Shown one piece after another: positions 1-64,000 of a stretch of DNA of 64,000 nucleotides. The position numbers and the translations under genes are program-made. Location of the stretch: NCBI RefSeq assembly GCF_026168555.1, contig NZ_CP092471.1, positions 630,501 through 694,500 of the forward strand, written 5' to 3'. The notes beneath the pieces were generated by a model. The model made no database searches and was not told the origin of the DNA. It saw only the letters and a list, made by a program, of their open reading frames with translations. The DNA comes from Qipengyuania spongiae (GTDB lineage: Bacteria; Pseudomonadota; Alphaproteobacteria; Sphingomonadales; Sphingomonadaceae). The stretch's first letter is position 1; the number at the start of each line of letters is the position of its first letter.

Positions 1-555
1 CGAACGAGCGCGCCATTCCTCGCGCGAGAGGCTGTAGAGAATGGTGGGATTTTCCTCCGGCGGAAAGCGCGGATCCTCGAAATCGAGATCGGCCCGGCGG
101 CGCATTCCGAGTTTTTCCATCAGGCGCCAGCTTGCCTCGTTCGCCATGCTGGTCAGCGCGACGACATGCGGAGCGTCATGGCGGGTAAAGGCCCAGTCGA
201 GCACCGCCTCGACCGCCTCTCGCGCATAGCCGCGGCGCCAGCGGTCCTCCCGCACCAGCCAGCCGATCTCCATGTCGCCAGGGTTCTTCGCATGCTCGTT
301 GTCGACGCGCTTCAACCCGCAATGGGCGACGAGCTCGCCGCTCGCCTTCTCGATCGCCATGAGAAAGGAGAAGCCATCGCTGGCATGGAGCGCCATGGCC
401 TTCGCATGGCGCGCCTCGATCTCGTGCAATTCCTTTGGCCCGCCGAGATGATGCATGACGGGAGGGCTGTTGAGCAGGCGGAATTGCTCCGCCGCATCGG
501 CCTCGCAAATCGTGCGCAGGACCAACCGCTCCGTCTCGAGGACGATGTCAGGCAT
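1..555 (-). CDS. GNAT family N-acetyltransferase (3' end outside window)
   Basis: Predicted acetyl-CoA-dependent N-acetyltransferase of the RimJ/RimL-like GNAT type; the substrate is unknown. The frame starts at ATG 555 (MPDIVLETERLVLRT) and stays open through base 1, so about 185 residues are visible and the C-terminus is missing. The ETERLVLR opening and the acetyl-CoA-binding segment EIGWLVREDRWRRGYAREAV are typical of the family. Its ATG overlaps the TGA of the upstream GNAT gene by 8 bases, so the two are probably co-translated. The two proteins share layout and are likely tandem paralogues. The frame was assembled directly from the sequence. Confidence 0.85.
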   Translation of the reverse strand, partial: MPDIVLETERLVLRTICEADAAEQFRLLNSPPVMHHLGGPKELHEIEARHAKAMALHASDGFSFLMAIEKASGELVAHCGLKRVDNEHAKNPGDMEIGWLVREDRWRRGYAREAVEAVLDWAFTRHDAPHVVALTSMANEASWRLMEKLGMRRRADLDFEDPRFPPEENPTILYSLSREEWRARS

Positions 556-1105
556 CGCCGCTTCGCCACGCCTCCCTGGCGATCGAGTAGACGATGATGC
601 GGCCGGTATCCGGATCGAATTCGTCATTGTCGAAATCGAGATCCTCGCGCCGCTCCATGCCGAGGCGCTTCATCAGGCCCCAGCTGGCGGTGTTTCCCTC
701 GACGGTCAGCGCAACGACCTCTTCCGCTCCGAAGCGGTCGAAGGCGAGGTCGAGCGCGGCGCTGGCTGCTTCGCGCGCATAGCCCTGTCCCCAGGCGTCT
801 TCGCGCAGGCGCCAGCCGACTTCCATCGCGCCGATCGGCCCGCCCGCCTGGTTGGAGCGCTTCAGCCCGCAGAAGCCAAGGATCGCGCGGTCCTCTTTGC
901 GCTCGACAACCCAGAAGGTGTGGCCATGCTCGCGCTCGTAGGTCAGCAGCCGCTCTTGCGCGCCCACGCGCTTGGCATCGTTCGCCACACCGCCGAGCCA
1001 GCGCATCACCGCAGGCGTGTTGGTCCCGGTCCAGAACGGCGCCCAGTCGCCTTCGCGCCAATCGCGCAGGATCAGCCGCTCGGTCTCGTGGCGGAAATCA
1101 GCCAT
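548..1105 (-). CDS. GNAT family N-acetyltransferase
   Basis: A complete 185-residue GNAT acetyltransferase. The N-terminus (HETERLILRDW) and the CoA-binding segment EVGWRLREDAWGQGYAREA mark the RimJ/RimL-like subgroup, which acetylates amino groups of proteins or small molecules; the substrate cannot be read from sequence. Its ATG overlaps the hemB stop and its TGA overlaps the next GNAT start, so it sits in a hemB-GNAT-GNAT operon. It resembles the downstream GNAT and is probably a duplicate. Confidence 0.9.
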   Translation of the reverse strand: MADFRHETERLILRDWREGDWAPFWTGTNTPAVMRWLGGVANDAKRVGAQERLLTYEREHGHTFWVVERKEDRAILGFCGLKRSNQAGGPIGAMEVGWRLREDAWGQGYAREAASAALDLAFDRFGAEEVVALTVEGNTASWGLMKRLGMERREDLDFDNDEFDPDTGRIIVYSIAREAWRSGDA

Positions 1106-2093
1106 TCAGCAGCCGGGCCGCGAGCGGCGCGTGATAGGTGAGGATGCCGCTGCATCCGGCGCGCTTGAAGGCCGTCAGCTTCTCCATGACCAGCGCTTCG
1201 CGATCCCCCACGCCCGCCGCCACGCCCGCCTCGATCAGCGCGTATTCGCCGCTGACCTGATAGGCGAAGACCGGCACGCCGAAGCGTTCCTTCACGCGCC
1301 AGATCACGTCGAGATAGGAAAGGCCCGGCTTGACCATCACGCTGTCCGCCCCCTCGGCGAGGTCGAACTCGACCTCGCGCAGCGCCTCTTCCGCATTGGC
1401 GGGGTCCATCTGGTAGCTTTTCTTGTCGCCTTTCAGCAGGCCGCCGCTGCCCACCGCATCGCGGAACGGGCCGTAGAAGGCCGAGGCGTATTTGGCGGCG
1501 TAGCTCATGATCTGGACATTGGGATGCCCGCCCATCTCCAGCGCCATGCGGATCGCGCGGACGCGGCCGTCCATCATGTCGGAGGGGGCGATGATGTCTG
1601 CCCCCGCCTCGGCCTGGTTCAGCGCCTGATCGACCAGCACGGCGACCGTATCGTCGTTCACGACATATCCGGCATCGTCGAGCAGGCCATCCTGCCCGTG
1701 GCTGGTATAGGGATCGAGCGCGACATCGGTGAGAATGCCGATTTCGCTGCCGCAGGCATCGCGCACGGCGCGGATCGCGCGGCACATCAGATTGTCGGGC
1801 GAGAACGCCTCCGCCCCGTCCGTGCTGCGCTTGTCAGGTGGGGTGTTGGGGAAGAGGGCGATACAGGGAATGCCGAGATCGACCGCTTCGCGCGCCCGCG
1901 CGACGATCCCGTCGACCGACCAGCGCGACACGCCGGGCAGGCTCGCCACCGGCTCCTCCACCCCCTCGCCCGATGTGACGAAAAGAGGCCAGATCAGATC
2001 CGCCGGAGTCAACACGGTTTCGCGGTGAAGCGCGCGGCTCCAGGAATGCGCGCGGCTGCGGCGCAGACGGGTGTTGGGATAGCTGCCGGTCAT
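1098..2093 (-). CDS. hemB: Delta-aminolevulinic acid dehydratase (porphobilinogen synthase)
   Basis: Condenses two 5-aminolevulinate molecules to porphobilinogen in cytosolic tetrapyrrole synthesis. The 331-residue length is standard. Family landmarks are LIWPLFVTSGEG near the N-terminus, TDVALDPYTSHGQDG, the Schiff-base lysine region DSVMVKPGLSYLD and YQVSGEYALI. The zinc-cysteine cluster of zinc-type enzymes is absent: the region reads DVALDPYTSHGQDG, as in the magnesium-dependent proteobacterial type (family knowledge). It overlaps the GNAT gene by 8 bases. It lies far from hemE and hemJ in this window. Confidence 0.96.
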   Translation of the reverse strand: MTGSYPNTRLRRSRAHSWSRALHRETVLTPADLIWPLFVTSGEGVEEPVASLPGVSRWSVDGIVARAREAVDLGIPCIALFPNTPPDKRSTDGAEAFSPDNLMCRAIRAVRDACGSEIGILTDVALDPYTSHGQDGLLDDAGYVVNDDTVAVLVDQALNQAEAGADIIAPSDMMDGRVRAIRMALEMGGHPNVQIMSYAAKYASAFYGPFRDAVGSGGLLKGDKKSYQMDPANAEEALREVEFDLAEGADSVMVKPGLSYLDVIWRVKERFGVPVFAYQVSGEYALIEAGVAAGVGDREALVMEKLTAFKRAGCSGILTYHAPLAARLLNG

Positions 2094-2130
2094 GGGCCGG
2101 GCGTGTGCCGGATTACGCGGCCATTCGCAA

Positions 2131-3699
2131 TCAGATGGCGCGCTTCTGGTCGATCTTGTCGATCTCGCGCAGCGGCTCTTCGGCGGCTTCTTCCTGCGGG
2201 GTCCTGTCGAGATCGGCCAGAGCGGCGCCCGCCTCGACTTCCTTCAGCCGCGCCAGCGTTTCGCGGAAGCGCCGCAGTTCGACGCCTTCGAGCTGCGCCC
2301 GGGTGACGAAGCTGACGGAGGCGGGGTTCACCGCCCGGCCACTGCGATACATCTCGTAATGGAGATGCGCCCCCGTCGAGAGGCCGGTCGATCCGACATA
2401 GCCAATCACCTGCCCGCGCCGGACGGTCTGCCCGCGATTCACCGCGATCCGGCTCATGTGGCAATAGCGCGTGTCGATACCGCCGCCATGGCGCAGCTTG
2501 ACCGCATTGCCACAGCCGCCGGCCCGGCCCGCACTCAGCACCTGGCCGTCGGTCACTGCAACGATCGGCGTACCGTGGCTCGCCCTGAAATCCATGCCTG
2601 CGTGCATCCGGCGATAGCCGAGGATCGGATGACGCCGCATCCCGAAATTAGAGCTCACGCGGCCCGGCACCGGCGCAACGAGGCCGCTGCGCTGCTCGCC
2701 GACGCCCGAGGCTTCGAAGAACTGGCTATCCTTGCCCCAGCGCATCAGTTGGGCCGCCGGTTTGTCGCCGCGTTCGAGCCCGGCATAGAGCAGTTGGCCC
2801 GCCTGCCGCTCGCCCGTGGCCGCACGGCGGTGAGCGACGATCATGTCGAAGGTGTCGCTGGCGCGCAAATCCCCGCCGACCTCGGATTGCGCGTTGAGCG
2901 TCTTGAGATAGGCCTGGACCGCGGAAGCCGGCGCCCCGGCGGCGCGGGCGGAGCGATAGAGGCTGGCGCCGACCGTGCCGCGAATGCGCAGCGGAGTGTC
3001 GTCCACGCGGATCGGCTTGCGAGTGAGCGACAGCGCGCCGCCCTCGTCCAGCCGTGCGATTTCGAGCGCGAGGTCGAACCGGGCGCGGAAGGCGAGCGAT
3101 TCGAGCGGGCGAGTGCCGCCCGCCCCGTCGCGGCGGCCGAGCACGATGTCGACCTGTGTTCCCGGCGCGATCTCGCCCAGCGGCAACGCATCGCCGATCA
3201 AATCGAGCGCGCGGATCCGATCGTCAGTGGAGACGCCGGCACGGGCCAGCATCCGTTCGAAGCTGTCACCGCGGGCCAGCGTCGCAAGAAGATCGATCCG
3301 GGGCCGTTCGGGCGCAGCGGCAAGCGAGCGCACGGCGGACGTCGCACCCATGTGGCGGCCGCTGTCGCTGCCGAGCGCGAGCGGCATGATCATCTGGCTG
3401 CGGAATTCGTCGCGCGCATCATCGTCGATCCGCATGGTCGAAGCCGCCTCGAGCGGAGCGAAATCGGGCCAGAAGGCCAGCGCCACCGCCGAAAGCGCGA
3501 TCATCGAGCCGAGCCCGCGAAACCATTTGCGGCTGCCGATATCTGCGCCAAGATCGGGCACGAGGTCGAGCGCCTCCAGACGCTCGCGCCAGCTGCTCGC
3601 GCGAACCTGCTGGCTCGCCGACAGCGACGCGGCAGGCGCTGCACGTCCGGACTGGTCCGGCATTGGCTGATCCATTTCGTCTGCGCGCGAGGTGAACAC
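2131..3699 (-). CDS. Membrane-anchored M23 (LytM/LasA-type) peptidase
   Basis: Predicted zinc endopeptidase, or a degenerate LytM-type regulator, acting on peptidoglycan cross-links from the inner-membrane face. It has 522 residues: a cytoplasmic N-terminus, one membrane segment around 61-79, a long periplasmic linker and a C-terminal M23 domain. Zinc ligands are intact (H366, D370 in HAGMD; H445 and H447 in AHLHYE), so catalysis is plausible. The C-terminal tail after the domain is charged. It lies 38 bases upstream of hemB on the same strand and is divergent from the helicase gene. Confidence 0.92.
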   Translation of the reverse strand: MFTSRADEMDQPMPDQSGRAAPAASLSASQQVRASSWRERLEALDLVPDLGADIGSRKWFRGLGSMIALSAVALAFWPDFAPLEAASTMRIDDDARDEFRSQMIMPLALGSDSGRHMGATSAVRSLAAAPERPRIDLLATLARGDSFERMLARAGVSTDDRIRALDLIGDALPLGEIAPGTQVDIVLGRRDGAGGTRPLESLAFRARFDLALEIARLDEGGALSLTRKPIRVDDTPLRIRGTVGASLYRSARAAGAPASAVQAYLKTLNAQSEVGGDLRASDTFDMIVAHRRAATGERQAGQLLYAGLERGDKPAAQLMRWGKDSQFFEASGVGEQRSGLVAPVPGRVSSNFGMRRHPILGYRRMHAGMDFRASHGTPIVAVTDGQVLSAGRAGGCGNAVKLRHGGGIDTRYCHMSRIAVNRGQTVRRGQVIGYVGSTGLSTGAHLHYEMYRSGRAVNPASVSFVTRAQLEGVELRRFRETLARLKEVEAGAALADLDRTPQEEAAEEPLREIDKIDQKRAI

Positions 3700-3876
3700 G
3701 CAATACCCTCCGACCCGATTTCGTGGCGCGATGGCGGAAATCCGTGCCAGATTGAAGTTAACGTTCGGCTAAACCACGCCCACCAGAGCGATGCGCGCGG
3801 CGAAGCGTGCATTCGTGGGGGAACCGCAGGAACCGTGGTTGTGCAGACGCTTGGGTGATGCCATCTGTGGCGAACG

Positions 3877-6417
3877 ATGCAGCAAAGCTCGGTCAAAGCG
3901 GTCCTCGGACCCACCAACACCGGCAAGACCCATCTCGCGATCGAGCGGATGTGCGCGCATTCGAGCGGCGCGATGGGTTTCCCACTGCGCCTGCTGGCGC
4001 GCGAGGTCTACGACCGGGTCCGCGCGATCAAGGGCGACCGGAACGTCGCGCTCATTACCGGCGAGGAGCGGATCGAGCCCGAGGGCGCGCGTTACATGTG
4101 TTGCACGGTGGAGGCCATGCCGCGCGATGGCGGCGGGCGAGCCTTCATCGCGCTCGACGAAGCGCAGCTTTCCGCCGATCGCGAGCGCGGGCATATCTTC
4201 ACCGACCGGCTGCTCAATGCGCGTGGCCGGGAAGAAACGATGTTGCTGGGCGCGGCGACACTCGCCCCGATGGTGAAGGCCTTGGTGCCCGAGGCCGAGA
4301 TCACCGACCGCCCGCGCTTCTCGACGCTCAAACATATCGGCCCGCGCAAGCTCTCGCGCCTGCCGCCGCGCAGCGCCGTGGTCGCCTTCAGCGCCGAGCA
4401 GGTCTACGCCGTGGCAGAGATGCTGCGCCGTTTTCGCGGCGGCGCGGCAGTGGTGATGGGTGCGCTCAGCCCCGAGACCCGCAACCGCCAAGTCGAGCTG
4501 TTCCAGAACGGCGAGGTCGACTACATCGTCGCCACCGACGCCATTGGCATGGGCCTCAATCTCGACGTGACGCATGTCGCCTTTGCGGGTCTCACCAAGT
4601 TCGACGGGGTGCGGACCCGGCGCCTCGATCCTGCCGAAATGGCCCAGATTGCCGGGCGCGCGGGGCGCCACCAGAAGGACGGAACCTTCGGGACGCTTGC
4701 CGGCGGACAGCGTGGCGGCACGCCGCCCGAATTCTCCGAGGAAGAAATCTACGCGATCGAGGAGCACCGCTTCGCCCCGATCACCAAGCTCTTCTGGCGG
4801 GAAGCCGAACCGCGCTTCGAAAGCATCGGCACGCTGATCGCCGACCTCGAGGCACCGCCCGCCGACGAGGTTCTCCGGCTCGCGCCCGAAGCGATCGATC
4901 TTGCCACGCTCAAGCGCCTGTCGCAGGAGCCCTTCGCCGCGCAGATCCGCACGCCTGGGATGGTGCGCCGCTTTTGGGAAGCCTGCTCACTGCCCGACTT
5001 CCGCGCCCGCGGACCGGACGTTCACGCCCGCTTCGTCGCGCGGCTGTGGCAGGATTTGAGCGAAGGTTATCTCGGCGCCGACTATGTCGCGGCGCGCATA
5101 TCCGAACTCGACAACATGGCGGGCGACATCGATACCATACAGGGGCGGATCGCGGCGATTCGCAGCTGGGCCTATATCTGTCAGCGGCCCGATTGGGTGC
5201 TGGCGCGCGACGAAATGGCTTCGCGCGCCCGCGCGGTCGAGGCCAAGCTGTCCGATGCGCTCCACGCCCGACTGACCGAACGCTTCGTCAACCGAAGGAC
5301 CACGATCCTGATGAAATCCCTAGGTGAGAACGCCTCCGCCCTTCCCATCACGCTCGATGACCAGGGCCTGGTCAAGGTCGAGGACGAGACTATCGGCCGG
5401 GTGGAGGGCCTTCGCTTCCATGTCGACCATTCGGCCGATCATGCCGACCGCAAGATGCTGCTTGCCGCCGCGGAAAAGGCTCTGCCGCGCCTGCTGGGAG
5501 AGCGGGTCGACCGACTGCTTGCCTCCGACATGGCCGGCGTCACGCTGTCGCGGGGCGCTATCCGCTGGGGGCGGCAGATGCTGGCGACGACGACAGCGCG
5601 GGAGAACACCGCGATGCCGGTTCTCGAACCCTCCGCCGATGTCGCGAAACTGCCCGAGGCGAAGCGCATGGCGCTGATGGAAGCGCTCGAGTCCTGGCTC
5701 GCTGCCAAGCTCGCGCCGCTGGAACCGCTGGAGAAGCTGCAACAGGCGGCGCGCGCGACTGATACCGGGTCACAGGGGCGGGCGCTGTTGCTCAACCTTC
5801 TGTCGGGCCACGGCTTCGTGACCCGCGAACGCGCGGGGATCGAGCATCTCCCCAAGGAAATCCGGCCTTTCCTGCGCAAGACAGGCGTGACCTTCGGGGC
5901 GCTCGACATCTTCGCTCCGGCGCTGCTCAAGCCCGCGCCGCGCCAGCTGCTCGCCGCGCTCGGCACCGACCGGCGGCCGCTGGAAGAGGCGATGCTGCCG
6001 GTGATCCCGGATCGCAAGTCGCTGCCCGCAGGCTATCGCCATGCCGGAAGCCAGGCGATCCGCATCGATCTGGCGGAGAAGATCTTCCGCAAGGCGCACG
6101 AGGCCCGCGCCGCGGCGCAGGCCAGTGGCGACGCGCCGAAGAAGCGAAAGGGCGGCGCCCGCAATGCGCGCAAGTTCACGCTCGATCTCGCGCTGCCGAT
6201 CTCGATCGGGCTGGAGCAGGACAACGCCGTCCGCCTGCTCGGCCAGGCAGGTTTCCGCGTCCAGCGCGCCCGGCCGCTTGCCGAAGGCGCCTATGGCCCT
6301 GCGCGCCCCGACCTGTGGGAGTGGCGACCCGCGCGCCGCCAGCAACCGCAGTCACGCCCTCCGGTCAAGCCACGCGAAGGCAGCGCCTTCGCCGCGCTGG
6401 CGGATCTCGTCCGGTAG
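3877..6417 (+). CDS. SUV3-like superfamily 2 RNA helicase
   Basis: An 846-residue helicase related to mitochondrial SUV3, which unwinds RNA for degradation or processing; its substrate here is unknown. Walker A GPTNTGKT is at 11-18, motif II is DEAQ at 94-97, and motifs V and VI are seen as ATDAIGMGLNLD and QIAGRAGRHQKDG. The second half is a long, alanine/arginine-rich domain without recognised motifs, ending in a basic tail. This architecture is standard in alphaproteobacteria. The S4-domain gene follows after 12 bases, suggesting one RNA-metabolism transcript that also carries fdxA. Confidence 0.92.
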   Translation: MQQSSVKAVLGPTNTGKTHLAIERMCAHSSGAMGFPLRLLAREVYDRVRAIKGDRNVALITGEERIEPEGARYMCCTVEAMPRDGGGRAFIALDEAQLSADRERGHIFTDRLLNARGREETMLLGAATLAPMVKALVPEAEITDRPRFSTLKHIGPRKLSRLPPRSAVVAFSAEQVYAVAEMLRRFRGGAAVVMGALSPETRNRQVELFQNGEVDYIVATDAIGMGLNLDVTHVAFAGLTKFDGVRTRRLDPAEMAQIAGRAGRHQKDGTFGTLAGGQRGGTPPEFSEEEIYAIEEHRFAPITKLFWREAEPRFESIGTLIADLEAPPADEVLRLAPEAIDLATLKRLSQEPFAAQIRTPGMVRRFWEACSLPDFRARGPDVHARFVARLWQDLSEGYLGADYVAARISELDNMAGDIDTIQGRIAAIRSWAYICQRPDWVLARDEMASRARAVEAKLSDALHARLTERFVNRRTTILMKSLGENASALPITLDDQGLVKVEDETIGRVEGLRFHVDHSADHADRKMLLAAAEKALPRLLGERVDRLLASDMAGVTLSRGAIRWGRQMLATTTARENTAMPVLEPSADVAKLPEAKRMALMEALESWLAAKLAPLEPLEKLQQAARATDTGSQGRALLLNLLSGHGFVTRERAGIEHLPKEIRPFLRKTGVTFGALDIFAPALLKPAPRQLLAALGTDRRPLEEAMLPVIPDRKSLPAGYRHAGSQAIRIDLAEKIFRKAHEARAAAQASGDAPKKRKGGARNARKFTLDLALPISIGLEQDNAVRLLGQAGFRVQRARPLAEGAYGPARPDLWEWRPARRQQPQSRPPVKPREGSAFAALADLVR

Positions 6418-6429
6418 GATCGGGCGAGC

Positions 6430-6741
6430 TTGCGGATCGACCGCCTGCTTTGCATGCTGCGGTTCTGCCGGACGCGAAGCCGTGCCGCGAGCCTGGTCGG
6501 CGAGGGCCATCTCCGGCGCAATGGCGAACGGGTGGTCCGGGCAAGCCAGCCGGTCGCGGTGGGCGACGTGCTGACCATACCGGTCGGGAACGCGGTGCGC
6601 CTGGTGGAGGTTCTTGCCCTGCCGGACCGTCGCGGCCCCCCGTCTGAGGCGCAAAGCTGCTATCGCGTGCTTGACCCGAAAGGCCAAAGCGCCATAGCAG
6701 CGGACCGCGACCAGACATTCGAAGGAAAAGATCGCTCATGA
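6430..6741 (+). CDS. S4-domain RNA-binding protein (Hsp15-like)
   Basis: A 103-residue protein made mostly of an S4 RNA-binding fold ([16 protein letters not shown], then [14 protein letters not shown]), resembling Hsp15, which recycles stalled 50S subunits. I use the TTG start at 6430 because the S4 motif begins immediately there and no ATG or GTG gives a full domain. The stop overlaps the ATG of fdxA (ATGA, 6738-6741), so translation is probably coupled. It is associated by position with the upstream helicase. Confidence 0.88.
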
Positions 6742-7076
6742 CCTACGTCGTCACCGACGCCTGTATCAAGTGCAAGTACACCGACTGCGTCGAGGTCTGC
6801 CCGGTCGACTGCTTCTACGAGGGCGAGAACATGCTTGTGATCAACCCGTCGGAATGCATCGATTGCGGCGTGTGCGAACCCGAATGCCCGGCCGAGGCGA
6901 TCCTGCCCGATACCGAGGACGGCCTCGAGAAATGGCTCGAGATCAACACGAAGTTCTCCGCCGAATGGCCGAACATCACCCAGTCGAAGGATGCGCCCGA
7001 GGACGCCGACGAGCACAAGGGCGAGGAAGACAAGTACGAGAAGTTCTTCTCGCCCGAGCCTGGCGAAGGGGACTGA
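6738..7076 (+). CDS. fdxA: 7Fe ferredoxin FdxA
   Basis: A soluble electron carrier with one 3Fe-4S and one 4Fe-4S cluster. At 112 residues it matches FdxA length. The cluster ligands lie in [17 protein letters not shown] near the N-terminus and [12 protein letters not shown] at about 40-51, followed by the usual acidic C-terminal extension ([17 protein letters not shown]). It is the last gene of the helicase / S4 / fdxA group and overlaps the S4 gene by 4 bases. Electron partners are not evident from the neighbourhood. Confidence 0.95.
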
Positions 7077-7138
7077 TCGCATCAGCCAATGACTTCAGGC
7101 CCGCATTGTTTCACGGACTCGCAATATTGGCGAATGTG

Positions 7139-7147
7139 TGCTATATA
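7139..7147 (+). promoter_or_regulatory. Putative extended -10 promoter for carD
   Basis: TGCTATATA (extended -10, TGnTATATA) lies about 165 bases before the carD start in the 236-base gap after fdxA. No good -35 is spaced correctly, so this is weak evidence from pattern alone. Confidence 0.35.
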
Positions 7148-7312
7148 GTGCATCAACCGCACCGGTGTGCCGCCGGTCAGGTGTGACGGACTGAAAGGGC
7201 TTGGCGCTCAGCATCATCGTGAAAACCCGGTTTGTGGCCGTTTCCCGGCCGCAGGAGACGTTTTCGCCAATGCTGGCTTCCCCCGCCCTGCCCGAGCGCG
7301 AAAGGATTTTGC

Positions 7313-7846
7313 ATGGCGAGCAAGGCTGATGCCTTCGATGTTGGCGACTACGTGGTCTATCCCAAGCACGGCGTTGGCCGTGTGATCGAGTTGCAAAGCG
7401 AGGAGATCGCCGGAATGCAGCTCGAACTCTATGTCCTTCGTTTCGAGAAAGAGCGCATGACTCTGCGCGTTCCGGTGAACAAGGTCGAATCGATCGGCAT
7501 GCGAAAGCTTTCGAGCGACAAGACGCTCAAGGAAGCGATGGAAACGCTAAAGGGCAAGCCCAAGGTCAAGCGCACCATGTGGAGCCGCCGTGCGCAGGAA
7601 TACGAAGCGAAGATCAATTCGGGCGAAATCGTCCTGATCGCGGAAGTTACGCGTGACCTGTTCCGTCCCGAAGACCAGCCCGAGCAGAGCTATTCGGAAC
7701 GGCAGATCTTCGAAGCGGCCTCCAGCCGCCTCGCCCGCGAACTCGCGGCGATGGACAAGACCGACGAAGCGACGGCGCTCGAGAAGATCCTCGATGTCCT
7801 GCGCACGCATGCTCCGCAATATTACGAGAACACCGAAGACGCCTGA
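7313..7846 (+). CDS. carD: CarD family transcriptional regulator
   Basis: An RNA-polymerase-binding regulator that stabilises open promoter complexes, classically at rRNA promoters. It has 177 residues from the ATG at 7313, chosen because AAAGGA (7301-7306) sits at ribosome-binding distance and the family opening DAFDVGDYVVYPKHGVG follows. The N-terminal Tudor-like RNAP-interaction domain is followed by a helical DNA-binding domain (RRAQEYEAKINSGE, RDLFRPE). It is monocistronic: its own gap upstream and a strong terminator downstream. Confidence 0.94.
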   Translation: MASKADAFDVGDYVVYPKHGVGRVIELQSEEIAGMQLELYVLRFEKERMTLRVPVNKVESIGMRKLSSDKTLKEAMETLKGKPKVKRTMWSRRAQEYEAKINSGEIVLIAEVTRDLFRPEDQPEQSYSERQIFEAASSRLARELAAMDKTDEATALEKILDVLRTHAPQYYENTEDA

Positions 7847-7868
7847 CCGGCACAGGTTTCGGAACGCG

Positions 7869-7905
7869 AAAAGGGCCGCTCCCCCGGGGGCGGCCCTTTT
7901 TGTTT
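7869..7905 (+). terminator. Rho-independent terminator after carD
   Basis: A hairpin with arms GGGCCGC and GCGGCCC around a C/G-rich loop, flanked by AAAA on the left and TTTTT on the right, beginning about 20 bases after the carD stop. This is a textbook intrinsic terminator. Confidence 0.9.
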
Positions 7906-7924
7906 GCCTCATGTCGAGCGACGC

Positions 7925-7952
7925 TTGAACACGCTGATAAGGTGTATTATAC
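7925..7952 (+). promoter_or_regulatory. Putative promoter for the GIN-domain lipoprotein
   Basis: TTGAAC (7925-7930) and TTATAC (7947-7952) are separated by 16 bases, ending 34 bases before the ATG at 7987. The pattern is reasonable but not proven. Confidence 0.4.
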
Positions 7953-7986
7953 AGGCAATACGCAACACTCAGCGGAGGATGTTTCG

Positions 7987-8781
7987 ATGCTTCACCGGGT
8001 TCTCAAAAATCTCGCTCCGATTGCCGCTCTCGCCGCCGGTGCGGCGCTTGCCGGCTGCAATTACTCGATGAATGTCGGCGACAGCGACGGCGTGCCCCTG
8101 ACGCAACTGGACCTGACAGGCCCGGCGCCCACGGAACTGGTCCTGGCCGGACCGGATCGCGTCATCGTGACCGATGGCGATACGCTCGACATCGACGTTT
8201 CGGGCGATGCGGACGCCGTCGAGTTGCTGCGCTTCACTCTCGAAGACGGCGCATTGGGCATCAGCCGCGAGAACGGATCGTGGCGCGACACCGGCACGGC
8301 GATTGTCCGCGTGACCATGCCCAGCCCCCGCCATGTCTCGATCGCCGGCTCGGGCGAGGTCGAGGCGGCTTCACTTTCCGGAGACAAGGCCGAGATCAAT
8401 CTGGCCGGATCAGGCAAGCTCCGCATCGCGCGGGTCGCTGCGAGGCAACTCGAAGCGAACATCGCCGGTTCGGGGAGCGTCGACGCATCGGGCAATGCCG
8501 AGCGCTTCGAACTCAACATCATGGGTTCCGGCAACTCTCGCATGCCCGGTCTCAGAGCCGCAGAGGCAGAAGTGTCGATTGCCGGATCGGGCAACGGAGA
8601 ATTTGCGTCCGACGGCGAAGTGGAAGCGAACATCGCCGGTTCGGGCACGGTCGTGGTCCATGGCCGCGCCCGATGCACGGTGAGCGCGGTCGGATCGGGC
8701 AAGCTGGTCTGCCGTGACGGCACGCGCACGGGCGACGCCCGTGCGCCAGAGTCCGACGGACGCTCCACCGCCGGCGAGTAA
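7987..8781 (+). CDS. GIN-domain (DUF2807) lipoprotein
   Basis: An exported 264-residue lipoprotein of unknown function. I chose ATG 7987 because GGAGG (7974-7978) precedes it and a type II signal peptide follows (APIAALAAGAALAGC, lipobox LAGC). The mature part is built of about 20-residue units with IAGSG or variants (LAGSG, IMGSG, AVGSG), at least seven copies, which predicts a right-handed beta-helix as in DUF2807 putative auto-transporter adhesin head domains. A second small lipoprotein gene follows at 8831. No enzymatic residues are apparent. Confidence 0.85.
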   Translation: MLHRVLKNLAPIAALAAGAALAGCNYSMNVGDSDGVPLTQLDLTGPAPTELVLAGPDRVIVTDGDTLDIDVSGDADAVELLRFTLEDGALGISRENGSWRDTGTAIVRVTMPSPRHVSIAGSGEVEAASLSGDKAEINLAGSGKLRIARVAARQLEANIAGSGSVDASGNAERFELNIMGSGNSRMPGLRAAEAEVSIAGSGNGEFASDGEVEANIAGSGTVVVHGRARCTVSAVGSGKLVCRDGTRTGDARAPESDGRSTAGE

Positions 8782-8830
8782 TTCATCGCCAGTCGAGCAA
8801 TAAGGTGCCAAGGCGCGCGTGGAGGTCCCC

Positions 8831-9160
8831 ATGCGCGCTTTGCCTGTTTTCTTCCTTCCTTTCGCAACTCTGGCGCTTTCGGGCTGCCTGGCGAAGACGG
8901 TGGTCGACGTTGCCACGCTGCCAGTGCGTGCAGCGGGCAAGGCAGTCGATCTCGCCACCACCAGCCAGTCCGAGGCGGACGAGAAGCGTGGCCGTGAAAT
9001 CCGCCGGCGCGAGGCCAGGCTGGCGAAACTCGAACGCCGCTACGACGACGAGCGCGAGGATTGCCGGGAAGGAGATAGATGGGCCTGCGAGGAAGCGCGG
9101 GCAACCTATGCCGAGATCGAGGCTTTGCTGCCCACCATCCCGGTCGAACCGGAGGACTAA
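8831..9160 (+). CDS. Small lipoprotein with charged helical domain
   Basis: A predicted 109-residue lipoprotein. The ATG at 8831 has GGAGGT at 8821-8826; an in-frame GTG at 8819 is possible but would put the ribosome-binding site inside the gene. The signal sequence RALPVFFLPFATLALSGC has an LSGC lipobox. The mature protein is highly charged and helical (RRREARLAKLERRYDDE) with a conserved-looking Cys pair (EDCREGDRWACEEA). Function unknown. It converges on and overlaps the tsaC-like gene by a few bases. Confidence 0.75.
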   Translation: MRALPVFFLPFATLALSGCLAKTVVDVATLPVRAAGKAVDLATTSQSEADEKRGREIRRREARLAKLERRYDDEREDCREGDRWACEEARATYAEIEALLPTIPVEPED

Positions 9161-10092
9161 TCCGGCGGTGTCGCCGCGCGTCGCAATCGGTCGTTGATCG
9201 CGCGCCCGAGCCCTTCGTCCGGCACCGAAGCGATCGCAATGCGGGGTTTGGCCGAACGCGCAGCTTCGTAGAGACAGGCATAGAGGAGCGCCGCCGCCTC
9301 TTTCAGATCGCCGCTGACCGAGAGATTGCAATCTGCGGGCATGTCACCAAAACCGATCGCGAATTCGTCTTTCTTGAACGACAGCGCGTTCAGGCGGACC
9401 GGTTTGCCGGGCGAATAATGGCTCGCCATCTGACCCGGCGCCTCAATCCTTCTTTCTCGCGCGGTGAAGTCGCGCGGTGCGACAATGATCGGTCCGGGCC
9501 GCAATTCATCCACCCTGCCATCCTCACGCACGGCGACGATGGTCGACTCGAGCCCTGCCAGGCACGGCCCGCCATCGAGCACCGCGTCGATCCGCCCGTC
9601 GAGCGTCTCCAGCACATGCGCCGCGCTGGTCGGGCTGACATAGCCGCTGCGATTGGCCGAGGGCGCGGCAAGCGGAACGCCGGTCGCCTCCAGCACGGCG
9701 CGCATTGCGGGATGGGCCGGACAGCGCAGGGCAACGGTGGGAAGTCCCGCGCTCACCGCTGGAGCCAACTTCGCCTCCGCCCGCCGCGGCAGAACCAGCG
9801 TCAGCGGTCCCGGCCAGTGCTGCTCCGCCAGATCACGTGCCACCGGGCCGAAGCGGGCGAGCCTTTCCGCCTGAGCCAGGTCTGCGACATGGACGATCAG
9901 CGGATTGAAGCTCGGCCGGCCCTTCGCTTCGTAAATGCGCGCGATCGCCCCATCGCTGTCGGCGCGCGCTGCTAGGCCGTAGACGGTTTCGGTCGGCAGG
10001 GCCACGAGCCCGCCCGCACGCAGGATTTCCGCCGCACGAGCGACCCCTGCTGCGTCGGCCGTCAGGGTTTCCGTAGCGTTCTTGCCGGTCAT
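9157..10092 (-). CDS. L-threonylcarbamoyladenylate synthase (Sua5 type)
   Basis: Makes threonylcarbamoyl-AMP from Thr, bicarbonate and ATP, the first step of t6A37 modification of ANN-decoding tRNAs. It has 311 residues: a YrdC/TsaC domain (GGLVALPTETVYGL, KGRPSFNPL, SANRSG) plus a C-terminal Sua5 domain beginning near MASHYSPGKPVRL. The two-domain length identifies the Sua5 form rather than short TsaC. It is divergent from the acyl-CoA dehydrogenase and overlaps the small lipoprotein gene tail-to-tail. Confidence 0.93.
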   Translation of the reverse strand: MTGKNATETLTADAAGVARAAEILRAGGLVALPTETVYGLAARADSDGAIARIYEAKGRPSFNPLIVHVADLAQAERLARFGPVARDLAEQHWPGPLTLVLPRRAEAKLAPAVSAGLPTVALRCPAHPAMRAVLEATGVPLAAPSANRSGYVSPTSAAHVLETLDGRIDAVLDGGPCLAGLESTIVAVREDGRVDELRPGPIIVAPRDFTARERRIEAPGQMASHYSPGKPVRLNALSFKKDEFAIGFGDMPADCNLSVSGDLKEAAALLYACLYEAARSAKPRIAIASVPDEGLGRAINDRLRRAATPPD

Positions 10093-10142
10093 GCCCGCGC
10101 GCTATATCCCGGTGCGTGCAAAGCCAAGAGGAGCTGACGCTC

Positions 10143-11885
10143 GTGATCCCCTATTCGCCCGCCACCGCCGACCAGCTGCTCGCCATCCGTGTCAATGCCG
10201 GGATCGAGGAGCTTGCCCAATCCGAGCGTTTCGCCGCCGCCGAGCCCGACATGGTCGAAGCCATCGTGGAAGGCATCGGTCAGTTCGCCGCCGGTGAATG
10301 GGCACCGCTCAACCGTCTGGGCGATCTGGAGGGCGCGAAGCTCGAGAACGGGGTGGTCCGCCTGCCCGACGGCTATGCCGAGGCCTATGTGCATTATGTC
10401 GAGCAGGGCTGGAACGCGATCGCCGGTCCGGCGAACAGCGGCGGGCAGGGCCTGCCGTTCACCCTGTCGTGCAACGTTCTCGAAAATCTCGGCACGGCCA
10501 ACATGGCCTTCACCCTGCTCCCAATTCTCAGCGTGGGCGCGATCGAGGCGCTGGAGCATCATGGGAGCGAGGCGCAGAAGGCGAAATATCTTCCCGATCT
10601 CGTGAGCGGAGCGTGGTCGGGCACCATGAACCTCACCGAACCGCAGGCGGGCAGCGATGTCGGCGCGCTGCGCACGACGGCCGAGAAGATCGAGGACGGC
10701 GAACATGCCGGCAAATACCGGATCGCCGGACAGAAGATTTACATCACCTGGGGCGATCACGAGCTTGCGCAGAACATCATCCATCTTGTCCTCGCCCGCC
10801 TGCCGGGCGCGCCCGAGGGGAGCCGGGGCATCTCGCTGTTCCTGGTGCCCAAGTATCACGTGAAGGAGGACGGCTCGCTCGGCTCGCACAACGATCTTCG
10901 TCCGGTCAGCCTCGAACACAAGCTCGGCATCAATGCCTCGCCCACCTGCGTCATGTCCTATGGCGACAATGGCGAATGCATCGGCGAGATCGTGGGAGAG
11001 GAAAACCGCGGTCTGACGGCCATGTTCACCATGATGAACAACGCCAGGATCAATGTCGGCAATCAGGGGGTCCAGATCGCCGAGCGGGCGACGCAACAGG
11101 CGATGGCCTATGCCCGCGAGCGCATTCAGTCGGCCCGGGCCGGAGCGGCGGACAAGAGCCCGGTCGCGATCCTCGAACATCCCGACGTGCGCCGGATGCT
11201 GCTGCGGATGAAGGCGCTGACGCAAGGGGCGCGCGCGCTCCTCTACTACACCGCCGGGCAGGTCGATCGCGGCACGCTGGGCGACGCCGACGCCCGCGCT
11301 CGGGCCGAAATCTGCGTGCCTCTACTGAAGGCCTGGGGAACCGACACGGGCGTCGAGGTGGCGAGCCTCGGCATTCAGGTCCACGGCGGAATGGGCTTCG
11401 TCGAGGAAACCGGCGCTGCCCAGCACTGGCGCGATTCGCGGATCGCTCCGATTTACGAAGGCACCAACGGCATCCAGGCGGCGGATCTCGTCACTCGCAA
11501 GCTCGGTATGGATGGCGGCGCCGCCCTGACCGGCTTTCTCGAAACGATCGCCCGCGAATGCGCGCATGAAGCCGACCTGTTCGCGCTCGCCGGTGACTGC
11601 GCCGCGGTGGCTCACTGGATGCGCGAAGACGCAAGCCTCGACGATCGCCTTGCGGGCAGCGTGCCCTTCTGTACCATGATGGCAATCGCCGTCGCCGGAT
11701 GGCAGCTTAACCGGCAGCTTGCCATGGTCGCTGCGAGTGAGCCTTCCGACGCCGCCGATGCGAAGCGGGTGGCAGTCCGCTTCTTCCTCGACCGGATCGT
11801 GCCGGAAGCGCGCGGCCTCAAGGCCGGTGCGACCGGAGGGGCCGCAACGCTATACGAGCTGTCTGCCGAACAGCTGGTCGGCTGA
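10143..11885 (+). CDS. Acyl-CoA dehydrogenase (long form)
   Basis: A FAD-dependent acyl-CoA dehydrogenase for fatty-acid or related thioester oxidation. It has about 580 residues from the GTG at 10143, chosen because AGAGGAG (10127-10133) is well spaced. Domains run N-terminal helical, middle (LTEPQAGSDVGALRT) and C-terminal with the catalytic-glutamate motif IYEGTNGIQAADLV, then an extra C-terminal domain found in the roughly 590-residue subgroup that includes DmdC-like enzymes. Specificity cannot be assigned from sequence. It stands alone between a divergent tRNA-modification gene and a convergent propeller protein. Confidence 0.9.
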   Translation: MIPYSPATADQLLAIRVNAGIEELAQSERFAAAEPDMVEAIVEGIGQFAAGEWAPLNRLGDLEGAKLENGVVRLPDGYAEAYVHYVEQGWNAIAGPANSGGQGLPFTLSCNVLENLGTANMAFTLLPILSVGAIEALEHHGSEAQKAKYLPDLVSGAWSGTMNLTEPQAGSDVGALRTTAEKIEDGEHAGKYRIAGQKIYITWGDHELAQNIIHLVLARLPGAPEGSRGISLFLVPKYHVKEDGSLGSHNDLRPVSLEHKLGINASPTCVMSYGDNGECIGEIVGEENRGLTAMFTMMNNARINVGNQGVQIAERATQQAMAYARERIQSARAGAADKSPVAILEHPDVRRMLLRMKALTQGARALLYYTAGQVDRGTLGDADARARAEICVPLLKAWGTDTGVEVASLGIQVHGGMGFVEETGAAQHWRDSRIAPIYEGTNGIQAADLVTRKLGMDGGAALTGFLETIARECAHEADLFALAGDCAAVAHWMREDASLDDRLAGSVPFCTMMAIAVAGWQLNRQLAMVAASEPSDAADAKRVAVRFFLDRIVPEARGLKAGATGGAATLYELSAEQLVG

Positions 11886-11888
11886 GAC

Positions 11889-13364
11889 TTACTGAGCGGG
11901 TTCCTCGCGCGCGTAATCGTCGCGGCCGAACGCCGCCCGGTTGCCGCGCAGTTCGCGCTGTGCGGGCAGCCGCTCGCCGCTGCGGCGGGCGATCGCGGAC
12001 TGCTCCTCTGCGCCCGGTGCTACGACTCGCCAGATGATACCGGCAGTGTCGTCGCTCACCAGCAGCGCGCCATCATTTGCCCATTCGACCCAAGTCGGCC
12101 GCCCCTTGGTGGTTCCGTCGGCATTGAGGAAGCCGGTGAGGACCGGGACAGGCTTGCCTGTGGGGTTCCCGCGTCCGTCGAAAGCGACATAGACCACGTC
12201 GTAGCCGGAAGGCGGCTTGCGGTTCCACGAGCCGTGCCGGGCGATGAAGGCACCCGATGCAAACCGCTCGCCCATCCGCGCGCCTTCCTTGCTGAAACGG
12301 AAGCCTAGTGCGGCGACATGCGGGCCGAGCGCGTATTCCGGCCGGCGGGAATATTCGGTGAGATAGGCGGGAATGGGGGCCTCGACCCGCTGGTCGATAT
12401 TGTTCTTCCAGTAGACCCACGGCCATCCATATTGCGCGCCCACGGGCACGTTGGTGAGGTAGTCGGGCACCAGATCCGAGCCGAGCATGTCGCGCTCGTT
12501 CACCGTGGTCCACAATTCACCCGACCAAGGACTGAAATCGAGACCGTTGGGATTGCGCAGACCGGCGCCGAATATGCGCTGGCTGCCGGTTTCCAGATTG
12601 TATTCCCAGATCAGGGCGCGGCCTTCCTCGACCTCCATACCCTTCTCGCCGATGTTCGACGCCGAGCCGACCGCGACATACAGGCGATCCCCGGTGGGAT
12701 GGAGTTCAAGATTGCGCATCCAGTGGCCGCCCCCCGGCGCCAGATCCATCAGCTTGCTGCCCTCGCCAGCTAGCGTGGTCGAACCCAGCTCGTAAGGGAA
12801 GGCTAGCACAGCGTTGTGATTGGCAACGTAGAGCGTGCCGTCGCGCCATTCGATGCCCGACGGAGATTCGAGCGCGTCGGTAAGGACGTAGCGAGCATCT
12901 GCCGCTCCATCATTGTCGGTGTCGCGCAGCAGCAGCAGCGTGTCGGCCGATGCCCCGGTCGCGCCGGCGCGGCCCATCAGCGTCTTGCTGACCCAGCCCT
13001 TGATGCGATCGAACAGGCCGGTATCTCCTGAAGGTTCGACAGCGGGGGCGCGCGTGAGGCTGACCAGAATGTCGCCGTTGGGCAATGCGTGCATTGTGCG
13101 CGGATGGTCGAGACCGTCGGCGAAGCGCGTGACGGCGAGCCCTTCGGCCGGCGTTGGCACTTCGTTCGCTGACCAGCCCACCGGCTCGGCGATGGCGACT
13201 GTCGGGATCGATTGTGCGTCCGGTTCGACGAGCACCGGGTCTGTTCCGGCGACTTCGTCCACGGCCAGATCGGCCCGGTCGCCTCGTGTTGCGAAGTATC
13301 CGGCGACCCCCGCGACAACCAGAATGACGACGAGGGCGATGAGGATTTTCTTGCCGGTGCTCAT
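11889..13364 (-). CDS. Membrane-anchored sorbosone-dehydrogenase-like beta-propeller
   Basis: About 491 residues with an uncleaved N-terminal membrane segment (KKILIALVVILVVAGVAGYF) and a periplasmic six-bladed propeller of the GSDH / L-sorbosone dehydrogenase family (GLDHPRTMHALPNGDILVS, GLRNPNGLDFSP, RHGSWNRKPPSGYDVVYV). Members are predicted to oxidise sugars, often with PQQ, but many lack a proven cofactor, so the activity is inferred. An upstream in-frame GTG at 13370 is an alternative start. It ends three bases after the convergent acyl-CoA dehydrogenase and is divergent from the msrC-like gene. Confidence 0.85.
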   Translation of the reverse strand: MSTGKKILIALVVILVVAGVAGYFATRGDRADLAVDEVAGTDPVLVEPDAQSIPTVAIAEPVGWSANEVPTPAEGLAVTRFADGLDHPRTMHALPNGDILVSLTRAPAVEPSGDTGLFDRIKGWVSKTLMGRAGATGASADTLLLLRDTDNDGAADARYVLTDALESPSGIEWRDGTLYVANHNAVLAFPYELGSTTLAGEGSKLMDLAPGGGHWMRNLELHPTGDRLYVAVGSASNIGEKGMEVEEGRALIWEYNLETGSQRIFGAGLRNPNGLDFSPWSGELWTTVNERDMLGSDLVPDYLTNVPVGAQYGWPWVYWKNNIDQRVEAPIPAYLTEYSRRPEYALGPHVAALGFRFSKEGARMGERFASGAFIARHGSWNRKPPSGYDVVYVAFDGRGNPTGKPVPVLTGFLNADGTTKGRPTWVEWANDGALLVSDDTAGIIWRVVAPGAEEQSAIARRSGERLPAQRELRGNRAAFGRDDYAREEPAQ

Positions 13365-13428
13365 GTGCACGATCTACGCGAGGCCGCCCCTTGCGGCAAT
13401 GCCCGCGCTGACTAGATAACTGCCTACC

Positions 13429-13911
13429 ATGTACGATTTCAGACCCGCCGCAGGAACGCCAAAGCCCGAACTCTATCGCCAGCTGCACGACGCGGCCGAG
13501 GCGCTGACCACGGGTGAGCGCGATGGCGTCGCCAATATGGCGAACATTGCCGCCCTGCTCTGGGAATTCCTGGATGAGGTCAACTGGACCGGTTTCTACC
13601 GCAATGTCGGTGGCGAGCTGGTGCTCGGCCCGTTCGTCGGCCGTCCTGCTTGCATCCGAATTCCGTTCGGCACCGGGGTCTGCGGCGCTGCTGCCGAAAG
13701 TCGCACTACGCAACTCGTTCGGGACGTCCACGCATTTCCTGGCCACATCGCCTGTGATGGCGACACGAAATCGGAACTGGTCGTGCCTGTAATTCGTGAC
13801 GGCGAGGTGGTTGCGGTAATCGACCTCGACAGCCCTGTCGAAGGGCGTTTCGACGAGGAGGATGCTGCAGGGATCGAACGGCTCGCCGCAATGCTTCTCG
13901 ACCGTATTTGA
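13429..13911 (+). CDS. msrC: Free methionine-(R)-sulfoxide reductase (GAF domain)
   Basis: A GAF-domain enzyme that reduces free methionine-R-sulfoxide in the cytosol. It has 160 residues. The three catalytic or resolving cysteines are present at C75, C85 and C109, with the same 10- and 24-residue spacing as the E. coli fRMsr cysteines, in GRPACIRIPFGTGVCG and HIACDGDTKSELVVP. That distinguishes it from a generic signalling GAF domain. It is a single gene, divergent from the propeller protein. Confidence 0.93.
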   Translation: MYDFRPAAGTPKPELYRQLHDAAEALTTGERDGVANMANIAALLWEFLDEVNWTGFYRNVGGELVLGPFVGRPACIRIPFGTGVCGAAAESRTTQLVRDVHAFPGHIACDGDTKSELVVPVIRDGEVVAVIDLDSPVEGRFDEEDAAGIERLAAMLLDRI

Positions 13912-14028
13912 CGGGACCGCTCTGTCCCATCAGAGGACGGGGCGGTTGGCGTGCTTTTGTCATACCGTACCGACAGTGATACCCTGCTCTGGCAAGCCGA
14001 CCAACCGCCTTGCCCGATGGGGGCCGAA

Positions 14029-14826
14029 ATGATGTCCAAACCGCCGAGGATCCTTGCTTGCGCTCTCGCAGTATGTGGCAGCCCGCTGGCCGCGCAGACG
14101 ATCTATTACGAAGACGGGTCGTATCTTTACGCAGTGCCGAATGACGCTGCTGTCACGGCGCAAAGCGAGATGAATGCAGACACAGCCCCGCTTCTCTCCG
14201 AACAACCTACCGCCGTTCGCACGATTCCGTCCCGTGCGAGGTCCGCGGAGCGGGCGCAGATCGTGCTGCCCGACGCCCCGCCGTCTTCTGCCTTACCGGT
14301 GGTTCTCCTCACACCGCCCCAAGGTAGCGTCACGCCGGGAACCCTGACTTACGGATATGGTTATCCTTCACCCGCGCGAGGACATTTGCCGAACGGAGCA
14401 GTTCTCGTCGAATTCGACCGCGAGGCGTGGCTATCGGAATGCAATGCCCGCCTGGGATCCTACGATGAAAGCGATCAAAGCCGAATCATTGGCAATCTCT
14501 TCGGAACCGCCGCAGGTGGTTTCAGTGGCAACCGATTTGCTGACGGCAACCGTTTTTCGGGAACGGTCGTGGGTGCGGATGCTCGCGGCCTTCGCGGCGG
14601 GAAGATTGACGACGCGATGGATCGTCGGACCGGCCGAGGCGCATGGGCTCAGGCCAATGCGGACCGCTACTGCGCCGCTTACCTCGATGACTACCTCACG
14701 CGAGCCAGCAATCACGGCGGCCACGGCATCGCCTACAATCCAGGACAGCAGTATATGCTCGTCCCGGTCTCGGTGCCGATCGCCCGACAGGTCGAGTATC
14801 GGGACATCGTCCCGGCAGGAAGCTGA
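14029..14826 (+). CDS. Exported protein of unknown function with glycine-rich segment
   Basis: I do not recognise a named family with confidence. From the ATG at 14029 (14032 or 14017 are alternatives) it has about 265 residues with a signal peptide (ILACALAVCGSPLAAQ). A proline-rich middle is followed by a region with EFDREAWLSECNARLG, a glycine-zipper-like stretch (RIIGNLFGTAAGGFSGNRF) and a C-terminal part with a second Cys (NADRYCAAYLDDYL), suggesting a periplasmic or outer-membrane-associated protein. It converges on parB. Confidence 0.6.
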   Translation: MMSKPPRILACALAVCGSPLAAQTIYYEDGSYLYAVPNDAAVTAQSEMNADTAPLLSEQPTAVRTIPSRARSAERAQIVLPDAPPSSALPVVLLTPPQGSVTPGTLTYGYGYPSPARGHLPNGAVLVEFDREAWLSECNARLGSYDESDQSRIIGNLFGTAAGGFSGNRFADGNRFSGTVVGADARGLRGGKIDDAMDRRTGRGAWAQANADRYCAAYLDDYLTRASNHGGHGIAYNPGQQYMLVPVSVPIARQVEYRDIVPAGS

Positions 14827-14837
14827 GCCCCGCCGCC

Positions 14838-15797
14838 CTAGAATTCTCCGCCGGTCAGGCGTTGGCAGATCAGGTCGAGCTGATCGAGACTGCGATAGGA
14901 GATCGTGACCGTACCGTTCGCCGGGCCGTCACCGCTCTTGATGCGCACTGTCAGGCCGAGAAATTCCTCAAGATGGTTCTGGACCGCGTCGATATCGGCA
15001 TTCCCCGCCGGCGAACCTTCGGCTCGGGGCTTCTTCGGCCTCGCAGGCTCTCCTGCCCGTGCCAGCTTCTCGACTTCACGGACGGACAGGTTCTCCCGCG
15101 CTGCACGTTTGCCGATCTCCGAGGCGTCGTCATGGCCGATCAGCGCGCGGGCATGGCCCATGGCAAGATCGCCCGCCGCAACAAGCGCCAGAACGTCGTC
15201 GGGCAGCGCCAATAGTCGCTGAAAATTGGCGACATGGCTGCGTGACTTGTCCACGAGCTTGGCGATTTCGGTCTGCGTCATATCCTCGTCCTCGGCGAGG
15301 CGCTGGTACGCGCGCGCTTCCTCGACAGGATTGAGATCCTCGCGCTGGAGATTTTCTATCAGCGCCAGCGCCATCACTTCGCTTTGATCGAGGTCTCGAA
15401 CGATCGCCGGGATCTCGTGCAGACGAGCTTTCTGCGCCGCGCGCCAGCGCCTTTCGCCAGCAACCAGTTCGTATCCGTCCCCCTTCGGTCGCACGATGAT
15501 CGGCTGAATCACGCCTCGTGCCGCGATCGAAGCCGCGAGTTGATCGAGCGCTTCGGGGTCGAAATGCGTCCGGGGCTGGCCAGCAAGCGGCCTGATCTTT
15601 GAAATATCCAAGGATTGCAGACCGCTGCCGACCCTTCGAGACGATTCCGGGAGCGTCCCGTCTTCCGCAAGGTTCGGATTGAGCCGAATGACAGGCTCCT
15701 CGCGCCGAACGTCCCCCATCAATGCGCCCAGACCACGTCCGAGCTTGCGCCGGGATGGCTTGGCGAGAGCGCTTTCCTGCTCGCTCTTGTCGGTCAT
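14838..15797 (-). CDS. parB: Chromosome-partitioning protein ParB
   Basis: A CTP-dependent DNA-binding clamp that loads at parS and drives origin segregation with ParA. It has 319 residues from ATG 15797, which overlaps the parA stop (ATGA). The N-terminal ParA-activating segment KLGRGLGALMGD, the CTPase / ParB boxes (GVIQPIIVRP, GYELVAGERRWRAA, ALIENLQREDLNP), the helix-turn-helix (MTQTEIAKLVDKSRSHVAN) and the C-terminal dimer domain are all present. Three parS-type sites lie 0.8 to 3.3 kb away in the same cluster. Confidence 0.97.
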   Translation of the reverse strand: MTDKSEQESALAKPSRRKLGRGLGALMGDVRREEPVIRLNPNLAEDGTLPESSRRVGSGLQSLDISKIRPLAGQPRTHFDPEALDQLAASIAARGVIQPIIVRPKGDGYELVAGERRWRAAQKARLHEIPAIVRDLDQSEVMALALIENLQREDLNPVEEARAYQRLAEDEDMTQTEIAKLVDKSRSHVANFQRLLALPDDVLALVAAGDLAMGHARALIGHDDASEIGKRAARENLSVREVEKLARAGEPARPKKPRAEGSPAGNADIDAVQNHLEEFLGLTVRIKSGDGPANGTVTISYRSLDQLDLICQRLTGGEF

Positions 15798-16585
15798 GCG
15801 GCTTTCCTTTCCTGAGGCAGGCGAGCGATCAATTCCCGCGCAAGAGCAATATAGGCGCGGCTGCCGGAACATTGATGATCATATACCAACGCCGGGAGTC
15901 CGTGGCTGGGCGCCTCGGACAGGCGGACATTCCGTGGGATGACGGATTCGAAGACAAGCTTCCCGAGGCAGTCGCGCACGTCGTCCGCCACTTGGTCGGT
16001 AAGCCGGTTGCGCCGATCGAACATGGTGAGGACGATTCCGAGTATCCCGAGCCTTGGATTAAAACGTTCCTGCACCCGTTCGACGGTCTGCAGAAGCTGG
16101 CTCAGCCCTTCCAAGGCGAAAAACTCGCACTGAAGGGGAACGAGCAGCGAATCGGCCGCTCCAAGTGCATTGAGAGTCAGGAGGCCGAGCGAGGGCGGAC
16201 AATCGATGAAACAAATATCGTAAGCCGTAGCCCCGCCCTTGTTAGCTTTGGCGAGCGCGTTGAACAGTCGGTGGGTGCGATCTTCCACTCCGACGAGTTC
16301 GACCTCCGCGCCAGAGAGGTCCTGAGTGGCGGGGACGAGGTCGAGCGCCGGGATTTCTGTTTCCAGAGCGCAACTGGCAAGATGCGCTTGATCGATCAGC
16401 AAATCGTAACTGCTGAACTCCCGATCGGCTGCCGCGATCCCCAAACCGGTCGATGCGTTACCTTGAGGGTCGAGATCGATAAGTAACGTCTTCCATCCGG
16501 TCGCGGCCATCGCAGTAGCGATATTGATAGCCGTCGTCGTCTTGCCGACCCCACCTTTCTGGTTCGCGATGGCGATAGTTATCAT
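15794..16585 (-). CDS. parA: Chromosome-partitioning ATPase ParA
   Basis: A deviant Walker A ATPase that forms nucleoid-bound gradients to move ParB-parS. It has 263 residues with KGGVGKTTTAINIA at 10-23, DLDPQGNAS and the IDCPPSLG motif. It overlaps rsmG (ATGA) and parB (ATGA), so mnmG-rsmG-parA-parB is read as one coupled operon. This gene order is classical near alphaproteobacterial origins. Confidence 0.97.
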   Translation of the reverse strand: MITIAIANQKGGVGKTTTAINIATAMAATGWKTLLIDLDPQGNASTGLGIAAADREFSSYDLLIDQAHLASCALETEIPALDLVPATQDLSGAEVELVGVEDRTHRLFNALAKANKGGATAYDICFIDCPPSLGLLTLNALGAADSLLVPLQCEFFALEGLSQLLQTVERVQERFNPRLGILGIVLTMFDRRNRLTDQVADDVRDCLGKLVFESVIPRNVRLSEAPSHGLPALVYDHQCSGSRAYIALARELIARLPQERKAA

Positions 16586-17208
16586 GCGCGCTCGACCTTC
16601 CCTTTCCCGACGATAATACCAGCGTCGTCGCTAGTCACAGATTGTTCCACGTGAAACATGCGTCTGAGGCGTGGTGGCAGATTTCGGATTTCCTGCGCTG
16701 CTGACTTGCCTTTCGGCAAGACCCAGACGGTCTCGCTTGTGGAGAAACGTGCAGACAACTTAAGTAGCTTGAGGAGCGGCGCGAAAGCTCGCGCCGTGAT
16801 CACACCGTATGGATGGGTACCAACGAGTTCGACCCGCGCGCCTTCGACAGCGCAGTTTTTAAGCTCCATCAACTGGACTGCGTATTTGAGCCACTCGATG
16901 CGCTTGGCGCGCGATTCGACTAAAGTCACAGGCGTTTCAGGCCTGAGAAGCGCGATGATGAGGCCAGGAAATCCAGCGCCCGATCCAAGATCGAGAATAC
17001 TTCCTATCTGAACAGGTAGATGTTTTAACAACTGCGCGGAATCGACGAAATGTCGTTTCCACATTTCGTGGAGCGAATTGTTCGACACCAGATTCTGAGC
17101 GTCGTTTTCCTCTCTCAAGGCGACTTCGAGCTTGGACAGCCGACTCATGGCTGAGTCGTCAGCGTATTCCCGCAAATATGCTTTCGCCTGTTTTTCGTCC
17201 GCGATCAT
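16582..17208 (-). CDS. rsmG: 16S rRNA m7G527 methyltransferase RsmG
   Basis: An SAM-dependent methyltransferase acting on G527 of 16S rRNA. It has 208 residues, with the AdoMet motif [18 protein letters not shown] and [14 protein letters not shown]. Start and stop each overlap the neighbouring gene by 4 bases. A parS-type site (16643-16658) is embedded near its 3' end and encodes the residues FHVEQ, so the reading frame accommodates the ParB site. Confidence 0.96.
16643..16658. promoter_or_regulatory. parS site inside rsmG
   Basis: The 16-mer TGTTCCACGTGAAACA matches the conserved ParB-binding site closely; only one base pair breaks the palindrome. It lies within the rsmG coding sequence, about 850 bases upstream of the parB start. 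Confidence 0.88.
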
Positions 17209-19019
17209 GCCACCGCCTTAACCTGGCGACGAACGTGAACGAGTAGTACCGAGAGGGCCGCCGGCGTTATCCCACGGACTCGTCCCGCAGCTGCAAGAGT
17301 TTGAGGCTGCGATACGCGCAACCGTTCGATCATCTCGTTCGAGAGACCAGGGACGCGCTCGTAGGTAAAATCTTGAGGTATCGCGAGGCATTCGCTGGCC
17401 ATGAGATCGCGTAGCTCTGCGTCTTGTCGAGCGAGATATGGCGCATAACGCATGTCCTCCACGACTTCCTCGAACACGTCATCGTTACACGTGAAACGAT
17501 CCCCGACGTGTTCTCGCACCTGCGAAGTGCCGACCTTTCCGCCTGCGATGATCTCCTTGATCGAATTTCCTGAGGCCGATTTGGCCGAGTGCAAGAAGTC
17601 GCTCAGATCTGCCAGGCTTCCGGCTCGCCGCTCGAACCACGCGCGCCGCTCGTTGCCGATGCAACCGCTTTCGATGGCAAGCGGAGTCAGTCGCGTAGTC
17701 GCATTGCCGGCCCGCAGTCGAAGCCGATATTCGGCTCGCGAGGTCAGCATTCGATATGGTTCGGTTACCCCCTGAAGCGTCAGATCGTCGACCATAACAG
17801 CCATGTAAGAGTTAGCGCGAGTCAGTTGGGGCGGGGCGCGGTCCAGCACCTCGGACGCCGCCGCCATGCCGGCAATCAGCCCTTGAGCAGCAGCCTCCTC
17901 ATAGCCAGTCGTTCCGTTGATTTGACCCGCACAGTGCAGACCCGGGACCGCGCGAACCTCGAAGCCGTTTGTGAGCGCACGGGGATCAATATGGTCGTAT
18001 TCCACGGCGTAGCCGGGAACGGTCATTTCTACTTTCTCGAGCCCGGACATGCTCCGCAACATCATCAATTGCACATCGGCCGGCAGAGATGTGCTGATTC
18101 CGTTCGGATAGATGAACGGGGAATCGAGCCCTTCCGGCTCGAGGAAAACCTGATGACCTTCACGATCGCCAAAGCGATAAATCTTGTCCTCGATAGAGGG
18201 GCAGTAACGTGGGCCCTCGGCACCGATCGCACCCGAGAACAGGGGCGATCGATCGAGGTTATCCCTGATCACATCGTGGCTGCGAGCATTGGTACGGGTG
18301 ATCGCGCAGAAGACCTGCGGGTTATTGCGACCTCCGCTCATCGGCGACATCGTCCAGAATTCGCCATCCGATGGCTGTTCTTCCAGCCGCGCCCAGTCGA
18401 TTGTTCGCCCATCCAGCCTCGGTGGGGTACCGGTCTTCAGACGGGCCATCGGGAGCTGGGCAGAACGCAGTTGCGCAGCAAGCTGCGTGGCGGCATTTTC
18501 CCCTATCCTGCCGCCTTCTACCCTCTCCTCGCCGCGATAAAGCACTCCACCCAGAAAGGTGCCCGTGCAAAGGATAACGCGGTTGGCACCGATCTGCCTA
18601 CCATCAGTCAGTGAGACCCCCTTGGCGTGCCCGCTCGACATGATCAGCGAGGCCACTTCACCTTCGACAAGATAAAGATGGCCCTGCTTGCGTATCATTC
18701 GCTGGATCGCGCTTTTGAACAGCTTGCGATCGGCCTGAATTCGCGGGCCCCATACTGCGCTCCCCTTGGAACGATTGAGCATCCGGTAGTGGATCGCTGC
18801 CTCATCGGCCGCTCTGCCAATCAATCCATCAAAGGCATCGACTTCACGAACGAGATGTCCCTTCCCCAACCCTCCGATCGCAGGATTGCAGCTCATAGCC
18901 CCGATGGCATTCAGGTCGAAGCTGACCAACGCGACCCGCGCACCCATTCGCGCGGCCACTGCCGCTGCTTCTACACCGGCATGGCCACCGCCGATCACGA
19001 CGATATCAAAGTTCTGCAT
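17205..19019 (-). CDS. mnmG: tRNA uridine-5-carboxymethylaminomethyl modification enzyme MnmG (GidA)
   Basis: The FAD-dependent partner of MnmE that installs cmnm5 on U34 of certain tRNAs. It has 604 residues from ATG 19019, selected because the FAD motif [20 protein letters not shown] begins at residue 6; frames further upstream run through the parS site and have no family similarity. Other landmarks are [19 protein letters not shown] and the C-terminal helical domain [12 protein letters not shown]. It is the first gene of the coupled rsmG-parA-parB operon. Confidence 0.97.
17483..17498. promoter_or_regulatory. Probable parS site inside mnmG
   Basis: CGTTACACGTGAAACG keeps the CACGTG core and most flanking positions of the ParB site, with one inner mismatch and changed outer bases. 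It is weaker than the other two sites in the cluster. Confidence 0.65.
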
Positions 19020-19061
19020 ACAGCCTGCGATAAACCACCTCCCCGTAGTGGTCAAAGCGCG

Positions 19062-19077
19062 TGTTCCACGTGGAACA
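19062..19077. promoter_or_regulatory. parS site between mnmE and mnmG
   Basis: A perfect 16-base palindrome, TGTTCCACGTGGAACA, that abuts the mnmE stop codon (19078-19080) and lies 42 bases upstream of the mnmG start. It has the form of a high-affinity ParB site and may overlap the promoter of the mnmG-rsmG-parA-parB operon. Confidence 0.93.
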
Positions 19078-20352
19078 TTATTTCCCGATGCAAAAACGTC
19101 CGAACAATGCGTCGAGCATCTCCTCCGTCGACGCCTTGCCGAGCAGCCGATCAAACGCGACTCTGGCTTGTCGCAGCCCCTCTGCCTTAATGAGCAAATC
19201 GCTTTCACCCAGTGCCTGAAGCAATTCTTCGTGGGAATGCCCGATCAGGTCGCGCTGGCGTTGAGCTAGAGCGGCTTCTCCCGTCCTTGGAAGGAGTTTC
19301 CTCGATCGCTCGACCAAGTCCAACTCGAGGGATCGCAAACCCTCGCCGGTTACAGATGAAACCACATGATCGGCCGTGAGTTTGCAATCGTGCTCGAGGT
19401 CAGCTTTCGTCTGTATCTCCAGCGAACCATTCGGCCCTTGTCCCTCCGGCCCCAGCCACAGCACAATATCCGCCCGTTCGATTTGCGAGCGCGCACGCCC
19501 GATGCCCTCGCCCTCGATGGAATCGAACCCCTCATCGCGCAGACCGGCGGTGTCGATCAGCACGAAGGGTATCCCGGAAAAGGCGATCGGCCGCTCGATT
19601 GCGTCGCGCGTCGTGCCGGCTATGTTCGAGACGATCGCGGCCCCATCACGCAGCAGCGCGTTGAACAGGGACGATTTGCCGCTGTTCGGCGGTCCCGCAA
19701 GCACCACGCGAATGCCCTGTCGCAACCGTTCGGCGGGCGGTTTCGCCAGCGCTTCCTCGAGTTCGCCACAGAGCGCTGTCAGCCTCGATCCGAACGCTTC
19801 CGATAACCCGGACACGTCGTCTTCGTCGGAAAAATCCAGCGCTGCTTCGATCTCGGCGGAAAGTGCAAGAATGCGGTCCCGCCAGTCCTCGACCATCCGA
19901 CTGGTGCTACCGCCGAAAGCCGCTTGTGCGGCCAGCCGTTGCAATTCGGTCTCCGCGGCGAGAAGATCGGCCAGCCCTTCCGCCTCGGCAAGATCGATCC
20001 TTCCGTTCGCAAACGCTCGCCGGGTGAACTCGCCGGCCTCGGCGCGGCGCAGGCCTGGCATGTCTCCGAGTGCCCCCTCCATCGCGCGCACCACCGCCCG
20101 GCCGCCATGACAGTGAAGCTCGACGAGATCCTCGCCGGTCGCGGTGCGTTGACCTGGAAACCAGAGTACCAGGGCCTGATCGAGGACATTTCCGGCTCGG
20201 TCCCGCAGCCTTCGCAACGAAGGGGTCCGCGGTTCGGGCATCCGGCCGCACAACGCTTTCAGCGCCGCGCCCGCTCCCTCGCCGCTGACCCTCAGAACCG
20301 CGATTGCCGCGGGGGGTGCGCCGCTCGACAGGGCGAAGATCGTGTCGCCCAT
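19078..20352 (-). CDS. mnmE: tRNA modification GTPase MnmE (TrmE)
   Basis: A GTPase that works with MnmG on wobble uridines. It has 424 residues from ATG 20352 ([11 protein letters not shown]), the conserved start. It has the N-terminal THF-binding domain, a helical domain with inserted G domain ([27 protein letters not shown]) and the C-terminal FCIGK catalytic-cysteine motif. The frame extending upstream has no family similarity. It is separated from mnmG only by the parS-bearing gap of 58 bases. Confidence 0.97.
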
Positions 20353-20362
20353 GATCGTGCGA

Positions 20363-20632
20363 TTACTTCTCGTCGTTGTTCGTGCCGGCGGGTTTGGTCG
20401 AGGAACGGCTCGCCCCCGCCCCTTCCATAAAGCTCTGGAACAGCTTGAACCCCGCCTGCCCCATGGGTGCCAACTGGCGGGCATATTCCTGCAGCTTCTC
20501 GGTGTCGGAAACGCCGCTCATCGCCTTCGACATCATGTCGACATAGACGGCGTTGGCCTTGCCCACATCGGGCAGGCCCATGAAGCTGCGCGCCTCTTCC
20601 GGCGTGCAATCGATTTCGACATGGACCTTCAT
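20363..20632 (-). CDS. Small conserved protein (DUF6489-like)
   Basis: An 89-residue protein beginning MKVHVEIDCTPEEARSFMG, with a mid-region predicted as amphipathic helix (LAPMGQAGFKLFQSFMEG) and a hydrophilic tail. It resembles a small sphingomonad family annotated DUF6489; this is from memory and no function is known. It ends 10 bases before the mnmE start on the same strand and may be co-transcribed with it. Confidence 0.65.
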   Translation of the reverse strand: MKVHVEIDCTPEEARSFMGLPDVGKANAVYVDMMSKAMSGVSDTEKLQEYARQLAPMGQAGFKLFQSFMEGAGASRSSTKPAGTNNDEK

Positions 20633-20722
20633 GGCGTGTTCTCCGTTGAATGTGCGAAACCCTATCTGGGTTCGAACGCCGCGCGACGCAAGCGCACCGG
20701 TTTTTCAAGGGAAAGATACTGC

Positions 20723-21421
20723 ATGAGCGAGACCGTCCAGATCAACCGCCTTACGGGCGACGACCACTTCAAGGCCTATGTCGCCCGTCCGGCGGACGAG
20801 CCGAAAGCTGCGATCGTCGTCATTCAGGAGATTTTCGGCGTCAACGCGGGTATTCGCCGCAAATGCGACAAGCTGGCCGAGGCCGGTTATCTCGCAGTCG
20901 CGCCCGACCTCTTCTGGCCACTCGAACGCGGAGTCGAGCTCGACCCCGATGTCGAACCCGAATTTCAGCGCGCTCTCGAGCTGATGGGCAAGTTCGATCA
21001 GGACGAAGGGATCAGAGACATCGAGGCAACAATCAAGTGGGCGCGCGACGAGATCGGCGGCGGCAAGGTCGGCGCAGTCGGTTACTGCCTGGGTGGAAGG
21101 CTCGCCTACATGACCGCGGCACGCACCGACAGCGATGCGACGGTCGGCTATTACGCGGTCGGCGTAGACGAATTGCTGCGCGAGAAGGAGGCGATCGCCA
21201 ATCCCCTGATGCTGCACATTCCCACCGAGGACGGCTTCGTCGACAAGGAAACGCAGCAAAAAATGCATGAGGGGCTCGACCCGCATCCCAAGGTCACGCT
21301 GCATGATTACGAAGGCATGGACCACGGTTTCGCCACCGAATTCGGCAAGCGGCGGGACGAAGAAAACGCCGCGCTGGCTGACAAGCGAACGGCAGAATTC
21401 TTTACCGAGCATCTGCTATGA
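20723..21421 (+). CDS. Dienelactone hydrolase family protein
   Basis: A cytosolic alpha/beta hydrolase of 232 residues. The ATG at 20723 is preceded by AAGGGAAAG. The nucleophile is the cysteine in GAVGYCLGGRLA, and the triad is completed by Asp (PTEDGFVD) and His (GMDHGFATEFG), the Cys-His-Asp set of dienelactone hydrolases. The physiological ester or lactone is unknown. The stop overlaps the next gene (ATGA at 21418), giving a hydrolase / FMN-protein / NTF2-like transcript. Confidence 0.92.
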   Translation: MSETVQINRLTGDDHFKAYVARPADEPKAAIVVIQEIFGVNAGIRRKCDKLAEAGYLAVAPDLFWPLERGVELDPDVEPEFQRALELMGKFDQDEGIRDIEATIKWARDEIGGGKVGAVGYCLGGRLAYMTAARTDSDATVGYYAVGVDELLREKEAIANPLMLHIPTEDGFVDKETQQKMHEGLDPHPKVTLHDYEGMDHGFATEFGKRRDEENAALADKRTAEFFTEHLL

Positions 21422-23049
21422 CCGAGAACCGCGCACATTTGCGCGCGTCCTCGGAACTCTTCATGCGCTACGGCGCGGTGCTGGTCGTCGTGCTGCTCAC
21501 CGTGCTGTTCGCGAGCCAGCCATGGCTGCACTGGGGCTTGGCGATCACCATCCCCCTGCTCCTGCTGGCGGCTTACGACGCTTTCCAGCGCGAACATACG
21601 CTATGGCGAAACTATCCGCTGATCGCCCATGTCCGCTGGATCGCCGAGGACCTGCGCCCCTTCGCGCAGGCCTATTTCGTGGAAGGCGATCTGGAAGGCC
21701 GTCCGTTCAATCATGATGAGCGCGCACTGGTCTATGCCCGTTCCAAGGGACAGCTCGATGCACATCCCTTCGGCACCGAGCTCGACGTCTATTCCGAGGA
21801 ATATGAATGGCTCGCCCATTCCATGGTGCCGAACGAGAAGGCTCCGACCGAGTGGCGGGTGGAGGTCGGCAGCAATCAGTGCCCCCGCCCCTATTCGGCG
21901 GCCCTGCTGAACATCTCGGCGATGAGCTTCGGTTCGCTCTCGGCCAATGCAATCATGGCGCTCAACAAGGGCGCGGCGGCGGGCAATTTCTACCACGACA
22001 CCGGCGAAGGTGGCCTGTCGCGCTACCACCGCTCGCATGGCGGCGACCTCGTCTGGGAAATCGGCAGCGGCTATTTCGGGTGCCGGACCGAAGACGGCCG
22101 CTTCGATCCGGTCAAATTCGCCGACACTGCGCAGATCGATCAGGTCAAGATGGTGGAGATCAAACTCAGCCAGGGGGCGAAGCCCGGCCATGGCGGCGTG
22201 CTTCCGGGACCCAAGGTGACCGAGGAGATCGCCGAAACGCGCGGCGTGCCGGTGGGCAGGGATGTCATCTCCCCCGCCGCGCATTCGGCCTTCTCGACAC
22301 CGATCGAGTTGCTCGAATGGGCGGCGAAGCTGCGCGACCTCTCCGGCGGCAAGCCCGTCGGCGCGAAATTGTGTGTGGGCAAGCCGCACGAAGTCTTCGC
22401 CGTCGTCAAAGCGATGCGCGAAACCGGCATCCTCCTCGATTATATCGTGGTCGACGGCGCAGAAGGCGGCACCGGAGCCGCGCCGGTCGAGTTCTCCAAC
22501 CGCGTCGGCATGCCGCTGCGCGAAGGCCTGATCCTGGTCCGCAACGCACTGGTCGGCGCCAATCTCAAGGACCAGATCAAGATCGCGGCGGCAGGAAAGG
22601 TCCATTCGGGCGCCGGGATGGCGTTCAATTTCGGACTGGGCGCGGATTGGTGCAATGCGGGCCGTGCCTTCATGTTCGCGCTCGGCTGCGTGCAGTCGAT
22701 GCGCTGCCACACCGACCACTGCCCCACCGGAGTCGCCACACAGGACGCCACGCGCCAGCGCGGTCTGGTGGTGATGGACAAGGCCGAAAGGGTGGCGCGT
22801 TTCCAGCGCCACACGCTTCATGCCCTGCGCGAAATGGTTGTGGCGATGGGCCTCGAGAATCCTTGGGATATCGCACCCTGCCACATTTCCGAACGCCTGG
22901 ACCCGGCGCGCGCCGACAGCATCGATACGATCTATCGCTTCCTCGAGACCGGCCAGCTGCTCGACGACCCCGGCTCCACTCAATACGCCCGTTTCTGGAA
23001 CGCCGCCCAGGCGCACACCTTCGGCGAGGCGACATGTCGGCAGAGCTAG
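21418..23049 (+). CDS. Membrane-anchored FMN-binding glutamate-synthase-like protein
   Basis: A 543-residue protein with two N-terminal membrane segments (about 17-32 and 37-52) and a large domain homologous to the FMN/Fe-S synthase domain of glutamate synthase (LLNISAMSFGSLSANAI, KPGHGGVLPGPKV, VVDGAEGGTGAAP, CHTDHCPTGVATQD). Stand-alone proteins of this kind lack the glutaminase domain and are of uncertain function, possibly amine or redox chemistry at the membrane. It overlaps the preceding hydrolase and the following NTF2-like gene. Confidence 0.88.
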   Translation: MTENRAHLRASSELFMRYGAVLVVVLLTVLFASQPWLHWGLAITIPLLLLAAYDAFQREHTLWRNYPLIAHVRWIAEDLRPFAQAYFVEGDLEGRPFNHDERALVYARSKGQLDAHPFGTELDVYSEEYEWLAHSMVPNEKAPTEWRVEVGSNQCPRPYSAALLNISAMSFGSLSANAIMALNKGAAAGNFYHDTGEGGLSRYHRSHGGDLVWEIGSGYFGCRTEDGRFDPVKFADTAQIDQVKMVEIKLSQGAKPGHGGVLPGPKVTEEIAETRGVPVGRDVISPAAHSAFSTPIELLEWAAKLRDLSGGKPVGAKLCVGKPHEVFAVVKAMRETGILLDYIVVDGAEGGTGAAPVEFSNRVGMPLREGLILVRNALVGANLKDQIKIAAAGKVHSGAGMAFNFGLGADWCNAGRAFMFALGCVQSMRCHTDHCPTGVATQDATRQRGLVVMDKAERVARFQRHTLHALREMVVAMGLENPWDIAPCHISERLDPARADSIDTIYRFLETGQLLDDPGSTQYARFWNAAQAHTFGEATCRQS

Positions 23050-23432
23050 GACTGAAAAATTGGCATACGGTGCTCGCAGGCGGCAGCCAGCCGGCGGAAA
23101 TCGCCGCGTTGTTGCACGAGGATGCGGTGTTCCATTCGCCCGTGGTGCATACGCCTCAGCGCGGGCGGAAGACCGTCACCGCCTATCTCGCCGCTGCCGG
23201 GCAAACTCTCGGCAATCCCCATTTTCGCTATGTCCGCGAATTTCACGACGGCGAGAACGCCCTGCTGGAATTCGAGACCGAGATCGACACGATCCGAATC
23301 AACGGGGTCGATCTCATCCGCTTCGATGCGGATAGCGCGATCGTGGACTTCAAAGTGATGATCCGGCCGCTGAAGGCCGTGAACAAGGTTTGGGAGGTGA
23401 TGGCAGCGCAATTGCAGCGCGCCGCTGGTTGA
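23034..23432 (+). CDS. NTF2-like / SnoaL-fold protein
   Basis: A 132-residue single-domain protein with the cone-shaped NTF2/SnoaL pattern (EIAALLHEDAVFHSP, GRKTVTAYLAAAG, FRYVREFHDGENALLEFE). Such proteins are ligand-binding folds or small isomerases/hydrolases; the substrate is unknown. Its ATG lies 16 bases inside the end of the FMN-protein gene, so translation is likely coupled. It converges on the BLUF gene. Confidence 0.8.
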   Translation: MSAELGLKNWHTVLAGGSQPAEIAALLHEDAVFHSPVVHTPQRGRKTVTAYLAAAGQTLGNPHFRYVREFHDGENALLEFETEIDTIRINGVDLIRFDADSAIVDFKVMIRPLKAVNKVWEVMAAQLQRAAG

Positions 23433-23440
23433 CAGACGGT

Positions 23441-23830
23441 TCAGGCCGCTCGGCGACGCGTCCCGAAACGGTCGATTTCGGCCATCATCCCCACCGGCAG
23501 GCGTGCGGTGCGGATCGTGTCGAGTTCCTGTTCGGCCGTGGCGCCCGCGCGGCGCATCGCCCAGCGTGGGAAGAGCCGCTGTTCTGATTCCGCACGGTGC
23601 AGGACGCGGACCGAGTGATGGCGCCGGTCATGGTTCAGGACATCGAGCAGGCCGTCGAGCGCTTCCTGCGGCCCCTCGACATATTGCAGAAACTGGCTGC
23701 CATCGAAGATCAGGAAGCCCGTGACATCGCGAGCCGGATTCCGGCGCGAGGAATCCTCGACGATCTTGAACACGTCCGCACTGTCCAGCCCCTCGGCGGC
23801 GGTGCTGGCATAAAGAAGGCTGGCAATCAT
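23441..23830 (-). CDS. BLUF-domain blue-light sensor protein
   Basis: A 129-residue single-domain flavin photoreceptor. The photocycle residues align with AppA by spacing: Y7, N31 and Q49 (AppA Y21, N45, Q63), plus W90 and M92 (W104, M106), within LLYASTA, RRNPARDVTG, DGSQFLQYVEG and FPRWAMR. A short C-terminal helical extension is the only candidate output. There is no attached EAL or cyclase domain, so it probably signals through a protein partner. It lies just downstream of rho on the same strand, 118 bases apart. Confidence 0.93.
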   Translation of the reverse strand: MIASLLYASTAAEGLDSADVFKIVEDSSRRNPARDVTGFLIFDGSQFLQYVEGPQEALDGLLDVLNHDRRHHSVRVLHRAESEQRLFPRWAMRRAGATAEQELDTIRTARLPVGMMAEIDRFGTRRRAA

Positions 23831-23948
23831 CGCGGCTTCACTCCGATACCTGAATGCACCGGAATGAAGCCGAGATATGACGATCCGATTAACTCGAGAA
23901 GATCAAGCGCTCGAGAACGAAAAATTTCCGGCGCCGCCCCCTCCTCGC

Positions 23949-25214
23949 CTACTGGTTCATCGTCGCGAAGAAGTCCTCGTTGGTCTTGGAATCCTTCATC
24001 TTGTCGAGCAGGAATTCCATCGCGTCGATCGTGCCCATCTGCATCAGGATGCGGCGCAACACCCACATCTTCGACAGCTTGTCCTTCTCGACCAGCAGCT
24101 CTTCCTTGCGGGTGCCGGACTTGCCCACGTCGAGCGCGGGGAAGATGCGCTTGTCGGCCACCTTGCGGTCGAGCACGATTTCGGAGTTGCCGGTGCCCTT
24201 GAACTCCTCGAAGATCACTTCGTCCATCCGGCTGCCGGTGTCGATCAGCGCGGTGGCGATGATGGAGAGCGATCCGCCCTCTTCGATATTGCGCGCCGCG
24301 CCGAAAAAGCGCTTGGGGCGCTGCAACGCGTTGGCATCCACACCGCCGGTCAGCACTTTGCCGGAACTCGGCACCACGGTGTTGTAGGCACGGCCCAGAC
24401 GCGTGATTGAATCGAGCAGGATCACGACGTCTTTCTTGTGCTCGACCAATCGCTTGGCCTTCTCGATCACCATCTCGGCAACCTGGACGTGGCGGTTGGC
24501 CGGCTCGTCGAAGGTCGAGGAGATAACCTCGCCCTTCACGCTGCGCTGCATGTCGGTGACTTCCTCGGGCCGCTCGTCGACCAGCAGGACCAGCAGGAAC
24601 ACTTCGGGATGGTTGTCGGTGATCGCCTTGGCGATGTTCTGCAGCAGCACGGTCTTGCCGGTGCGCGGCGGCGCGACGATCAGCGCGCGCTGGCCCTTGC
24701 CCTGGGGGCTGATGATGTCGATCACCCGCGCGCTCTTGTCCTTCTCGGTCGGATCGAGCGTGTCGAGCGACAGCTTCTCTTCCGGATAGAGCGGGGTCAG
24801 ATTGTCGAAATTGGTGCGATGGCGAACCTGATCGGGATCGTCGTAATTGACCTTGTCGAGATTGGTCAGGGCGAAATAGCGCTCGCCCTCGCGCGGGGCG
24901 CGAATCTCGCCCTCGACCGTGTCGCCGGTGCGCAGGCCCCATTTGCGGATCTGGTTGGGCGAAACATAGATATCGTCCGGCCCGGCCAGATAGTTCGCTT
25001 CGGGGCTGCGAAGGAAGCCGAACCCGTCGGACAGCACTTCGATCGTGCCGATGCCGCAGATCTTCTCCTCGTACTCCTCGTCCTCGGCCAGTTCGCGCAG
25101 GATGCAGAACATGAGGTCCTGCCGCCGCATCGTGCTCGCGCCCTCGACGCCGAGTTCCTCGGCCATCGACACCAGGTCGGCGGGCGCTTTGTCTTTCAAG
25201 TCCTTGAGGTGCAT
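23949..25214 (-). CDS. rho: Transcription termination factor Rho
   Basis: A hexameric RNA-dependent ATPase that ends transcription. It has 421 residues from ATG 25214 ([15 protein letters not shown]), the conserved N-terminus. It has the OB-fold RNA-binding domain ([22 protein letters not shown]), Walker [15 protein letters not shown], Walker [17 protein letters not shown] and the Q-loop. It sits between hemJ and the BLUF gene, in the conserved alphaproteobacterial hemE-hemJ-rho neighbourhood. Confidence 0.98.
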
Positions 25215-25342
25215 CTGTCTTCTCGAATTCGGAGTGGTAATGGCCGGCGGGTCTGTGAGTCTGAAAGGACGCACGGCGTGCTTGGGGAAAGCGGACCCGG
25301 CTCTGATAGGAAGGAAGGAGCCTCTGGCCGGTCGGTGGATCG

Positions 25343-25371
25343 GAGATAAAATCGCCGCTCGAAAGCGTCAA
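25343..25371 (-). promoter_or_regulatory. Putative sigma-70-type promoter for rho
   Basis: On the minus strand TTGACG (25366-25371) and TATCTC (25343-25348) are separated by exactly 17 bases. This would leave a leader of about 120 bases before the rho ATG, consistent with the long rho leaders seen in other bacteria. Confidence 0.55.
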
Positions 25372-25404
25372 TCGCTAAATGGGTCGAGCGGCTTCGGAAC
25401 AGCC

Positions 25405-25848
25405 TCAGAACGGCTTGACCACGACCAGCACAACGATCAGCGCCAGCAAAATCGCCGGAATCTCGCCGAAGAGCCGCAGCTGCTTCTCGCTGAGCGGGCG
25501 TTCGCCGGCCAGCATCTTCTTCGCCTGCGCAACCATATAGCCGTGATAGCCGGTCAGCAACAGCACGAGCAGCAGCTTGGCGTGGAGCCACCCTTGGGAG
25601 AATGCCCCGATGGTCCAGGCAAGCAACAGGCCGAGCATCCACACCACGATCAGGCTGGGCGTCAGGATGATCCGCCGCAACTTGCCGATCCGGTCGGCCC
25701 AGATCGCCTGTTCGGGCGTCTCGGCCCCATAGCCATGCATGTACAGCATCTGGCGCGGCAGGATGAACAGGCCCGCCATCCAGAACACCATGAAGATGAT
25801 GTGCCCGGCCTTGAGCCAGAAATAGGTCATCGAGAGCACGTCCTGCAT
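25405..25848 (-). CDS. hemJ: Protoporphyrinogen IX oxidase HemJ
   Basis: A membrane protein of 147 residues, four predicted helices, of the HemJ/CopD-like family that oxidises protoporphyrinogen IX to protoporphyrin IX. The essential histidine and lysine of HemJ are present (H16 in KAGHIIFMVFWMAG, K91 in WLHAKLLLVLLLTGYHGY). The immediate upstream gene is hemE, so two heme steps are encoded together. A second in-frame ATG six codons in is an alternative start. Confidence 0.9.
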   Translation of the reverse strand: MQDVLSMTYFWLKAGHIIFMVFWMAGLFILPRQMLYMHGYGAETPEQAIWADRIGKLRRIILTPSLIVVWMLGLLLAWTIGAFSQGWLHAKLLLVLLLTGYHGYMVAQAKKMLAGERPLSEKQLRLFGEIPAILLALIVVLVVVKPF

Positions 25849-25881
25849 CGTGAGAGGATGTAGGCAGCGATCACGCCCGCG

Positions 25882-26907
25882 TCACCCCTCGAATGAACGC
25901 ACTGTCGCGATCAGACGCTCGACATGCGCGATCGGAGTGCGACGGTCGATACCGTGGCCGAGATTGAAGACATGCGGTCGGTCGGCGAAGGCGTCGAGAA
26001 TGATTCCCACGCGCGCCTCGAGTTCCGCCGAGCCGGCGAGCAACAGCAGGGGGTCGAGATTGCCCTGCACCGGCATATCGGCGGGCAATTCGCGCGCGAC
26101 CCAGTGCGGATCGAGCGTCTCGTCGACACCGATGGCCTGCACGCCAGTCTCGCGCGCATAGGCAGGAAGCTTTTCGCCTGCGCCCTTGGGAAAGCCGATC
26201 ACCGGCGTTTCGGGATGACGCTGACGAAGGGCGGCGACAATCCGGGCGTTGGGAGCGATCACCCAGCGTTCGAACTGGTCGGGCGCGAGGCTGCCGGCCC
26301 AGCTGTCGAACAGCTGCACCGCTTCGGCCCCGGCCGCGATCTGGCCGGAGAGGTATTCGATCGTCTCATCCGCAATGGCTCCGATCAGCGCCTCGAGCTT
26401 TCCGGGATCGCGATAGGCCATCGCCCGGGCATCGTGCTGGTCGCGGCTGCCCTCGCCTGCAATCATGTAGGTCGCGACCGTCCACGGCGATCCGGCAAAG
26501 CCCAGCATGGTGGTCTGCCCGCCCAGGCGTTCGCAGCACAGACGCACGGTCCGGTAGATCGGCTCGTAGCGCGAGCGGTCGGGTAGGAGGTCGCGCAATT
26601 CGGCCTGCACCAGCGGGGGGGAGAGCTTCGGCCCCTCGCCCGCCAGGAATTCGAGATGCTGGCCCATCGCATGCGGCACGATCAGGATGTCGGAGAACAG
26701 GATTGCCCCATCGAAACCGAAGCGATCGATCGGCTGAAGAGTCACCTCGCAAGCCGCCTCGCTATCGTAGGCCAGCTCGAGGAAACCGCCCTTCTGGCCC
26801 CTCAATTCGCGATATTCGGGCAGGTATCGTCCGGCCTGGCGCATCAGCCACATGGGCGTGGTTCGCGCGCGCTTGCCGTTCAACGTATCGAGCAGGGGGC
26901 CGGGCAT
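25882..26907 (-). CDS. hemE: Uroporphyrinogen decarboxylase
   Basis: Converts uroporphyrinogen III to coproporphyrinogen III. About 341 residues from ATG 26907; a TTG at 26922 adds five residues and cannot be excluded because neither start has a strong ribosome-binding site. Landmarks are the substrate-binding MRQAGRYLPEYR and the catalytic-Asp region FGFDGAILFSDILIVPHAMG, then GFAGSPWTVATYMI and FNLGHGI. Together with the following ppsR-type gene it brackets the predicted replication origin, as in Caulobacter. Confidence 0.96.
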   Translation of the reverse strand: MPGPLLDTLNGKRARTTPMWLMRQAGRYLPEYRELRGQKGGFLELAYDSEAACEVTLQPIDRFGFDGAILFSDILIVPHAMGQHLEFLAGEGPKLSPPLVQAELRDLLPDRSRYEPIYRTVRLCCERLGGQTTMLGFAGSPWTVATYMIAGEGSRDQHDARAMAYRDPGKLEALIGAIADETIEYLSGQIAAGAEAVQLFDSWAGSLAPDQFERWVIAPNARIVAALRQRHPETPVIGFPKGAGEKLPAYARETGVQAIGVDETLDPHWVARELPADMPVQGNLDPLLLLAGSAELEARVGIILDAFADRPHVFNLGHGIDRRTPIAHVERLIATVRSFEG

Positions 26908-27234
26908 CGGGTACGGGTCCAATCCAAATAATAATTATATTTAAAAGAGATGATGGAGTCTGTTGGCCCTGTGGAAAGCGGGGATTGCGCCGCACTGCCC
27001 GATTTCTCCCGCTTTGAACAGGGGCGCGGACGGTTGCGAATCGTGTGCGAGCTTGAGTCGAGTCGAACTTATCCATGCTATCCCCAGCCTGTCGATTTCG
27101 CGCCCTTCATGTCCACAAGCCTGCTCGGACAATGGCCGATAGCGGGGGTGGAATCCTTGCCCGAACTTGTCGCCAGGATTGTCCCGTGGTTTATGCAGGG
27201 TGCTTTCCACAGGCCCGCCGGAGCGCTCGATCAC
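26908..27234. other. Predicted chromosomal replication origin (oriC)
   Basis: A 327-base intergenic region between hemE and the RP001-type gene, the same gene pair that flanks Cori in Caulobacter. It contains an AT-only stretch at 26927-26945 (DUE-like), two identical DnaA-box-like 9-mers CTTTCCACA in opposite orientation (26970-26978 minus, 27203-27211 plus), further near-boxes TTATCCATG (27069-27077), CTATCCCCA (27078-27086) and ATGTCCACA (27109-27117), and five GANTC sites (26956, 27038, 27055, 27060, 27151). Also holds the promoters of both flanking genes. No coding sequence is evident here. Confidence 0.82.
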
Positions 27235-28086
27235 GTGAACCGCATTCATCTGCACCTCGTTTCGGATTCCACCGGAGAGACGCTGGAGATGATCGGCAAG
27301 GCGGCGCTGGCGCAGTTCGAAAACGCCGACGTGGTGCGCCATTTCTGGCCCATGGTCCGCAGCCGCCAGCACCTCCAGCGCATCATGCCCGAACTGGAAG
27401 CCAATCCCGGCCTCGTCCTCTACACGCTGGTGAACGAGGAGACGCGGCTGCGGCTGGAGGAATGCTGTCGCCAGCTCGACCTTCCGGCCGTCCCCGTGCT
27501 CGACCGGGTGACCGAGGCGCTGGAGGCAGCGCTGGGGCAGGAGGCGCATGGCCGCCCCGGTCGCCAGCACGTCATGGATCAGGCCTATTTCGACCGGGTC
27601 GACGCGATCCAGTTCACCATCGCGCATGACGACGGGATCGGCTGGGAGAACTGGGAGGAGGCTGACATCCTCCTTGCCGGCGTGTCGCGCAGCTCGAAGA
27701 CGCCGACCAGCATCTATCTCGCCAATCGCGGCTACAAGGTCGCCAACATCCCGCTGGTGGTCGAGAGCCCTCCGCCCGACAAGCTGTTCGAGTTGAGGCA
27801 TCCTCTGGTCGTCGGCCTGACGAGCGCGCCCGAGCGGCTGGTGCAGATCCGGCGCAACCGGCTGCTGAGCCTCAACGAGAACGCGCAGACTGATTATTCC
27901 GACGGTGAGCGGGTGAAGACGGAAATCGCCTTCGCGCGGCGCATGTTCGCCGACAATGGCTGGCCGGTGATCGACGTCACCCGCCGATCGATCGAGGAGA
28001 CGGCGGCCGCGGTGATCAAGCTGCTTGGCGAGCGGCGGCGCGGGCTGCCGGACCAGCACGGTTTCGAAGGGGTCAAGGCAATATGA
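27235..28086 (+). CDS. ppsR: Pyruvate, phosphate dikinase regulatory-type kinase/phosphorylase (RP001-like, DUF299)
   Basis: A bifunctional serine/threonine kinase-phosphorylase family that controls PPDK or PEP synthase. It has 283 residues from the GTG at 27235, chosen because the family opening [19 protein letters not shown] starts there; the open frame extending upstream runs through the origin region and is not conserved-looking. The P-loop-like [21 protein letters not shown] is present. It overlaps maf by 4 bases and begins the ppsR-maf-aroE-coaE chain. Confidence 0.93.
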
Positions 28087-28682
28087 GCGGGTCGTTCAGC
28101 CGCGAGGCCATCGTGCTCGCTTCGGGCAGCGCCTCGCGCAGAACCATGCTGGAAGCGGCGGGCATCGCTTTCGAGGCACGCTCGCCCGAGATCGACGAGC
28201 GCGCGCTCGAGGCCGAGATGAAAGGCGCCGAGCCGGCCGAGATCGCACAGGCGCTGGCTGCGGCAAAGGCAGCGGCGTTGCGGGCAGATGGCCTCGTTCT
28301 CGGCAGCGACTCCCTTGTCGAGGTCGAGGGGCGGCGTTTCGACAAGCCGGCGACGCGCGAAGAGGCGGCCGATCATCTGCGCTTTTTCTCCGGCAAGGTA
28401 ATGACACTCCACAGTGCCGCCGCTCTCGCCCGCGATGGCCGCATCGTCTGGATCGGATCCGATTTCGCGCGCCTGATCGTGCGCGATTTGAGCGAGGATT
28501 TCATCGCCGCTTATCTCGATGCGGAATGGCCGGCCGTTTCGCACTGCGTCGGCGTGTTCCGCATCGAGGGGCCTGGGCCGCAGTTGTTCGAAAGCATCAT
28601 TGGCGATCAGTTCACCGTGCTCGGAATGCCGCTGCTGCAAGTGCTTGCGGCTTTGCGTGAGGAAGGCGTGCTGCTGGCATGA
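28083..28682 (+). CDS. maf: Maf-like nucleotide pyrophosphatase
   Basis: A house-cleaning nucleoside triphosphate pyrophosphatase of 199 residues. The Maf signature [19 protein letters not shown] opens the protein, followed by [19 protein letters not shown] and [11 protein letters not shown]. Overlaps both neighbours by ATGA, consistent with one transcript leading away from the predicted origin. Substrate class (dTTP/UTP versus modified CTP type) was not resolved. Confidence 0.94.
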
Positions 28683-29536
28683 GCAGGCCCTATGCCGAGG
28701 TTATCGGCGATCCCATCGCCCAGTCGAAATCGCCCGCGATCCACGGTTTCTGGCTGGAGAAGCTCGGAATCGCGGCGGATTATCGCGCCACGCGGGTCGA
28801 GGCGAATGGGCTGGAGGCTTTCTTCGCCGCAGGCCGGGCCGATCCGGACTGGCGCGGCTGCAATGTAACGATGCCGCACAAGCAGGGCTCAATGGCGTTC
28901 TGCGACCGGCTCGACGAGCGCGCCGGGTCAGTGGGCGCGGTAAACACGATCGTTTCTGACGGTTCGGATGGTTTGTCGGGGACCAACACCGACATTGCCG
29001 GCTTCCTCGAACCGCTCCAGGCTCAGCTCGCCGAGCGGCATTATTTCCGCATGGCTCGTGTGCTCGGCACTGGCGGCGCTGCGCGGGCGATCGTCTCCGG
29101 GCTCGCGAGTCATGGCTTCACGCTGGTGCTGGCGGGCCGCGATCCGGACAAGGCGCGCGCCATTCTCGACGAGCTCGCGCCCGGAGGCGAACACCATGCC
29201 GTCGATCTCGCGCATTTCGCCGGACCGACCGGTTTCGCCTTCGACGATCGCGAAGGCTGCCTCGACCTCGTGGTGAATGCGAGCCCGCTTGGGATGCGCG
29301 GACAGCCGCCGCTCGCCTTCGACTGGAGCCATGCCCCGCCAGGCTCGATCGCCTACGACATCGTCACCGACCCGAACGAGACCGAATTCCTGCGCAATGC
29401 CCGCGCCGCCGGTTTCGCCACGGTGGACGGTCTTTCGATGCTCATTGGCCAGGCGGCGGCGGCGTTCGAATTGTTCTTCGGCCGCCCCGCCCCGCGCGAA
29501 CACGATGCCGAACTGCGCGCACGGCTGTTGAAATGA
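28679..29536 (+). CDS. aroE: Shikimate dehydrogenase
   Basis: NADP-dependent reduction of 3-dehydroshikimate to shikimate in aromatic amino acid synthesis. It has 285 residues with the substrate-binding [26 protein letters not shown] with the catalytic Lys, the nucleotide-binding loop [19 protein letters not shown], and the C-terminal [19 protein letters not shown]. It is coupled on both sides by 4-base overlaps. Confidence 0.96.
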
Positions 29537-30123
29537 GCCGCCCCTTCATCCTCGGCCTCACCGGCTCGATCGGCATGGGCAAGTCGACTGTCGCGGCGAT
29601 GTTCGCGGGCGCTGGCGTGCCGGTCTTCGACGCCGATGCCGAGGTGCGCGCGATGCAGGGGGCGGGCGGTGAACTCGTCGCCGCGATCGAGGCGGAATTT
29701 CCCGGCAGCACCGGACCCGGCGGCGTGCTGCGCGACCCGCTGGGCGCGGCGGTTTTCGGCGACCGGGAGGCGCTCGCGCGGCTGGAGGGGATCGTGCACC
29801 CGGCCGTTGTCCGCCGACGAGAAGCCTTCCTGCTCGAATATGCCGGGGCGCCGCTGGTGGTGTTCGATATCCCGCTCCTGTTCGAAAAGGGCGGCGCCGA
29901 CCGGGTCGACGCGGTCGCGGTGGTCTCGGCGCCGGAGGATGTTCAGCGTGCCCGCGTCCTCGCCCGTCCCGGCATGACCGAGGCGAAATTCGCGCATATC
30001 CTCTCGCTCCAGACGCCCGACGCGGAAAAGCGCGCGCGGGCCGATCATTTGATCGACACCGGAAGCTCGCTGGAGGAGACCGAAATCGCCGTCGAGCGGT
30101 TGATCGCCCGACTGACAGCCTAG
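29533..30123 (+). CDS. coaE: Dephospho-CoA kinase
   Basis: Phosphorylates dephospho-CoA in the last step of CoA synthesis. It has 196 residues with Walker A GLTGSIGMGKSTVA, the DADAEVRAM substrate motif and HPAVVRRREAFL. It is the last gene of the coupled ppsR-maf-aroE-coaE chain, and dnaQ follows after 55 bases. Confidence 0.96.
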   Translation: MSRPFILGLTGSIGMGKSTVAAMFAGAGVPVFDADAEVRAMQGAGGELVAAIEAEFPGSTGPGGVLRDPLGAAVFGDREALARLEGIVHPAVVRRREAFLLEYAGAPLVVFDIPLLFEKGGADRVDAVAVVSAPEDVQRARVLARPGMTEAKFAHILSLQTPDAEKRARADHLIDTGSSLEETEIAVERLIARLTA

Positions 30124-30178
30124 AAAAAGCCGCTTCGGCGCCCTTGCAACGAAACCGCAACACGCCCACACAATCTCC

Positions 30179-30865
30179 ATGCGCGAAATCGTGTTCGACA
30201 CCGAAACCACTGGCCTCGACCCCCGCACGGGCGACCGGATGGTGGAGATTGGCTGCGTCGAACTCGTCAATCTGGTGCCGACCGGCGCGACCTATCACGC
30301 CTATTTCAATCCCGAGCGCGACATGCCCGCGGGCGCCGAGGCGGTGCACGGCCTTTCCAGCGTCTTCCTCGCCGACAAGCCGCTATTCCGCGACAGCGCA
30401 GCCGCCCTCCTTGACTTCATCGCCGATTCCCCGCTGATCGCCCACAATGCCGGGTTCGACTTCGCCTTCCTCAATGCGGAGCTTACCTTGTGCGAGCTGG
30501 AGATCGTGTGCACCAGCCGAATGGTCGACACGGTGGCGATGGCCAAGCGCAAGCATCCCGGCGCCAAGCTTTCGCTCGATGCGCTCTGCACCCGCTACGG
30601 CATCGATCGCAGCCACCGGGTGAAGCACGGGGCACTGCTCGACGCCGAATTGCTGGCGCAGGTCTATGTCGAGCTGAAGGGCGGGCGTCAGATCGGCCTC
30701 GAACTGGCGAGCGAGACCGCGCCGGTCGCGGTCGCCGCCGGCATCGTGCGAAAGGCCCCCGAAGGTAGCCGCCGCGAACCCCGCCCGCATGTGGCGAGCG
30801 CGGAGGAACTGGCGCGCCACAGGGCCTTCGTCGGCGGAATGAACGCGCCGATCTGGGGCACCTGA
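30179..30865 (+). CDS. dnaQ: DNA polymerase III epsilon subunit (3'-5' proofreading exonuclease)
   Basis: The proofreading exonuclease of the replicative polymerase. It has 228 residues: Exo I EIVFDTETTGLDP, Exo II HNAGFDFAFLNAEL and Exo III with RVKHGALLDAELLAQVY, the DEDDh set with the histidine in place. The C-terminal tail is the expected alpha-binding region. It is placed beside coaE near the origin, as in many alphaproteobacteria. Confidence 0.96.
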   Translation: MREIVFDTETTGLDPRTGDRMVEIGCVELVNLVPTGATYHAYFNPERDMPAGAEAVHGLSSVFLADKPLFRDSAAALLDFIADSPLIAHNAGFDFAFLNAELTLCELEIVCTSRMVDTVAMAKRKHPGAKLSLDALCTRYGIDRSHRVKHGALLDAELLAQVYVELKGGRQIGLELASETAPVAVAAGIVRKAPEGSRREPRPHVASAEELARHRAFVGGMNAPIWGT

Positions 30866-30916
30866 CGGGCCGCACGGCGTTTCCAGGGTCGGGTACAATC
30901 AGGAGAATAGGGCTTT

Positions 30917-31486
30917 ATGGATATCCGCGTTTCGGGACACCAGATCGACACCGGCGAAGCGCTGCGCAGCTACGTTTCAGAACGGCTCGAGGGGATGGTC
31001 GGCAAGCATTTCAGCCGCGCTCTGTCGAGCAACGTCACCTTCGGCAAAGGCGCGCACGGATCGTTCACGAGCGACATCGTCACTCATGTGAACAAGGGCC
31101 TGATCCTCAAGAGCCACGGCGAGGCGCAGGACATCCACCAGAGCTTCGACCAGGCCGCGACCAAGATCGAGAAGCAGCTTCGCCGCTACAAGCGCCGGGT
31201 GCAGGACCGCCACGCCCAGACGTCCCATGCCGAGGCGGAGGAAGAAGCGGCCTACACCATCTTCGCCGCGCCCGAGCCCGACAAGGAGGACGAGATCGAG
31301 CAGGATGCGCCGCCGATCATTGCCGAAACCACGGCCGACATTCCCGAGGCGAGCGTGGCCGATGCGGTAATGATGCTCGACCTGCGCGACACCGGTGCGC
31401 TGTTCTTCAAGAACGCGGCGAGCGGCCGGCACAACATGGTCTATCGCCGGCGCGACGGCTCGATCGGCTGGGTCGAGCCGCGCTGA
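30917..31486 (+). CDS. hpf: Long-form ribosome hibernation-promoting factor
   Basis: Binds the 30S decoding region and promotes 100S dimers in resting cells. It has 189 residues, the long type: an N-terminal S30AE/RaiA domain (MDIRVSGHQIDTGEALRSYV to KRRVQDRH), an acidic linker and a C-terminal dimerisation domain (ASVADAVMMLDLRDTGALFF to VYRRRDGSIGWVEPR). AGGAGA precedes the ATG. A thioesterase gene follows after 34 bases. Confidence 0.95.
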   Translation: MDIRVSGHQIDTGEALRSYVSERLEGMVGKHFSRALSSNVTFGKGAHGSFTSDIVTHVNKGLILKSHGEAQDIHQSFDQAATKIEKQLRRYKRRVQDRHAQTSHAEAEEEAAYTIFAAPEPDKEDEIEQDAPPIIAETTADIPEASVADAVMMLDLRDTGALFFKNAASGRHNMVYRRRDGSIGWVEPR

Positions 31487-31520
31487 GCGACGCGACACCG
31501 AAGAGTTCGAGGAGAGTCGC

Positions 31521-31982
31521 GTGAACGCCACCGGGGCGCTTTCCCATCACCGCGCGCTGGAGCGGCTCTATGCCTCGGCGCCGGTGAACGCGACATTCGA
31601 TTCGCGCTGCGAGATCCTTGGCGAAGGCCGGGCGCGGATCGTCTTCACTGTCGGAACGAACGTCTATCACGCTGCCGGCGCGGCGCACGGGACGGTTTAT
31701 TTCAAGATGCTCGACGATGCGGCTTTCTACGCGGCGAACACGCTGGTGACCGACCGTTTCCTGCTGACGACCTCCTTCAACCTCCACTTCACCAAGCCGG
31801 TGAAAGAGGGCAAGGTCGTTGCCGAAGGAAAATGGGTCAGCGGACGCAAGCGCGTGTTCGTCGCCGAAGCGCGCCTCGTCGACGCGGAAGGCGAGGAGAT
31901 CGGGCGCGGCACTGGCACATTCATGAAAAGCCGCATCCCACTCTCCACCCTGCCCGGCTACTCTGCGCGGACGATCGGATGA
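31521..31982 (+). CDS. PaaI-like hotdog thioesterase
   Basis: A 153-residue single hotdog-fold protein, predicted acyl-CoA or acyl-ACP thioesterase. The GTG at 31521 has AGGAGAG just upstream. The family helix and sheet are seen in AAGAAHGTVYFKMLDDAAFYAAN, where the Asp is the usual catalytic position for PaaI-type enzymes, and in FNLHFTKPVKEGKVVAEGK. The substrate is unknown. The stop overlaps the next gene by 4 bases. Confidence 0.85.
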   Translation: MNATGALSHHRALERLYASAPVNATFDSRCEILGEGRARIVFTVGTNVYHAAGAAHGTVYFKMLDDAAFYAANTLVTDRFLLTTSFNLHFTKPVKEGKVVAEGKWVSGRKRVFVAEARLVDAEGEEIGRGTGTFMKSRIPLSTLPGYSARTIG

Positions 31983-32317
31983 TGGACGCGCGTCTGCCGG
32001 CCTATCTCGAAGTCCAAGGCATGATCCGTTCGGTCGAGTCGGCAGGCGGCTTCGCAACAGTGGTTCACAAGGGCGAGCGCGATGCCGGCACGATCCTGAT
32101 CCTCACCAGCGAACGTGGCGGTAATGCGCGGTTCTGGGAACGGATGCCGCAGCTCGACGGATCGCGGAAGTTCACTTGCGTGCGCGAACAACACTCTGAA
32201 AATCCGCAAGAATTCTCTGAATATCTCGACCGGAGAGGGCGGCAAGACCCGGACAGCTGGCTGGTCGAACTGGAAATCGCGAATCCCGAACGCTTCATCG
32301 CTGGGGGCGTCAATTAG
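31979..32317 (+). CDS. DUF1491 family protein
   Basis: A small cytosolic protein of 112 residues and unknown function that matches the alphaproteobacterial DUF1491 pattern: a GERDAGTILIL core, then FWERMPQLDG and the C-terminal RRGRQDPDSWLVELEI. It is translationally coupled to the thioesterase by an ATGATGA junction, with two adjacent possible ATG starts. Confidence 0.75.
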   Translation: MMDARLPAYLEVQGMIRSVESAGGFATVVHKGERDAGTILILTSERGGNARFWERMPQLDGSRKFTCVREQHSENPQEFSEYLDRRGRQDPDSWLVELEIANPERFIAGGVN

Positions 32318-32516
32318 GTTGACTTGGTTGCAACGGTGACTATTTGGCCGCCCAACTTGGACGCGTAGGCGGCCGATGCCCACACGGGGTCGATCGGCAG
32401 GCACGCAGACGGGGGGTGGCCGGCAGGCCGCTACGGACCAATATTGTCACGAGGCATCTAACGCCCGCCCGGTCCCAGCCTGCGACAGTGCGCCAACCGC
32501 TCAAATGTAAGACAAC

Positions 32517-33185
32517 ATGGTTCGCAAGTCCGTCACCGCGGCGCTGGTCGCCGTGGGAATGATCTTTACGATTGCCAATGTCGAAGGTTCCGACGCGGTC
32601 GCGCAAGTCACCGTCGGCTCCCTCGAAATCTCCCCCGCCGGGGATGCCGCCACCGAGGAACTGGTGCCGGTCTTCGTCGAAAGCGAAGTGGTTCAGCCGC
32701 TTCCCGAAGACGCCCCCAAAGCGATCACGCTGGGGCACAGCCATTCGTCCGACACGCCGCCGAGCGCGGCCACGCTTCGCGAACTGGTCGCGATCACGCC
32801 GACCGACGAAGCCATGTCCGACGAACTTCGCTGCCTTGCCGGCGCGATCTATTTCGAATCGCGCGGCGAACCCCTGGCCGGCCAGCTCGCCGTGGCGCGG
32901 GTCATCATCAACCGTACCGAATCCGGTCGCTTCCCGTCGAGCTATTGCGGCGTGGTCACCCAGCGTTCGCAGTTCAGCTTCGTGCGCAACGGCCGCATCC
33001 CTGAACCGCGCACGTCGAGCGCCGCCTGGCGCCGGGCCGTGGCCATCGCGCAGATCGCCCATCAGAACCGCTGGGACAGCGAAGCGGGCGATTCGCTCTA
33101 CTTCCATGCGAAATACGTCCGCCCGAGCTGGAGCCGCAGCAAGGTCGCGACCGCCACCATCGACAGCCATATCTTCTACCGGTGA
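32517..33185 (+). CDS. SleB-like cell-wall hydrolase
   Basis: An exported 222-residue protein with an N-terminal signal or anchor (ALVAVGMIFTIANV) and a C-terminal Hydrolase_2 domain. The catalytic region LRCLAGAIYFESRGEPLAGQ contains the glutamate used by SleB/CwlJ-type lytic transglycosylases, followed by QFSFVRNGR. It probably acts on peptidoglycan in the periplasm. It is preceded by a 199-base non-coding gap in which I see no clear element. Confidence 0.88.
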   Translation: MVRKSVTAALVAVGMIFTIANVEGSDAVAQVTVGSLEISPAGDAATEELVPVFVESEVVQPLPEDAPKAITLGHSHSSDTPPSAATLRELVAITPTDEAMSDELRCLAGAIYFESRGEPLAGQLAVARVIINRTESGRFPSSYCGVVTQRSQFSFVRNGRIPEPRTSSAAWRRAVAIAQIAHQNRWDSEAGDSLYFHAKYVRPSWSRSKVATATIDSHIFYR

Positions 33186-33206
33186 TCGCCGGCTCCGGCG
33201 TCGCCG

Positions 33207-33980
33207 TTAGTCGCGGATATCGACCCAGACGGGGGTGTGATCGCTGGACTTCTCGCGCCCGCGATATTCCTTGTCGACGCCCGCCGCTTCCATCCGGTCG
33301 GCGAGTTCGGGCGACAGCAGCAGGTGATCGATGCGGAAGCCGTGATCGCGCTGCCATGCACCCGCCTGATAATCCCAGAAGGTCCACACGCCGCCGCGCG
33401 GATTGAGCGTGTCGATCGCGTCGGTCCAGCCATCGCCCAGCATCCGGGCGTAGGCGTCGCGGGATTCGGGCTGCATCAGCGCGTCGGCGGCCATGGCGCG
33501 CGGAGACCAGACGTCCTTGTCTTCCGGAATGACATTGTAGTCGCCGACCAGCGCGGTCGGCACCTCGTCGCGCCACAGGGTCTCGGCATGGGCGCGCAGC
33601 CGTTCCATCCAGCGCAGCTTGTACTCGAATTTGGGGCCGGGATGCGGGTTGCCGTTGGGCAGGTAGATACAACCGACGCGCACACCCTTCACTTCGGCTT
33701 CGAGATAGCGGGCGTGATCGTCCTCGTCATCGCCGGGAAGACCGCGCTGCGTCTCGACCGGAGTCACGCCATCGGCTAGGATGGCAACGCCGTTGAAGCT
33801 CTTCTGACCGTGCCAGATCGCGTGATAGCCGATCTTCTCGAAGGCATCGGCGGGAAAGCCCTCGTCCTGTGTCTTGATTTCCTGCAGGCAGGCAACCGTC
33901 GGCCGGGTTTCCTCGAGCCATTCGATGAGGCGCGGCAGGCGCGCCTTGATGCCGTTGATGTTGAAGGACGCTATCCGCAT
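33207..33980 (-). CDS. xth: Exodeoxyribonuclease III
   Basis: An AP endonuclease / 3'-5' exonuclease for base-excision repair. It has 257 residues from ATG 33980 (MRIASFNINGIKARLP). The metal and catalytic motifs are LQEIKTQD, YLPNGNPHPGPKFEYKL, LVGDYNVIPEDKDV, and the C-terminal SSDHTPVWVDI with the catalytic His. It ends 21 bases from the convergent hydrolase gene and starts 11 bases after the erpA stop. Confidence 0.94.
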   Translation of the reverse strand: MRIASFNINGIKARLPRLIEWLEETRPTVACLQEIKTQDEGFPADAFEKIGYHAIWHGQKSFNGVAILADGVTPVETQRGLPGDDEDDHARYLEAEVKGVRVGCIYLPNGNPHPGPKFEYKLRWMERLRAHAETLWRDEVPTALVGDYNVIPEDKDVWSPRAMAADALMQPESRDAYARMLGDGWTDAIDTLNPRGGVWTFWDYQAGAWQRDHGFRIDHLLLSPELADRMEAAGVDKEYRGREKSSDHTPVWVDIRD

Positions 33981-33990
33981 CCGGGCAGCT

Positions 33991-34320
33991 TTAGATGCCG
34001 AAGCTCGATCCGCAACCGCAGCCTGCCGCGGCCTGCGGATTTTCCACCCGGAAGGCCGCGCCGCCGAGTGATTCGACGAAATCGACCGTGCTGCCGGCGA
34101 CAAGGTCGAGGCTGACCGGATCGACCACCAACTTCACCCCGTCGGTGTCGCTGATCGAGTCGTCATCGTCCGCACCCTCGGCAAGATCGAATTTGTACTG
34201 GAAGCCCGAACAGCCACCGCCCTCGACCGAGAGGCGCAGGATCGCCGGCTTCGACTGACGCTGGGCGATCCAGGCGACGCGTTTCGCCGCCGCTTCGGTG
34301 AGAGTGAGCATTTCGGCCAT
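33991..34320 (-). CDS. erpA: A-type iron-sulfur cluster insertion protein
   Basis: An Fe-S carrier delivering clusters to apo-proteins. It has 109 residues; the three ligand cysteines are C37 (GGGCSGFQY) and C101/C103 (AAGCGCGSSF), diagnostic of the IscA/SufA/ErpA family. I favour ErpA from the acidic insert, but SufA/IscA cannot be excluded. It lies between the CBS-domain gene and xth on the same strand. Confidence 0.88.
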   Translation of the reverse strand: MAEMLTLTEAAAKRVAWIAQRQSKPAILRLSVEGGGCSGFQYKFDLAEGADDDDSISDTDGVKLVVDPVSLDLVAGSTVDFVESLGGAAFRVENPQAAAGCGCGSSFGI

Positions 34321-34372
34321 GGCACCGATGTAGGTGTTTGGCCCCGCCCGCTCAAGGTCCGTCCGGGGCGCG

Positions 34373-34801
34373 TCAGGTGGCGATGTAGTCGCGCATCGCC
34401 GTCGCCTCGGTCTGAACCTCGTCGATCCGCGATTTCACCAGATCGCCGATCGAGATGAAGCCGCATAGCGTCTCCCCGTCGAGTACCGGCAGGTGGCGGA
34501 TGCGCCGCCGGGTCATCAGCGCCAGCGCGCCGTCGCATTGCGTATCGCGGTCGACCGTGATGGCGGGCGTGGTCATAACCTCGCCGAGAGGGCGGGACAG
34601 GCACGCCTCGCCTTCCTCGGCCAGACGGTAGATCACGTCGCGTTCGGAGAATATTCCGGCGACGCGACCCTGCTTCATCACCGGGATCGCGCCGATCCGG
34701 TGGCTGGCCAGCAGCGCGACCGCCTCGTGCATCGGTGTGTCGACAGTGCTGGATATGATGTCCGAACTCGCGCGATTCTCGATGAGTTTGCCAATCCGCA
34801 T
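34373..34801 (-). CDS. Tandem CBS-domain protein
   Basis: A 142-residue protein of two CBS motifs (TPMHEAVALLASHRIGAIPV, then CDGALALMTRRRIRHLPVLD), which form an adenosyl-nucleotide-binding Bateman module. There is no partner domain, so it is probably a stand-alone energy or ligand sensor. GAGGAGGA on the minus strand precedes ATG 34801, which decides the start over a longer frame. It is followed 52 bases later by erpA. Confidence 0.88.
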   Translation of the reverse strand: MRIGKLIENRASSDIISSTVDTPMHEAVALLASHRIGAIPVMKQGRVAGIFSERDVIYRLAEEGEACLSRPLGEVMTTPAITVDRDTQCDGALALMTRRRIRHLPVLDGETLCGFISIGDLVKSRIDEVQTEATAMRDYIAT

Positions 34802-34911
34802 TTCGGTCCTCCTCTCTCCCTCGGAAGAAGCGAAGGATGCCATTGATCGGCTGCAAAAGCCAGCGAGGCGCCGCTTGCCATGCCGACGGCCGACGGGCAG
34901 AGGCACGGGAC

Positions 34912-35181
34912 ATGGCTGGCAATTCCCCGCTCGATGATCCCGAGACCGCAGCTTTCGCCTGGGGGCGCTACAAGCGACTCATGCGGATCATGGCGCTGGT
35001 ATCGCTCGCCGTCGTCGTGCTGTTCGTGGGTGGGCTCTACTACTGGGGCGGCCCCGAATCGGTCCATTTCTACATCGCCGTGGCGCTCGGGATCGGGATC
35101 ACCATGATGCTGACGAGCGCGCTGATGGGGCTCGTCTTCCTGTCGTCGGGTACCGGCCACGACGATTCCTTCGACGATTGA
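34912..35181 (+). CDS. Small two-helix membrane protein
   Basis: An 89-residue protein with two hydrophobic helices (MALVSLAVVVLFVGGLYYW and a second around IAVALGIGITMMLTSALMG) and an acidic tail. Unknown function. It resembles hypothetical membrane proteins common in sphingomonads. It converges on the 2Fe-2S ferredoxin gene. Confidence 0.7.
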   Translation: MAGNSPLDDPETAAFAWGRYKRLMRIMALVSLAVVVLFVGGLYYWGGPESVHFYIAVALGIGITMMLTSALMGLVFLSSGTGHDDSFDD

Positions 35182-35190
35182 ACGGGGCCT

Positions 35191-35574
35191 TCAGCCTGGC
35201 GCATTCAAGCGAAAGTCTTCCACCGGAACGCCGCCGACAAGGTGATCCTGAATGATCCGTTCCAGCACCGGCGGCGTACAGGAATGGTACCAGACGCCAT
35301 CCGGCCAGACGACGGCGATCGGTCCTGCCTCGCAGATTTGGAGGCAATCCGCCTTGGTCCGCTGCACGCCGCCGCGCCCGTCCTCGCGTTTCGGCCTGGC
35401 GAGCTTCAACTCCTTCAGGCGCTTCTTGAGATAGCTCCACGCCTCCTTGCCCGCTTCCCGGTTGCAGCATTTCTGCTTCTCGGAAATCGCGCAGAGGAAG
35501 ATATGCCGCTCGATCGTCTCGCCTCCGATCTTGGCGAAGCACCGCTCGGCCTTCGAGAGATCGGTGCGCTTCAT
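35191..35574 (-). CDS. Thioredoxin-like [2Fe-2S] ferredoxin
   Basis: A 127-residue protein with the thioredoxin-fold 2Fe-2S pattern. Candidate ligands are C28, C36/C37, C77 and C81 ([14 protein letters not shown] and [15 protein letters not shown]). The sequence [11 protein letters not shown] is typical of the family. Electron partner unknown. The ATG overlaps the stop of the S9 peptidase gene (ATGA), so the two genes are coupled. Confidence 0.88.
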
Positions 35575-37718
35575 TCCTTCAGCCACCGGTCGAGCCAGGA
35601 AAAGACGGTGTCGTGCCACTGGAGCGAGTTCTTCGCGCCGAGCACCCAGTGATTCTCGTTCTCGAAGACCAGCAATTGCGAGGGGACGTTGCGCTCCTGC
35701 AAGGCGGTAAAGGCGCCGATGCCCTGCGTGTAGGGCACGCGGAAGTCCTTCATGCCGGTGACCACCAGCATCGGAGTCTTCCATCTGTCGACATGGTTCA
35801 CCGGGTTCCAGCGTTCGTAAAGCGCGCTGTTTTCGGCATAGGAACCGCCGAAATCCCAGCGGGGGAACCACAATTCCTCGGTCGAATAATAGAAGCTGCG
35901 CATGTCGAACAGTCCGTCATGCTGGACCAGGCACTTGAACCGGTCGGGCCACTGGCCGGCGATCCAGTTCATCATGTAGCCGCCATAGCTCGCCCCCATG
36001 GCGCAGGCGCGGCTGCCGTCAATCTGCGCGTCTTCCTTCAACGCCGCGGCGAGGCCGAGCTGGAGATCCTCGAGCGGCTTGCCGCCCCAGTCGCGGTTGA
36101 TCGCGTCGGTGAAGGCCTGCCCGTATCCGGTGCTGCCGTGGAAATCGATCGAGATCACGGCGTAGCCTTGGCTCGCCAGCACGCGCGGGTTCCAGCGGCT
36201 CGACCAGGCGTCGTTGAAGCTGCCCTGCGGCCCGCCATGGACATAGAGGATCGCCGGAATTGGCCCAGTCTGGTTTTCCAGCCTGGTGATCTGGCCCCAC
36301 ACGGTCTCGCCGCCCGCTCCGGGGAAACTGAAGCGTGTGGTCACGGTGGAGGCGAGTGCACCGGCGCGGCTCGTCGCCACATCGGTCAGCGGCATCGCCT
36401 GCGTCCAGTTGTCGGCGAGGTAGAGTTCGGGCGGCGCACCGATCGAATCGCGGGTGAACAGCAGGCGGTCGGAGCCCAGCGGAACCACGCTGCCGACATG
36501 CGCCTCGTTCCCCGCCATCAGGTCGAGCCGTTCGACGGTGCCGTTGCGCGGATCGATACGGAAGGCGGGGGTGTCGAGAACGTCGCCCGCCGTCGCGATC
36601 AACCAGCGCGAATCGGGCGTCCAGGCGAGCGTCCCGAAACTGCGGTCAAAATCCTGCGTCAGCGGCGTAACCACGCCGGTTTCGAGGTCGCGCAGCTGAA
36701 TGACCTGGCGATCGGCCTCGTAGCCCGGACGCGCCATCGCCACATAGGCGAGATACTGCCCGTCCGGCGATGGCGTTGGCAAGGCGTCGAGCGCGCGGTT
36801 GCCGTCGGTCAGATTGACCGGCGCGCGGCCCGAAATGTCCGACCAGTAGATGTCGAGATCGGTGGAGGTCGGTTCCTCCCGGTTGCTTTCGCGCGCGACG
36901 AAATAGACGCCGCTGCCGTCCGGTGCCCAGACCACGTCCTCGCCGCCGCCGAAGGGCTTGGTCGGGGTGTCGCCGGTCAGCGCATTCGGACCGACCGGTC
37001 CGTCGAGCGCCGTCCCGTCTCCGCGCGCACGGCCGTTCGCCATATCGAACACGAAGACCCGGCTTACCGTCCCAGGTGTCGACCAGGTGTCCCAGTGGCG
37101 CACGAAGCTGCCATCGCCCTCGTAGAGCCAGCCATCGCCCGGCCCGGGCTTCTGCGCGGTGCTGTCGCCCTCGCAGCCGAAGCCGGGGCAATCGCGCGCA
37201 ATGTCGGCCCAGACCGCGATCCGGTTGCCCGCCGGGGAGACGGTGAAGCCGTTGATCGCAGTGCCGAGATTGGTGACTTGCGCCGGCGCGCCGAAGCGAC
37301 CCTGTGCATTCATCCTCGCACGCCAGACCTGCGCGCCCTTGCCCGCCTCGTTGCGGTCCGAGAGGAAATAGAGCCAGTTGTCCGGCCCGAATGTCGCGGA
37401 CGAGACAGTGCCGCCGAGGTCCAGCTTGCGCGGAACCGCCGCACTGGCGGTCAGGCCGCGAACATACAGTGCGGTGGTCCGGGCGTAGCTGGCGGGATCG
37501 GTCTCGGTGACCGGATAGACCACGAAATCACCGTTCTCGCTGACCACCGGCGTGCCCAGCCGGGGCATGGTGACGAGGTCCTGCGCGCTCATTCTCGGCT
37601 TCGCGACGCCCGTGCCGGCGGGGGTCCCGGTCTGGCCCGCGTCCTGCGCGGCGAGCGGAGCGGCGAAAAGCGCGATGGCGCTGGCGAGCGGGAATGCGAC
37701 CCGATTGCGTGCTGTCAT
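35571..37718 (-). CDS. Secreted S9-family prolyl-oligopeptidase-type peptidase
   Basis: A 715-residue periplasmic serine peptidase, probably an acylaminoacyl- or dipeptidyl-peptidase. The ATG at 37718 gives a clean signal peptide ([17 protein letters not shown]). An N-terminal beta-propeller (repeated [10 protein letters not shown] / [10 protein letters not shown] strands) is followed by the alpha/beta-hydrolase domain with Ser in [11 protein letters not shown], Asp in [10 protein letters not shown] and His in ENENHWVLG. Coupled to the downstream 2Fe-2S ferredoxin gene. Confidence 0.93.
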
Positions 37719-37773
37719 GCGGGCGGGGTTAGGACGCCCGCGTGCGAAAGTTAAGCGCTTAGAAGCAGCGGGG

Positions 37774-38274
37774 TTATTTTCGCTTGCCCGCGATCCGCGA
37801 GATCTCGTCCTTGACCAGTTCTTCGACCATGCTCGGCAGGTTCGCATCGAGCCATTCGGCCAGCATCGGGCGCAGCATGTCGCGCACCAGCCCTTCGAGG
37901 GAGGTCTCGCCGGAGCGCACGATCTGAGGCGAGGCGCCGGGTTTCGACAGGGTGGCGAGCGCTTCGAAATTGGCGCGCATCGAATCGCGCGCCCAGTCGG
38001 CGATCAGAGGGGAGGGCTGTTCCCCGGAATTGCCATCCTCGTTCACTTCGGCCTCCTCCTCGAGCGCCACCATCGCGCCCTCGTCGAGTTCCAGCACCTC
38101 CTCCGCCTCGTCAGCGTCGGCGGGTTCGGGGCTGTGCTGGACCTCCGCGTCGTGCGCGGATTCCTGCGCCCGGCGGCGGCGCTCGGCGATCGCGCCCTCG
38201 CGATTGTCGCGTGCGATGACTTTCTTGATCGAGTCGAGAATTTCCTCGACCGACGGTTCGCCCGGTTGGTGCAT
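37774..38274 (-). CDS. popZ: PopZ-like polar organising protein (DUF2497)
   Basis: Predicted cell-pole scaffold that in Caulobacter anchors ParB-parS. It has 166 residues from ATG 38274. The N-terminal helix carries PSVEEILDSIKKVIARDN, the middle (about 45-90) is an acidic, proline-containing linker, and the C-terminus (126-165) is the helical oligomerisation region (LEGLVRDMLRPMLAEWLDAN, MVEELVKDEISRIAG). Length and layout match the DUF2497/PopZ family. It follows tolC on the same strand. Assignment rests on architecture. Confidence 0.82.
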   Translation of the reverse strand: MHQPGEPSVEEILDSIKKVIARDNREGAIAERRRRAQESAHDAEVQHSPEPADADEAEEVLELDEGAMVALEEEAEVNEDGNSGEQPSPLIADWARDSMRANFEALATLSKPGASPQIVRSGETSLEGLVRDMLRPMLAEWLDANLPSMVEELVKDEISRIAGKRK

Positions 38275-38344
38275 CCCCGCTATCCCCTGTTGCTGTTCGC
38301 TCGGCGTATGTCTTTTCGAATCGCAGCCGATCCGAATCGCGTTC

Positions 38345-39880
38345 CTAATAATCGCGCTCGATCGTGATTTCTTCAAGCTCCGGAACGGCAGCGGTCTGTG
38401 CGGGGGTGTCGGCGGTGCTGGTGGTGATGGTCACCGGGTCGGGATCGCGCTGCCAGTCCCACCATTTGCCCTCGACCCGATCGTAATTGAGCGCCGGGTC
38501 GTAGAGCAGCCCTTCCTCGAGGAAACCGAGGTCCCGCGCCTCGGCCCGGCCTGTCGCGGCGAGCAGGGTGAAGCCCGCCACATAGGCGTTGCGGCGCGCG
38601 GTCACGAGCTGCGCGCGGGCGGTCAGCAATTCCTGTTCGGCGTTGAGTACGTCGAGCACGGTGCGGTTGCCGATCGAGTTCTCCGCACGCACGCCCTCAA
38701 GGCTGAGCTCGGCGGCATCGACCGCGATCTGGGAGCTGCGGATGATCGCGAGCGATGCCTGCCAGCTCGACCAGGCCGATCGTACCTGCGAAATGACGTC
38801 GCGCTCGGCGGCGATCACGTTCTCGAGCGCGGCCGAAGCGCGTGCCTGCGCCTGCCGTTGCAGGGCAGCGGGGCGGCCGCCCTGGAAAATCGGGAGCGTG
38901 AAGGAAATACCCGCCTGTGCAGCCGAAGCGCTCTGCGGCGTGGTTATCACGGGTCCGGGCGCCGTGCCGGGATCGGTCGGATCGACCGGGTTGAGGATCT
39001 GGCTCGGCACGCTGCCCAGAAAATTCTGGTAATCGTAGCCGGTGAAGACCGAGATCCGCGGCAGTCGCCCGGCCCCCGCCACCTCGATATCGTAGCCGGC
39101 GGCCTGCGCCCGTTCGCGTGCGGCGATGAGATCGGGGTTGTTCTCCAAAGCCAGATCGACCGCCATGGCGACGTCTTCGGGAAGTCCGGGGAGGGAGGGT
39201 GGCGGCTGGAGATCGTTCGGCGCCTGCCCCACCAACGCGATGTAGTTCTCCCGCGCAGCGATCAGATTGGCCTGCGCCGTCTGCAGGTCGCTGCGGGCGA
39301 GGGCGAGGCGCGATTCCGACTGCGCCACATCGGTGCGAGTGAGGTCACCGATCTCGAAGCGGTCGCTCGTCGCCTGCGTGTTGGTCTCCAGCACGCTGAC
39401 CTGATTGGCGTTGAGGCCGACCAGCGCCTGGTTGCGGAGCACGTCCATATAGGCGGCGACAACCTGACTGAAGATCGCGCTTTCCGTGCCTCGAAGATCA
39501 GCCTGTCCAGCCTGAACCCGCTCTTCCGCCGCGCGGACCGCGTTCTTGACCGCGCCGCCCGAATAGATCGGCACGCCGAGATCGACGCCGACATTGAAGA
39601 GCCTGTCCGGGGCGAAGAAGCTGGTCGAATTTTGCTTCAGGAATTCGGTGACCGCCCCGTTGGCGTTGAGCGACGGGCGCCCGGCGGCTTTCTCCACCGC
39701 GACACCTTCATCCGTCGCGCGTTGCTGGGCACGGGCAGCGACGAGCGTAGGATTGTTGCGATAGGCTTCGGTCAGGGCCTGCTGCAGCGTATCCGCGCGG
39801 GCGGGCATGGCGCCCACCGCAAACACCCCGGCAGTCAGGATCGCCGCCATGGCGGTCATAGCTGAGGCGGCGTAAGGCAT
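38345..39880 (-). CDS. tolC: TolC-family outer-membrane efflux channel
   Basis: An outer-membrane exit duct for efflux pumps and type I secretion. It has 511 residues with a signal peptide (AAILTAGVFAVGAMPARA), paired TolC/OEP coiled-coil repeats (LQQALTEAYRNNPTLVAARA and AMAVDLALENNPDLIAARER) and beta-barrel strands. No inner-membrane pump is encoded nearby. Its ATG shares a base with the stop of the upstream methyltransferase-like gene (TGATG). Confidence 0.93.
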   Translation of the reverse strand: MPYAASAMTAMAAILTAGVFAVGAMPARADTLQQALTEAYRNNPTLVAARAQQRATDEGVAVEKAAGRPSLNANGAVTEFLKQNSTSFFAPDRLFNVGVDLGVPIYSGGAVKNAVRAAEERVQAGQADLRGTESAIFSQVVAAYMDVLRNQALVGLNANQVSVLETNTQATSDRFEIGDLTRTDVAQSESRLALARSDLQTAQANLIAARENYIALVGQAPNDLQPPPSLPGLPEDVAMAVDLALENNPDLIAARERAQAAGYDIEVAGAGRLPRISVFTGYDYQNFLGSVPSQILNPVDPTDPGTAPGPVITTPQSASAAQAGISFTLPIFQGGRPAALQRQAQARASAALENVIAAERDVISQVRSAWSSWQASLAIIRSSQIAVDAAELSLEGVRAENSIGNRTVLDVLNAEQELLTARAQLVTARRNAYVAGFTLLAATGRAEARDLGFLEEGLLYDPALNYDRVEGKWWDWQRDPDPVTITTSTADTPAQTAAVPELEEITIERDY

Positions 39881-40473
39881 CAGAAAGCCCAGCCGGCGTC
39901 CCTGTCGAACGCGCTAAGGCGCGGGACACCGGTTTCGACCAGAGGAAGCAACGCGACGTTTCCACCCGAAGCGCGGCCCGTGGCCATCCGGCTGACGCCG
40001 CGATCGAGAAGCCCGGTAACGATGCGCCCGCCTTCCGCCAGCGCGCCCGCAAGCTCCGCCGGCAATTGTTCGATCGCACCGTCGATCAGCAGAAGGTCGG
40101 CATCCTTCGTATCGACCTTGCCTTCCGCGCCGTCGGGAGCGGAAACGCTCTCGACCGAGGCGACCAGCGGGCGGATCAGTTCGGCGAGATAGCCGCTACC
40201 CCCATCCACGACGATCACCTTGTCGCCGGCTTCCGGCCGGGCTTCGGCGAGCATCAGCCCATGGAACAGCGGGGCGGGGAGGAAACCGCCGTCGGGCAGC
40301 CGGATCGCGCGGTCCATGTAAGCGGTGCCGCGCGCACTCTCGGGCACGAAATCCTCGCGCGGAACGGCGTTCATGCGCTCGAGCACGAAATCCTCGCTGA
40401 CGCCGCTAGGGCGCAGCTGGCTGTCGATCATGGCACGGCGCGCGGCCTGGAAACGGTCGATGGTAATGGTCAT
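39880..40473 (-). CDS. Protein-L-isoaspartate O-methyltransferase-like protein
   Basis: A 197-residue protein related to PCMT, which repairs isoaspartyl residues with AdoMet. It is shorter than E. coli Pcm and keeps MIDSQLRPSGVSEDFVLERM and PREDFVP, then KVIVVDGGSGYLAELI in place of the usual GxGxGY loop. The weakened AdoMet motif leaves catalytic activity uncertain; such variants commonly precede tolC in alphaproteobacteria. I chose ATG 40473 over an upstream start. Confidence 0.82.
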   Translation of the reverse strand: MTITIDRFQAARRAMIDSQLRPSGVSEDFVLERMNAVPREDFVPESARGTAYMDRAIRLPDGGFLPAPLFHGLMLAEARPEAGDKVIVVDGGSGYLAELIRPLVASVESVSAPDGAEGKVDTKDADLLLIDGAIEQLPAELAGALAEGGRIVTGLLDRGVSRMATGRASGGNVALLPLVETGVPRLSAFDRDAGWAF

Positions 40474-40667
40474 TGTCAAGGTGTCTTGCACTATTAACAC
40501 AGCGGGTCAAGCGGTACGGAATCTGTCCTGTAACCAGGCCGTTCGGCTTCGGCGTTCCGGACCGCCCCGACCTTACGGGCAAGGGACCGTGTGGCCAAGG
40601 GCTTTGACGATAGCGGGCACGCGCGCGTAAGGCACCGCTCCAATCGACCGGAAGGAACGGACATTCG

Positions 40668-42197
40668 ATGAGCGACATGATCATCATCAAGGAAGACGAC
40701 CTGATCCAGAGCGTCGCAGATGCGCTCCAGTTCATCTCCTACTACCATCCGATGGACTATATCCGCGCCCTGGGAGACGCCTACGAGGCCGAGCAGGGGC
40801 CGGCGGCAAAGGACGCGATCGCGCAGATCCTGACGAACAGCCGGATGTGCGCCGAGGGTCATCGCCCGATCTGCCAGGACACCGGCATCGTGAACGTCTT
40901 CGTGAAGTGGGGCCAGAACTGCCGCCTCGATTCGGAGCGTTCGCTTCAGGAGGTCGTCGACGAGGGCGTGCGCCGTGCCTACAACCACCCCGACAACAAG
41001 CTGCGGGCCTCGATCCTGGCCGACCCGGCGTTCACCCGGCGCAATACGCGCGACAACACGCCGAGCGTGCTTTCGGTCGAGATGGTCCCCGGGAACACCG
41101 TGGGGATCGACGTCGCGGCCAAGGGCGGGGGCAGCGAGAACAAGTCCAAGTTCAAAATGATGAACCCCAGCGACAACATCGTCGACTGGGTGGTCGAGCA
41201 GATCCCCAGCATGGGCGCGGGCTGGTGCCCGCCGGGCATTCTGGGCATCGGCATCGGCGGCACGGCCGAACATTGTCTGAAGCTCGCCAAGCAATCGCTG
41301 ATGGAGCCGATCGACATGGGCCAGCTGAAACAGCGCGGCGCCTCGAACGATCTCGAGCAGTTGCGGATCGACATCTTCGACGCAGTCAATGCGCAAGGCA
41401 TCGGGGCGCAGGGGCTGGGCGGGCTGTCCACCGTGCTCGACGTGAAGATCTTCGATGCGCCGTGCCACGCGGCGGGCAAGCCGGTCGGCATGATCCCCAA
41501 CTGCGCCGCCACGCGTCATGCGCATTTCACGCTCGACGGATCCGGGCCGAGCTATCTGGAAAAGCCCGATCTCGACAACTGGCCCAAGGTCCAATGGGCG
41601 CCTGACAGCCAGGCCAAGCGCGTCGATCTCGACAATCTGACTTCCGAGGAAGTGGCGAGCTGGGAGCATGGCGACCGCTTGCTATTGTCCGGCAGGATGC
41701 TCACCGGTCGCGACGCGGCGCACAAGAAGATCGCCGACATGGTGGCGAAGGGCGAGGAGCTGCCGGTCGATCTTCGGGGCCGGGCGATCTATTATGTCGG
41801 CCCGGTCGATCCAGTAATGGGCGAGGTCGTCGGTCCCGCAGGTCCGACCACTGCGACGCGGATGGACAAGTTCACCGAGATGATGCTCGACCGCGGCCTG
41901 CTGGCGATGATCGGCAAGGCCGAGCGCGGCGCCGATGCGGTCGAGGTGATCAGCCGGTTCAAGGTCGCCTATCTGATGGCGACGGGCGGGGCCGCCTATC
42001 TCGTCGCACGGGCGATCAAGGAAGCCAGGGTCGTCGCCTTCGAAGAGCTGGGCATGGAAGCGATCTACGAATTCACTGTCGAGAACATGCCCGTGACGGT
42101 CGCGGTGGACGCGCGCGGCAACAATGTCCACACGCTCGCCCCGGCAAAGTGGCGCGAGAAGATCCGCGCGGAGAAGCTGCTGCCCCTGCCGGCCTGA
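40668..42197 (+). CDS. Class I (Fe-S) fumarate hydratase
   Basis: An oxygen-sensitive 4Fe-4S enzyme interconverting fumarate and malate in the TCA cycle. It has 509 residues, a single polypeptide with the alpha-type N-terminal domain (RPICQDTGIVNVFV, SMGAGWCPPGILGIGIGGTAE, with cluster cysteines) and a beta-type C-terminal domain (GRAIYYVGPVDP, GPTTATRMD). It is preceded by a 194-base divergent promoter region shared with the isoaspartyl methyltransferase-like gene. Confidence 0.94.
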   Translation: MSDMIIIKEDDLIQSVADALQFISYYHPMDYIRALGDAYEAEQGPAAKDAIAQILTNSRMCAEGHRPICQDTGIVNVFVKWGQNCRLDSERSLQEVVDEGVRRAYNHPDNKLRASILADPAFTRRNTRDNTPSVLSVEMVPGNTVGIDVAAKGGGSENKSKFKMMNPSDNIVDWVVEQIPSMGAGWCPPGILGIGIGGTAEHCLKLAKQSLMEPIDMGQLKQRGASNDLEQLRIDIFDAVNAQGIGAQGLGGLSTVLDVKIFDAPCHAAGKPVGMIPNCAATRHAHFTLDGSGPSYLEKPDLDNWPKVQWAPDSQAKRVDLDNLTSEEVASWEHGDRLLLSGRMLTGRDAAHKKIADMVAKGEELPVDLRGRAIYYVGPVDPVMGEVVGPAGPTTATRMDKFTEMMLDRGLLAMIGKAERGADAVEVISRFKVAYLMATGGAAYLVARAIKEARVVAFEELGMEAIYEFTVENMPVTVAVDARGNNVHTLAPAKWREKIRAEKLLPLPA

Positions 42198-42204
42198 GGC
42201 GGGG

Positions 42205-43521
42205 GTGGCCGCTTCGACCAACCGTCATGGCGGGTCGACCGCCGCTCTGGATTCGCAGGGGTTTCGGGCACAGACAGGTTCGGCTTTGCCTATCGATCTT
42301 TCCGCCAGCGAAACCCCCTCGCGCCTGCACGTCCGCGTCGTCCTGCTTTCGATTCTCGGGTTGTGGCTGGCCTATTTCGTGATCTTCACCGCGCGCGGCA
42401 TGGTCGTGGGGCTGGAGTTCGAAAGCGAGTTGATCCTGCGGCGCGGGCTGGTGGTGCTGGCCGGCATGGCGGCCACCTTCGGACTGTGGCTGGTGCTGCG
42501 GCTGTTCGATCACCGCTCGCTCGCCCTGCAGGTGACCGCGGCAGTGCTGCTCGCGATCCCCACGGCGCTGTTGATCGCCCAGACCAATCATCTGGTCTTC
42601 GCCAGTCTTCAGGAGCGGCTCCAGGCCCGGATGGCAGCGGAGCAGGGTTTCTCCATCAGTCGCGACGAGTTCGGCAATGTCGTGATCGAAGGGCCGAGCA
42701 TGTCCAGCACGGATGACGATTCGCTCGGGCCGGCGATGACTCCGCGCGCCCGCATCGTGGTGCCGAACGACGACGCACACGAGCATTGGTTGCGGCTGGT
42801 CGAGCGCGCGCTCAGCCAGTTCTTCCTGCTGATCGCTTGGGCCGCGCTCTATTTCGCGCTGCTGGCGGGTGTGCGCGCGAAGGATGCCGAGCGCCGGGGG
42901 GAGCGTTTCCGCAGCGCCGCCAAGGCCGCCGAGCTTCGCTCTCTCCGCTATCAGGTCAATCCGCACTTCCTCTTCAACGCGCTCAATTCCCTCTCGGCAT
43001 TGGTCATCACCGACAAGTCGGAGAAGGCCGAAGAGATGATCCAGGCCCTGGCCGGCTTCTATCGCCACAGCCTTGCCGATGATCCCACCAGCGACGTTGC
43101 GCTGGACGACGAATTCGATTTGCAACGCCAGTATCTGGCGATCGAACAGGTCCGGTTCCCCAATCGTCTGCGCACGGAATTCATCCTGCCCGAGGACTTG
43201 GCGCGGTGCCGGGTGCCCGGCATGATCCTGCAGCCGCTGGTCGAGAATTCGGTCAAATACGGGGTTTCCGCCAGCAGCGGGCCGGTCACGATAGTGATCG
43301 AGGCGCGCGAGGAATACGGCCGTCTGGTGCTTACCGTCGCTGATGACGGGAAGTGCGGCGCCGGTGATCCAGCATCCGGCTCCGGTTTCGGCATTGGGCT
43401 CGCCAATGTCCGAGACCGGCTGACCGCGCGTTTCGGCAACGAGGCGAACATCGTTTCCGGCCCGGCCATCGATGGTTACGAAACGGAGATCCGAATGCCG
43501 CTGGTGCGCCATGGCCGATAG
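42205..43521 (+). CDS. LytS-type sensor histidine kinase
   Basis: A membrane sensor kinase of about 438 residues with two N-terminal helices, a variable loop and another helix (FFLLIAWAALYFALLAGV), then the His_kinase domain (LRYQVNPHFLFNALNSLSAL, phospho-acceptor His in PHFLFN) and an HATPase domain (LVENSVKYGV, GFGIGLANVRDRL). The start is uncertain: GTG 42205 is used, TTG 42286 is possible. Its stop overlaps the LytTR regulator by 11 bases, forming a two-component pair. The signal is unknown. Confidence 0.88.
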   Translation: MAASTNRHGGSTAALDSQGFRAQTGSALPIDLSASETPSRLHVRVVLLSILGLWLAYFVIFTARGMVVGLEFESELILRRGLVVLAGMAATFGLWLVLRLFDHRSLALQVTAAVLLAIPTALLIAQTNHLVFASLQERLQARMAAEQGFSISRDEFGNVVIEGPSMSSTDDDSLGPAMTPRARIVVPNDDAHEHWLRLVERALSQFFLLIAWAALYFALLAGVRAKDAERRGERFRSAAKAAELRSLRYQVNPHFLFNALNSLSALVITDKSEKAEEMIQALAGFYRHSLADDPTSDVALDDEFDLQRQYLAIEQVRFPNRLRTEFILPEDLARCRVPGMILQPLVENSVKYGVSASSGPVTIVIEAREEYGRLVLTVADDGKCGAGDPASGSGFGIGLANVRDRLTARFGNEANIVSGPAIDGYETEIRMPLVRHGR

Positions 43522-44248
43522 ACAGAACGACACGCTCCGCACGCTGATCGTCGACGACGAACCGCTGGCGATCGAGCGGATGCAGGTGATCTGCGCCAAG
43601 ATCGATGCCTTGTCGGTTGTCGGCACCGCCAGCGACGGTGCCGCCGCGCTGCGGCTGGTCGAGGCGCTGGCGCCAGATCTCATCCTGCTCGACATGACCA
43701 TGCCCGAACTGGACGGATTGTCGGTCGCACGCCGGCTCGCAGCGCGCGGCGAAAGTCCGGCGATCGTGTTCGTCACGGCACACGATAATTACGCGGTAGA
43801 GGCCTTCGATCTCGATGCGGTGGATTACGTGCTGAAGCCCGTCCAGCGCGAACGGCTCGCCCGCGCCATCGACCGCGCCGTCGCCCGGCGCGGCCAGAGC
43901 AAACCGCGAAACAGCGAATGGCTCGACGAATTGTGGATTCCGCACCGGTCCGAACTGATCCGCATCGACACCGACGAGGTTTCGCGGATCGATGCCGAGC
44001 GCGACTATGTCCGCCTGCATGTCGGCGACCGCAGCTATCTGCTGCTGCAAACGATCGCCGGGCTCGAAAGCAAGCTCGATCCAACAAAGTTCATCCGCAT
44101 CCATCGCTCTACCATCCTGCGCAAGGACCGGATCACCGGTCTGCGCCATGACGGGCTGGGCGTCTGGTCGGTCGAGTTGGGCGACGAGGAAGCGCTGCGG
44201 ATCGGGCGGACCTATCTGCCGAAGGTCAAGGCGATGGCGGGGCGCTGA
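43511..44248 (+). CDS. LytTR-family response regulator
   Basis: A 245-residue DNA-binding regulator paired with the upstream LytS-type kinase. The receiver domain has DDEP (15-18), the phospho-acceptor D61 in LILLDMTMPELDG and the KPVQRERL lysine. The C-terminal LytTR domain spans about 140-240 (IDTDEVSRIDAERDYVRLHV, FIRIHRSTILRKDRI). Target genes are not evident. A GC-rich hairpin follows. Confidence 0.93.
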   Translation: MADRQNDTLRTLIVDDEPLAIERMQVICAKIDALSVVGTASDGAAALRLVEALAPDLILLDMTMPELDGLSVARRLAARGESPAIVFVTAHDNYAVEAFDLDAVDYVLKPVQRERLARAIDRAVARRGQSKPRNSEWLDELWIPHRSELIRIDTDEVSRIDAERDYVRLHVGDRSYLLLQTIAGLESKLDPTKFIRIHRSTILRKDRITGLRHDGLGVWSVELGDEEALRIGRTYLPKVKAMAGR

Positions 44249-44282
44249 CTCTCCATGATCGCGCGGGCGTCGGCCCCGCGTT

Positions 44283-44321
44283 GCGACCCCGACCGGGGGG
44301 ACTGCGTTCGGCCGGGGTCGC
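44283..44321. repeat. Inverted repeat between convergent genes
   Basis: GCGACCCCGACC (44283-44294) pairs with GGCCGGGGTCGC (44310-44321), 11 of 12 positions, with a 15-base loop. It lies between the converging LytTR and UrcA genes and may act as a bidirectional terminator, although no T-run follows. Confidence 0.45.
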
Positions 44322-44334
44322 GAGCGGCCAGACT

Positions 44335-44628
44335 TCAGCCGCCCTTGCGTTCACCGTTCTGGATGGCTGCGAACTGTTTCATCGCCGCCTCCTTGAACAG
44401 ACGCGCGCATTCGACGTTCGACGGGTGGATCATGCGAGAGCCGGTCGTCGGGTTCTCGGCGGCGCAGTGCTTCTTGGCTGCTCGTTCGGCTCGCCGTTCG
44501 AATTCCTCGGCGGCCTTGTCGCTGCTGAGGTCGAGGTCGGAATATTTGACCGAAAGATCACCGGGGGCGGCCATCGCACCAACCGGAACGATCGCGAGCG
44601 CGGCCGCGAGGATATGAGCCTTCTTCAT
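44335..44628 (-). CDS. UrcA family exported protein
   Basis: A 97-residue secreted protein: signal peptide MKKAHILAAALAIVPVGAMA and the UrcA core LSVKYSDLDLSSDKAAEEFE followed by RRAERAAKKHC. UrcA proteins are small, of unknown function, and are named from a photosynthesis-related locus. The start is fixed by AAGGAGGA directly before ATG 44628 on the minus strand. Divergent from the small membrane protein at 44790. Confidence 0.85.
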   Translation of the reverse strand: MKKAHILAAALAIVPVGAMAAPGDLSVKYSDLDLSSDKAAEEFERRAERAAKKHCAAENPTTGSRMIHPSNVECARLFKEAAMKQFAAIQNGERKGG

Positions 44629-44789
44629 CGCTTCCTCCTTCTTGCGGCGGGGTTGAGTTGGGGGAAATCGCTCCGCCACTGCCAATCCTTATGCAATGAC
44701 TACGTTTGTGATCGCACGCCGATCTCGACGAACGCTGCGGCGATCCGCCCGGTTGCCGACAGGGAACGGCGAACAGCGTTTGGTGGTCG

Positions 44790-45083
44790 ATGGAGGACGT
44801 GGCATTGTCGCCGGTGATGCTGATCGCGATCCTGTTCGTTCTGGGCACTCTCAACATCGCCGCCAACAAGGCGGTAGTCGTCAGCGGCCACCCCATGATC
44901 GAGGCTCTGCCATTCACCCTGCGCGAGAATGGCGGGCGGCTGGCCGTGATGGCAGAGGCGCTGCTTCTGTTCGCGGCCATGCTGCTGGCTGCCAACGGAT
45001 TTCCCTCGGCGGGCTGGATTTACGTGATCTACAGTTGCGGAACGTTGGTTGCCGCATGGGTGATACTGACGGGACGCGCCTGA
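44790..45083 (+). CDS. Small integral membrane protein
   Basis: A 97-residue hydrophobic protein with about three predicted helices (VMLIAILFVLGTLNIAANKA, AVMAEALLLFAAMLLAANG, WIYVIYSCGTLVAAWVILTG). I do not recognise a family. It is followed by the diacylglycerol-kinase-like gene on the same strand, suggesting a transcript with it and the phosphoesterase. Confidence 0.7.
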   Translation: MEDVALSPVMLIAILFVLGTLNIAANKAVVVSGHPMIEALPFTLRENGGRLAVMAEALLLFAAMLLAANGFPSAGWIYVIYSCGTLVAAWVILTGRA

Positions 45084-45121
45084 TTCGGGAACCGCGGGCG
45101 GGGCGTTGCGCTTTCGAACAT

Positions 45122-45991
45122 ATGGCGGCGCAGAACTGCACGAATCTCAGGCGCGCATGGTTGCTGGTCAACTCGGCCAGCGGCAGCAACACGCCCGAGG
45201 CGCTCGATTCGCTTTCCAATTGTCTTTCGCAACATTCGCTGGAGGTCGAACGCACGATCCGATTTCCCGATGACGATCTGCCCACCCCGTCCGATCTCGA
45301 TTCGGCAGGCGTCCAACTGCTCGTCATCTACACTGGCGACGGCACGTTGAACGCGGCGATCGCCGCGCTCGACGGATGGGGCGGAGCCGTCCTTGTCCTG
45401 CCTGGCGGCACGATGAACCTCCTGAGCAAGCGCCTCCACGGCGATCGCGAGAACGAGGAGATCATCGAGACTGTCGCCGGCGGTGGAGGGCGCCGGGTTC
45501 GCCCGATCATGGCCTGCTGCGAAGCAGGCACTGCGCTTGCCGGATTGCTGGTCGGTCCGGGCACGCGCTGGGGCTCGGTGCGCGAGGCCATGCGCGAGTT
45601 CGACATTGCCGGCATGGCCAGCGGCGCGGCCGAAGCCATGGCGGAGATGACGGGGGACGCTATGGTATGCGCGGCCGATCCCGCTTTGGGATCGCAAGAG
45701 GGTTACCCTCTCATCGAAATGACGCCGGGCGAGCACGGAATTCAGCTCGACGCTTTTTATGCAGACACGCCCGGAGATTTCGCCGCCCAAGGCTGGGCGA
45801 TCCTGCGGCGCAGTTTTCGCGAGGGCCCGCACAAACGGCTTGGCGTGGTCGAGCAGATCACGATCGAAAGCGCAGACGGCTCTCCGCTCGAACTGCTTAT
45901 CGACGGCGAACCGGAAAAGCTCGGGCCCAGCGGCGTATTCACCATGGCGGCCTGCGGCGTCGATCTGCTAGCGACCGGCAATGCCGACTGA
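45122..45991 (+). CDS. Diacylglycerol-kinase-like lipid kinase domain protein
   Basis: About 289 residues of the DAGK catalytic superfamily, which phosphorylates diacylglycerol or related lipids. The nucleotide-binding core reads WLLVNSASGSN, LLVIYTGDGTLNAAIAALD and LVLPGGTMNLLSKRLHGD. The GDGTLN motif replaces the canonical GGDGT, so it is a divergent member. The ATG at 45122 has a poor ribosome-binding site and an earlier ATG at 45057 is possible. It overlaps the phosphoesterase gene by 11 bases. Confidence 0.75.
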   Translation: MAAQNCTNLRRAWLLVNSASGSNTPEALDSLSNCLSQHSLEVERTIRFPDDDLPTPSDLDSAGVQLLVIYTGDGTLNAAIAALDGWGGAVLVLPGGTMNLLSKRLHGDRENEEIIETVAGGGGRRVRPIMACCEAGTALAGLLVGPGTRWGSVREAMREFDIAGMASGAAEAMAEMTGDAMVCAADPALGSQEGYPLIEMTPGEHGIQLDAFYADTPGDFAAQGWAILRRSFREGPHKRLGVVEQITIESADGSPLELLIDGEPEKLGPSGVFTMAACGVDLLATGNAD

Positions 45992-46841
45992 AAAGACACT
46001 CCTTTTCCACCTCAGCGACATCCATTTCGGGCTAGAGGACAACCGTGCGCTCGACTGGGTAAAGCAGGAGATCGCCGAGAAGAGGCCCGCTGCGATCGCC
46101 ATCACCGGCGATCTGACGATGCGGGCGCGGCACCGCGAGTTCAACGCCGCGATCCACTGGATCACCTCGCTCGGGATCCCGACGACGGTCGAGGTGGGCA
46201 ATCACGACATGCCCTATTTCAACCTGTTCGAACGCTTCTTCGCGCCCTACAAGCGGTTCCGCGGGATGGAAGGTCTGGTGGAAAAGGAACTCGATCTGCC
46301 GGGCCTGTCGATCGTTCCGTTGAAGACCGCCGTGCGCGCGCAGCCGCGGCTCAACTGGTCGAAGGGATGGGTGACCGAGGCCGCCTTGAAGAAATGCCTC
46401 GATGCGATCGATCGTCTGCCCGCCGGCACCAAGGCTCTCGTCGCCGTGCATCATCCCCTGCGGGAGGTTGGAACCGAAGGCACCGCGCTGACGCACAATG
46501 GAACCAAGGCCTTGCGCGCGCTGGCGCAGCGTCCGGTGGCCGGGGTCATAAGCGGCCATGTGCACGATGCCTTCGACATTCTCGAACAGACCACAGAAGG
46601 GCCCGTTCGCATGATCGGCGCCGGGACGCTGTCGCAACGCGTCCGCTCCACGCCGCCGAGCTTCAACGAGCTGACCTGGGATGGCGATACCATTTCGGTG
46701 CGCGTGCGCAATCTCGAAGACGTGGCGACCGAGGACATGCAGATCGAGGACGTGCCGGAAGATGCCACTCCGCCCCGGCACCCGGGCGATCCGGTCGCGC
46801 CTGTCAATCAGGTGCCGCGGGTCGATCCGCCGGTCCACTAA
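45981..46841 (+). CDS. Calcineurin-like metallophosphoesterase
   Basis: A 286-residue cytosolic phosphoesterase with the five metal motifs in order: LSDIHFG, ITGDLT, VGNHDMPY, AVHHPL and GHVHDAF. Substrate unknown; related proteins include cyclic-nucleotide phosphodiesterase-like enzymes. It has a proline-rich C-terminal tail. It overlaps the DAGK-like gene, so a lipid-phosphate role is possible by context only. It is followed by a bidirectional terminator. Confidence 0.9.
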   Translation: MPTEKTLLFHLSDIHFGLEDNRALDWVKQEIAEKRPAAIAITGDLTMRARHREFNAAIHWITSLGIPTTVEVGNHDMPYFNLFERFFAPYKRFRGMEGLVEKELDLPGLSIVPLKTAVRAQPRLNWSKGWVTEAALKKCLDAIDRLPAGTKALVAVHHPLREVGTEGTALTHNGTKALRALAQRPVAGVISGHVHDAFDILEQTTEGPVRMIGAGTLSQRVRSTPPSFNELTWDGDTISVRVRNLEDVATEDMQIEDVPEDATPPRHPGDPVAPVNQVPRVDPPVH

Positions 46842-46874
46842 AGGCGGCAGGCCCGGACAACTCCGCCCGAAACG

Positions 46875-46907
46875 AAAAAGGGCGGCTCCTCGCGGAACCG
46901 CCCTTTC
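46875..46907. terminator. Bidirectional terminator between phosphoesterase and rpsI
   Basis: A hairpin with arms AAAGGGCGG and CCGCCCTTT flanked by an A-run on the left, giving a T-run when read from the minus strand. It terminates rpsI well and the phosphoesterase more weakly. Confidence 0.85.
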
Positions 46908-46926
46908 GTGTATTCGGTGACCGAAA

Positions 46927-47544
46927 TCAGCGCTTGGAGAACTGGAAGCTCCGGCGCGCCTTGGCCCGGCCGTACTTCTTGCGCTCCACCACGCGGCTGT
47001 CGCGGGTGAGGAAGCCGGCGGCCTTGACCGTCGAGCGCAGAGCGGGCTCGTAGCGAGTCAGTGCCTGGCTGATGCCGTGCTTGACCGCACCGGCCTGGCC
47101 CGAGAGACCGCCGCCGCGAACGGTGACGATCACGTCGTACTGGCCCTGACGTTCGGTGATGGCGAAAGGCTGGTCGATGATCAGGCGCAGGGTAGGACGG
47201 GCGAAGTAGACTTCCTGATCCTTGCCGTTGACAGTGACCTTGCCGCTGCCCGGCTTCAGCCAGACGCGGGCCGTGGCATCCTTGCGGCGACCGGTCGCGT
47301 AGGCACGACCGTGCTTGTCGAGCTGCTGCTCGCGCAGGGGAACCTCGGCGCGCTGCGCGATCTCTGCCGAATCGCCCTCGGGAGCGTTGCCGGCGATGTC
47401 CTTGAGATCGGCGAGGTCGTTGACCTTGCCCTGATCCTTCTGGCCGGCGTCCTTCTGGGCATCGGCGCCTTCGTTGGCGGCGGTAGCGCCCGGGGTCGCC
47501 GCAGTTTCGGCGTTGTCTTCGGGCTTCTTGTCTTCGTCGGCCAT
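46927..47544 (-). CDS. rpsI: 30S ribosomal protein S9 with long N-terminal extension
   Basis: A ribosomal protein at the 30S P site. It has 205 residues; the canonical S9 begins only at about residue 82 ([20 protein letters not shown]), so there is an acidic, disordered extension of roughly 80 residues ahead of it ([15 protein letters not shown]...). The C-terminus ends with the conserved basic tail [11 protein letters not shown]. Start ATG 47544 immediately abuts the rplM stop. Extensions of this type occur in Sphingomonadales. Confidence 0.95.
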
Positions 47545-48023
47545 TATGCGGCAGCCTTGTTCTTGCGGTTCATCGAAGCGACGTCGAGCGTCTGGGGCTT
47601 CTGGCCCTCGTGCGGATGCTCGGTGCCGGCATAAAGGTGGAGTGCCTTCATCTGCGCCCGGCCCAGCGGACCGCGCGGAATCATGCGCTGCACGGCCTTT
47701 TCCAGCACGCGCTCGGGGAAACGGCCTTCCAGCACCTTGGCCGGGGTGGTTTCCTTGATGCCGCCGACCCAGCCAGTGTGCTTGTAATAGATCTTGTCGT
47801 TCATCTTCTTGCCGGTGAACTTCACCTTGTCGGCATTGATGATGATGACATGGTCGCCGCAATCGACATGCGGCGTGAAGCTCGGCTTGTGCTTGCCGCG
47901 CAGGATGTTGGCGACGATCGCGGCGAGGCGGCCGACGACCAGACCGTCGGCATCGACGATGTGCCAGTTCTTTTCGACCTCGGCCGGCTTCACCGACCGT
48001 GTGGCTTTGGTAAGCGCCTTCAT
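47544..48023 (-). CDS. rplM: 50S ribosomal protein L13
   Basis: A 50S assembly-initiator protein of 159 residues. Landmarks are [33 protein letters not shown] and [20 protein letters not shown]. It is co-transcribed with rpsI as in most bacteria. Upstream lies the 364-base gap that starts the accessory region. Confidence 0.98.
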
Positions 48024-48387
48024 GGCTTTTCTATCCGTCTGCTTTCATGGACACGCGGCGGATTATCCCGCCCCGGCCGCGAACCGGCCCCGGCCGGCGT
48101 TCGCGAAGGTGCGCCAATTGGTCGATCACCCCCGCAGAGTCAAGTAAATCCGGGGCTTCCCATGGAGGTAAAATAATACCGCGCGCTAGATGTCGTGCAG
48201 CGACCAGATCTCGCTGTCGCGTCCGCTTAATGACCGGACTGGACCGTGATTACGTTTTCAATAGCCCAAATTTCTCGTAATGACCGGACTGTGGTCCCGC
48301 GAATTGCCATCTGATCATCCATAAATGAAGGCATGAAAGCGTAACAGGCATTTTATCGTGCCATCCTAGCGCGCAGAAGCAAGGCTC
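48024..48387. other. Intergenic region at accessory-island edge, with a 13-bp direct repeat
   Basis: There is no gene here that I can support. It holds the rplM upstream region and then less GC-rich sequence. TAATGACCGGACT occurs twice in direct orientation (48228-48240 and 48278-48290), 50 bases apart. I saw no copy at the far end of the island, so it is not established as an attachment site. Confidence 0.6.
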
Positions 48388-48813
48388 TTAAGCATATCGC
48401 GGAGAACCTAGAAACTTAGTCAAGCTATCGAAGACGCTTTCAAAAGACCGTGTTTCGCATTCCCAGATCGTGAAAACCTTCCAGCCTGCGGCTTCTAAAG
48501 CGGCCTCGGCGGCTTGGTCGCGCTCGACGTTCGCGTCGAACTTCGCGGTCCAGAATTCCGTCCTCGTCTTGGGTGTGCTTGCCAGTCGACATCCAGGATG
48601 CCGATGCCAGAAGCAACCGTGGACGAAGATCACCTTTCGACGTTTCGTGAAAACTATGTCCGGCGAGCCGGGAAGTCCTTTGTAATTGGTCACGAACCGA
48701 TAGCCCGCAGCATGGAGCGCCCTTCGAACGACCATCTCGGGCTTGGTTCGACTTCTCCCCACGGCCCGCATGATGCGCGATCGCTCGGGGTCGATGACCG
48801 GTTCGTCGGTCAA
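48388..48813 (-). CDS. vsr: Vsr very-short-patch repair endonuclease
   Basis: Nicks next to T:G mismatches that arise when 5-methylcytosine deaminates. It has 141 residues from a TTG at 48813 that overlaps the upstream stop. The Vsr fold is clear: RSRIMRAVGRSRTKPE, GSPDIVF with metal Asp52, VIFVHGCFWHRHPGC with H65 and W69, and the RTEFWTAKFDANVERD motif. It is the last gene of the methyltransferase operon, which predicts that the partner enzyme makes 5-methylcytosine. Confidence 0.94.
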   Translation of the reverse strand: MTDEPVIDPERSRIMRAVGRSRTKPEMVVRRALHAAGYRFVTNYKGLPGSPDIVFTKRRKVIFVHGCFWHRHPGCRLASTPKTRTEFWTAKFDANVERDQAAEAALEAAGWKVFTIWECETRSFESVFDSLTKFLGSPRYA

Positions 48814-50798
48814 CTATCCTCTTCGGGCGCGAAATCGTCGATCGCGGACATGAGCGTCTGAAGTTTATCGACCTGAGCTCGGCCCTTGAGCCACTCCTCG
48901 TAGATCCGGTGTGCCTGGTCCATGAGTTTGTCGTAGAACAGAACTCTAGCTTTCTGCGTCCAGAGCTGCTCTTCCGACTGCTCCTGCCCGCCGATGTCGG
49001 ACCAGTCCGAGGGCGGCTTGCCGAGCAGAACGAGTATCTCGATCGGCTCGTTTTCACGGTCGGTGTCCTTCAGGATCTGCTTGAGGCCAGTCCGATACTT
49101 CCTGATCTGCTTCGAAAGGTCGTCGGTATGGGTCCCGACGTTCGGTCGCTTCATCTCGATTATGACATGCCGGCCGGCGGTCTTCCGATACCCGATATCG
49201 ATCCGGGCTGCCTTCTGTTCGTCGGTCAGCGTCGCGTCGATTTCATCGAACAGCTTATCGACCCGGCGCTCCATGAACTCGGTGTTGTCGGCACGTTCCC
49301 ACGCAGGATCGATCAACCAGAGATGATCGAAGAGATACTCTTGGATCACCTTTTCCAGCGCGTTCTGATCCACCTTCTCCTCGAGAGTTCGGATCACCTG
49401 GATGCGGGAGCGGACGATCTGTCCGTATAGTGAGGCCTCCAGGCCGTCGACCTCGCCAAACAGCTCGAGAAGGGTGGGCACGCCTTCGTCCTCGACGCTT
49501 TCTAGCGTCTCCAAGTTCTCGTTCAGACGATGGAACTCGAACGCGAGGACCGCCTGCTTGATGAGCGACTTCTCCTCGACGTTCCCGGGACTGATACGGT
49601 TGAGCTTGCCGATCCACTTCTTCGCGCGTGCTCGCGTCTTTGGTTGGAGAGCCGCGATCCATGCGGCGACCTCGGGTATCTCCTGCGCCTTCCGCGCGCC
49701 GCTCTCGACACGCCAGTTCTGCCAGACGCTTTGGATATGTTTGAGTTCCTCGGCGAGAAACTCCTTGAGTTCCACGAAACGCGGGTCGCCTTCGACGAGG
49801 CTCTGCCTACTGCTGGTCGCCGCATCGTCGTCGCGATCGTCGTCACCCGTCCACTGATCGAGCCCGTCGACGTATACCTCACCGATGAGGTAGCTGGCGT
49901 ACACACCGCGCTCGGTGAACGCGTCGAGCACGTCCTCCTGAGCCATCTTACCCCGAACGAAGATCGCGATCCGATTGAGGTTGTCGCCTTCCTCGTCGTC
50001 CTTCAGTTGGCCAGATTCTTTGACCGTGCCAATCCAACCACGGAGCGCGACGCCGCCGGGCGCGATCTTAGGGTCTCGCTCCTCGTGCTCCTCGACATTC
50101 GTGGCAAGCGACACGGCGTCGTCCTGCTCGCCGTAGGTCCACAGGTACTGAAGCTTGTCGTAGTAGTCGCGATCCGAGACCGTGACTTCCACGTCGTCGA
50201 TGAAGACCTTGAACTGATCGCTGCCGATGACCTGAAACCGGCGCGCGACACGGCGTCGTAGCGCGCGAGGTGTCGCCACGGTCTGCTTTCGCCTAAGATT
50301 GGTGAGGGTGATACGGGTGCCGTGTTCGAAGTCGATGTCGTCCGTGGACACAGGCTCCGGCTCGTAGGTCGTATCCTCGGCCTGCTCGTCCTCGATCTTG
50401 TGGCGGATATCGGGCAGGTTCATTCGAAACGCACTCGACTCGCCGTCCTTGCGGGTCTCGACGATCACGGTGTCCGCGATCGAGAAGAGCGACAGCTTGC
50501 CGATGCCCTTGCGGCCCATGGGCTTGCGTTCGAACTTTGGAGTGAGGCCGGGCTGACCCGCGCGCCGTCGATAGCCGACGGTGAGGAAGCGATCGTTCAC
50601 CTCCCTCTCGGTCATACCAGAACCATCGTCCTCGATGACGATCCGGTCGTTGCTCTGGTCCCATTCGATGCGAACCCGGGTCGCGTCCGCGTCGTAGGCG
50701 TTGGCGACGATCTCCGAGAGAACCGCCGCCATGTTGCTGTAGAGATTGATGCCTAGGTGTTCGAGCGTATTGAGGCTGATGGTCAGCTGAAAACTCAT
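48810..50798 (-). CDS. GHKL ATPase with predicted C-terminal PD-(D/E)XK nuclease
   Basis: A 662-residue protein from ATG 50798, coupled to the methyltransferase (ATGA). The N-terminal GHKL (Hsp90/MutL/MORC-like) ATPase is complete: N-box E29/N33/D36 in SEIVANAYDADATRV, G1 DDGSGM at 57-62, G2 GRKGIGKLSLF from 95, and GTRITLTNL. A long middle region is followed by a candidate nuclease core, D534...E548-M-K550 in the segment RIDIGYRK to IIEMKRP. GHKL ATPases occur in restriction-modification loci, so I infer that this is the restriction component; no separate restriction enzyme is present. Confidence 0.78.
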   Translation of the reverse strand: MSFQLTISLNTLEHLGINLYSNMAAVLSEIVANAYDADATRVRIEWDQSNDRIVIEDDGSGMTEREVNDRFLTVGYRRRAGQPGLTPKFERKPMGRKGIGKLSLFSIADTVIVETRKDGESSAFRMNLPDIRHKIEDEQAEDTTYEPEPVSTDDIDFEHGTRITLTNLRRKQTVATPRALRRRVARRFQVIGSDQFKVFIDDVEVTVSDRDYYDKLQYLWTYGEQDDAVSLATNVEEHEERDPKIAPGGVALRGWIGTVKESGQLKDDEEGDNLNRIAIFVRGKMAQEDVLDAFTERGVYASYLIGEVYVDGLDQWTGDDDRDDDAATSSRQSLVEGDPRFVELKEFLAEELKHIQSVWQNWRVESGARKAQEIPEVAAWIAALQPKTRARAKKWIGKLNRISPGNVEEKSLIKQAVLAFEFHRLNENLETLESVEDEGVPTLLELFGEVDGLEASLYGQIVRSRIQVIRTLEEKVDQNALEKVIQEYLFDHLWLIDPAWERADNTEFMERRVDKLFDEIDATLTDEQKAARIDIGYRKTAGRHVIIEMKRPNVGTHTDDLSKQIRKYRTGLKQILKDTDRENEPIEILVLLGKPPSDWSDIGGQEQSEEQLWTQKARVLFYDKLMDQAHRIYEEWLKGRAQVDKLQTLMSAIDDFAPEEDS

Positions 50799-51937
50799 GC
50801 GATACCGTGCTCCCGCATATGGCATATGATCGATCGCGCGATAGCGCGACCGAGAAGGACCGGCACGGCGTTGCCGATCAACCTGCCTACGGTCTTGGTG
50901 TGAATCTTGGCTCCCTCGGGAACGAAGCGATAGCTCTTGTCGAAGCTCTGGAGGATCGCACCTTCCCGAAGGCTGATCGCGCGGTCCTGCTCGGGATGAC
51001 CGAACCGGCCATTTCCGAAACCGTAGAACTGCGTCGTCATCGTGGGGGCGGGCTTGTTCCATTCCATCCGCCCGTACACCGACGGATACGACTTTCCGGT
51101 CTCAGCGCGATGACAATCGGTGACCAGTTCCTCGTCCCAGTCCCTCCATGTCCCACCGGGTTTCGCCGCACGTATGCGATCTCGGTTCCGAGGGCTGAGC
51201 GAGGCCGATCGGTGAAGCTCGTCTATTGGGTCGGTCTCACCGGCGCCAATCATGGCGAGGTCGCCGATGGCTTGAGCCACCGTCACGTGTTCCTCTACCT
51301 TCACCGGTGGTTCCTCGAGCGCGATCGGGCCATGGCGCGAAGCGAGGAGCACGAGCCGATTCCGTTTCTGTGGCACACCATAGTCCGCCGCACATACGAT
51401 GTCCGCGCTGACGTGATAATCCGCCTCCCGAAGGCGATCGACGAAGTTCCGAAGTACGGAGCCATTTTCGAACTTGGTGAGCCTAGGCACGTTCTCCATG
51501 GAGACGATGTCGGGTCGCACTTCGCAGATGAGGTCGGCGAAGCGTTCCACGAGCGCCCATCGGTCGTCGTCCCGTTTCGAGCTGTAGGACGAGAAAGGCT
51601 GACAGGGAGCGCAACCGACGAGGATCCGCGGCACCTCCGGCGTGAAGAGTTCTTCGAGTTCGTCGGCCGTCATCTCCGCGACGTTGCGCTCCAGGAACGG
51701 CACTTCGTTATTGGTGACGTATGGAAACCTGCACGCGGCGTCGTTGTCGATGCCCGCCGCCACCGGCAACCCTTCTGCGAGCAAACCCGCGGTCAGGCCG
51801 CCTGCTCCGCAGAACAGGTCGACGGCGGAAGCCGCTACGGGAGCGTCGGCGATATCGGTCAAGACTCCCTCCTTCTGGTTCGTGGCCTCTGGCGCGATTA
51901 GCGAGTCAAGACCTTTTTGGGAAGAATAGTCGCTCAT
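50795..51937 (-). CDS. dcm: DNA (cytosine-5) methyltransferase
   Basis: An AdoMet-dependent C5 cytosine methyltransferase of 380 residues. Motif I FCGAGG (42-47), motif IV with catalytic C112 in GCAPCQPFS, motif VI ENV (147-149), motif VIII PQKRNR, and motif X RLIGNAVPVLLGRAIA are all present. The target-recognition region between VIII and IX is short, and the sequence specificity cannot be read. It is flanked by ATGA overlaps, second in the four-gene operon. The linked vsr gene agrees with m5C chemistry. Confidence 0.94.
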   Translation of the reverse strand: MSDYSSQKGLDSLIAPEATNQKEGVLTDIADAPVAASAVDLFCGAGGLTAGLLAEGLPVAAGIDNDAACRFPYVTNNEVPFLERNVAEMTADELEELFTPEVPRILVGCAPCQPFSSYSSKRDDDRWALVERFADLICEVRPDIVSMENVPRLTKFENGSVLRNFVDRLREADYHVSADIVCAADYGVPQKRNRLVLLASRHGPIALEEPPVKVEEHVTVAQAIGDLAMIGAGETDPIDELHRSASLSPRNRDRIRAAKPGGTWRDWDEELVTDCHRAETGKSYPSVYGRMEWNKPAPTMTTQFYGFGNGRFGHPEQDRAISLREGAILQSFDKSYRFVPEGAKIHTKTVGRLIGNAVPVLLGRAIARSIICHMREHGIA

Positions 51938-53112
51938 CGCTTCGACAGTTCGTTCGAGGTGCTCGAGATGGCTCGGTCGTCTTGGCTCAAAAGCTCATCG
52001 ACCGCGGTCATCGCTGCGTCGAATTCGTCCAAGGCCGAACGAGAGAACGTTTCACGCTGTCGAACTCCATCGTTCGACTGCGAAGGACCGTCAGCAACGA
52101 AGGAATGCAATTTCACTCCACTTGCCTGGGTCGTCGTGGCGAGACCGATCTCCCGCAGGCTCACGAGCATGCCGTGAACCCCTACCCGCGTAGCGCCGAT
52201 CAGGCGTTCGAGCTGATCCGAGCGCATGGCGCCGAAGCCCGCCAGTAGAGAGGCGAGTGCAGATGCCCGCGAAGTGGACCGAAGGCCGGAGCACCGCTCT
52301 CGGATTGCGCGATCCGCCCTAGTTGCTACTTCCACGATCCTCGTCAGCTGCCTTGCCGACCGTTCCAACGCCGCGAGATGGTCCGAGACCCGCTCCGTCT
52401 CGTCTACGTCGGCGCGTAGAGAATGGGCCATGATCGATCCAGGTAGCGGCAGGGCATGGCGCAACACACCGTCGCTCTTCAGAACAAAGCCGGCGTAGAG
52501 CGACAAGGCCCATGTCGGCGGGCCGATTGGCAATAGTCGATAGGCCCGGCGATATGCGCCATCGCCGAACGTGCGCAACTGGCTCTCGCGCGGCGCGAAG
52601 ACGACGTGCTCGCGGGCGGCATCGGCATAGTCGAGCGCGAGGTTGGAAGATCCTTTCCCGAGCTTGACCCGCTTTGCGAGGTCCGAAGCCTGCCAGAGAT
52701 CGTCGACCGGATCCGAATCGTCTTCGATACGCCGCGCGTCCCTTACCGGTCGTGCGATGGTGCCGAACCCCTGCGCGGCCTCGGCGAGCGGTTGCCATTC
52801 GTGCGAGCCAAGTTCGGATAGGACCGCGGTCATGATGCGGCCAGGCGAGCGCTGCCGGTTGGTCTCCTCGCCCGTCAGCGTGGCGATGCCGGCGCGCCAG
52901 ATCGCGAACCCATGGTCGGTGAACGCGTGGCGCTCGATCCGCAGGGCGTCGATCACGCAGTCGGTGACCACTCTCTGCGCAAATATTGCGCCAGCGCCCG
53001 AGTTCAGGTTGGCGATCGTACCGTCGAGCCGTCCGAGCGCCACGACCGTCCTGTCGCGCACAACTCGCCGTGAGTCGAAGTCGATCGTGTCGTAGTCGTC
53101 GAGGTCGATCAC
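51934..53112 (-). CDS. Unknown protein with C-terminal winged-helix-like domain, first gene of the R-M operon
   Basis: I do not recognise this 392-residue protein with confidence. It opens from a GTG at 53112 without a clear ribosome-binding site. The N-terminal two thirds are alpha-helical with GHGFAIW-type conserved-looking motifs (TDHGFAIWRAGIATLTGEET). The C-terminus contains a helix-turn-helix-like segment (SDQLERLIGATRVGVHGML, then LREIGLATT). The layout is reminiscent of DUF1612/HTH proteins of rhizobial plasmids. Its stop overlaps dcm (ATGA). It may be a regulator or an extra subunit of the system. Confidence 0.6.
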   Translation of the reverse strand: MIDLDDYDTIDFDSRRVVRDRTVVALGRLDGTIANLNSGAGAIFAQRVVTDCVIDALRIERHAFTDHGFAIWRAGIATLTGEETNRQRSPGRIMTAVLSELGSHEWQPLAEAAQGFGTIARPVRDARRIEDDSDPVDDLWQASDLAKRVKLGKGSSNLALDYADAAREHVVFAPRESQLRTFGDGAYRRAYRLLPIGPPTWALSLYAGFVLKSDGVLRHALPLPGSIMAHSLRADVDETERVSDHLAALERSARQLTRIVEVATRADRAIRERCSGLRSTSRASALASLLAGFGAMRSDQLERLIGATRVGVHGMLVSLREIGLATTTQASGVKLHSFVADGPSQSNDGVRQRETFSRSALDEFDAAMTAVDELLSQDDRAISSTSNELSKR

Positions 53113-53146
53113 CGGCGCGAGTATCCCGAAGCGGACAATTGCACGA

Positions 53147-53175
53147 TGTATAGCTAACTTCGGTAAACTTGACAG
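53147..53175 (-). promoter_or_regulatory. Putative promoter of the restriction-modification operon
   Basis: On the minus strand CTGTCA (53170-53175) and TATACA (53147-53152) are separated by 17 bases, and the -10 lies 34 bases before the GTG at 53112. The first gene has no visible ribosome-binding site. Confidence 0.5.
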
Positions 53176-53198
53176 CCACTCGTATGGTCGATCTCGCG

Positions 53199-53229
53199 CA
53201 CTATCGATAATCGGACACTATCGATAGTG
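53199..53229. promoter_or_regulatory. Operator-like palindrome pair between R-M operon and integrase
   Basis: CACTATCGATAGTG (53216-53229) is a perfect 14-base palindrome; a related copy, CACTATCGATAATC, begins 17 bases earlier (53199-53212). The tandem lies in the 150-base divergent gap between the operon and the recombinase gene, the usual place for a shared operator. Confidence 0.65.
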
Positions 53230-53262
53230 ACAATGCGAGAATCCGCCGTTATGGCCTGAGAA

Positions 53263-54591
53263 ATGCCGCGCCAAACCGCTTCCGTCGCTCGTTTATCGCA
53301 TCACTCCGCGTCGGAAATCGTGACGATCGAAGGCGCGGGACGTGGCGAACTTCCCCGCCGCCGTTCCGGTCAGGCGCTCGACCGTGTCCGGCAGCTGACC
53401 GAACTGCTCGCGGAAATCGTCCATCCCGATCACGCCATCGACCGGCTCGCCTACCGCAAGGCGCTCGAGGCGCGCGCGTCGAACACCGTTAGGGCGCTCG
53501 CGAGCGACCTCGCGTGCTATGCCGCGTTCTGTCGCACCGAACTCGGCGTAAGCCTGCCGGCGTCCGAAAGCCGGGTCGTCGCCTATCTCGAGCATCTCGA
53601 GGCGCTCGGGCGCAAGCCCGCGACGGTCTCGCGACGGCTCGCCAGCCTGGCGACGATCCACGGTCTGCTCGGGGTGACCTCGCCGACGCTTGCGCCGGTG
53701 GTGCGCGACGCGATGCGCGGGCTGCGCCGCCGGATGGGGGTCAGGCAGCGGCAGGCGGGCGCGCTCAGGTTCGGACCGGGGATCGATGCCGCGCTCGCGC
53801 TCGACGGCGAGGACGGTGCCGCCGAAGAAGGACAAGGCAAGCGTTCCCATCGGAACGCTTTCACGCTGACCGCGCTGCTCGCCGCCTGCGACATCGATCC
53901 GTCCGGACTTCGCGATGCCGCCCTGCTGTCGCTGGGCTACGATACGGGCCTTCGGATATCGGAACTGCTGCGGGTCGAGGTCGTGCACCTCACGCCCGGC
54001 GAAACGGGAGACGGCGCGGGCGTGCTGTTCGTTCCGACCTCGAAGACCGATCAACAGGGCGAAGGCGCCCATGCCTGGATCTCGGCCGACACAATGCGAA
54101 GGGTCGCGGCGTGGCTCGAGGTCGCGGAAATCCGTTCAGGGCCGATATTTCGGCGTGTGGCCGTGCGGCGTGCGAAGGCTTGGGCCGCCAACCGTCCGGT
54201 ACGGATGGAGTCGCTGGCGCCCAATGCGCGGATTACGCGGGAGAGAATGTACGGACGTCCGGCTGTTCCGGCGAAGGTGACCTATACGGTCGGCGATGTC
54301 GCCCTGACCCCCGTGGCCGTCCGGACGATCTTGAAGCGCACCGCGTTGCGCGCCGCCGATCTTGGTCTGGTCGATCTCTATGGCAGCGCGCTCGACGATG
54401 CGATCGCGCGCCTGTCGACGCATAGTCTTCGGGTCGGGCTCACGCAGGACCTGTTCGCCAACGGCGAGGATGCGGGTCCGATCGCGCAGGCGCTCCGGTG
54501 GAGCTCGACGGCGACAGCGCTTCGATATGGGCGCGAACTGGCGCCCGAGAGCAATGCTACGGCGCGGATGCTGAGAAATGTACGGCAATAG
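53263..54591 (+). CDS. Tyrosine recombinase / integrase
   Basis: A site-specific recombinase of 442 residues. An N-terminal SAM-like arm domain (about 50-150) is followed by the catalytic domain with all active-site residues: R231 (GYDTGLRISELLR), K261 (PTSKTDQQG), H387 and R390 (STHSLRVG), W413 (LRWSS) and nucleophile Y422 (ALRYGREL). It is divergent from the restriction-modification operon and shares its operator region. No tRNA, xis or phage genes are adjacent, so its target site is unknown. Confidence 0.92.
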   Translation: MPRQTASVARLSHHSASEIVTIEGAGRGELPRRRSGQALDRVRQLTELLAEIVHPDHAIDRLAYRKALEARASNTVRALASDLACYAAFCRTELGVSLPASESRVVAYLEHLEALGRKPATVSRRLASLATIHGLLGVTSPTLAPVVRDAMRGLRRRMGVRQRQAGALRFGPGIDAALALDGEDGAAEEGQGKRSHRNAFTLTALLAACDIDPSGLRDAALLSLGYDTGLRISELLRVEVVHLTPGETGDGAGVLFVPTSKTDQQGEGAHAWISADTMRRVAAWLEVAEIRSGPIFRRVAVRRAKAWAANRPVRMESLAPNARITRERMYGRPAVPAKVTYTVGDVALTPVAVRTILKRTALRAADLGLVDLYGSALDDAIARLSTHSLRVGLTQDLFANGEDAGPIAQALRWSSTATALRYGRELAPESNATARMLRNVRQ

Positions 54592-54953
54592 GAGGCAGAG
54601 CAGCTTCTGGGCGGAATTTACGATGGCCGGTACGGCTGAGATGGGGTGGTTTCGCGACAGTCGGCTTTCCGCGATTTTCTAGCGAAATCGGATTGTCGCT
54701 CGACCCTTGGGCGACGTTCTCCCAAGAACCTCCGTTTGCGGAGCTTGATAGCGAGAGAATTATTGGAGAGTGGCTTCGCATCTCAGACAATAGCGCGCAG
54801 CTTTGCACGGCCTCATATATTAGAACCGTTCAGCCTTGAACAAATACATTGTTCGACGCTAGAAATCGATTGGACGTAATAATTATATTAAGTACAAATT
54901 TGATTCTGGGGAAATGGGTCTCAGCACAAACAACGACTTGGCGGCTGTTCTTC
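54592..54953. other. AT-rich intergenic region
   Basis: A 362-base gap where composition drops from GC-rich to AT-rich. No supported gene. It contains TAATAATTATATT (54877-54889), which also occurs in the predicted oriC. Confidence 0.55.
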
Positions 54954-55430
54954 CTACAGCCTAGTCAGGTCTTCGATATGCATTGAGTTGATCTGATAAG
55001 GGGTGCCTGGGCAACTGCTAGTATCAGGCGCTTCGGCACGAAGCGGAGCAGAACGAGGGTCGAGCGGTTCAGATGGGTACGGCCCTCCCTCCCCAGTAAC
55101 AATTGAGCCAAATGGTATCCTGCGACCATCGTCAGCTATGATCGAATATCCTTGTTCCCGTTCTTCAACTCGGTAGCCAGGTTGAAAGAGAGGAATTGCT
55201 ACATGGTCGTCTTGAACTGCAAATTGTGATTCTCGCAGCATTTCTTCGCCAAGCACGATAACCACGCATCCATCTCGCTCAGCCAAGCGGCCGGTGTATG
55301 AACTGAACGAACCCATCTCCGGATCGCCGCTGAAATACATCGTTAACGGCTGCTGGCTGCCGCATCCTGTCAGCAACGCTATTGCTGACAAGATGCAAAC
55401 GCCTCGAAAGATAGCCGACCCTTTCATCAT
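54954..55430 (-). CDS. Hypothetical lipoprotein
   Basis: A 158-residue protein with a lipoprotein signal (GVCILSAIALLTGC, lipobox LTGC) and a short domain with strand-like repeats (GRLAERDGCVVIVLGEEM, REQGYSIIADDGRRI). No family recognised. The base composition is distinctly more AT-rich than that of the core genes. The start codon overlaps the protease stop (ATGA at 55427-55430), so the pair is coupled, and it may bind or hold the protease at the envelope. Confidence 0.65.
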   Translation of the reverse strand: MMKGSAIFRGVCILSAIALLTGCGSQQPLTMYFSGDPEMGSFSSYTGRLAERDGCVVIVLGEEMLRESQFAVQDDHVAIPLFQPGYRVEEREQGYSIIADDGRRIPFGSIVTGEGGPYPSEPLDPRSAPLRAEAPDTSSCPGTPYQINSMHIEDLTRL

Positions 55431-56700
55431 GGAGCGATGAACGTGCTAGTACCATTTCGCCAGACGTTTATTGTCATTGGCGCGAAATCATTCACACGGT
55501 CGAGTGGCATGTATACAAACCAGCAATCGGTATCAGACGTTTGATTGTCGCACGGGCGTTCACCTCGATCAGGGAATACGGGATTGACCGGCTTCTTATT
55601 GGACCCGTGCAAAATTCCAGCTGCTTGGACTTGGTGATAGCCAGAGGCGGAATCGTAACGTGGCGCGTCGAATACTGCGCCACCAGAGTCGCCGCCGTCG
55701 GAAATTATACGTTGATCTGATCTACCGACCTGAACCATTCCATCCACTAAAATACCATCGTCGTTATAGCCACCGTAGTAGCTTGAATTGACGATTATGC
55801 CGCAGGTAATGCCGGTAGTTCTGCCAGATTTGCACCTCACGGCCCCGTTCGGGTGTCCCGGATTGTATACCCCCGTGGTTGTTCCGCTTGATAGGCTACC
55901 TATGACACGTAAGTAATCATTGGCTGGAAGTCCGCTATGATAATTGGAATAACTAACTGTCGTTGGTCGCCAGCCATTCGGTGCGCTACTATCGCGCACA
56001 TCTTGGGTATAAGAGCCCTCTCTTGGATTGTAATAATATATGAAGGGACCACTTTTCACCGTTGTTGCAGGTATGAGCCTAAAGTCATAGGTCCGCCTTA
56101 AATTCGTGGCTCCACTTTCATAAGCATAACGCCTATATCGCGAGTCCGACTGATTCGAAAATGTTATGACCTTTCGACCAGTGTTTTCATCGTTTCTTCT
56201 GGTTTCGCTAGGGCTGTCTTGGCAATGCTCTGCAGTCAGAAGCCCTTGATTGCCACTTTGGTCTCGAGCTGTAAATGAAAAGGTGCAGTAGTAGTTTGTA
56301 CCTCTGTTCCCATAGTGCGACCAGCCACCATATAGAATATCACTTGACGTAGCATTGCTTTGTGACGTGGTAGTAAGGTCACCCTCTTTGAACTCGACAA
56401 GCGCGCGATACTGCGGGGGAACCAAAGCGCGAAGTTTTGCTATGTTATCTCTGGGTGTACGTATAACGAAACGATCTCGGCTGTAATCAAAGGCCAACTC
56501 ATAACCGCTGTTACCCAAAACAGAAATGAGTGCTGTGCGTGTCGTTTCGACTTCGCCAATGGCAAAGCGGGAGCGCCTAATTTGAACGAAGGATCGCAGT
56601 TTTGCTGGAATAAGTTTTCTGACTTCGGAGTCGAATTGATCAGATGCCATGCTGAGCACCACCTGTCCCCCGTCAGCACCTATGGCACAGATTTGAGGTT
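55427..56700 (-). pseudogene. Trypsin-fold (S1) secreted protease, 5' end cut by an IS remnant
   Basis: The coding frame carries a complete chymotrypsin-like triad: His in LTAEHCQDS, Asp in RTYDFRLIP and Ser in SDGGDSGGAVFD. A pro-domain-like region precedes it (SRDRFVIRTPRDNIAKLRAL), as in alpha-lytic-type proteases. The frame continues to 56779, but the last 26 or so codons are the antisense of IS sequence and no signal peptide remains. The gene was therefore probably truncated at about 56700. AT-rich composition suggests transfer. An internal start such as MASDQFDSEV could still give an unexported product. Confidence 0.72.
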
Positions 56701-56985
56701 GTGATTTAAGGAGGATTTGGGCTTCGTCGTAGTGACGAAGGAACGAAGATGAAGCCCAAATCCTCCAATGCAAAATCACCGGCCGAGCGGGTGGTAAAGG
56801 ACATCCGCCGCAAGACCCGTCGGCATTTTTCCGCTGAAGATAAGATCAGGATCGTGCTCGACGGCCTGCGCGGTGATGACTCCATTGCCGAGTTGTGCCG
56901 CCGCGAAGGGATCGCACAGAGCCTGTATTACACTTGGTCCAAGGAGTTCATGGAAGCCGGCAAGCGCAGGCTTGCTGGCGATTCT
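56700..56985 (+). mobile_element. IS3-family insertion sequence remnant
   Basis: The left end of an IS, with the terminal TGATTTAAGGAGGATTTGGGC at about 56702 and the start of the transposase OrfA. The right end, OrfB and the second terminal repeat are absent. It separates an AT-rich protease gene from a truncated core-type gene. Confidence 0.75.
56749..56985 (+). pseudogene. Truncated IS3-family transposase OrfA
   Basis: The reading frame gives the OrfA start, with RRHFSAEDKIRIVLDGLRG, the helix-turn-helix residues SIAELCRREGIAQSLYYTW and KEFMEAGKRRLAGD, as in IS3/IS1111-like OrfA proteins. After RRLAGD the similarity ends and the frame runs into unrelated sequence of the next gene. It is a non-functional 5' fragment of about 78 codons. 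Confidence 0.75.
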
Positions 56986-58000
56986 GATCGCCGTGATCGC
57001 GCTTGCGCTGCTGCTGTACCGGGCTGTGCTGGCGCAGGACGATCTCGCGGTGCTCGGCCTGATGGTGGCGATGTCCGCACTCTCGCTGCTGCTGATCGGC
57101 CATCGCCTGGCCTTCGTCGCGGCGCTGCTGGCGCTGATGCTCGGGCGCGGCGGATTCGACACGATCGGGTCGGCGTTCGAGGGGATGCGCGAGCGCAGCT
57201 ATTTCGGCACCTACGCCGTGCGCGAGGACGAGCTGCCGGGCTTGCGCGGGCTGACCCACGGCACCACGCTCCACGGCCTGCAGTTCGCCGATCCCGAGCG
57301 CGCGCGCGAGCCGACCACCTACTACACCCGCACATCGGGCGTCGGGCTGGCGCTGGGCAATTCGGTCGCGCTCGCCGGGCCGCAAGCGCGCATCGGTGTG
57401 ATCGGGCTCGGGGTTGGCACGCTCGCCTGCTATCGCACCCCCGATCAGGCCTACGAATTCTTCGAGATCGACCCCGCCATCGTCGCCCATTCGCGCGACG
57501 GGACCTTCACCTATCTGCGCGACTGCGTGCCGGATGCGGCGATCCATGTGGGCGATGCGCGACTGGAGCTCGAGGCCATGCGAGCGGCGCGGTTCGACAT
57601 CCTCGTGCTCGACGCCTTCAGTTCCGATTCCATCCCGCTCCACCTCTTTACCCGCGAGGCGTTCGGCATCTACCGCCGGGCGATCGATGCTGACGGGCTG
57701 CTGCTGGTCCACATCTCCAGCCGCTATGTCGACTTGCAGCCGATGATCGCCGGCCTTGCCCGCGCGAACGGGATGCAAGCGGCGATTCGCGAGGATCTGG
57801 AGGTCTATGCCACCGGCGCCTCACCCTCGATTTGGGTGGCGCTGTCACCCGATCCCGCGACCATGGCGGTGCTGCGCAAGACGGGCGGGCCGGGCGCTTG
57901 GCAGGATCTGCCACCCCCGCCGGACCGCGTGTGGACCGACGACTTCGCCTCGATCCTGCCTTTCCTCCAGTGGGACAATGTGCTGGGTAGAGGGCCATGA
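56966..58000 (+). pseudogene. Truncated membrane/spermidine-synthase-like protein gene
   Basis: The sequence from about 56966 encodes the end of a multi-helix membrane domain (LLAILIAVIALALLLYRAVL, LAFVAALLALMLG) joined to a spermidine-synthase-type AdoMet domain (IGVIGLGVGTLACY, FEIDPAIVAHSRD, FDILVLDAFSSDSIPLHLF). Intact relatives are fused transporter-synthase proteins with many more N-terminal helices, so the front half appears lost at the IS junction. The 3' end is intact and overlaps the carbonic anhydrase start. Confidence 0.72.
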
Positions 58001-58572
58001 GCACTTCCGCACTGAAAGCCCGCCCGGGCGTCACCATCGTCCCGATCCACGGCAAGACGCCGGACATTCACGACAGCGCCTTCATCGCGCCGGGCTGCAC
58101 GATCATCGGCGATGTGACGATCGGGGCGGACAGCTCGATCTGGTACAATTGCGTGCTGCGTGCCGATGTCAGCCGTATCGTGATCGGCGAGCGGACCAAT
58201 GTCCAGGACGGCAGCGTGCTGCATTGCGATCCCGAGCGGCCCGGCGATCCGGACGGAAGCCCGCTCCTGATCGGGGACGACGTGCTGATCGGCCACATGG
58301 CGATGGTCCATGGCTGCCGGATCGAGAATCGCGGCTTCGTCGGCCTGGGAGCCATCGCTATGAACAAGGCGGTGATCGCCTCCGACGCGATGCTCGCCGC
58401 CGGCGCGATGCTGACCGAGGGCAAGGTGATGGGCGAACGGGAATTGTGGGGTGGCCGCCCCGCGCGCAAGATGCGCGATCTCGACGATGCAGCGATCATG
58501 GGAATGCGCGCCGGGGTGATGCACTACGCCCAGAACGCCAAGGACCATGCGGAGGCGATCGCCGCGCTATGA
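57997..58572 (+). CDS. Gamma-class carbonic anhydrase-like hexapeptide protein
   Basis: A 191-residue left-handed beta-helix protein of the gamma-CA / PaaY-like family. Hexapeptide turns (IIGDVTIGADSSIW, IVIGERTNVQDGS) and metal-ligand histidines (VLHCDP, IGHMAMVHGC) are present. It may hydrate CO2 or act as a related enzyme. It overlaps the truncated gene upstream (ATGA), so it may now depend on transcription started inside the IS or the truncated gene. Confidence 0.88.
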   Translation: MSTSALKARPGVTIVPIHGKTPDIHDSAFIAPGCTIIGDVTIGADSSIWYNCVLRADVSRIVIGERTNVQDGSVLHCDPERPGDPDGSPLLIGDDVLIGHMAMVHGCRIENRGFVGLGAIAMNKAVIASDAMLAAGAMLTEGKVMGERELWGGRPARKMRDLDDAAIMGMRAGVMHYAQNAKDHAEAIAAL

Positions 58573-58610
58573 CGGATAGACCGGAGTTGCGCCGCGCGAC
58601 TTCTCGCCGC

Positions 58611-59252
58611 TCAGTTCTCACGTTTCTCGGTTCGCCAGGCGAGCAGCAATAGCAGCGCGTTTGCTCCCGCCGCCACCAGCGGGCCGGTCGCGCCCGGCAA
58701 GGTGTGGAGCCAAGTGCCGAGGATCGCGCCGCCCAGCAGGCAGAGCCACAGCAGTCCGTAACCCGGTTTGATCCGGTTACGCTGGCCAAGCAGGCTCGCA
58801 GCGAAGTTCTGCCCGATCCGCACCAGCGCCCCTGTCATGTAAGTCACTCCGGCCGAAGAGCCGTCGTCGCGCAGGAAAACATTGTTGACCAGCCCCATGG
58901 CGAAGGCCGCGGGCGCGAGGAAGCCCAGCGTGCTGCCGAACTCATAGGCTGCCGCCGCGATCGATACGAGCGCGAGCGATATGGCGAGCAGGGTGCTGCG
59001 CGGCCTCCGCTCGCTGGTCCAGCCGATCGCCGCGCCCGCCGTGACCCCGCCGAGGAAGCAGGCGATCAGCCCCGCCGGCAGAAGAACCTGCGGGATGCCG
59101 TCGAGCAGGTTTACGCCGAGCTGGGTGGTGTTGCCGGACATGAAGCTGACGAAATAGCCCTGCGCGATCAGGAAACCGGTGGCATCGAGCAGGCCAGCCA
59201 GCCCCGAAAGGCCGAGCTGAAGAGCACGCAGAGGCGGTCGTTGCTGGGGCAT
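58611..59252 (-). CDS. DUF1275 (YoaK-type) membrane protein
   Basis: A 213-residue integral membrane protein with about six helices. Family marks are GLLDATGFLIAQGYFVSFMS, SGNTTQLGVNL and NNVFLRDDGSSAGVTYMTGA. The function of DUF1275 is unknown; some members are linked to stress or acid response. It stands between the convergent carbonic anhydrase gene and the ligase on the same strand. Confidence 0.88.
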   Translation of the reverse strand: MPQQRPPLRALQLGLSGLAGLLDATGFLIAQGYFVSFMSGNTTQLGVNLLDGIPQVLLPAGLIACFLGGVTAGAAIGWTSERRPRSTLLAISLALVSIAAAAYEFGSTLGFLAPAAFAMGLVNNVFLRDDGSSAGVTYMTGALVRIGQNFAASLLGQRNRIKPGYGLLWLCLLGGAILGTWLHTLPGATGPLVAAGANALLLLLAWRTEKREN

Positions 59253-59302
59253 CGCCCGCGCTCAAGCACTTGGGGCAGGCGCGATCAATCGATTAGTCCG
59301 CC

Positions 59303-60895
59303 CTAGTCCCGCACCAGCGAGCGCAGAGCCTCGATCCTGTCCGCCTCGTGCACCGGCTTGTCCCAGCGGATGCGGTGGATTCGAGGAAAGCGCATGGCGA
59401 GACCGGATTTGTGGCGCTTGCTTTCGTGCACGCTGTCGAAGGCGACTTCGAACACCAGGCTCTTGTCGGTCTCGCGCACGGGGCCGAAGCGGTTGACGGT
59501 ATTCGAGCGAACGTGGCGGTCGAGCTTCTTCAGTTCCTCGTCGGTGAAGCCCGAATAGGCCTTGCCCACCGGCAGGAGTTCCGCACCCGTGTCGGGATCG
59601 CCGTCCCAGCAGCCGAAAGTATAATCGGAGAAGAAGCTCGAGCGCTTGCCGCTGCCGCGCTGGGCATACATCAGCACGCAATCGACCAGCAGCGGATCGC
59701 GCTTCCACTTGTACCAGTAACCGACGCGCCGCCCGGCGATATAGGGGCTGTCCCTGCGCTTCAGCATCAGCCCTTCGATGGCATCGTCGCGGCTGCCTTC
59801 GCGAATCTGCGCGAGGTGCTCGAAATCGCGCGCCTCGACCACACGGCTGAGGTCGAAATGCGTGTCGGGCAGGCGCTCGATCAGCTGCTCGAGCCGGGCG
59901 CGTCGCTGCGTCCAGGGCAGTTCGCGCAGATCCTCCCCTTCCAGCAACAACACGTCGTAAAGCCGAACGAAGGCGGGCGCTTCGGTCAGCATCTTCTTGC
60001 TCACGATCTTGCGCCCGAGCCGCTGTTGCAGCGCATTGAAGCTCGCCGCGCCACCCTCCTCGCCGCCCTGATGGGTTCCGCGCACCAGCAGCTCGCCATC
60101 GAGCACGGCCGGGAAGGGCAGTACGTCGAGCAGCTCGGGAAAGGTGGCCGAGATATCGTCGCCCGAGCGCGAATATATCCGCGTCTCGTCGCCGGCACGG
60201 ACCAGCTGCACGCGTATGCCGTCCCATTTCCATTCGGCCGCGTAATCGGCGAGGTCGACCACCGTTTCCTCCAGCGGGTGGGCGAGCATGAAGGGTCGGA
60301 AGGTCGGCAGATTGGCGATGTCGGGCGGCGGTTTGCCATGCGCCGCCCAGTCGAACAGTTCGGGATAGGGCGGGGCGAGGCCGTGCCAGTATTCCTCGAC
60401 CTCGTCGACGCCGACCTCGAACCCTTGCGCAAAAGCGGTCTTGGCCAGCCGGCTGGAAACCCCGATCCGCATCCCCCCGGTGGCGAGCTTGAGCAGCGCG
60501 TAGCGGCCGGAAGGGTCGAGCCGGTCGAGCAGGCCCGGCAATTCGGTGAACACGCTCTTGCGGTTCATGCCCGACAGCATTTCGACCGTCTCGGACACGC
60601 TCGGCGGCGATGGGTCGGTCTGGGGGGAGGGCCAGAGCAGGCTGGCGGTCTCGGCCGTATCGCCCACGAAATCGCGGCTCAGCGTCCACAACACCGGGTC
60701 GATCCGGTCCTTGAGCAGATTGCGGATGGTCGAGCTTTTAACCGCAGGGAAATCGAGCCCGTCGCTGAGCGCCGCCAGCGCCCACCCCCGGTCGGGATCG
60801 GGCGTCGCGCGCAGATATTCCGCGATCAGCCGCAATTTCTCGTTGCGGCTGCGCGTATAGACCAGCGCATCGATCAGGGCGGCGAACTCTTCCAA
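59303..60895 (-). CDS. ATP-dependent DNA ligase (cisplatin-response type)
   Basis: A 530-residue ATP-dependent ligase. The nucleotidyltransferase lysine lies in EWKWDGIRVQLV (KxDG motif), followed by IYSRSGDDIS, LDGELLV and EGLMLKRRDSPY, with the OB-fold motif RVGYWYKWKRD. This class occurs with a metallo-beta-lactamase exonuclease, here at 62008 and separated by the OmpA gene. It likely acts in DNA damage repair rather than replication. The 3' end is followed by the DUF1275 gene. Confidence 0.9.
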   Translation of the reverse strand: MEEFAALIDALVYTRSRNEKLRLIAEYLRATPDPDRGWALAALSDGLDFPAVKSSTIRNLLKDRIDPVLWTLSRDFVGDTAETASLLWPSPQTDPSPPSVSETVEMLSGMNRKSVFTELPGLLDRLDPSGRYALLKLATGGMRIGVSSRLAKTAFAQGFEVGVDEVEEYWHGLAPPYPELFDWAAHGKPPPDIANLPTFRPFMLAHPLEETVVDLADYAAEWKWDGIRVQLVRAGDETRIYSRSGDDISATFPELLDVLPFPAVLDGELLVRGTHQGGEEGGAASFNALQQRLGRKIVSKKMLTEAPAFVRLYDVLLLEGEDLRELPWTQRRARLEQLIERLPDTHFDLSRVVEARDFEHLAQIREGSRDDAIEGLMLKRRDSPYIAGRRVGYWYKWKRDPLLVDCVLMYAQRGSGKRSSFFSDYTFGCWDGDPDTGAELLPVGKAYSGFTDEELKKLDRHVRSNTVNRFGPVRETDKSLVFEVAFDSVHESKRHKSGLAMRFPRIHRIRWDKPVHEADRIEALRSLVRD

Positions 60896-60897
60896 GC

Positions 60898-61926
60898 TCA
60901 GCCTTCGCCGATGATCACTTCGACGCGCCGGTTCTTCGCCATCCCCGCTGCGTTCTCGCGGCCATCGGGCGTCATGTTCTGCGCCACCGGCCGATCCTCG
61001 CCGATACCCCTGGTCGACATGCGACTGGCGGGGACCTGCCGAACGTCCTTCAGATAATCGCGAACGGCCTGTGCGCGCCGTTCCGACAGGCGCTGATTGT
61101 ATGCATCCTCACCCTGGCTGTCGGTATGGCCTTCGATCGTGATCTTCGCGGCAGGCTGCGCCTTGATGAGCTGGGCAAGCATGTCGAGCGTGGAGCGGGC
61201 GGCAGGCCGGATATCGGCCTTGTCGGTATCGAACAGGACATCACCCGGCAGGGATACCAGCGTGCCCCGTTCGGTTTCGGTCGCTTTCAGTTCTGATCGC
61301 AACGTGGAAATCGTGCTGGCGGAGCGCGTTGCCGCAGGCTCCGGTTCCGATGCGATCAGCCGAAGCGAACTCGATTTTTTTTTTGCTTCCCTCTCGGTGA
61401 AGGCGGCGGCGGTCAATTGCATCGGGATGCGAAAGCCCGGGTATCGGGAATCGTCGTCTTCCAGATAACGCGCATTGTTGACGAACAGCGTAGCGGGGCC
61501 ACCTTGGGTGAGTTTGCCCTTGAAGACGAGCTCGGCGCGCACTTCCTGTCCGGGCGGGATTTCGAGGCTCTCGTTGTTCGCCGGTGCCTCCAGCATGAGC
61601 TTTCCGCCGTCGGGGCTGAAGAGATAAGCGCCGCCGAAACCGTTCAGGGTCACGGGGTGGATGGAACCGTTGAGGATGGTCATCGTCACGAGCGTTTCGG
61701 TGGGCGTGGCCCGGATCGACTCCAGTGCGATCCGCGTCCCGTTCGGATGGGTCTGCACGATGTTGAGGGGCATTGCCTCACCATCCGCGAAAACCGCGCC
61801 ATCCTCCTCCTCGACTGCCGTTTCGCCCGCGGCGAGGGTCGAGTCCTGCGCCTCGTCCTCGGCTTCTTTCACGGTGCATCCTGCAAGCAGGATGGCCAAG
61901 GTGGCGGCTGGGATCGCGATCTTCAT
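60898..61926 (-). CDS. OmpA-family lipoprotein
   Basis: A 342-residue lipoprotein (signal MKIAIPAATLAILLAGC) with an N-terminal beta-rich domain (about 45-180) and a C-terminal OmpA peptidoglycan-binding domain (LFDTDKADIRPAARSTLDML, IEGHTDSQGEDAYNQRLSER). A run of ten A on the coding strand (61375-61384 in window coordinates) encodes KKK between the two halves, which is prone to slippage. It lies between ligase and exonuclease genes on the same strand. Confidence 0.9.
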   Translation of the reverse strand: MKIAIPAATLAILLAGCTVKEAEDEAQDSTLAAGETAVEEEDGAVFADGEAMPLNIVQTHPNGTRIALESIRATPTETLVTMTILNGSIHPVTLNGFGGAYLFSPDGGKLMLEAPANNESLEIPPGQEVRAELVFKGKLTQGGPATLFVNNARYLEDDDSRYPGFRIPMQLTAAAFTEREAKKKSSSLRLIASEPEPAATRSASTISTLRSELKATETERGTLVSLPGDVLFDTDKADIRPAARSTLDMLAQLIKAQPAAKITIEGHTDSQGEDAYNQRLSERRAQAVRDYLKDVRQVPASRMSTRGIGEDRPVAQNMTPDGRENAAGMAKNRRVEVIIGEG

Positions 61927-62007
61927 TATCGGACTTGCCTCGTTCCTATTCCGGGTAAGGAGAAAAACCGGCGAGGGACGGGCTCGTTCCGTGGTCCGAT
62001 ACCGGCC

Positions 62008-63018
62008 CTAGTCATCTTCGTCCTCGTAGCCCACCATGGCGAGCGCGCGGGCGCGGCGCTGGGTTAGCTGGCACCAGCGCAGCAGCGCATCCTCGCGGCC
62101 GTGGGTAATCCAGTTTTCCTGCGCGCCGACCTCCTCGATCGTGCGGGTCAGCTCGTTCCAGTCGGCGTGGTCGGAGATGACCAGCGGCAGCTCGACATTG
62201 CGCTGCCGGGCGCGCTGGCGCACGCGCATCCAGCCCGATGCCATGGCGGTGATCGGCTCGGGCAGGCGCCGGCTCCAGCGGTCGTTGAGCGCGGAAGGCG
62301 GGCAGACGACGATATGGCCGCGGATGTCCTCCTTCTTGTAGTCCATCACCATCCGCAATTCGCCCAGATCGACGCCGTGTTCCTCGTAGAGGCGGCACAT
62401 CTTCTCCATCGCGCCGTGGAGATAGATGGGCGCGTGGTGCCCGGCGGCGCGCAGTTCGGCGATCACACGTTGCGCCTTGCCCAGAGCATAGGCGCCGACC
62501 AGCACGCAGCGATCGGGATGGGCGGCGAGGCGTTCCAGAAGCTTGGCCATTTCCTCCGCGATCGGCGGGTGAGTGAAGACCGGCAGGCCAAAGGTCGCCT
62601 CGGTGATGAAGATGTCGCACGGCGTGACTTCGAAGGGCGGGCAGGTGGGATCGGCGCGGCGCTTGTAGTCGCCGGTCACGATCACCCGCTCGCCCGCATG
62701 TTCGAGCAGGATCTGTGCGCTGCCCAGCACATGGCCCGCCGGAATATAGGTCGCATCGACCCCGCCCGGCAGGCGGATCGTCTCGCCGTATTCGACCGGA
62801 GTCGCGCCCTCGCGGGTGTTGTAGCGCAAATCCATGATCGCCAGTGTCTCGGGCGTGGCGACCGTGGTGCCGTGTCCGCCGCGCGCATGGTCGGCATGGC
62901 CATGGGTCACCAGTGCGCGATCGACCGCCCGCGAGGGGTCAACCCAGGCATCGGCCGGGACGACATGGATGCCCCAGGGTTCGGGCTTGATCCAGGAAAA
63001 GGGGGCGGCGGACGGCAT
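62008..63018 (-). CDS. Ligase-associated DNA exonuclease (metallo-beta-lactamase fold)
   Basis: A 336-residue beta-CASP/MBL nuclease. The metal site is HGHADHARGGHG with further ligands in IPAGHVLGSAQILLE and GDYKRRADPTCPPFE, and ISDHADWNEL near the C-terminus. The family associates with the ATP-dependent ligase found downstream, and together they are thought to process DNA ends. I chose ATG 63018 because the family start MPSAAPFSWIKPEPWG follows; an upstream in-frame start is less likely. Confidence 0.9.
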   Translation of the reverse strand: MPSAAPFSWIKPEPWGIHVVPADAWVDPSRAVDRALVTHGHADHARGGHGTTVATPETLAIMDLRYNTREGATPVEYGETIRLPGGVDATYIPAGHVLGSAQILLEHAGERVIVTGDYKRRADPTCPPFEVTPCDIFITEATFGLPVFTHPPIAEEMAKLLERLAAHPDRCVLVGAYALGKAQRVIAELRAAGHHAPIYLHGAMEKMCRLYEEHGVDLGELRMVMDYKKEDIRGHIVVCPPSALNDRWSRRLPEPITAMASGWMRVRQRARQRNVELPLVISDHADWNELTRTIEEVGAQENWITHGREDALLRWCQLTQRRARALAMVGYEDEDD

Positions 63019-63120
63019 CCCCGATTCAAGCGAGGCGGAGCGCAAGCGTTCCCGGCGAGTTGAAAGCAGAGGGAAAGTTGAGGGAGAGTCAGGCGCAAAT
63101 CAGGGGAAAGTTGGCACCTT

Positions 63121-64000
63121 TCAGTGCGCCTGCGTGCGGAAACGGCCCAGAACACGTTTCAGCGTCGGTTTCTGCCCCGTGGCGAGCAGGCTCGCGCGGA
63201 ACAGACGGCCGATGAAGATCATCTCCAGCACGATCGCCACCGCCAGCAGCGCGCCGCTGCCGACCAGCACCCAGGTCTCGATTCCCATTCCGAGGCGCGC
63301 AAGGACCGCGAAGGGGGTCCACAGCGGCACCCAGGTCAGCACCTGCACGATCAGCCCCTCGCGCCCGGCGATTACCGCCTGCAGCAGGAAGGTGATCGGC
63401 AGCAGGATCGCGAGGAGGATCGGCATCAGATAGCCCTGCGCCTCGCTCATCGAATCGACCATCGCGCCGACCGCGACGAACAGCGCCGAAATCCCGATAT
63501 ATCCCGCGACGAAGAAATAGAGGATCGCGAGGATGATACCGGGCGAGGAGACCGGCTCCAGCGCCGGGCGGATCATGTCCGATATCACGCCTTGCGTGGC
63601 ATAAGCCGCCACCGCAGCGCAGCCGGCCCAGACGGCGATCATCAGCAGGCCGACGGTCAACGCGCCGAGCAGCTTGCCGTACATCAGCTCTTCCGGCGTG
63701 ATGCAGGCGAGCAGGCTTTCGAGCAGCTTGTTCGAGCGTTCCTCGACCGAGCCCTGCAGCATCCAGCTGCCCGACAGCATCAGGCTCATCATCAGGATGT
63801 AGGAGAGGGCGAGCGGCACGATCGAGCGCACCAGCAGCGCCTCGCGCGCCCCGCCGCCCGGCGGCGGAGTGGTCACGGCGATGGCGGGCGCGGCGGTCTG
63901 GATCGCCGCTGCCTCGGCGCCGGAAATGCCGCGTTCGGCGAGCAGGCGACTGCGCAGGTCTCCGGTCAGCACTTCCTGCATGGTCGCGACGAAGGCGGCG
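63121..64000 (-). CDS. ABC-2-type transporter permease (5' end outside window)
   Basis: The carboxyl-terminal portion (about 290 residues visible) of an integral membrane permease, NatB/ABC-2 type. Helices include LALSYILMMSLMLSGSWML and LMIAVWAGCAAVAAYAT. The signature segment GSVEERSNKLLESLLACITPEELMYGKLLG is typical of sodium-efflux-type ABC permeases. The reading frame is open to the right edge, so the N-terminus and the ATPase partner are not visible. Confidence 0.85.
   Translation of the reverse strand, partial: AAFVATMQEVLTGDLRSRLLAERGISGAEAAAIQTAAPAIAVTTPPPGGGAREALLVRSIVPLALSYILMMSLMLSGSWMLQGSVEERSNKLLESLLACITPEELMYGKLLGALTVGLLMIAVWAGCAAVAAYATQGVISDMIRPALEPVSSPGIILAILYFFVAGYIGISALFVAVGAMVDSMSEAQGYLMPILLAILLPITFLLQAVIAGREGLIVQVLTWVPLWTPFAVLARLGMGIETWVLVGSGALLAVAIVLEMIFIGRLFRASLLATGQKPTLKRVLGRFRTQAH

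Follow-up and report, generated by a model that had tools for sequence, protein, structure and literature searches.

A probable BbrUII/HgiDII-type restriction-modification cassette behind a recombinase-associated gene in Qipengyuania spongiae

Genes and features of the operon

The window analysed here is a 64,000-nucleotide stretch of the Qipengyuania spongiae contig NZ_CP092471.1 (positions 630,501 to 694,500). It contains four consecutive minus-strand genes, with a divergent recombinase gene beyond the first of them, g1 (Table 1). All four reading frames are open. As the original prediction had it, the genes are joined by four-base overlaps: the coordinates of the minus-strand ORFs give exactly 4 nt at each of the three junctions (g1/dcm, dcm/GHKL and GHKL/vsr). 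Co-transcription and translational coupling of the four genes are plausible from these overlaps. A consensus scan of 48150-53400 found no promoter.

Table 1. Features of the operon and its upstream flank, in window coordinates.
Feature	Position	Strand	Description
g1	51934..53112	-	392 aa, GTG start; Fic-like fold without Fic motif, C-terminal winged helix
dcm, C5-cytosine methyltransferase	50795..51937	-	380 aa; Pfam DNA_methylase, E 1e-50
GHKL/S5 ATPase + PD-(D/E)XK-like nuclease, BbrUII/HgiDII family restriction enzyme	48810..50798	-	662 aa
C-terminal nuclease-like domain of the GHKL protein	48834..49391	-	residues about 470-655; E482, D534, E548, K550
vsr, very short patch repair type mismatch endonuclease	48388..48813	-	141 aa, TTG start; Pfam Vsr, E 3e-23
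31-bp dyad CACTATCGATA-N9-TATCGATAGTG	53199..53229	.	between g1 and integrase; recombination core or operator
Tyrosine recombinase/integrase	53263..54591	+	442 aa; divergent from g1; Pfam Phage_integrase

Vsr scores 136.6 bits against TIGR00632 (cut-off 97.85). The GC content of its gene is low (56.8%). Across 68 family methylases, the target domain of Dcm is as conserved as the N-terminal core. The window has fewer copies of the hexamer GTCGAC than expected (41 against 67), and the same holds for stretches from five relatives (44 where 68.3 are expected), a BbrUII/HgiDII family member over the cut-off being found in 0/5. Since relatives with no family member over the cut-off show the same depletion, the window DNA gives no evidence of specificity, and we ruled out the use of GTCGAC depletion for this purpose.

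The GHKL protein and its family

The GHKL protein matches the NCBIfam model NF050001 (BbrUII/HgiDII) with 815.4 bits against a cut-off of 550, residues 3-653 aligning to profile positions 1-659. PADLOC assigns it to REase_II and Pfam to HATPase_c_3 (E 1.1e-23). The family is thus already catalogued as a restriction enzyme, and the earlier statement that the locus holds no classical restriction enzyme stands for the fold only. The residues E29, N33, D57, G59, G61, G95, G98, G100 and T161, which make up the N, G1, G2 and G3 boxes, are each found in 54/54 rows of a family alignment, and every family-invariant residue counted there is present in the window protein. This bears out the predicted intactness of the N, G1 and G2 boxes. 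Of these, E29 is the N-box glutamate and D57 the DxGxG-box aspartate, both invariant (54/54). Position 58 varies across the 54 rows (43 D, 9 N, 2 T), so that D58, formerly proposed for mutation, gives way to D57 as the ATPase target. Among the matches listed, we read eukaryotic MORC proteins as the closest in ranking to the ATPase half of this BbrUII/HgiDII-type protein; Foldseek's own order is headed by Hsp90 proteins (GRP94, E 6.2e-14) and has MORC2 at rank 14 (E 1.6e-12).

At the C-terminus, the proposed D...E-x-K core was correctly placed and its residues are near-invariant: D534 is D in 54/54 rows, E548 is E in 53 and D in one, and K550 is K in 54/54. D534 lies on one predicted strand (532-540) and E548 and K550 on its neighbour (543-550), and a predicted helix (478-488) carrying the conserved E482 precedes the core. 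Judged by its sequence, the C-terminus carries a conserved PD-(D/E)XK nuclease motif. Together with the match to a restriction-enzyme family, this agrees with the earlier view of the GHKL protein as the likely effector. The structure match lists are filled by the ATPase part, and the absence of the C-terminal domain from the matches listed is no evidence against a PD-(D/E)XK fold. A sequence search of solved structures with the C-terminal profile returned none up to E 10. Similarity to the Shedu nuclease domain SduA_C (PF14082) is seen within the family, in which 32 of 40 members give a match of E 0.1 or lower, the lowest being 1.1e-6. The window protein's own C-terminus reaches 14.8 bits (E 0.033), below Pfam's cut-off of 27; the whole protein has no Pfam match to SduA_C at E 0.1, and a shallow profile comparison with two Shedu sequences gave no support for the link.

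A related-locus search with the single protein found none, and one with an alignment (A3) found 80 loci. The family set comprises 90 loci, the window's own included. A C5 methylase gene lies upstream on the same strand in 70/90, and Vsr is present in 25/90. The full-length match to a curated family, taken with the gene order in most of the 90 loci, is far beyond chance. g1 occurs in 1/90, the window's own, and in 0/89 others; several of the 90 are short enough for a distant first gene to escape detection. Where dcm lies close upstream of the ATPase gene, an ORF of at least 80 aa ends between -70 and +60 nt of dcm in 26 loci (own included), and only two pairs of these ORFs resemble each other. 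Ten were scanned: one encodes a second methylase, and no match to an HTH family was seen at E 0.01. A conserved controller as the family's usual first gene was rejected on these grounds for ORFs of at least 80 aa, a size limit that could hide a small controller gene.

g1, the dyad and the recombinase setting

The protein g1 has no match in Pfam, PADLOC or NCBIfam at E 0.1. Its overall fold is Fic-like, with the winged helix at residues about 261-346. The Fic motif HPFx[D/E]GN[G/K]R, in the form given in the relevant part of PMC2686095, is present in 0/17 rows of the g1 alignment (A5), and looser patterns also gave 0. Genes related to g1 lie next to those of site-specific recombinases. No R-M genes were found in 20 further g1 loci; the genes behind g1 belong to toxin-antitoxin systems, transposition or replication or are unnamed ORFs, and we set aside the idea of a defence-gene hotspot there. 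The original prediction had seen a possible, poorly described R-M variant in the arrangement with an HTH-type first gene. The count of 0/89 and the recombinases beside its relatives speak against this, and on its sequence affiliations we regard g1 as a neighbour of the divergent recombinase and not a usual R-M component.

The closest known counterpart is RHE_PE00001 (DUF1612), whose genes lie beside integrases on rhizobial plasmids. These proteins are similar to g1 in length and likewise combine a C-terminal winged helix with a Fic-like N-terminus (for DUF1612, PMC2686095). Like g1, it adjoins a recombinase. In one locus (L038), an integrase and an RHE_PE00001 gene (525.2 bits against NF040876, cut-off 250) are followed by vsr, dcm and a BbrUII-type ATPase gene. 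g1 differs in having no NCBIfam match and only marginal sequence similarity: E 0.0016-0.003 against an RHE_PE00001 profile, confined to about 50 residues, and E 0.037 over 23 columns in a profile-profile comparison with only two RHE sequences. Membership of g1 in NF040876 was therefore rejected, its NCBIfam search giving no match at E 0.1 (cut-off 250 bits).

The integrase matches Phage_integrase at E 5.8e-10 (39.7 bits, cut-off 27.1) and is 58-61% identical to the integrases of three g1 loci (L153, L159 and L160), whose g1 genes have the 31-bp dyad upstream as well. In L198 the dyad precedes the annotated start of an RHE_PE00001 gene by about 25 nt, and in L195-L197 it is present with no integrase found within the fetched 5 kb. 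With its inverted arms and short spacer beside a tyrosine recombinase, it is a candidate Xer/dif-like recombination core. The genome holds one copy, allowing up to 3 mismatches, which lends no support to reading the island as an integrated element that has a pair of attachment sites. Nothing at the corresponding place in a near relative (G001) matches the block 48182-56980, whose end, at an inversion breakpoint, holds a transposase fragment (Pfam HTH_Tnp_1).

Interpretation and significance

Very probably, the locus is a complete BbrUII/HgiDII-type R-M cassette (dcm, GHKL-nuclease, vsr) directly behind the g1 of a plasmid-type recombinase module. The open genes with their family-conserved residues, order and overlaps are read from the sequence; the functional steps are inferred. 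Dcm would methylate its own sites, predicted to be probably GTCGAC. The GHKL protein may form an ATP-gated dimeric clamp of the MORC type, whose C-terminal PD-(D/E)XK domains, once loaded onto unmethylated DNA, would cut it. Vsr would repair T:G mismatches arising from deaminated 5-methylcytosine. g1 would be a Fic-fold protein with a winged helix, adjacent to the divergent integrase and now first on the transcript. In a plasmid-type setting the R-M genes may act as a maintenance (addiction) cassette; several related loci have toxin-antitoxin genes in this place.

The position of g1 at the head of an operon with 4-nt overlaps, its winged helix and the recurrence of the dyad before g1 genes and the L198 RHE_PE00001 gene would also suit a true component, a regulator at the dyad that, in the manner of an outsized controller protein, would time the expression of methylase and nuclease. 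We consider this rather unlikely: g1 and R-M genes were not found together elsewhere (0/89 and 0/20 loci), so the family appears to work without g1, and at 392 aa g1 is unlike controller proteins, which are about 80 aa. More doubtful still is a reading of the GHKL protein as chiefly an anti-phage effector of the Shedu type, which would sense a feature of phage DNA instead of acting as a site-specific restriction enzyme, with the methylase for self-protection only. Its architecture is that of VcSduA, for which the passages available from PMC12137116 mention no methylase, and SduA_C similarity runs within the family; the matching family models are, however, type II restriction enzymes, the methylase gene keeps its upstream position in most loci, and its target domain is conserved. 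That the four genes form a silent or degenerate island, their overlaps due to chance insertion, seems very improbable. The unmatched block with its terminal transposase fragment, the low GC of vsr and the missing consensus promoter would fit such an island; the four open frames, the retained family-invariant GHKL residues and the overlaps at all three junctions argue against it.

Published systems place the cassette. BbrUII/HgiDII R-M systems share the full-length match, the upstream C5 methylase and the GHKL and D-E-x-K residues, and differ in that a recombinase-neighbour gene heads the operon here. Iyer, Abhiman and Aravind (2008; PMC2292703) predicted the GHKL-nuclease architecture as paraMORC3. 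The sections of that paper on this family and its relatives describe neighbouring R-M genes, with C5 methylases and Vsr among them, and a paraMORC3 subset that stands alone; the arrangement they give, in which a C-terminal domain carrying the E-D-ExK motifs follows GHKL and S5 and R-M genes lie nearby, matches the window protein. In VcSduA, the GHKL-Shedu protein of Vibrio cholerae, the sections on its activity report that an ATPase residue and a nuclease residue are both required for phage defence (PMC12137116). It likewise has an N-terminal GHKL ATPase, a middle domain and a C-terminal PD-(D/E)XK nuclease, and its E27 and K557 would, by motif reading, correspond to E29 and K550 here. The window locus differs in adding a methylase and Vsr and in a Shedu similarity that stays below Pfam's cut-off.

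The GHKL-nuclease family was thus already known as a restriction enzyme of a little-studied kind, and the unusual feature is g1 at the operon head. Three literatures meet in one protein, those of type II restriction, MORC chromatin ATPases and Shedu defence: BbrUII/HgiDII enzymes would have an ATPase half nearest MORC in the ranking, as qualified above, and a nuclease part leaning to Shedu. This raises the question of whether a methylation-sensitive restriction enzyme needs ATP for clamp closure on DNA. We think it quite improbable that the R-M genes are wired into the plasmid-maintenance recombinase module, with a dead Fic-fold g1, coupled to the methylase, binding the dyad so that recombination or copy-number state governs methylase and nuclease; if so, the cassette would be a recombination-sensed addiction module. 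The operon head points to a little-described plasmid module, able to carry a defence cassette, that consists of a recombinase, its Fic-fold winged-helix partner and a conserved dyad.

The restriction family and its operon

The four genes of the operon lie on the minus strand with a 4-nt overlap at each of the three junctions g1/dcm/GHKL/vsr, as originally predicted. The GHKL protein matched the NCBIfam equivalog model NF050001, 'BbrUII/HgiDII family restriction enzyme' (cut-off 550), at 815.4 bits over residues 3-653, and PADLOC labelled it REase_II. Because of these two assignments, the protein is, as judged from sequence, a member of a known restriction-enzyme family, which exceeded the cut-off in 3 of 385 genomes sampled from the class, the window's own included.

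Coordinates of the operon genes and the dyad in the window
Feature	Position	Strand	Description
g1	53112-51934	minus	ORF
dcm	51937-50795	minus	ORF; Pfam DNA_methylase
GHKL protein gene	50798-48810	minus	ORF; Pfam HATPase_c_3
vsr	48813-48388	minus	ORF; Pfam Vsr
Dyad	53199-53229		CACTATCGATA-N9-TATCGATAGTG, between g1 and integrase

We aligned 54 family members (the window, two further genomes, six plasmids and 45 GTDB-contig loci). The claim of intact GHKL boxes is borne out by E29, N33, D57, G59, G61, G95, G98, G100 and T161, each present in 54/54. E482 is likewise invariant, and the proposed C-terminal core holds, with D534 and K550 in all 54 and E548 in 53, the remaining one having D. The suggested mutation target D58 is D in only 43 of the 54 and so variable; the box aspartate is D57.

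Gene order was compared across 90 family loci: 80 named GTDB contigs, three genomes (own included) and 7 of the 54 plasmid records with a match. With the GTDB part being the best 80 of 540, dcm is upstream of the ATPase and co-oriented with it in 70/90, elsewhere in the locus in six and not found in 14, some of these on cut contigs. Vsr occurs in 25/90 (27 by single-sequence search); in 13 of these, own included, it follows the ATPase directly in the same orientation. The window's R-M genes make up a full representative of this known restriction family.

Iyer et al. 2008 introduced paraMORC3 for GHKL proteins whose C-terminal domain has a restriction-endonuclease fold, and reported R-M neighborhoods containing cytosine methylases and Vsr (PMC2292703), and a paraMORC-related group has been linked to type II R-M and Vsr (PMC8011034). 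VcSduA combines GHKL with DUF4263 and loses phage defense on E27A or K557A mutation; VcSduA-like proteins were formerly annotated paraMORC3 (PMC12137116). Searches on BbrUII/HgiDII, paraMORC, GHKL+Vsr+methylase and Shedu/SduA, with subscription papers mostly outside their scope, found no literature link between BbrUII and Shedu.

Methylase specificity

BbrUII itself cuts GTCGAC. This is also the recognition site of M.HgiDII, and an archaeal methylase is homologous to both M.HgiDII and M.BbrUII (PMC5867850); a methylase with 55% identity to M.HgiDII is also listed (PMC6329791). Across 68 family methylases, three of them far more distant than the rest, the mean top-residue frequency is 0.62 in the target domain versus 0.60 in the N-terminal core. 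Since the target domain is conserved like the core, this suggests one specificity common to the family methylases.

GTCGAC counts were ruled out as evidence of specificity, because the window (41 observed, 67 expected) resembles stretches of five relatives (44 observed, 68.3 expected), and no family match exceeds the cut-off in any of the five.

On plasmids, dcm-like methylases (H146 and H159) overlap annotations of the MAE_28990/MAE_18760 HEPN-like nuclease, so the dcm-type methylase may pair with other effectors too.

The island, the dyad and the origin of g1

The near relative G001 shares 97% identity with the window genome at rplM. Homology stops at window position 48181 and restarts at 56981. 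Because the restarted part and the left flank (-1188) meet at a single G001 point (487230/487231), the window genome carries a ~49-kb inversion relative to G001, with an 8.8-kb block (48182-56980) at one breakpoint. The R-M and integrase genes sit in this block; the rearrangement was seen there and in L187 (622000-634000 of G000:C1). Both breakpoints carry transposase-like ORFs (Pfam HTH_Tnp_1 and rve), and two ORFs lacking a Pfam family adjoin in G001 and are separated in the window genome. GC rises along the block (vsr 56.8, GHKL 59.9, dcm 61.4, g1 64.0, integrase 68.2%); this would fit a composite origin but is no proof of one.

The ORF at 56749-57693 opens with a transposase fragment (HTH_Tnp_1) ending at breakpoint 56981, and is probably a remnant, not a gene.

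The dyad consists of two TATCGATA palindromes within CAC...GTG. The genome has a single copy of its inner 29 nt, also when 3 mismatches are allowed. An exact copy is present at the same position in L153, L159 and L160, and the integrases of these three loci share 58-61% identity with that of the window. L161 (integrase 58% identical) lacks the dyad there, its plasmid having one ~40 kb away (L197). Degenerate forms were seen by eye in L035 and L162; none was found in L042, L146, L150, L156 or L157. A 51-nt dyad query found similar stretches in 118 plasmid records, 87 of them Sinorhizobium (E up to 10, weak matches included). Five of six matches opened contain the dyad and the sixth, L196, most of it, this partial copy preceding an RHE_PE00001-like gene broken into two frames. 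In L198 the annotated start of an RHE_PE00001 gene follows the dyad at ~25 nt. A distant tyrosine recombinase is encoded in both L194 and L199, in L199 together with toxin-antitoxin genes; in L195 and L197 profile searches found neither recombinase nor RHE_PE00001-type partner, although one L197 gene is annotated as 'recombinase family protein'. The dyad is also present in two viral contigs. It may serve as the core of a recombination site or as an operator.

Overall, the dyad (window and L192-L199) recurs on sphingomonad and rhizobial plasmids, sometimes near recombinase or toxin-antitoxin genes.

Searches of Pfam, PADLOC and NCBIfam with g1 at E 0.1 all came up empty. By single-sequence search (E 1e-5; GTDB part the best 80 of 540), g1 occurs in one of the 90 family loci, its own, and RHE_PE00001 in two, both Rhizobium plasmids. 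One Rhizobium plasmid locus (L038, 1-6923) carries, consecutively, an integrase, an RHE_PE00001 protein, DUF5677, vsr, dcm and a BbrUII-type ATPase, a second case, as in the window, of BbrUII-type R-M beside a Fic-like recombinase neighbor. The original prediction read the HTH-type first gene as perhaps marking an R-M variant; with g1 absent from the other 89 family loci compared, we prefer a different reading. g1 at the operon head is unusual, and is best explained by insertion of the R-M genes behind a plasmid-type recombinase module.
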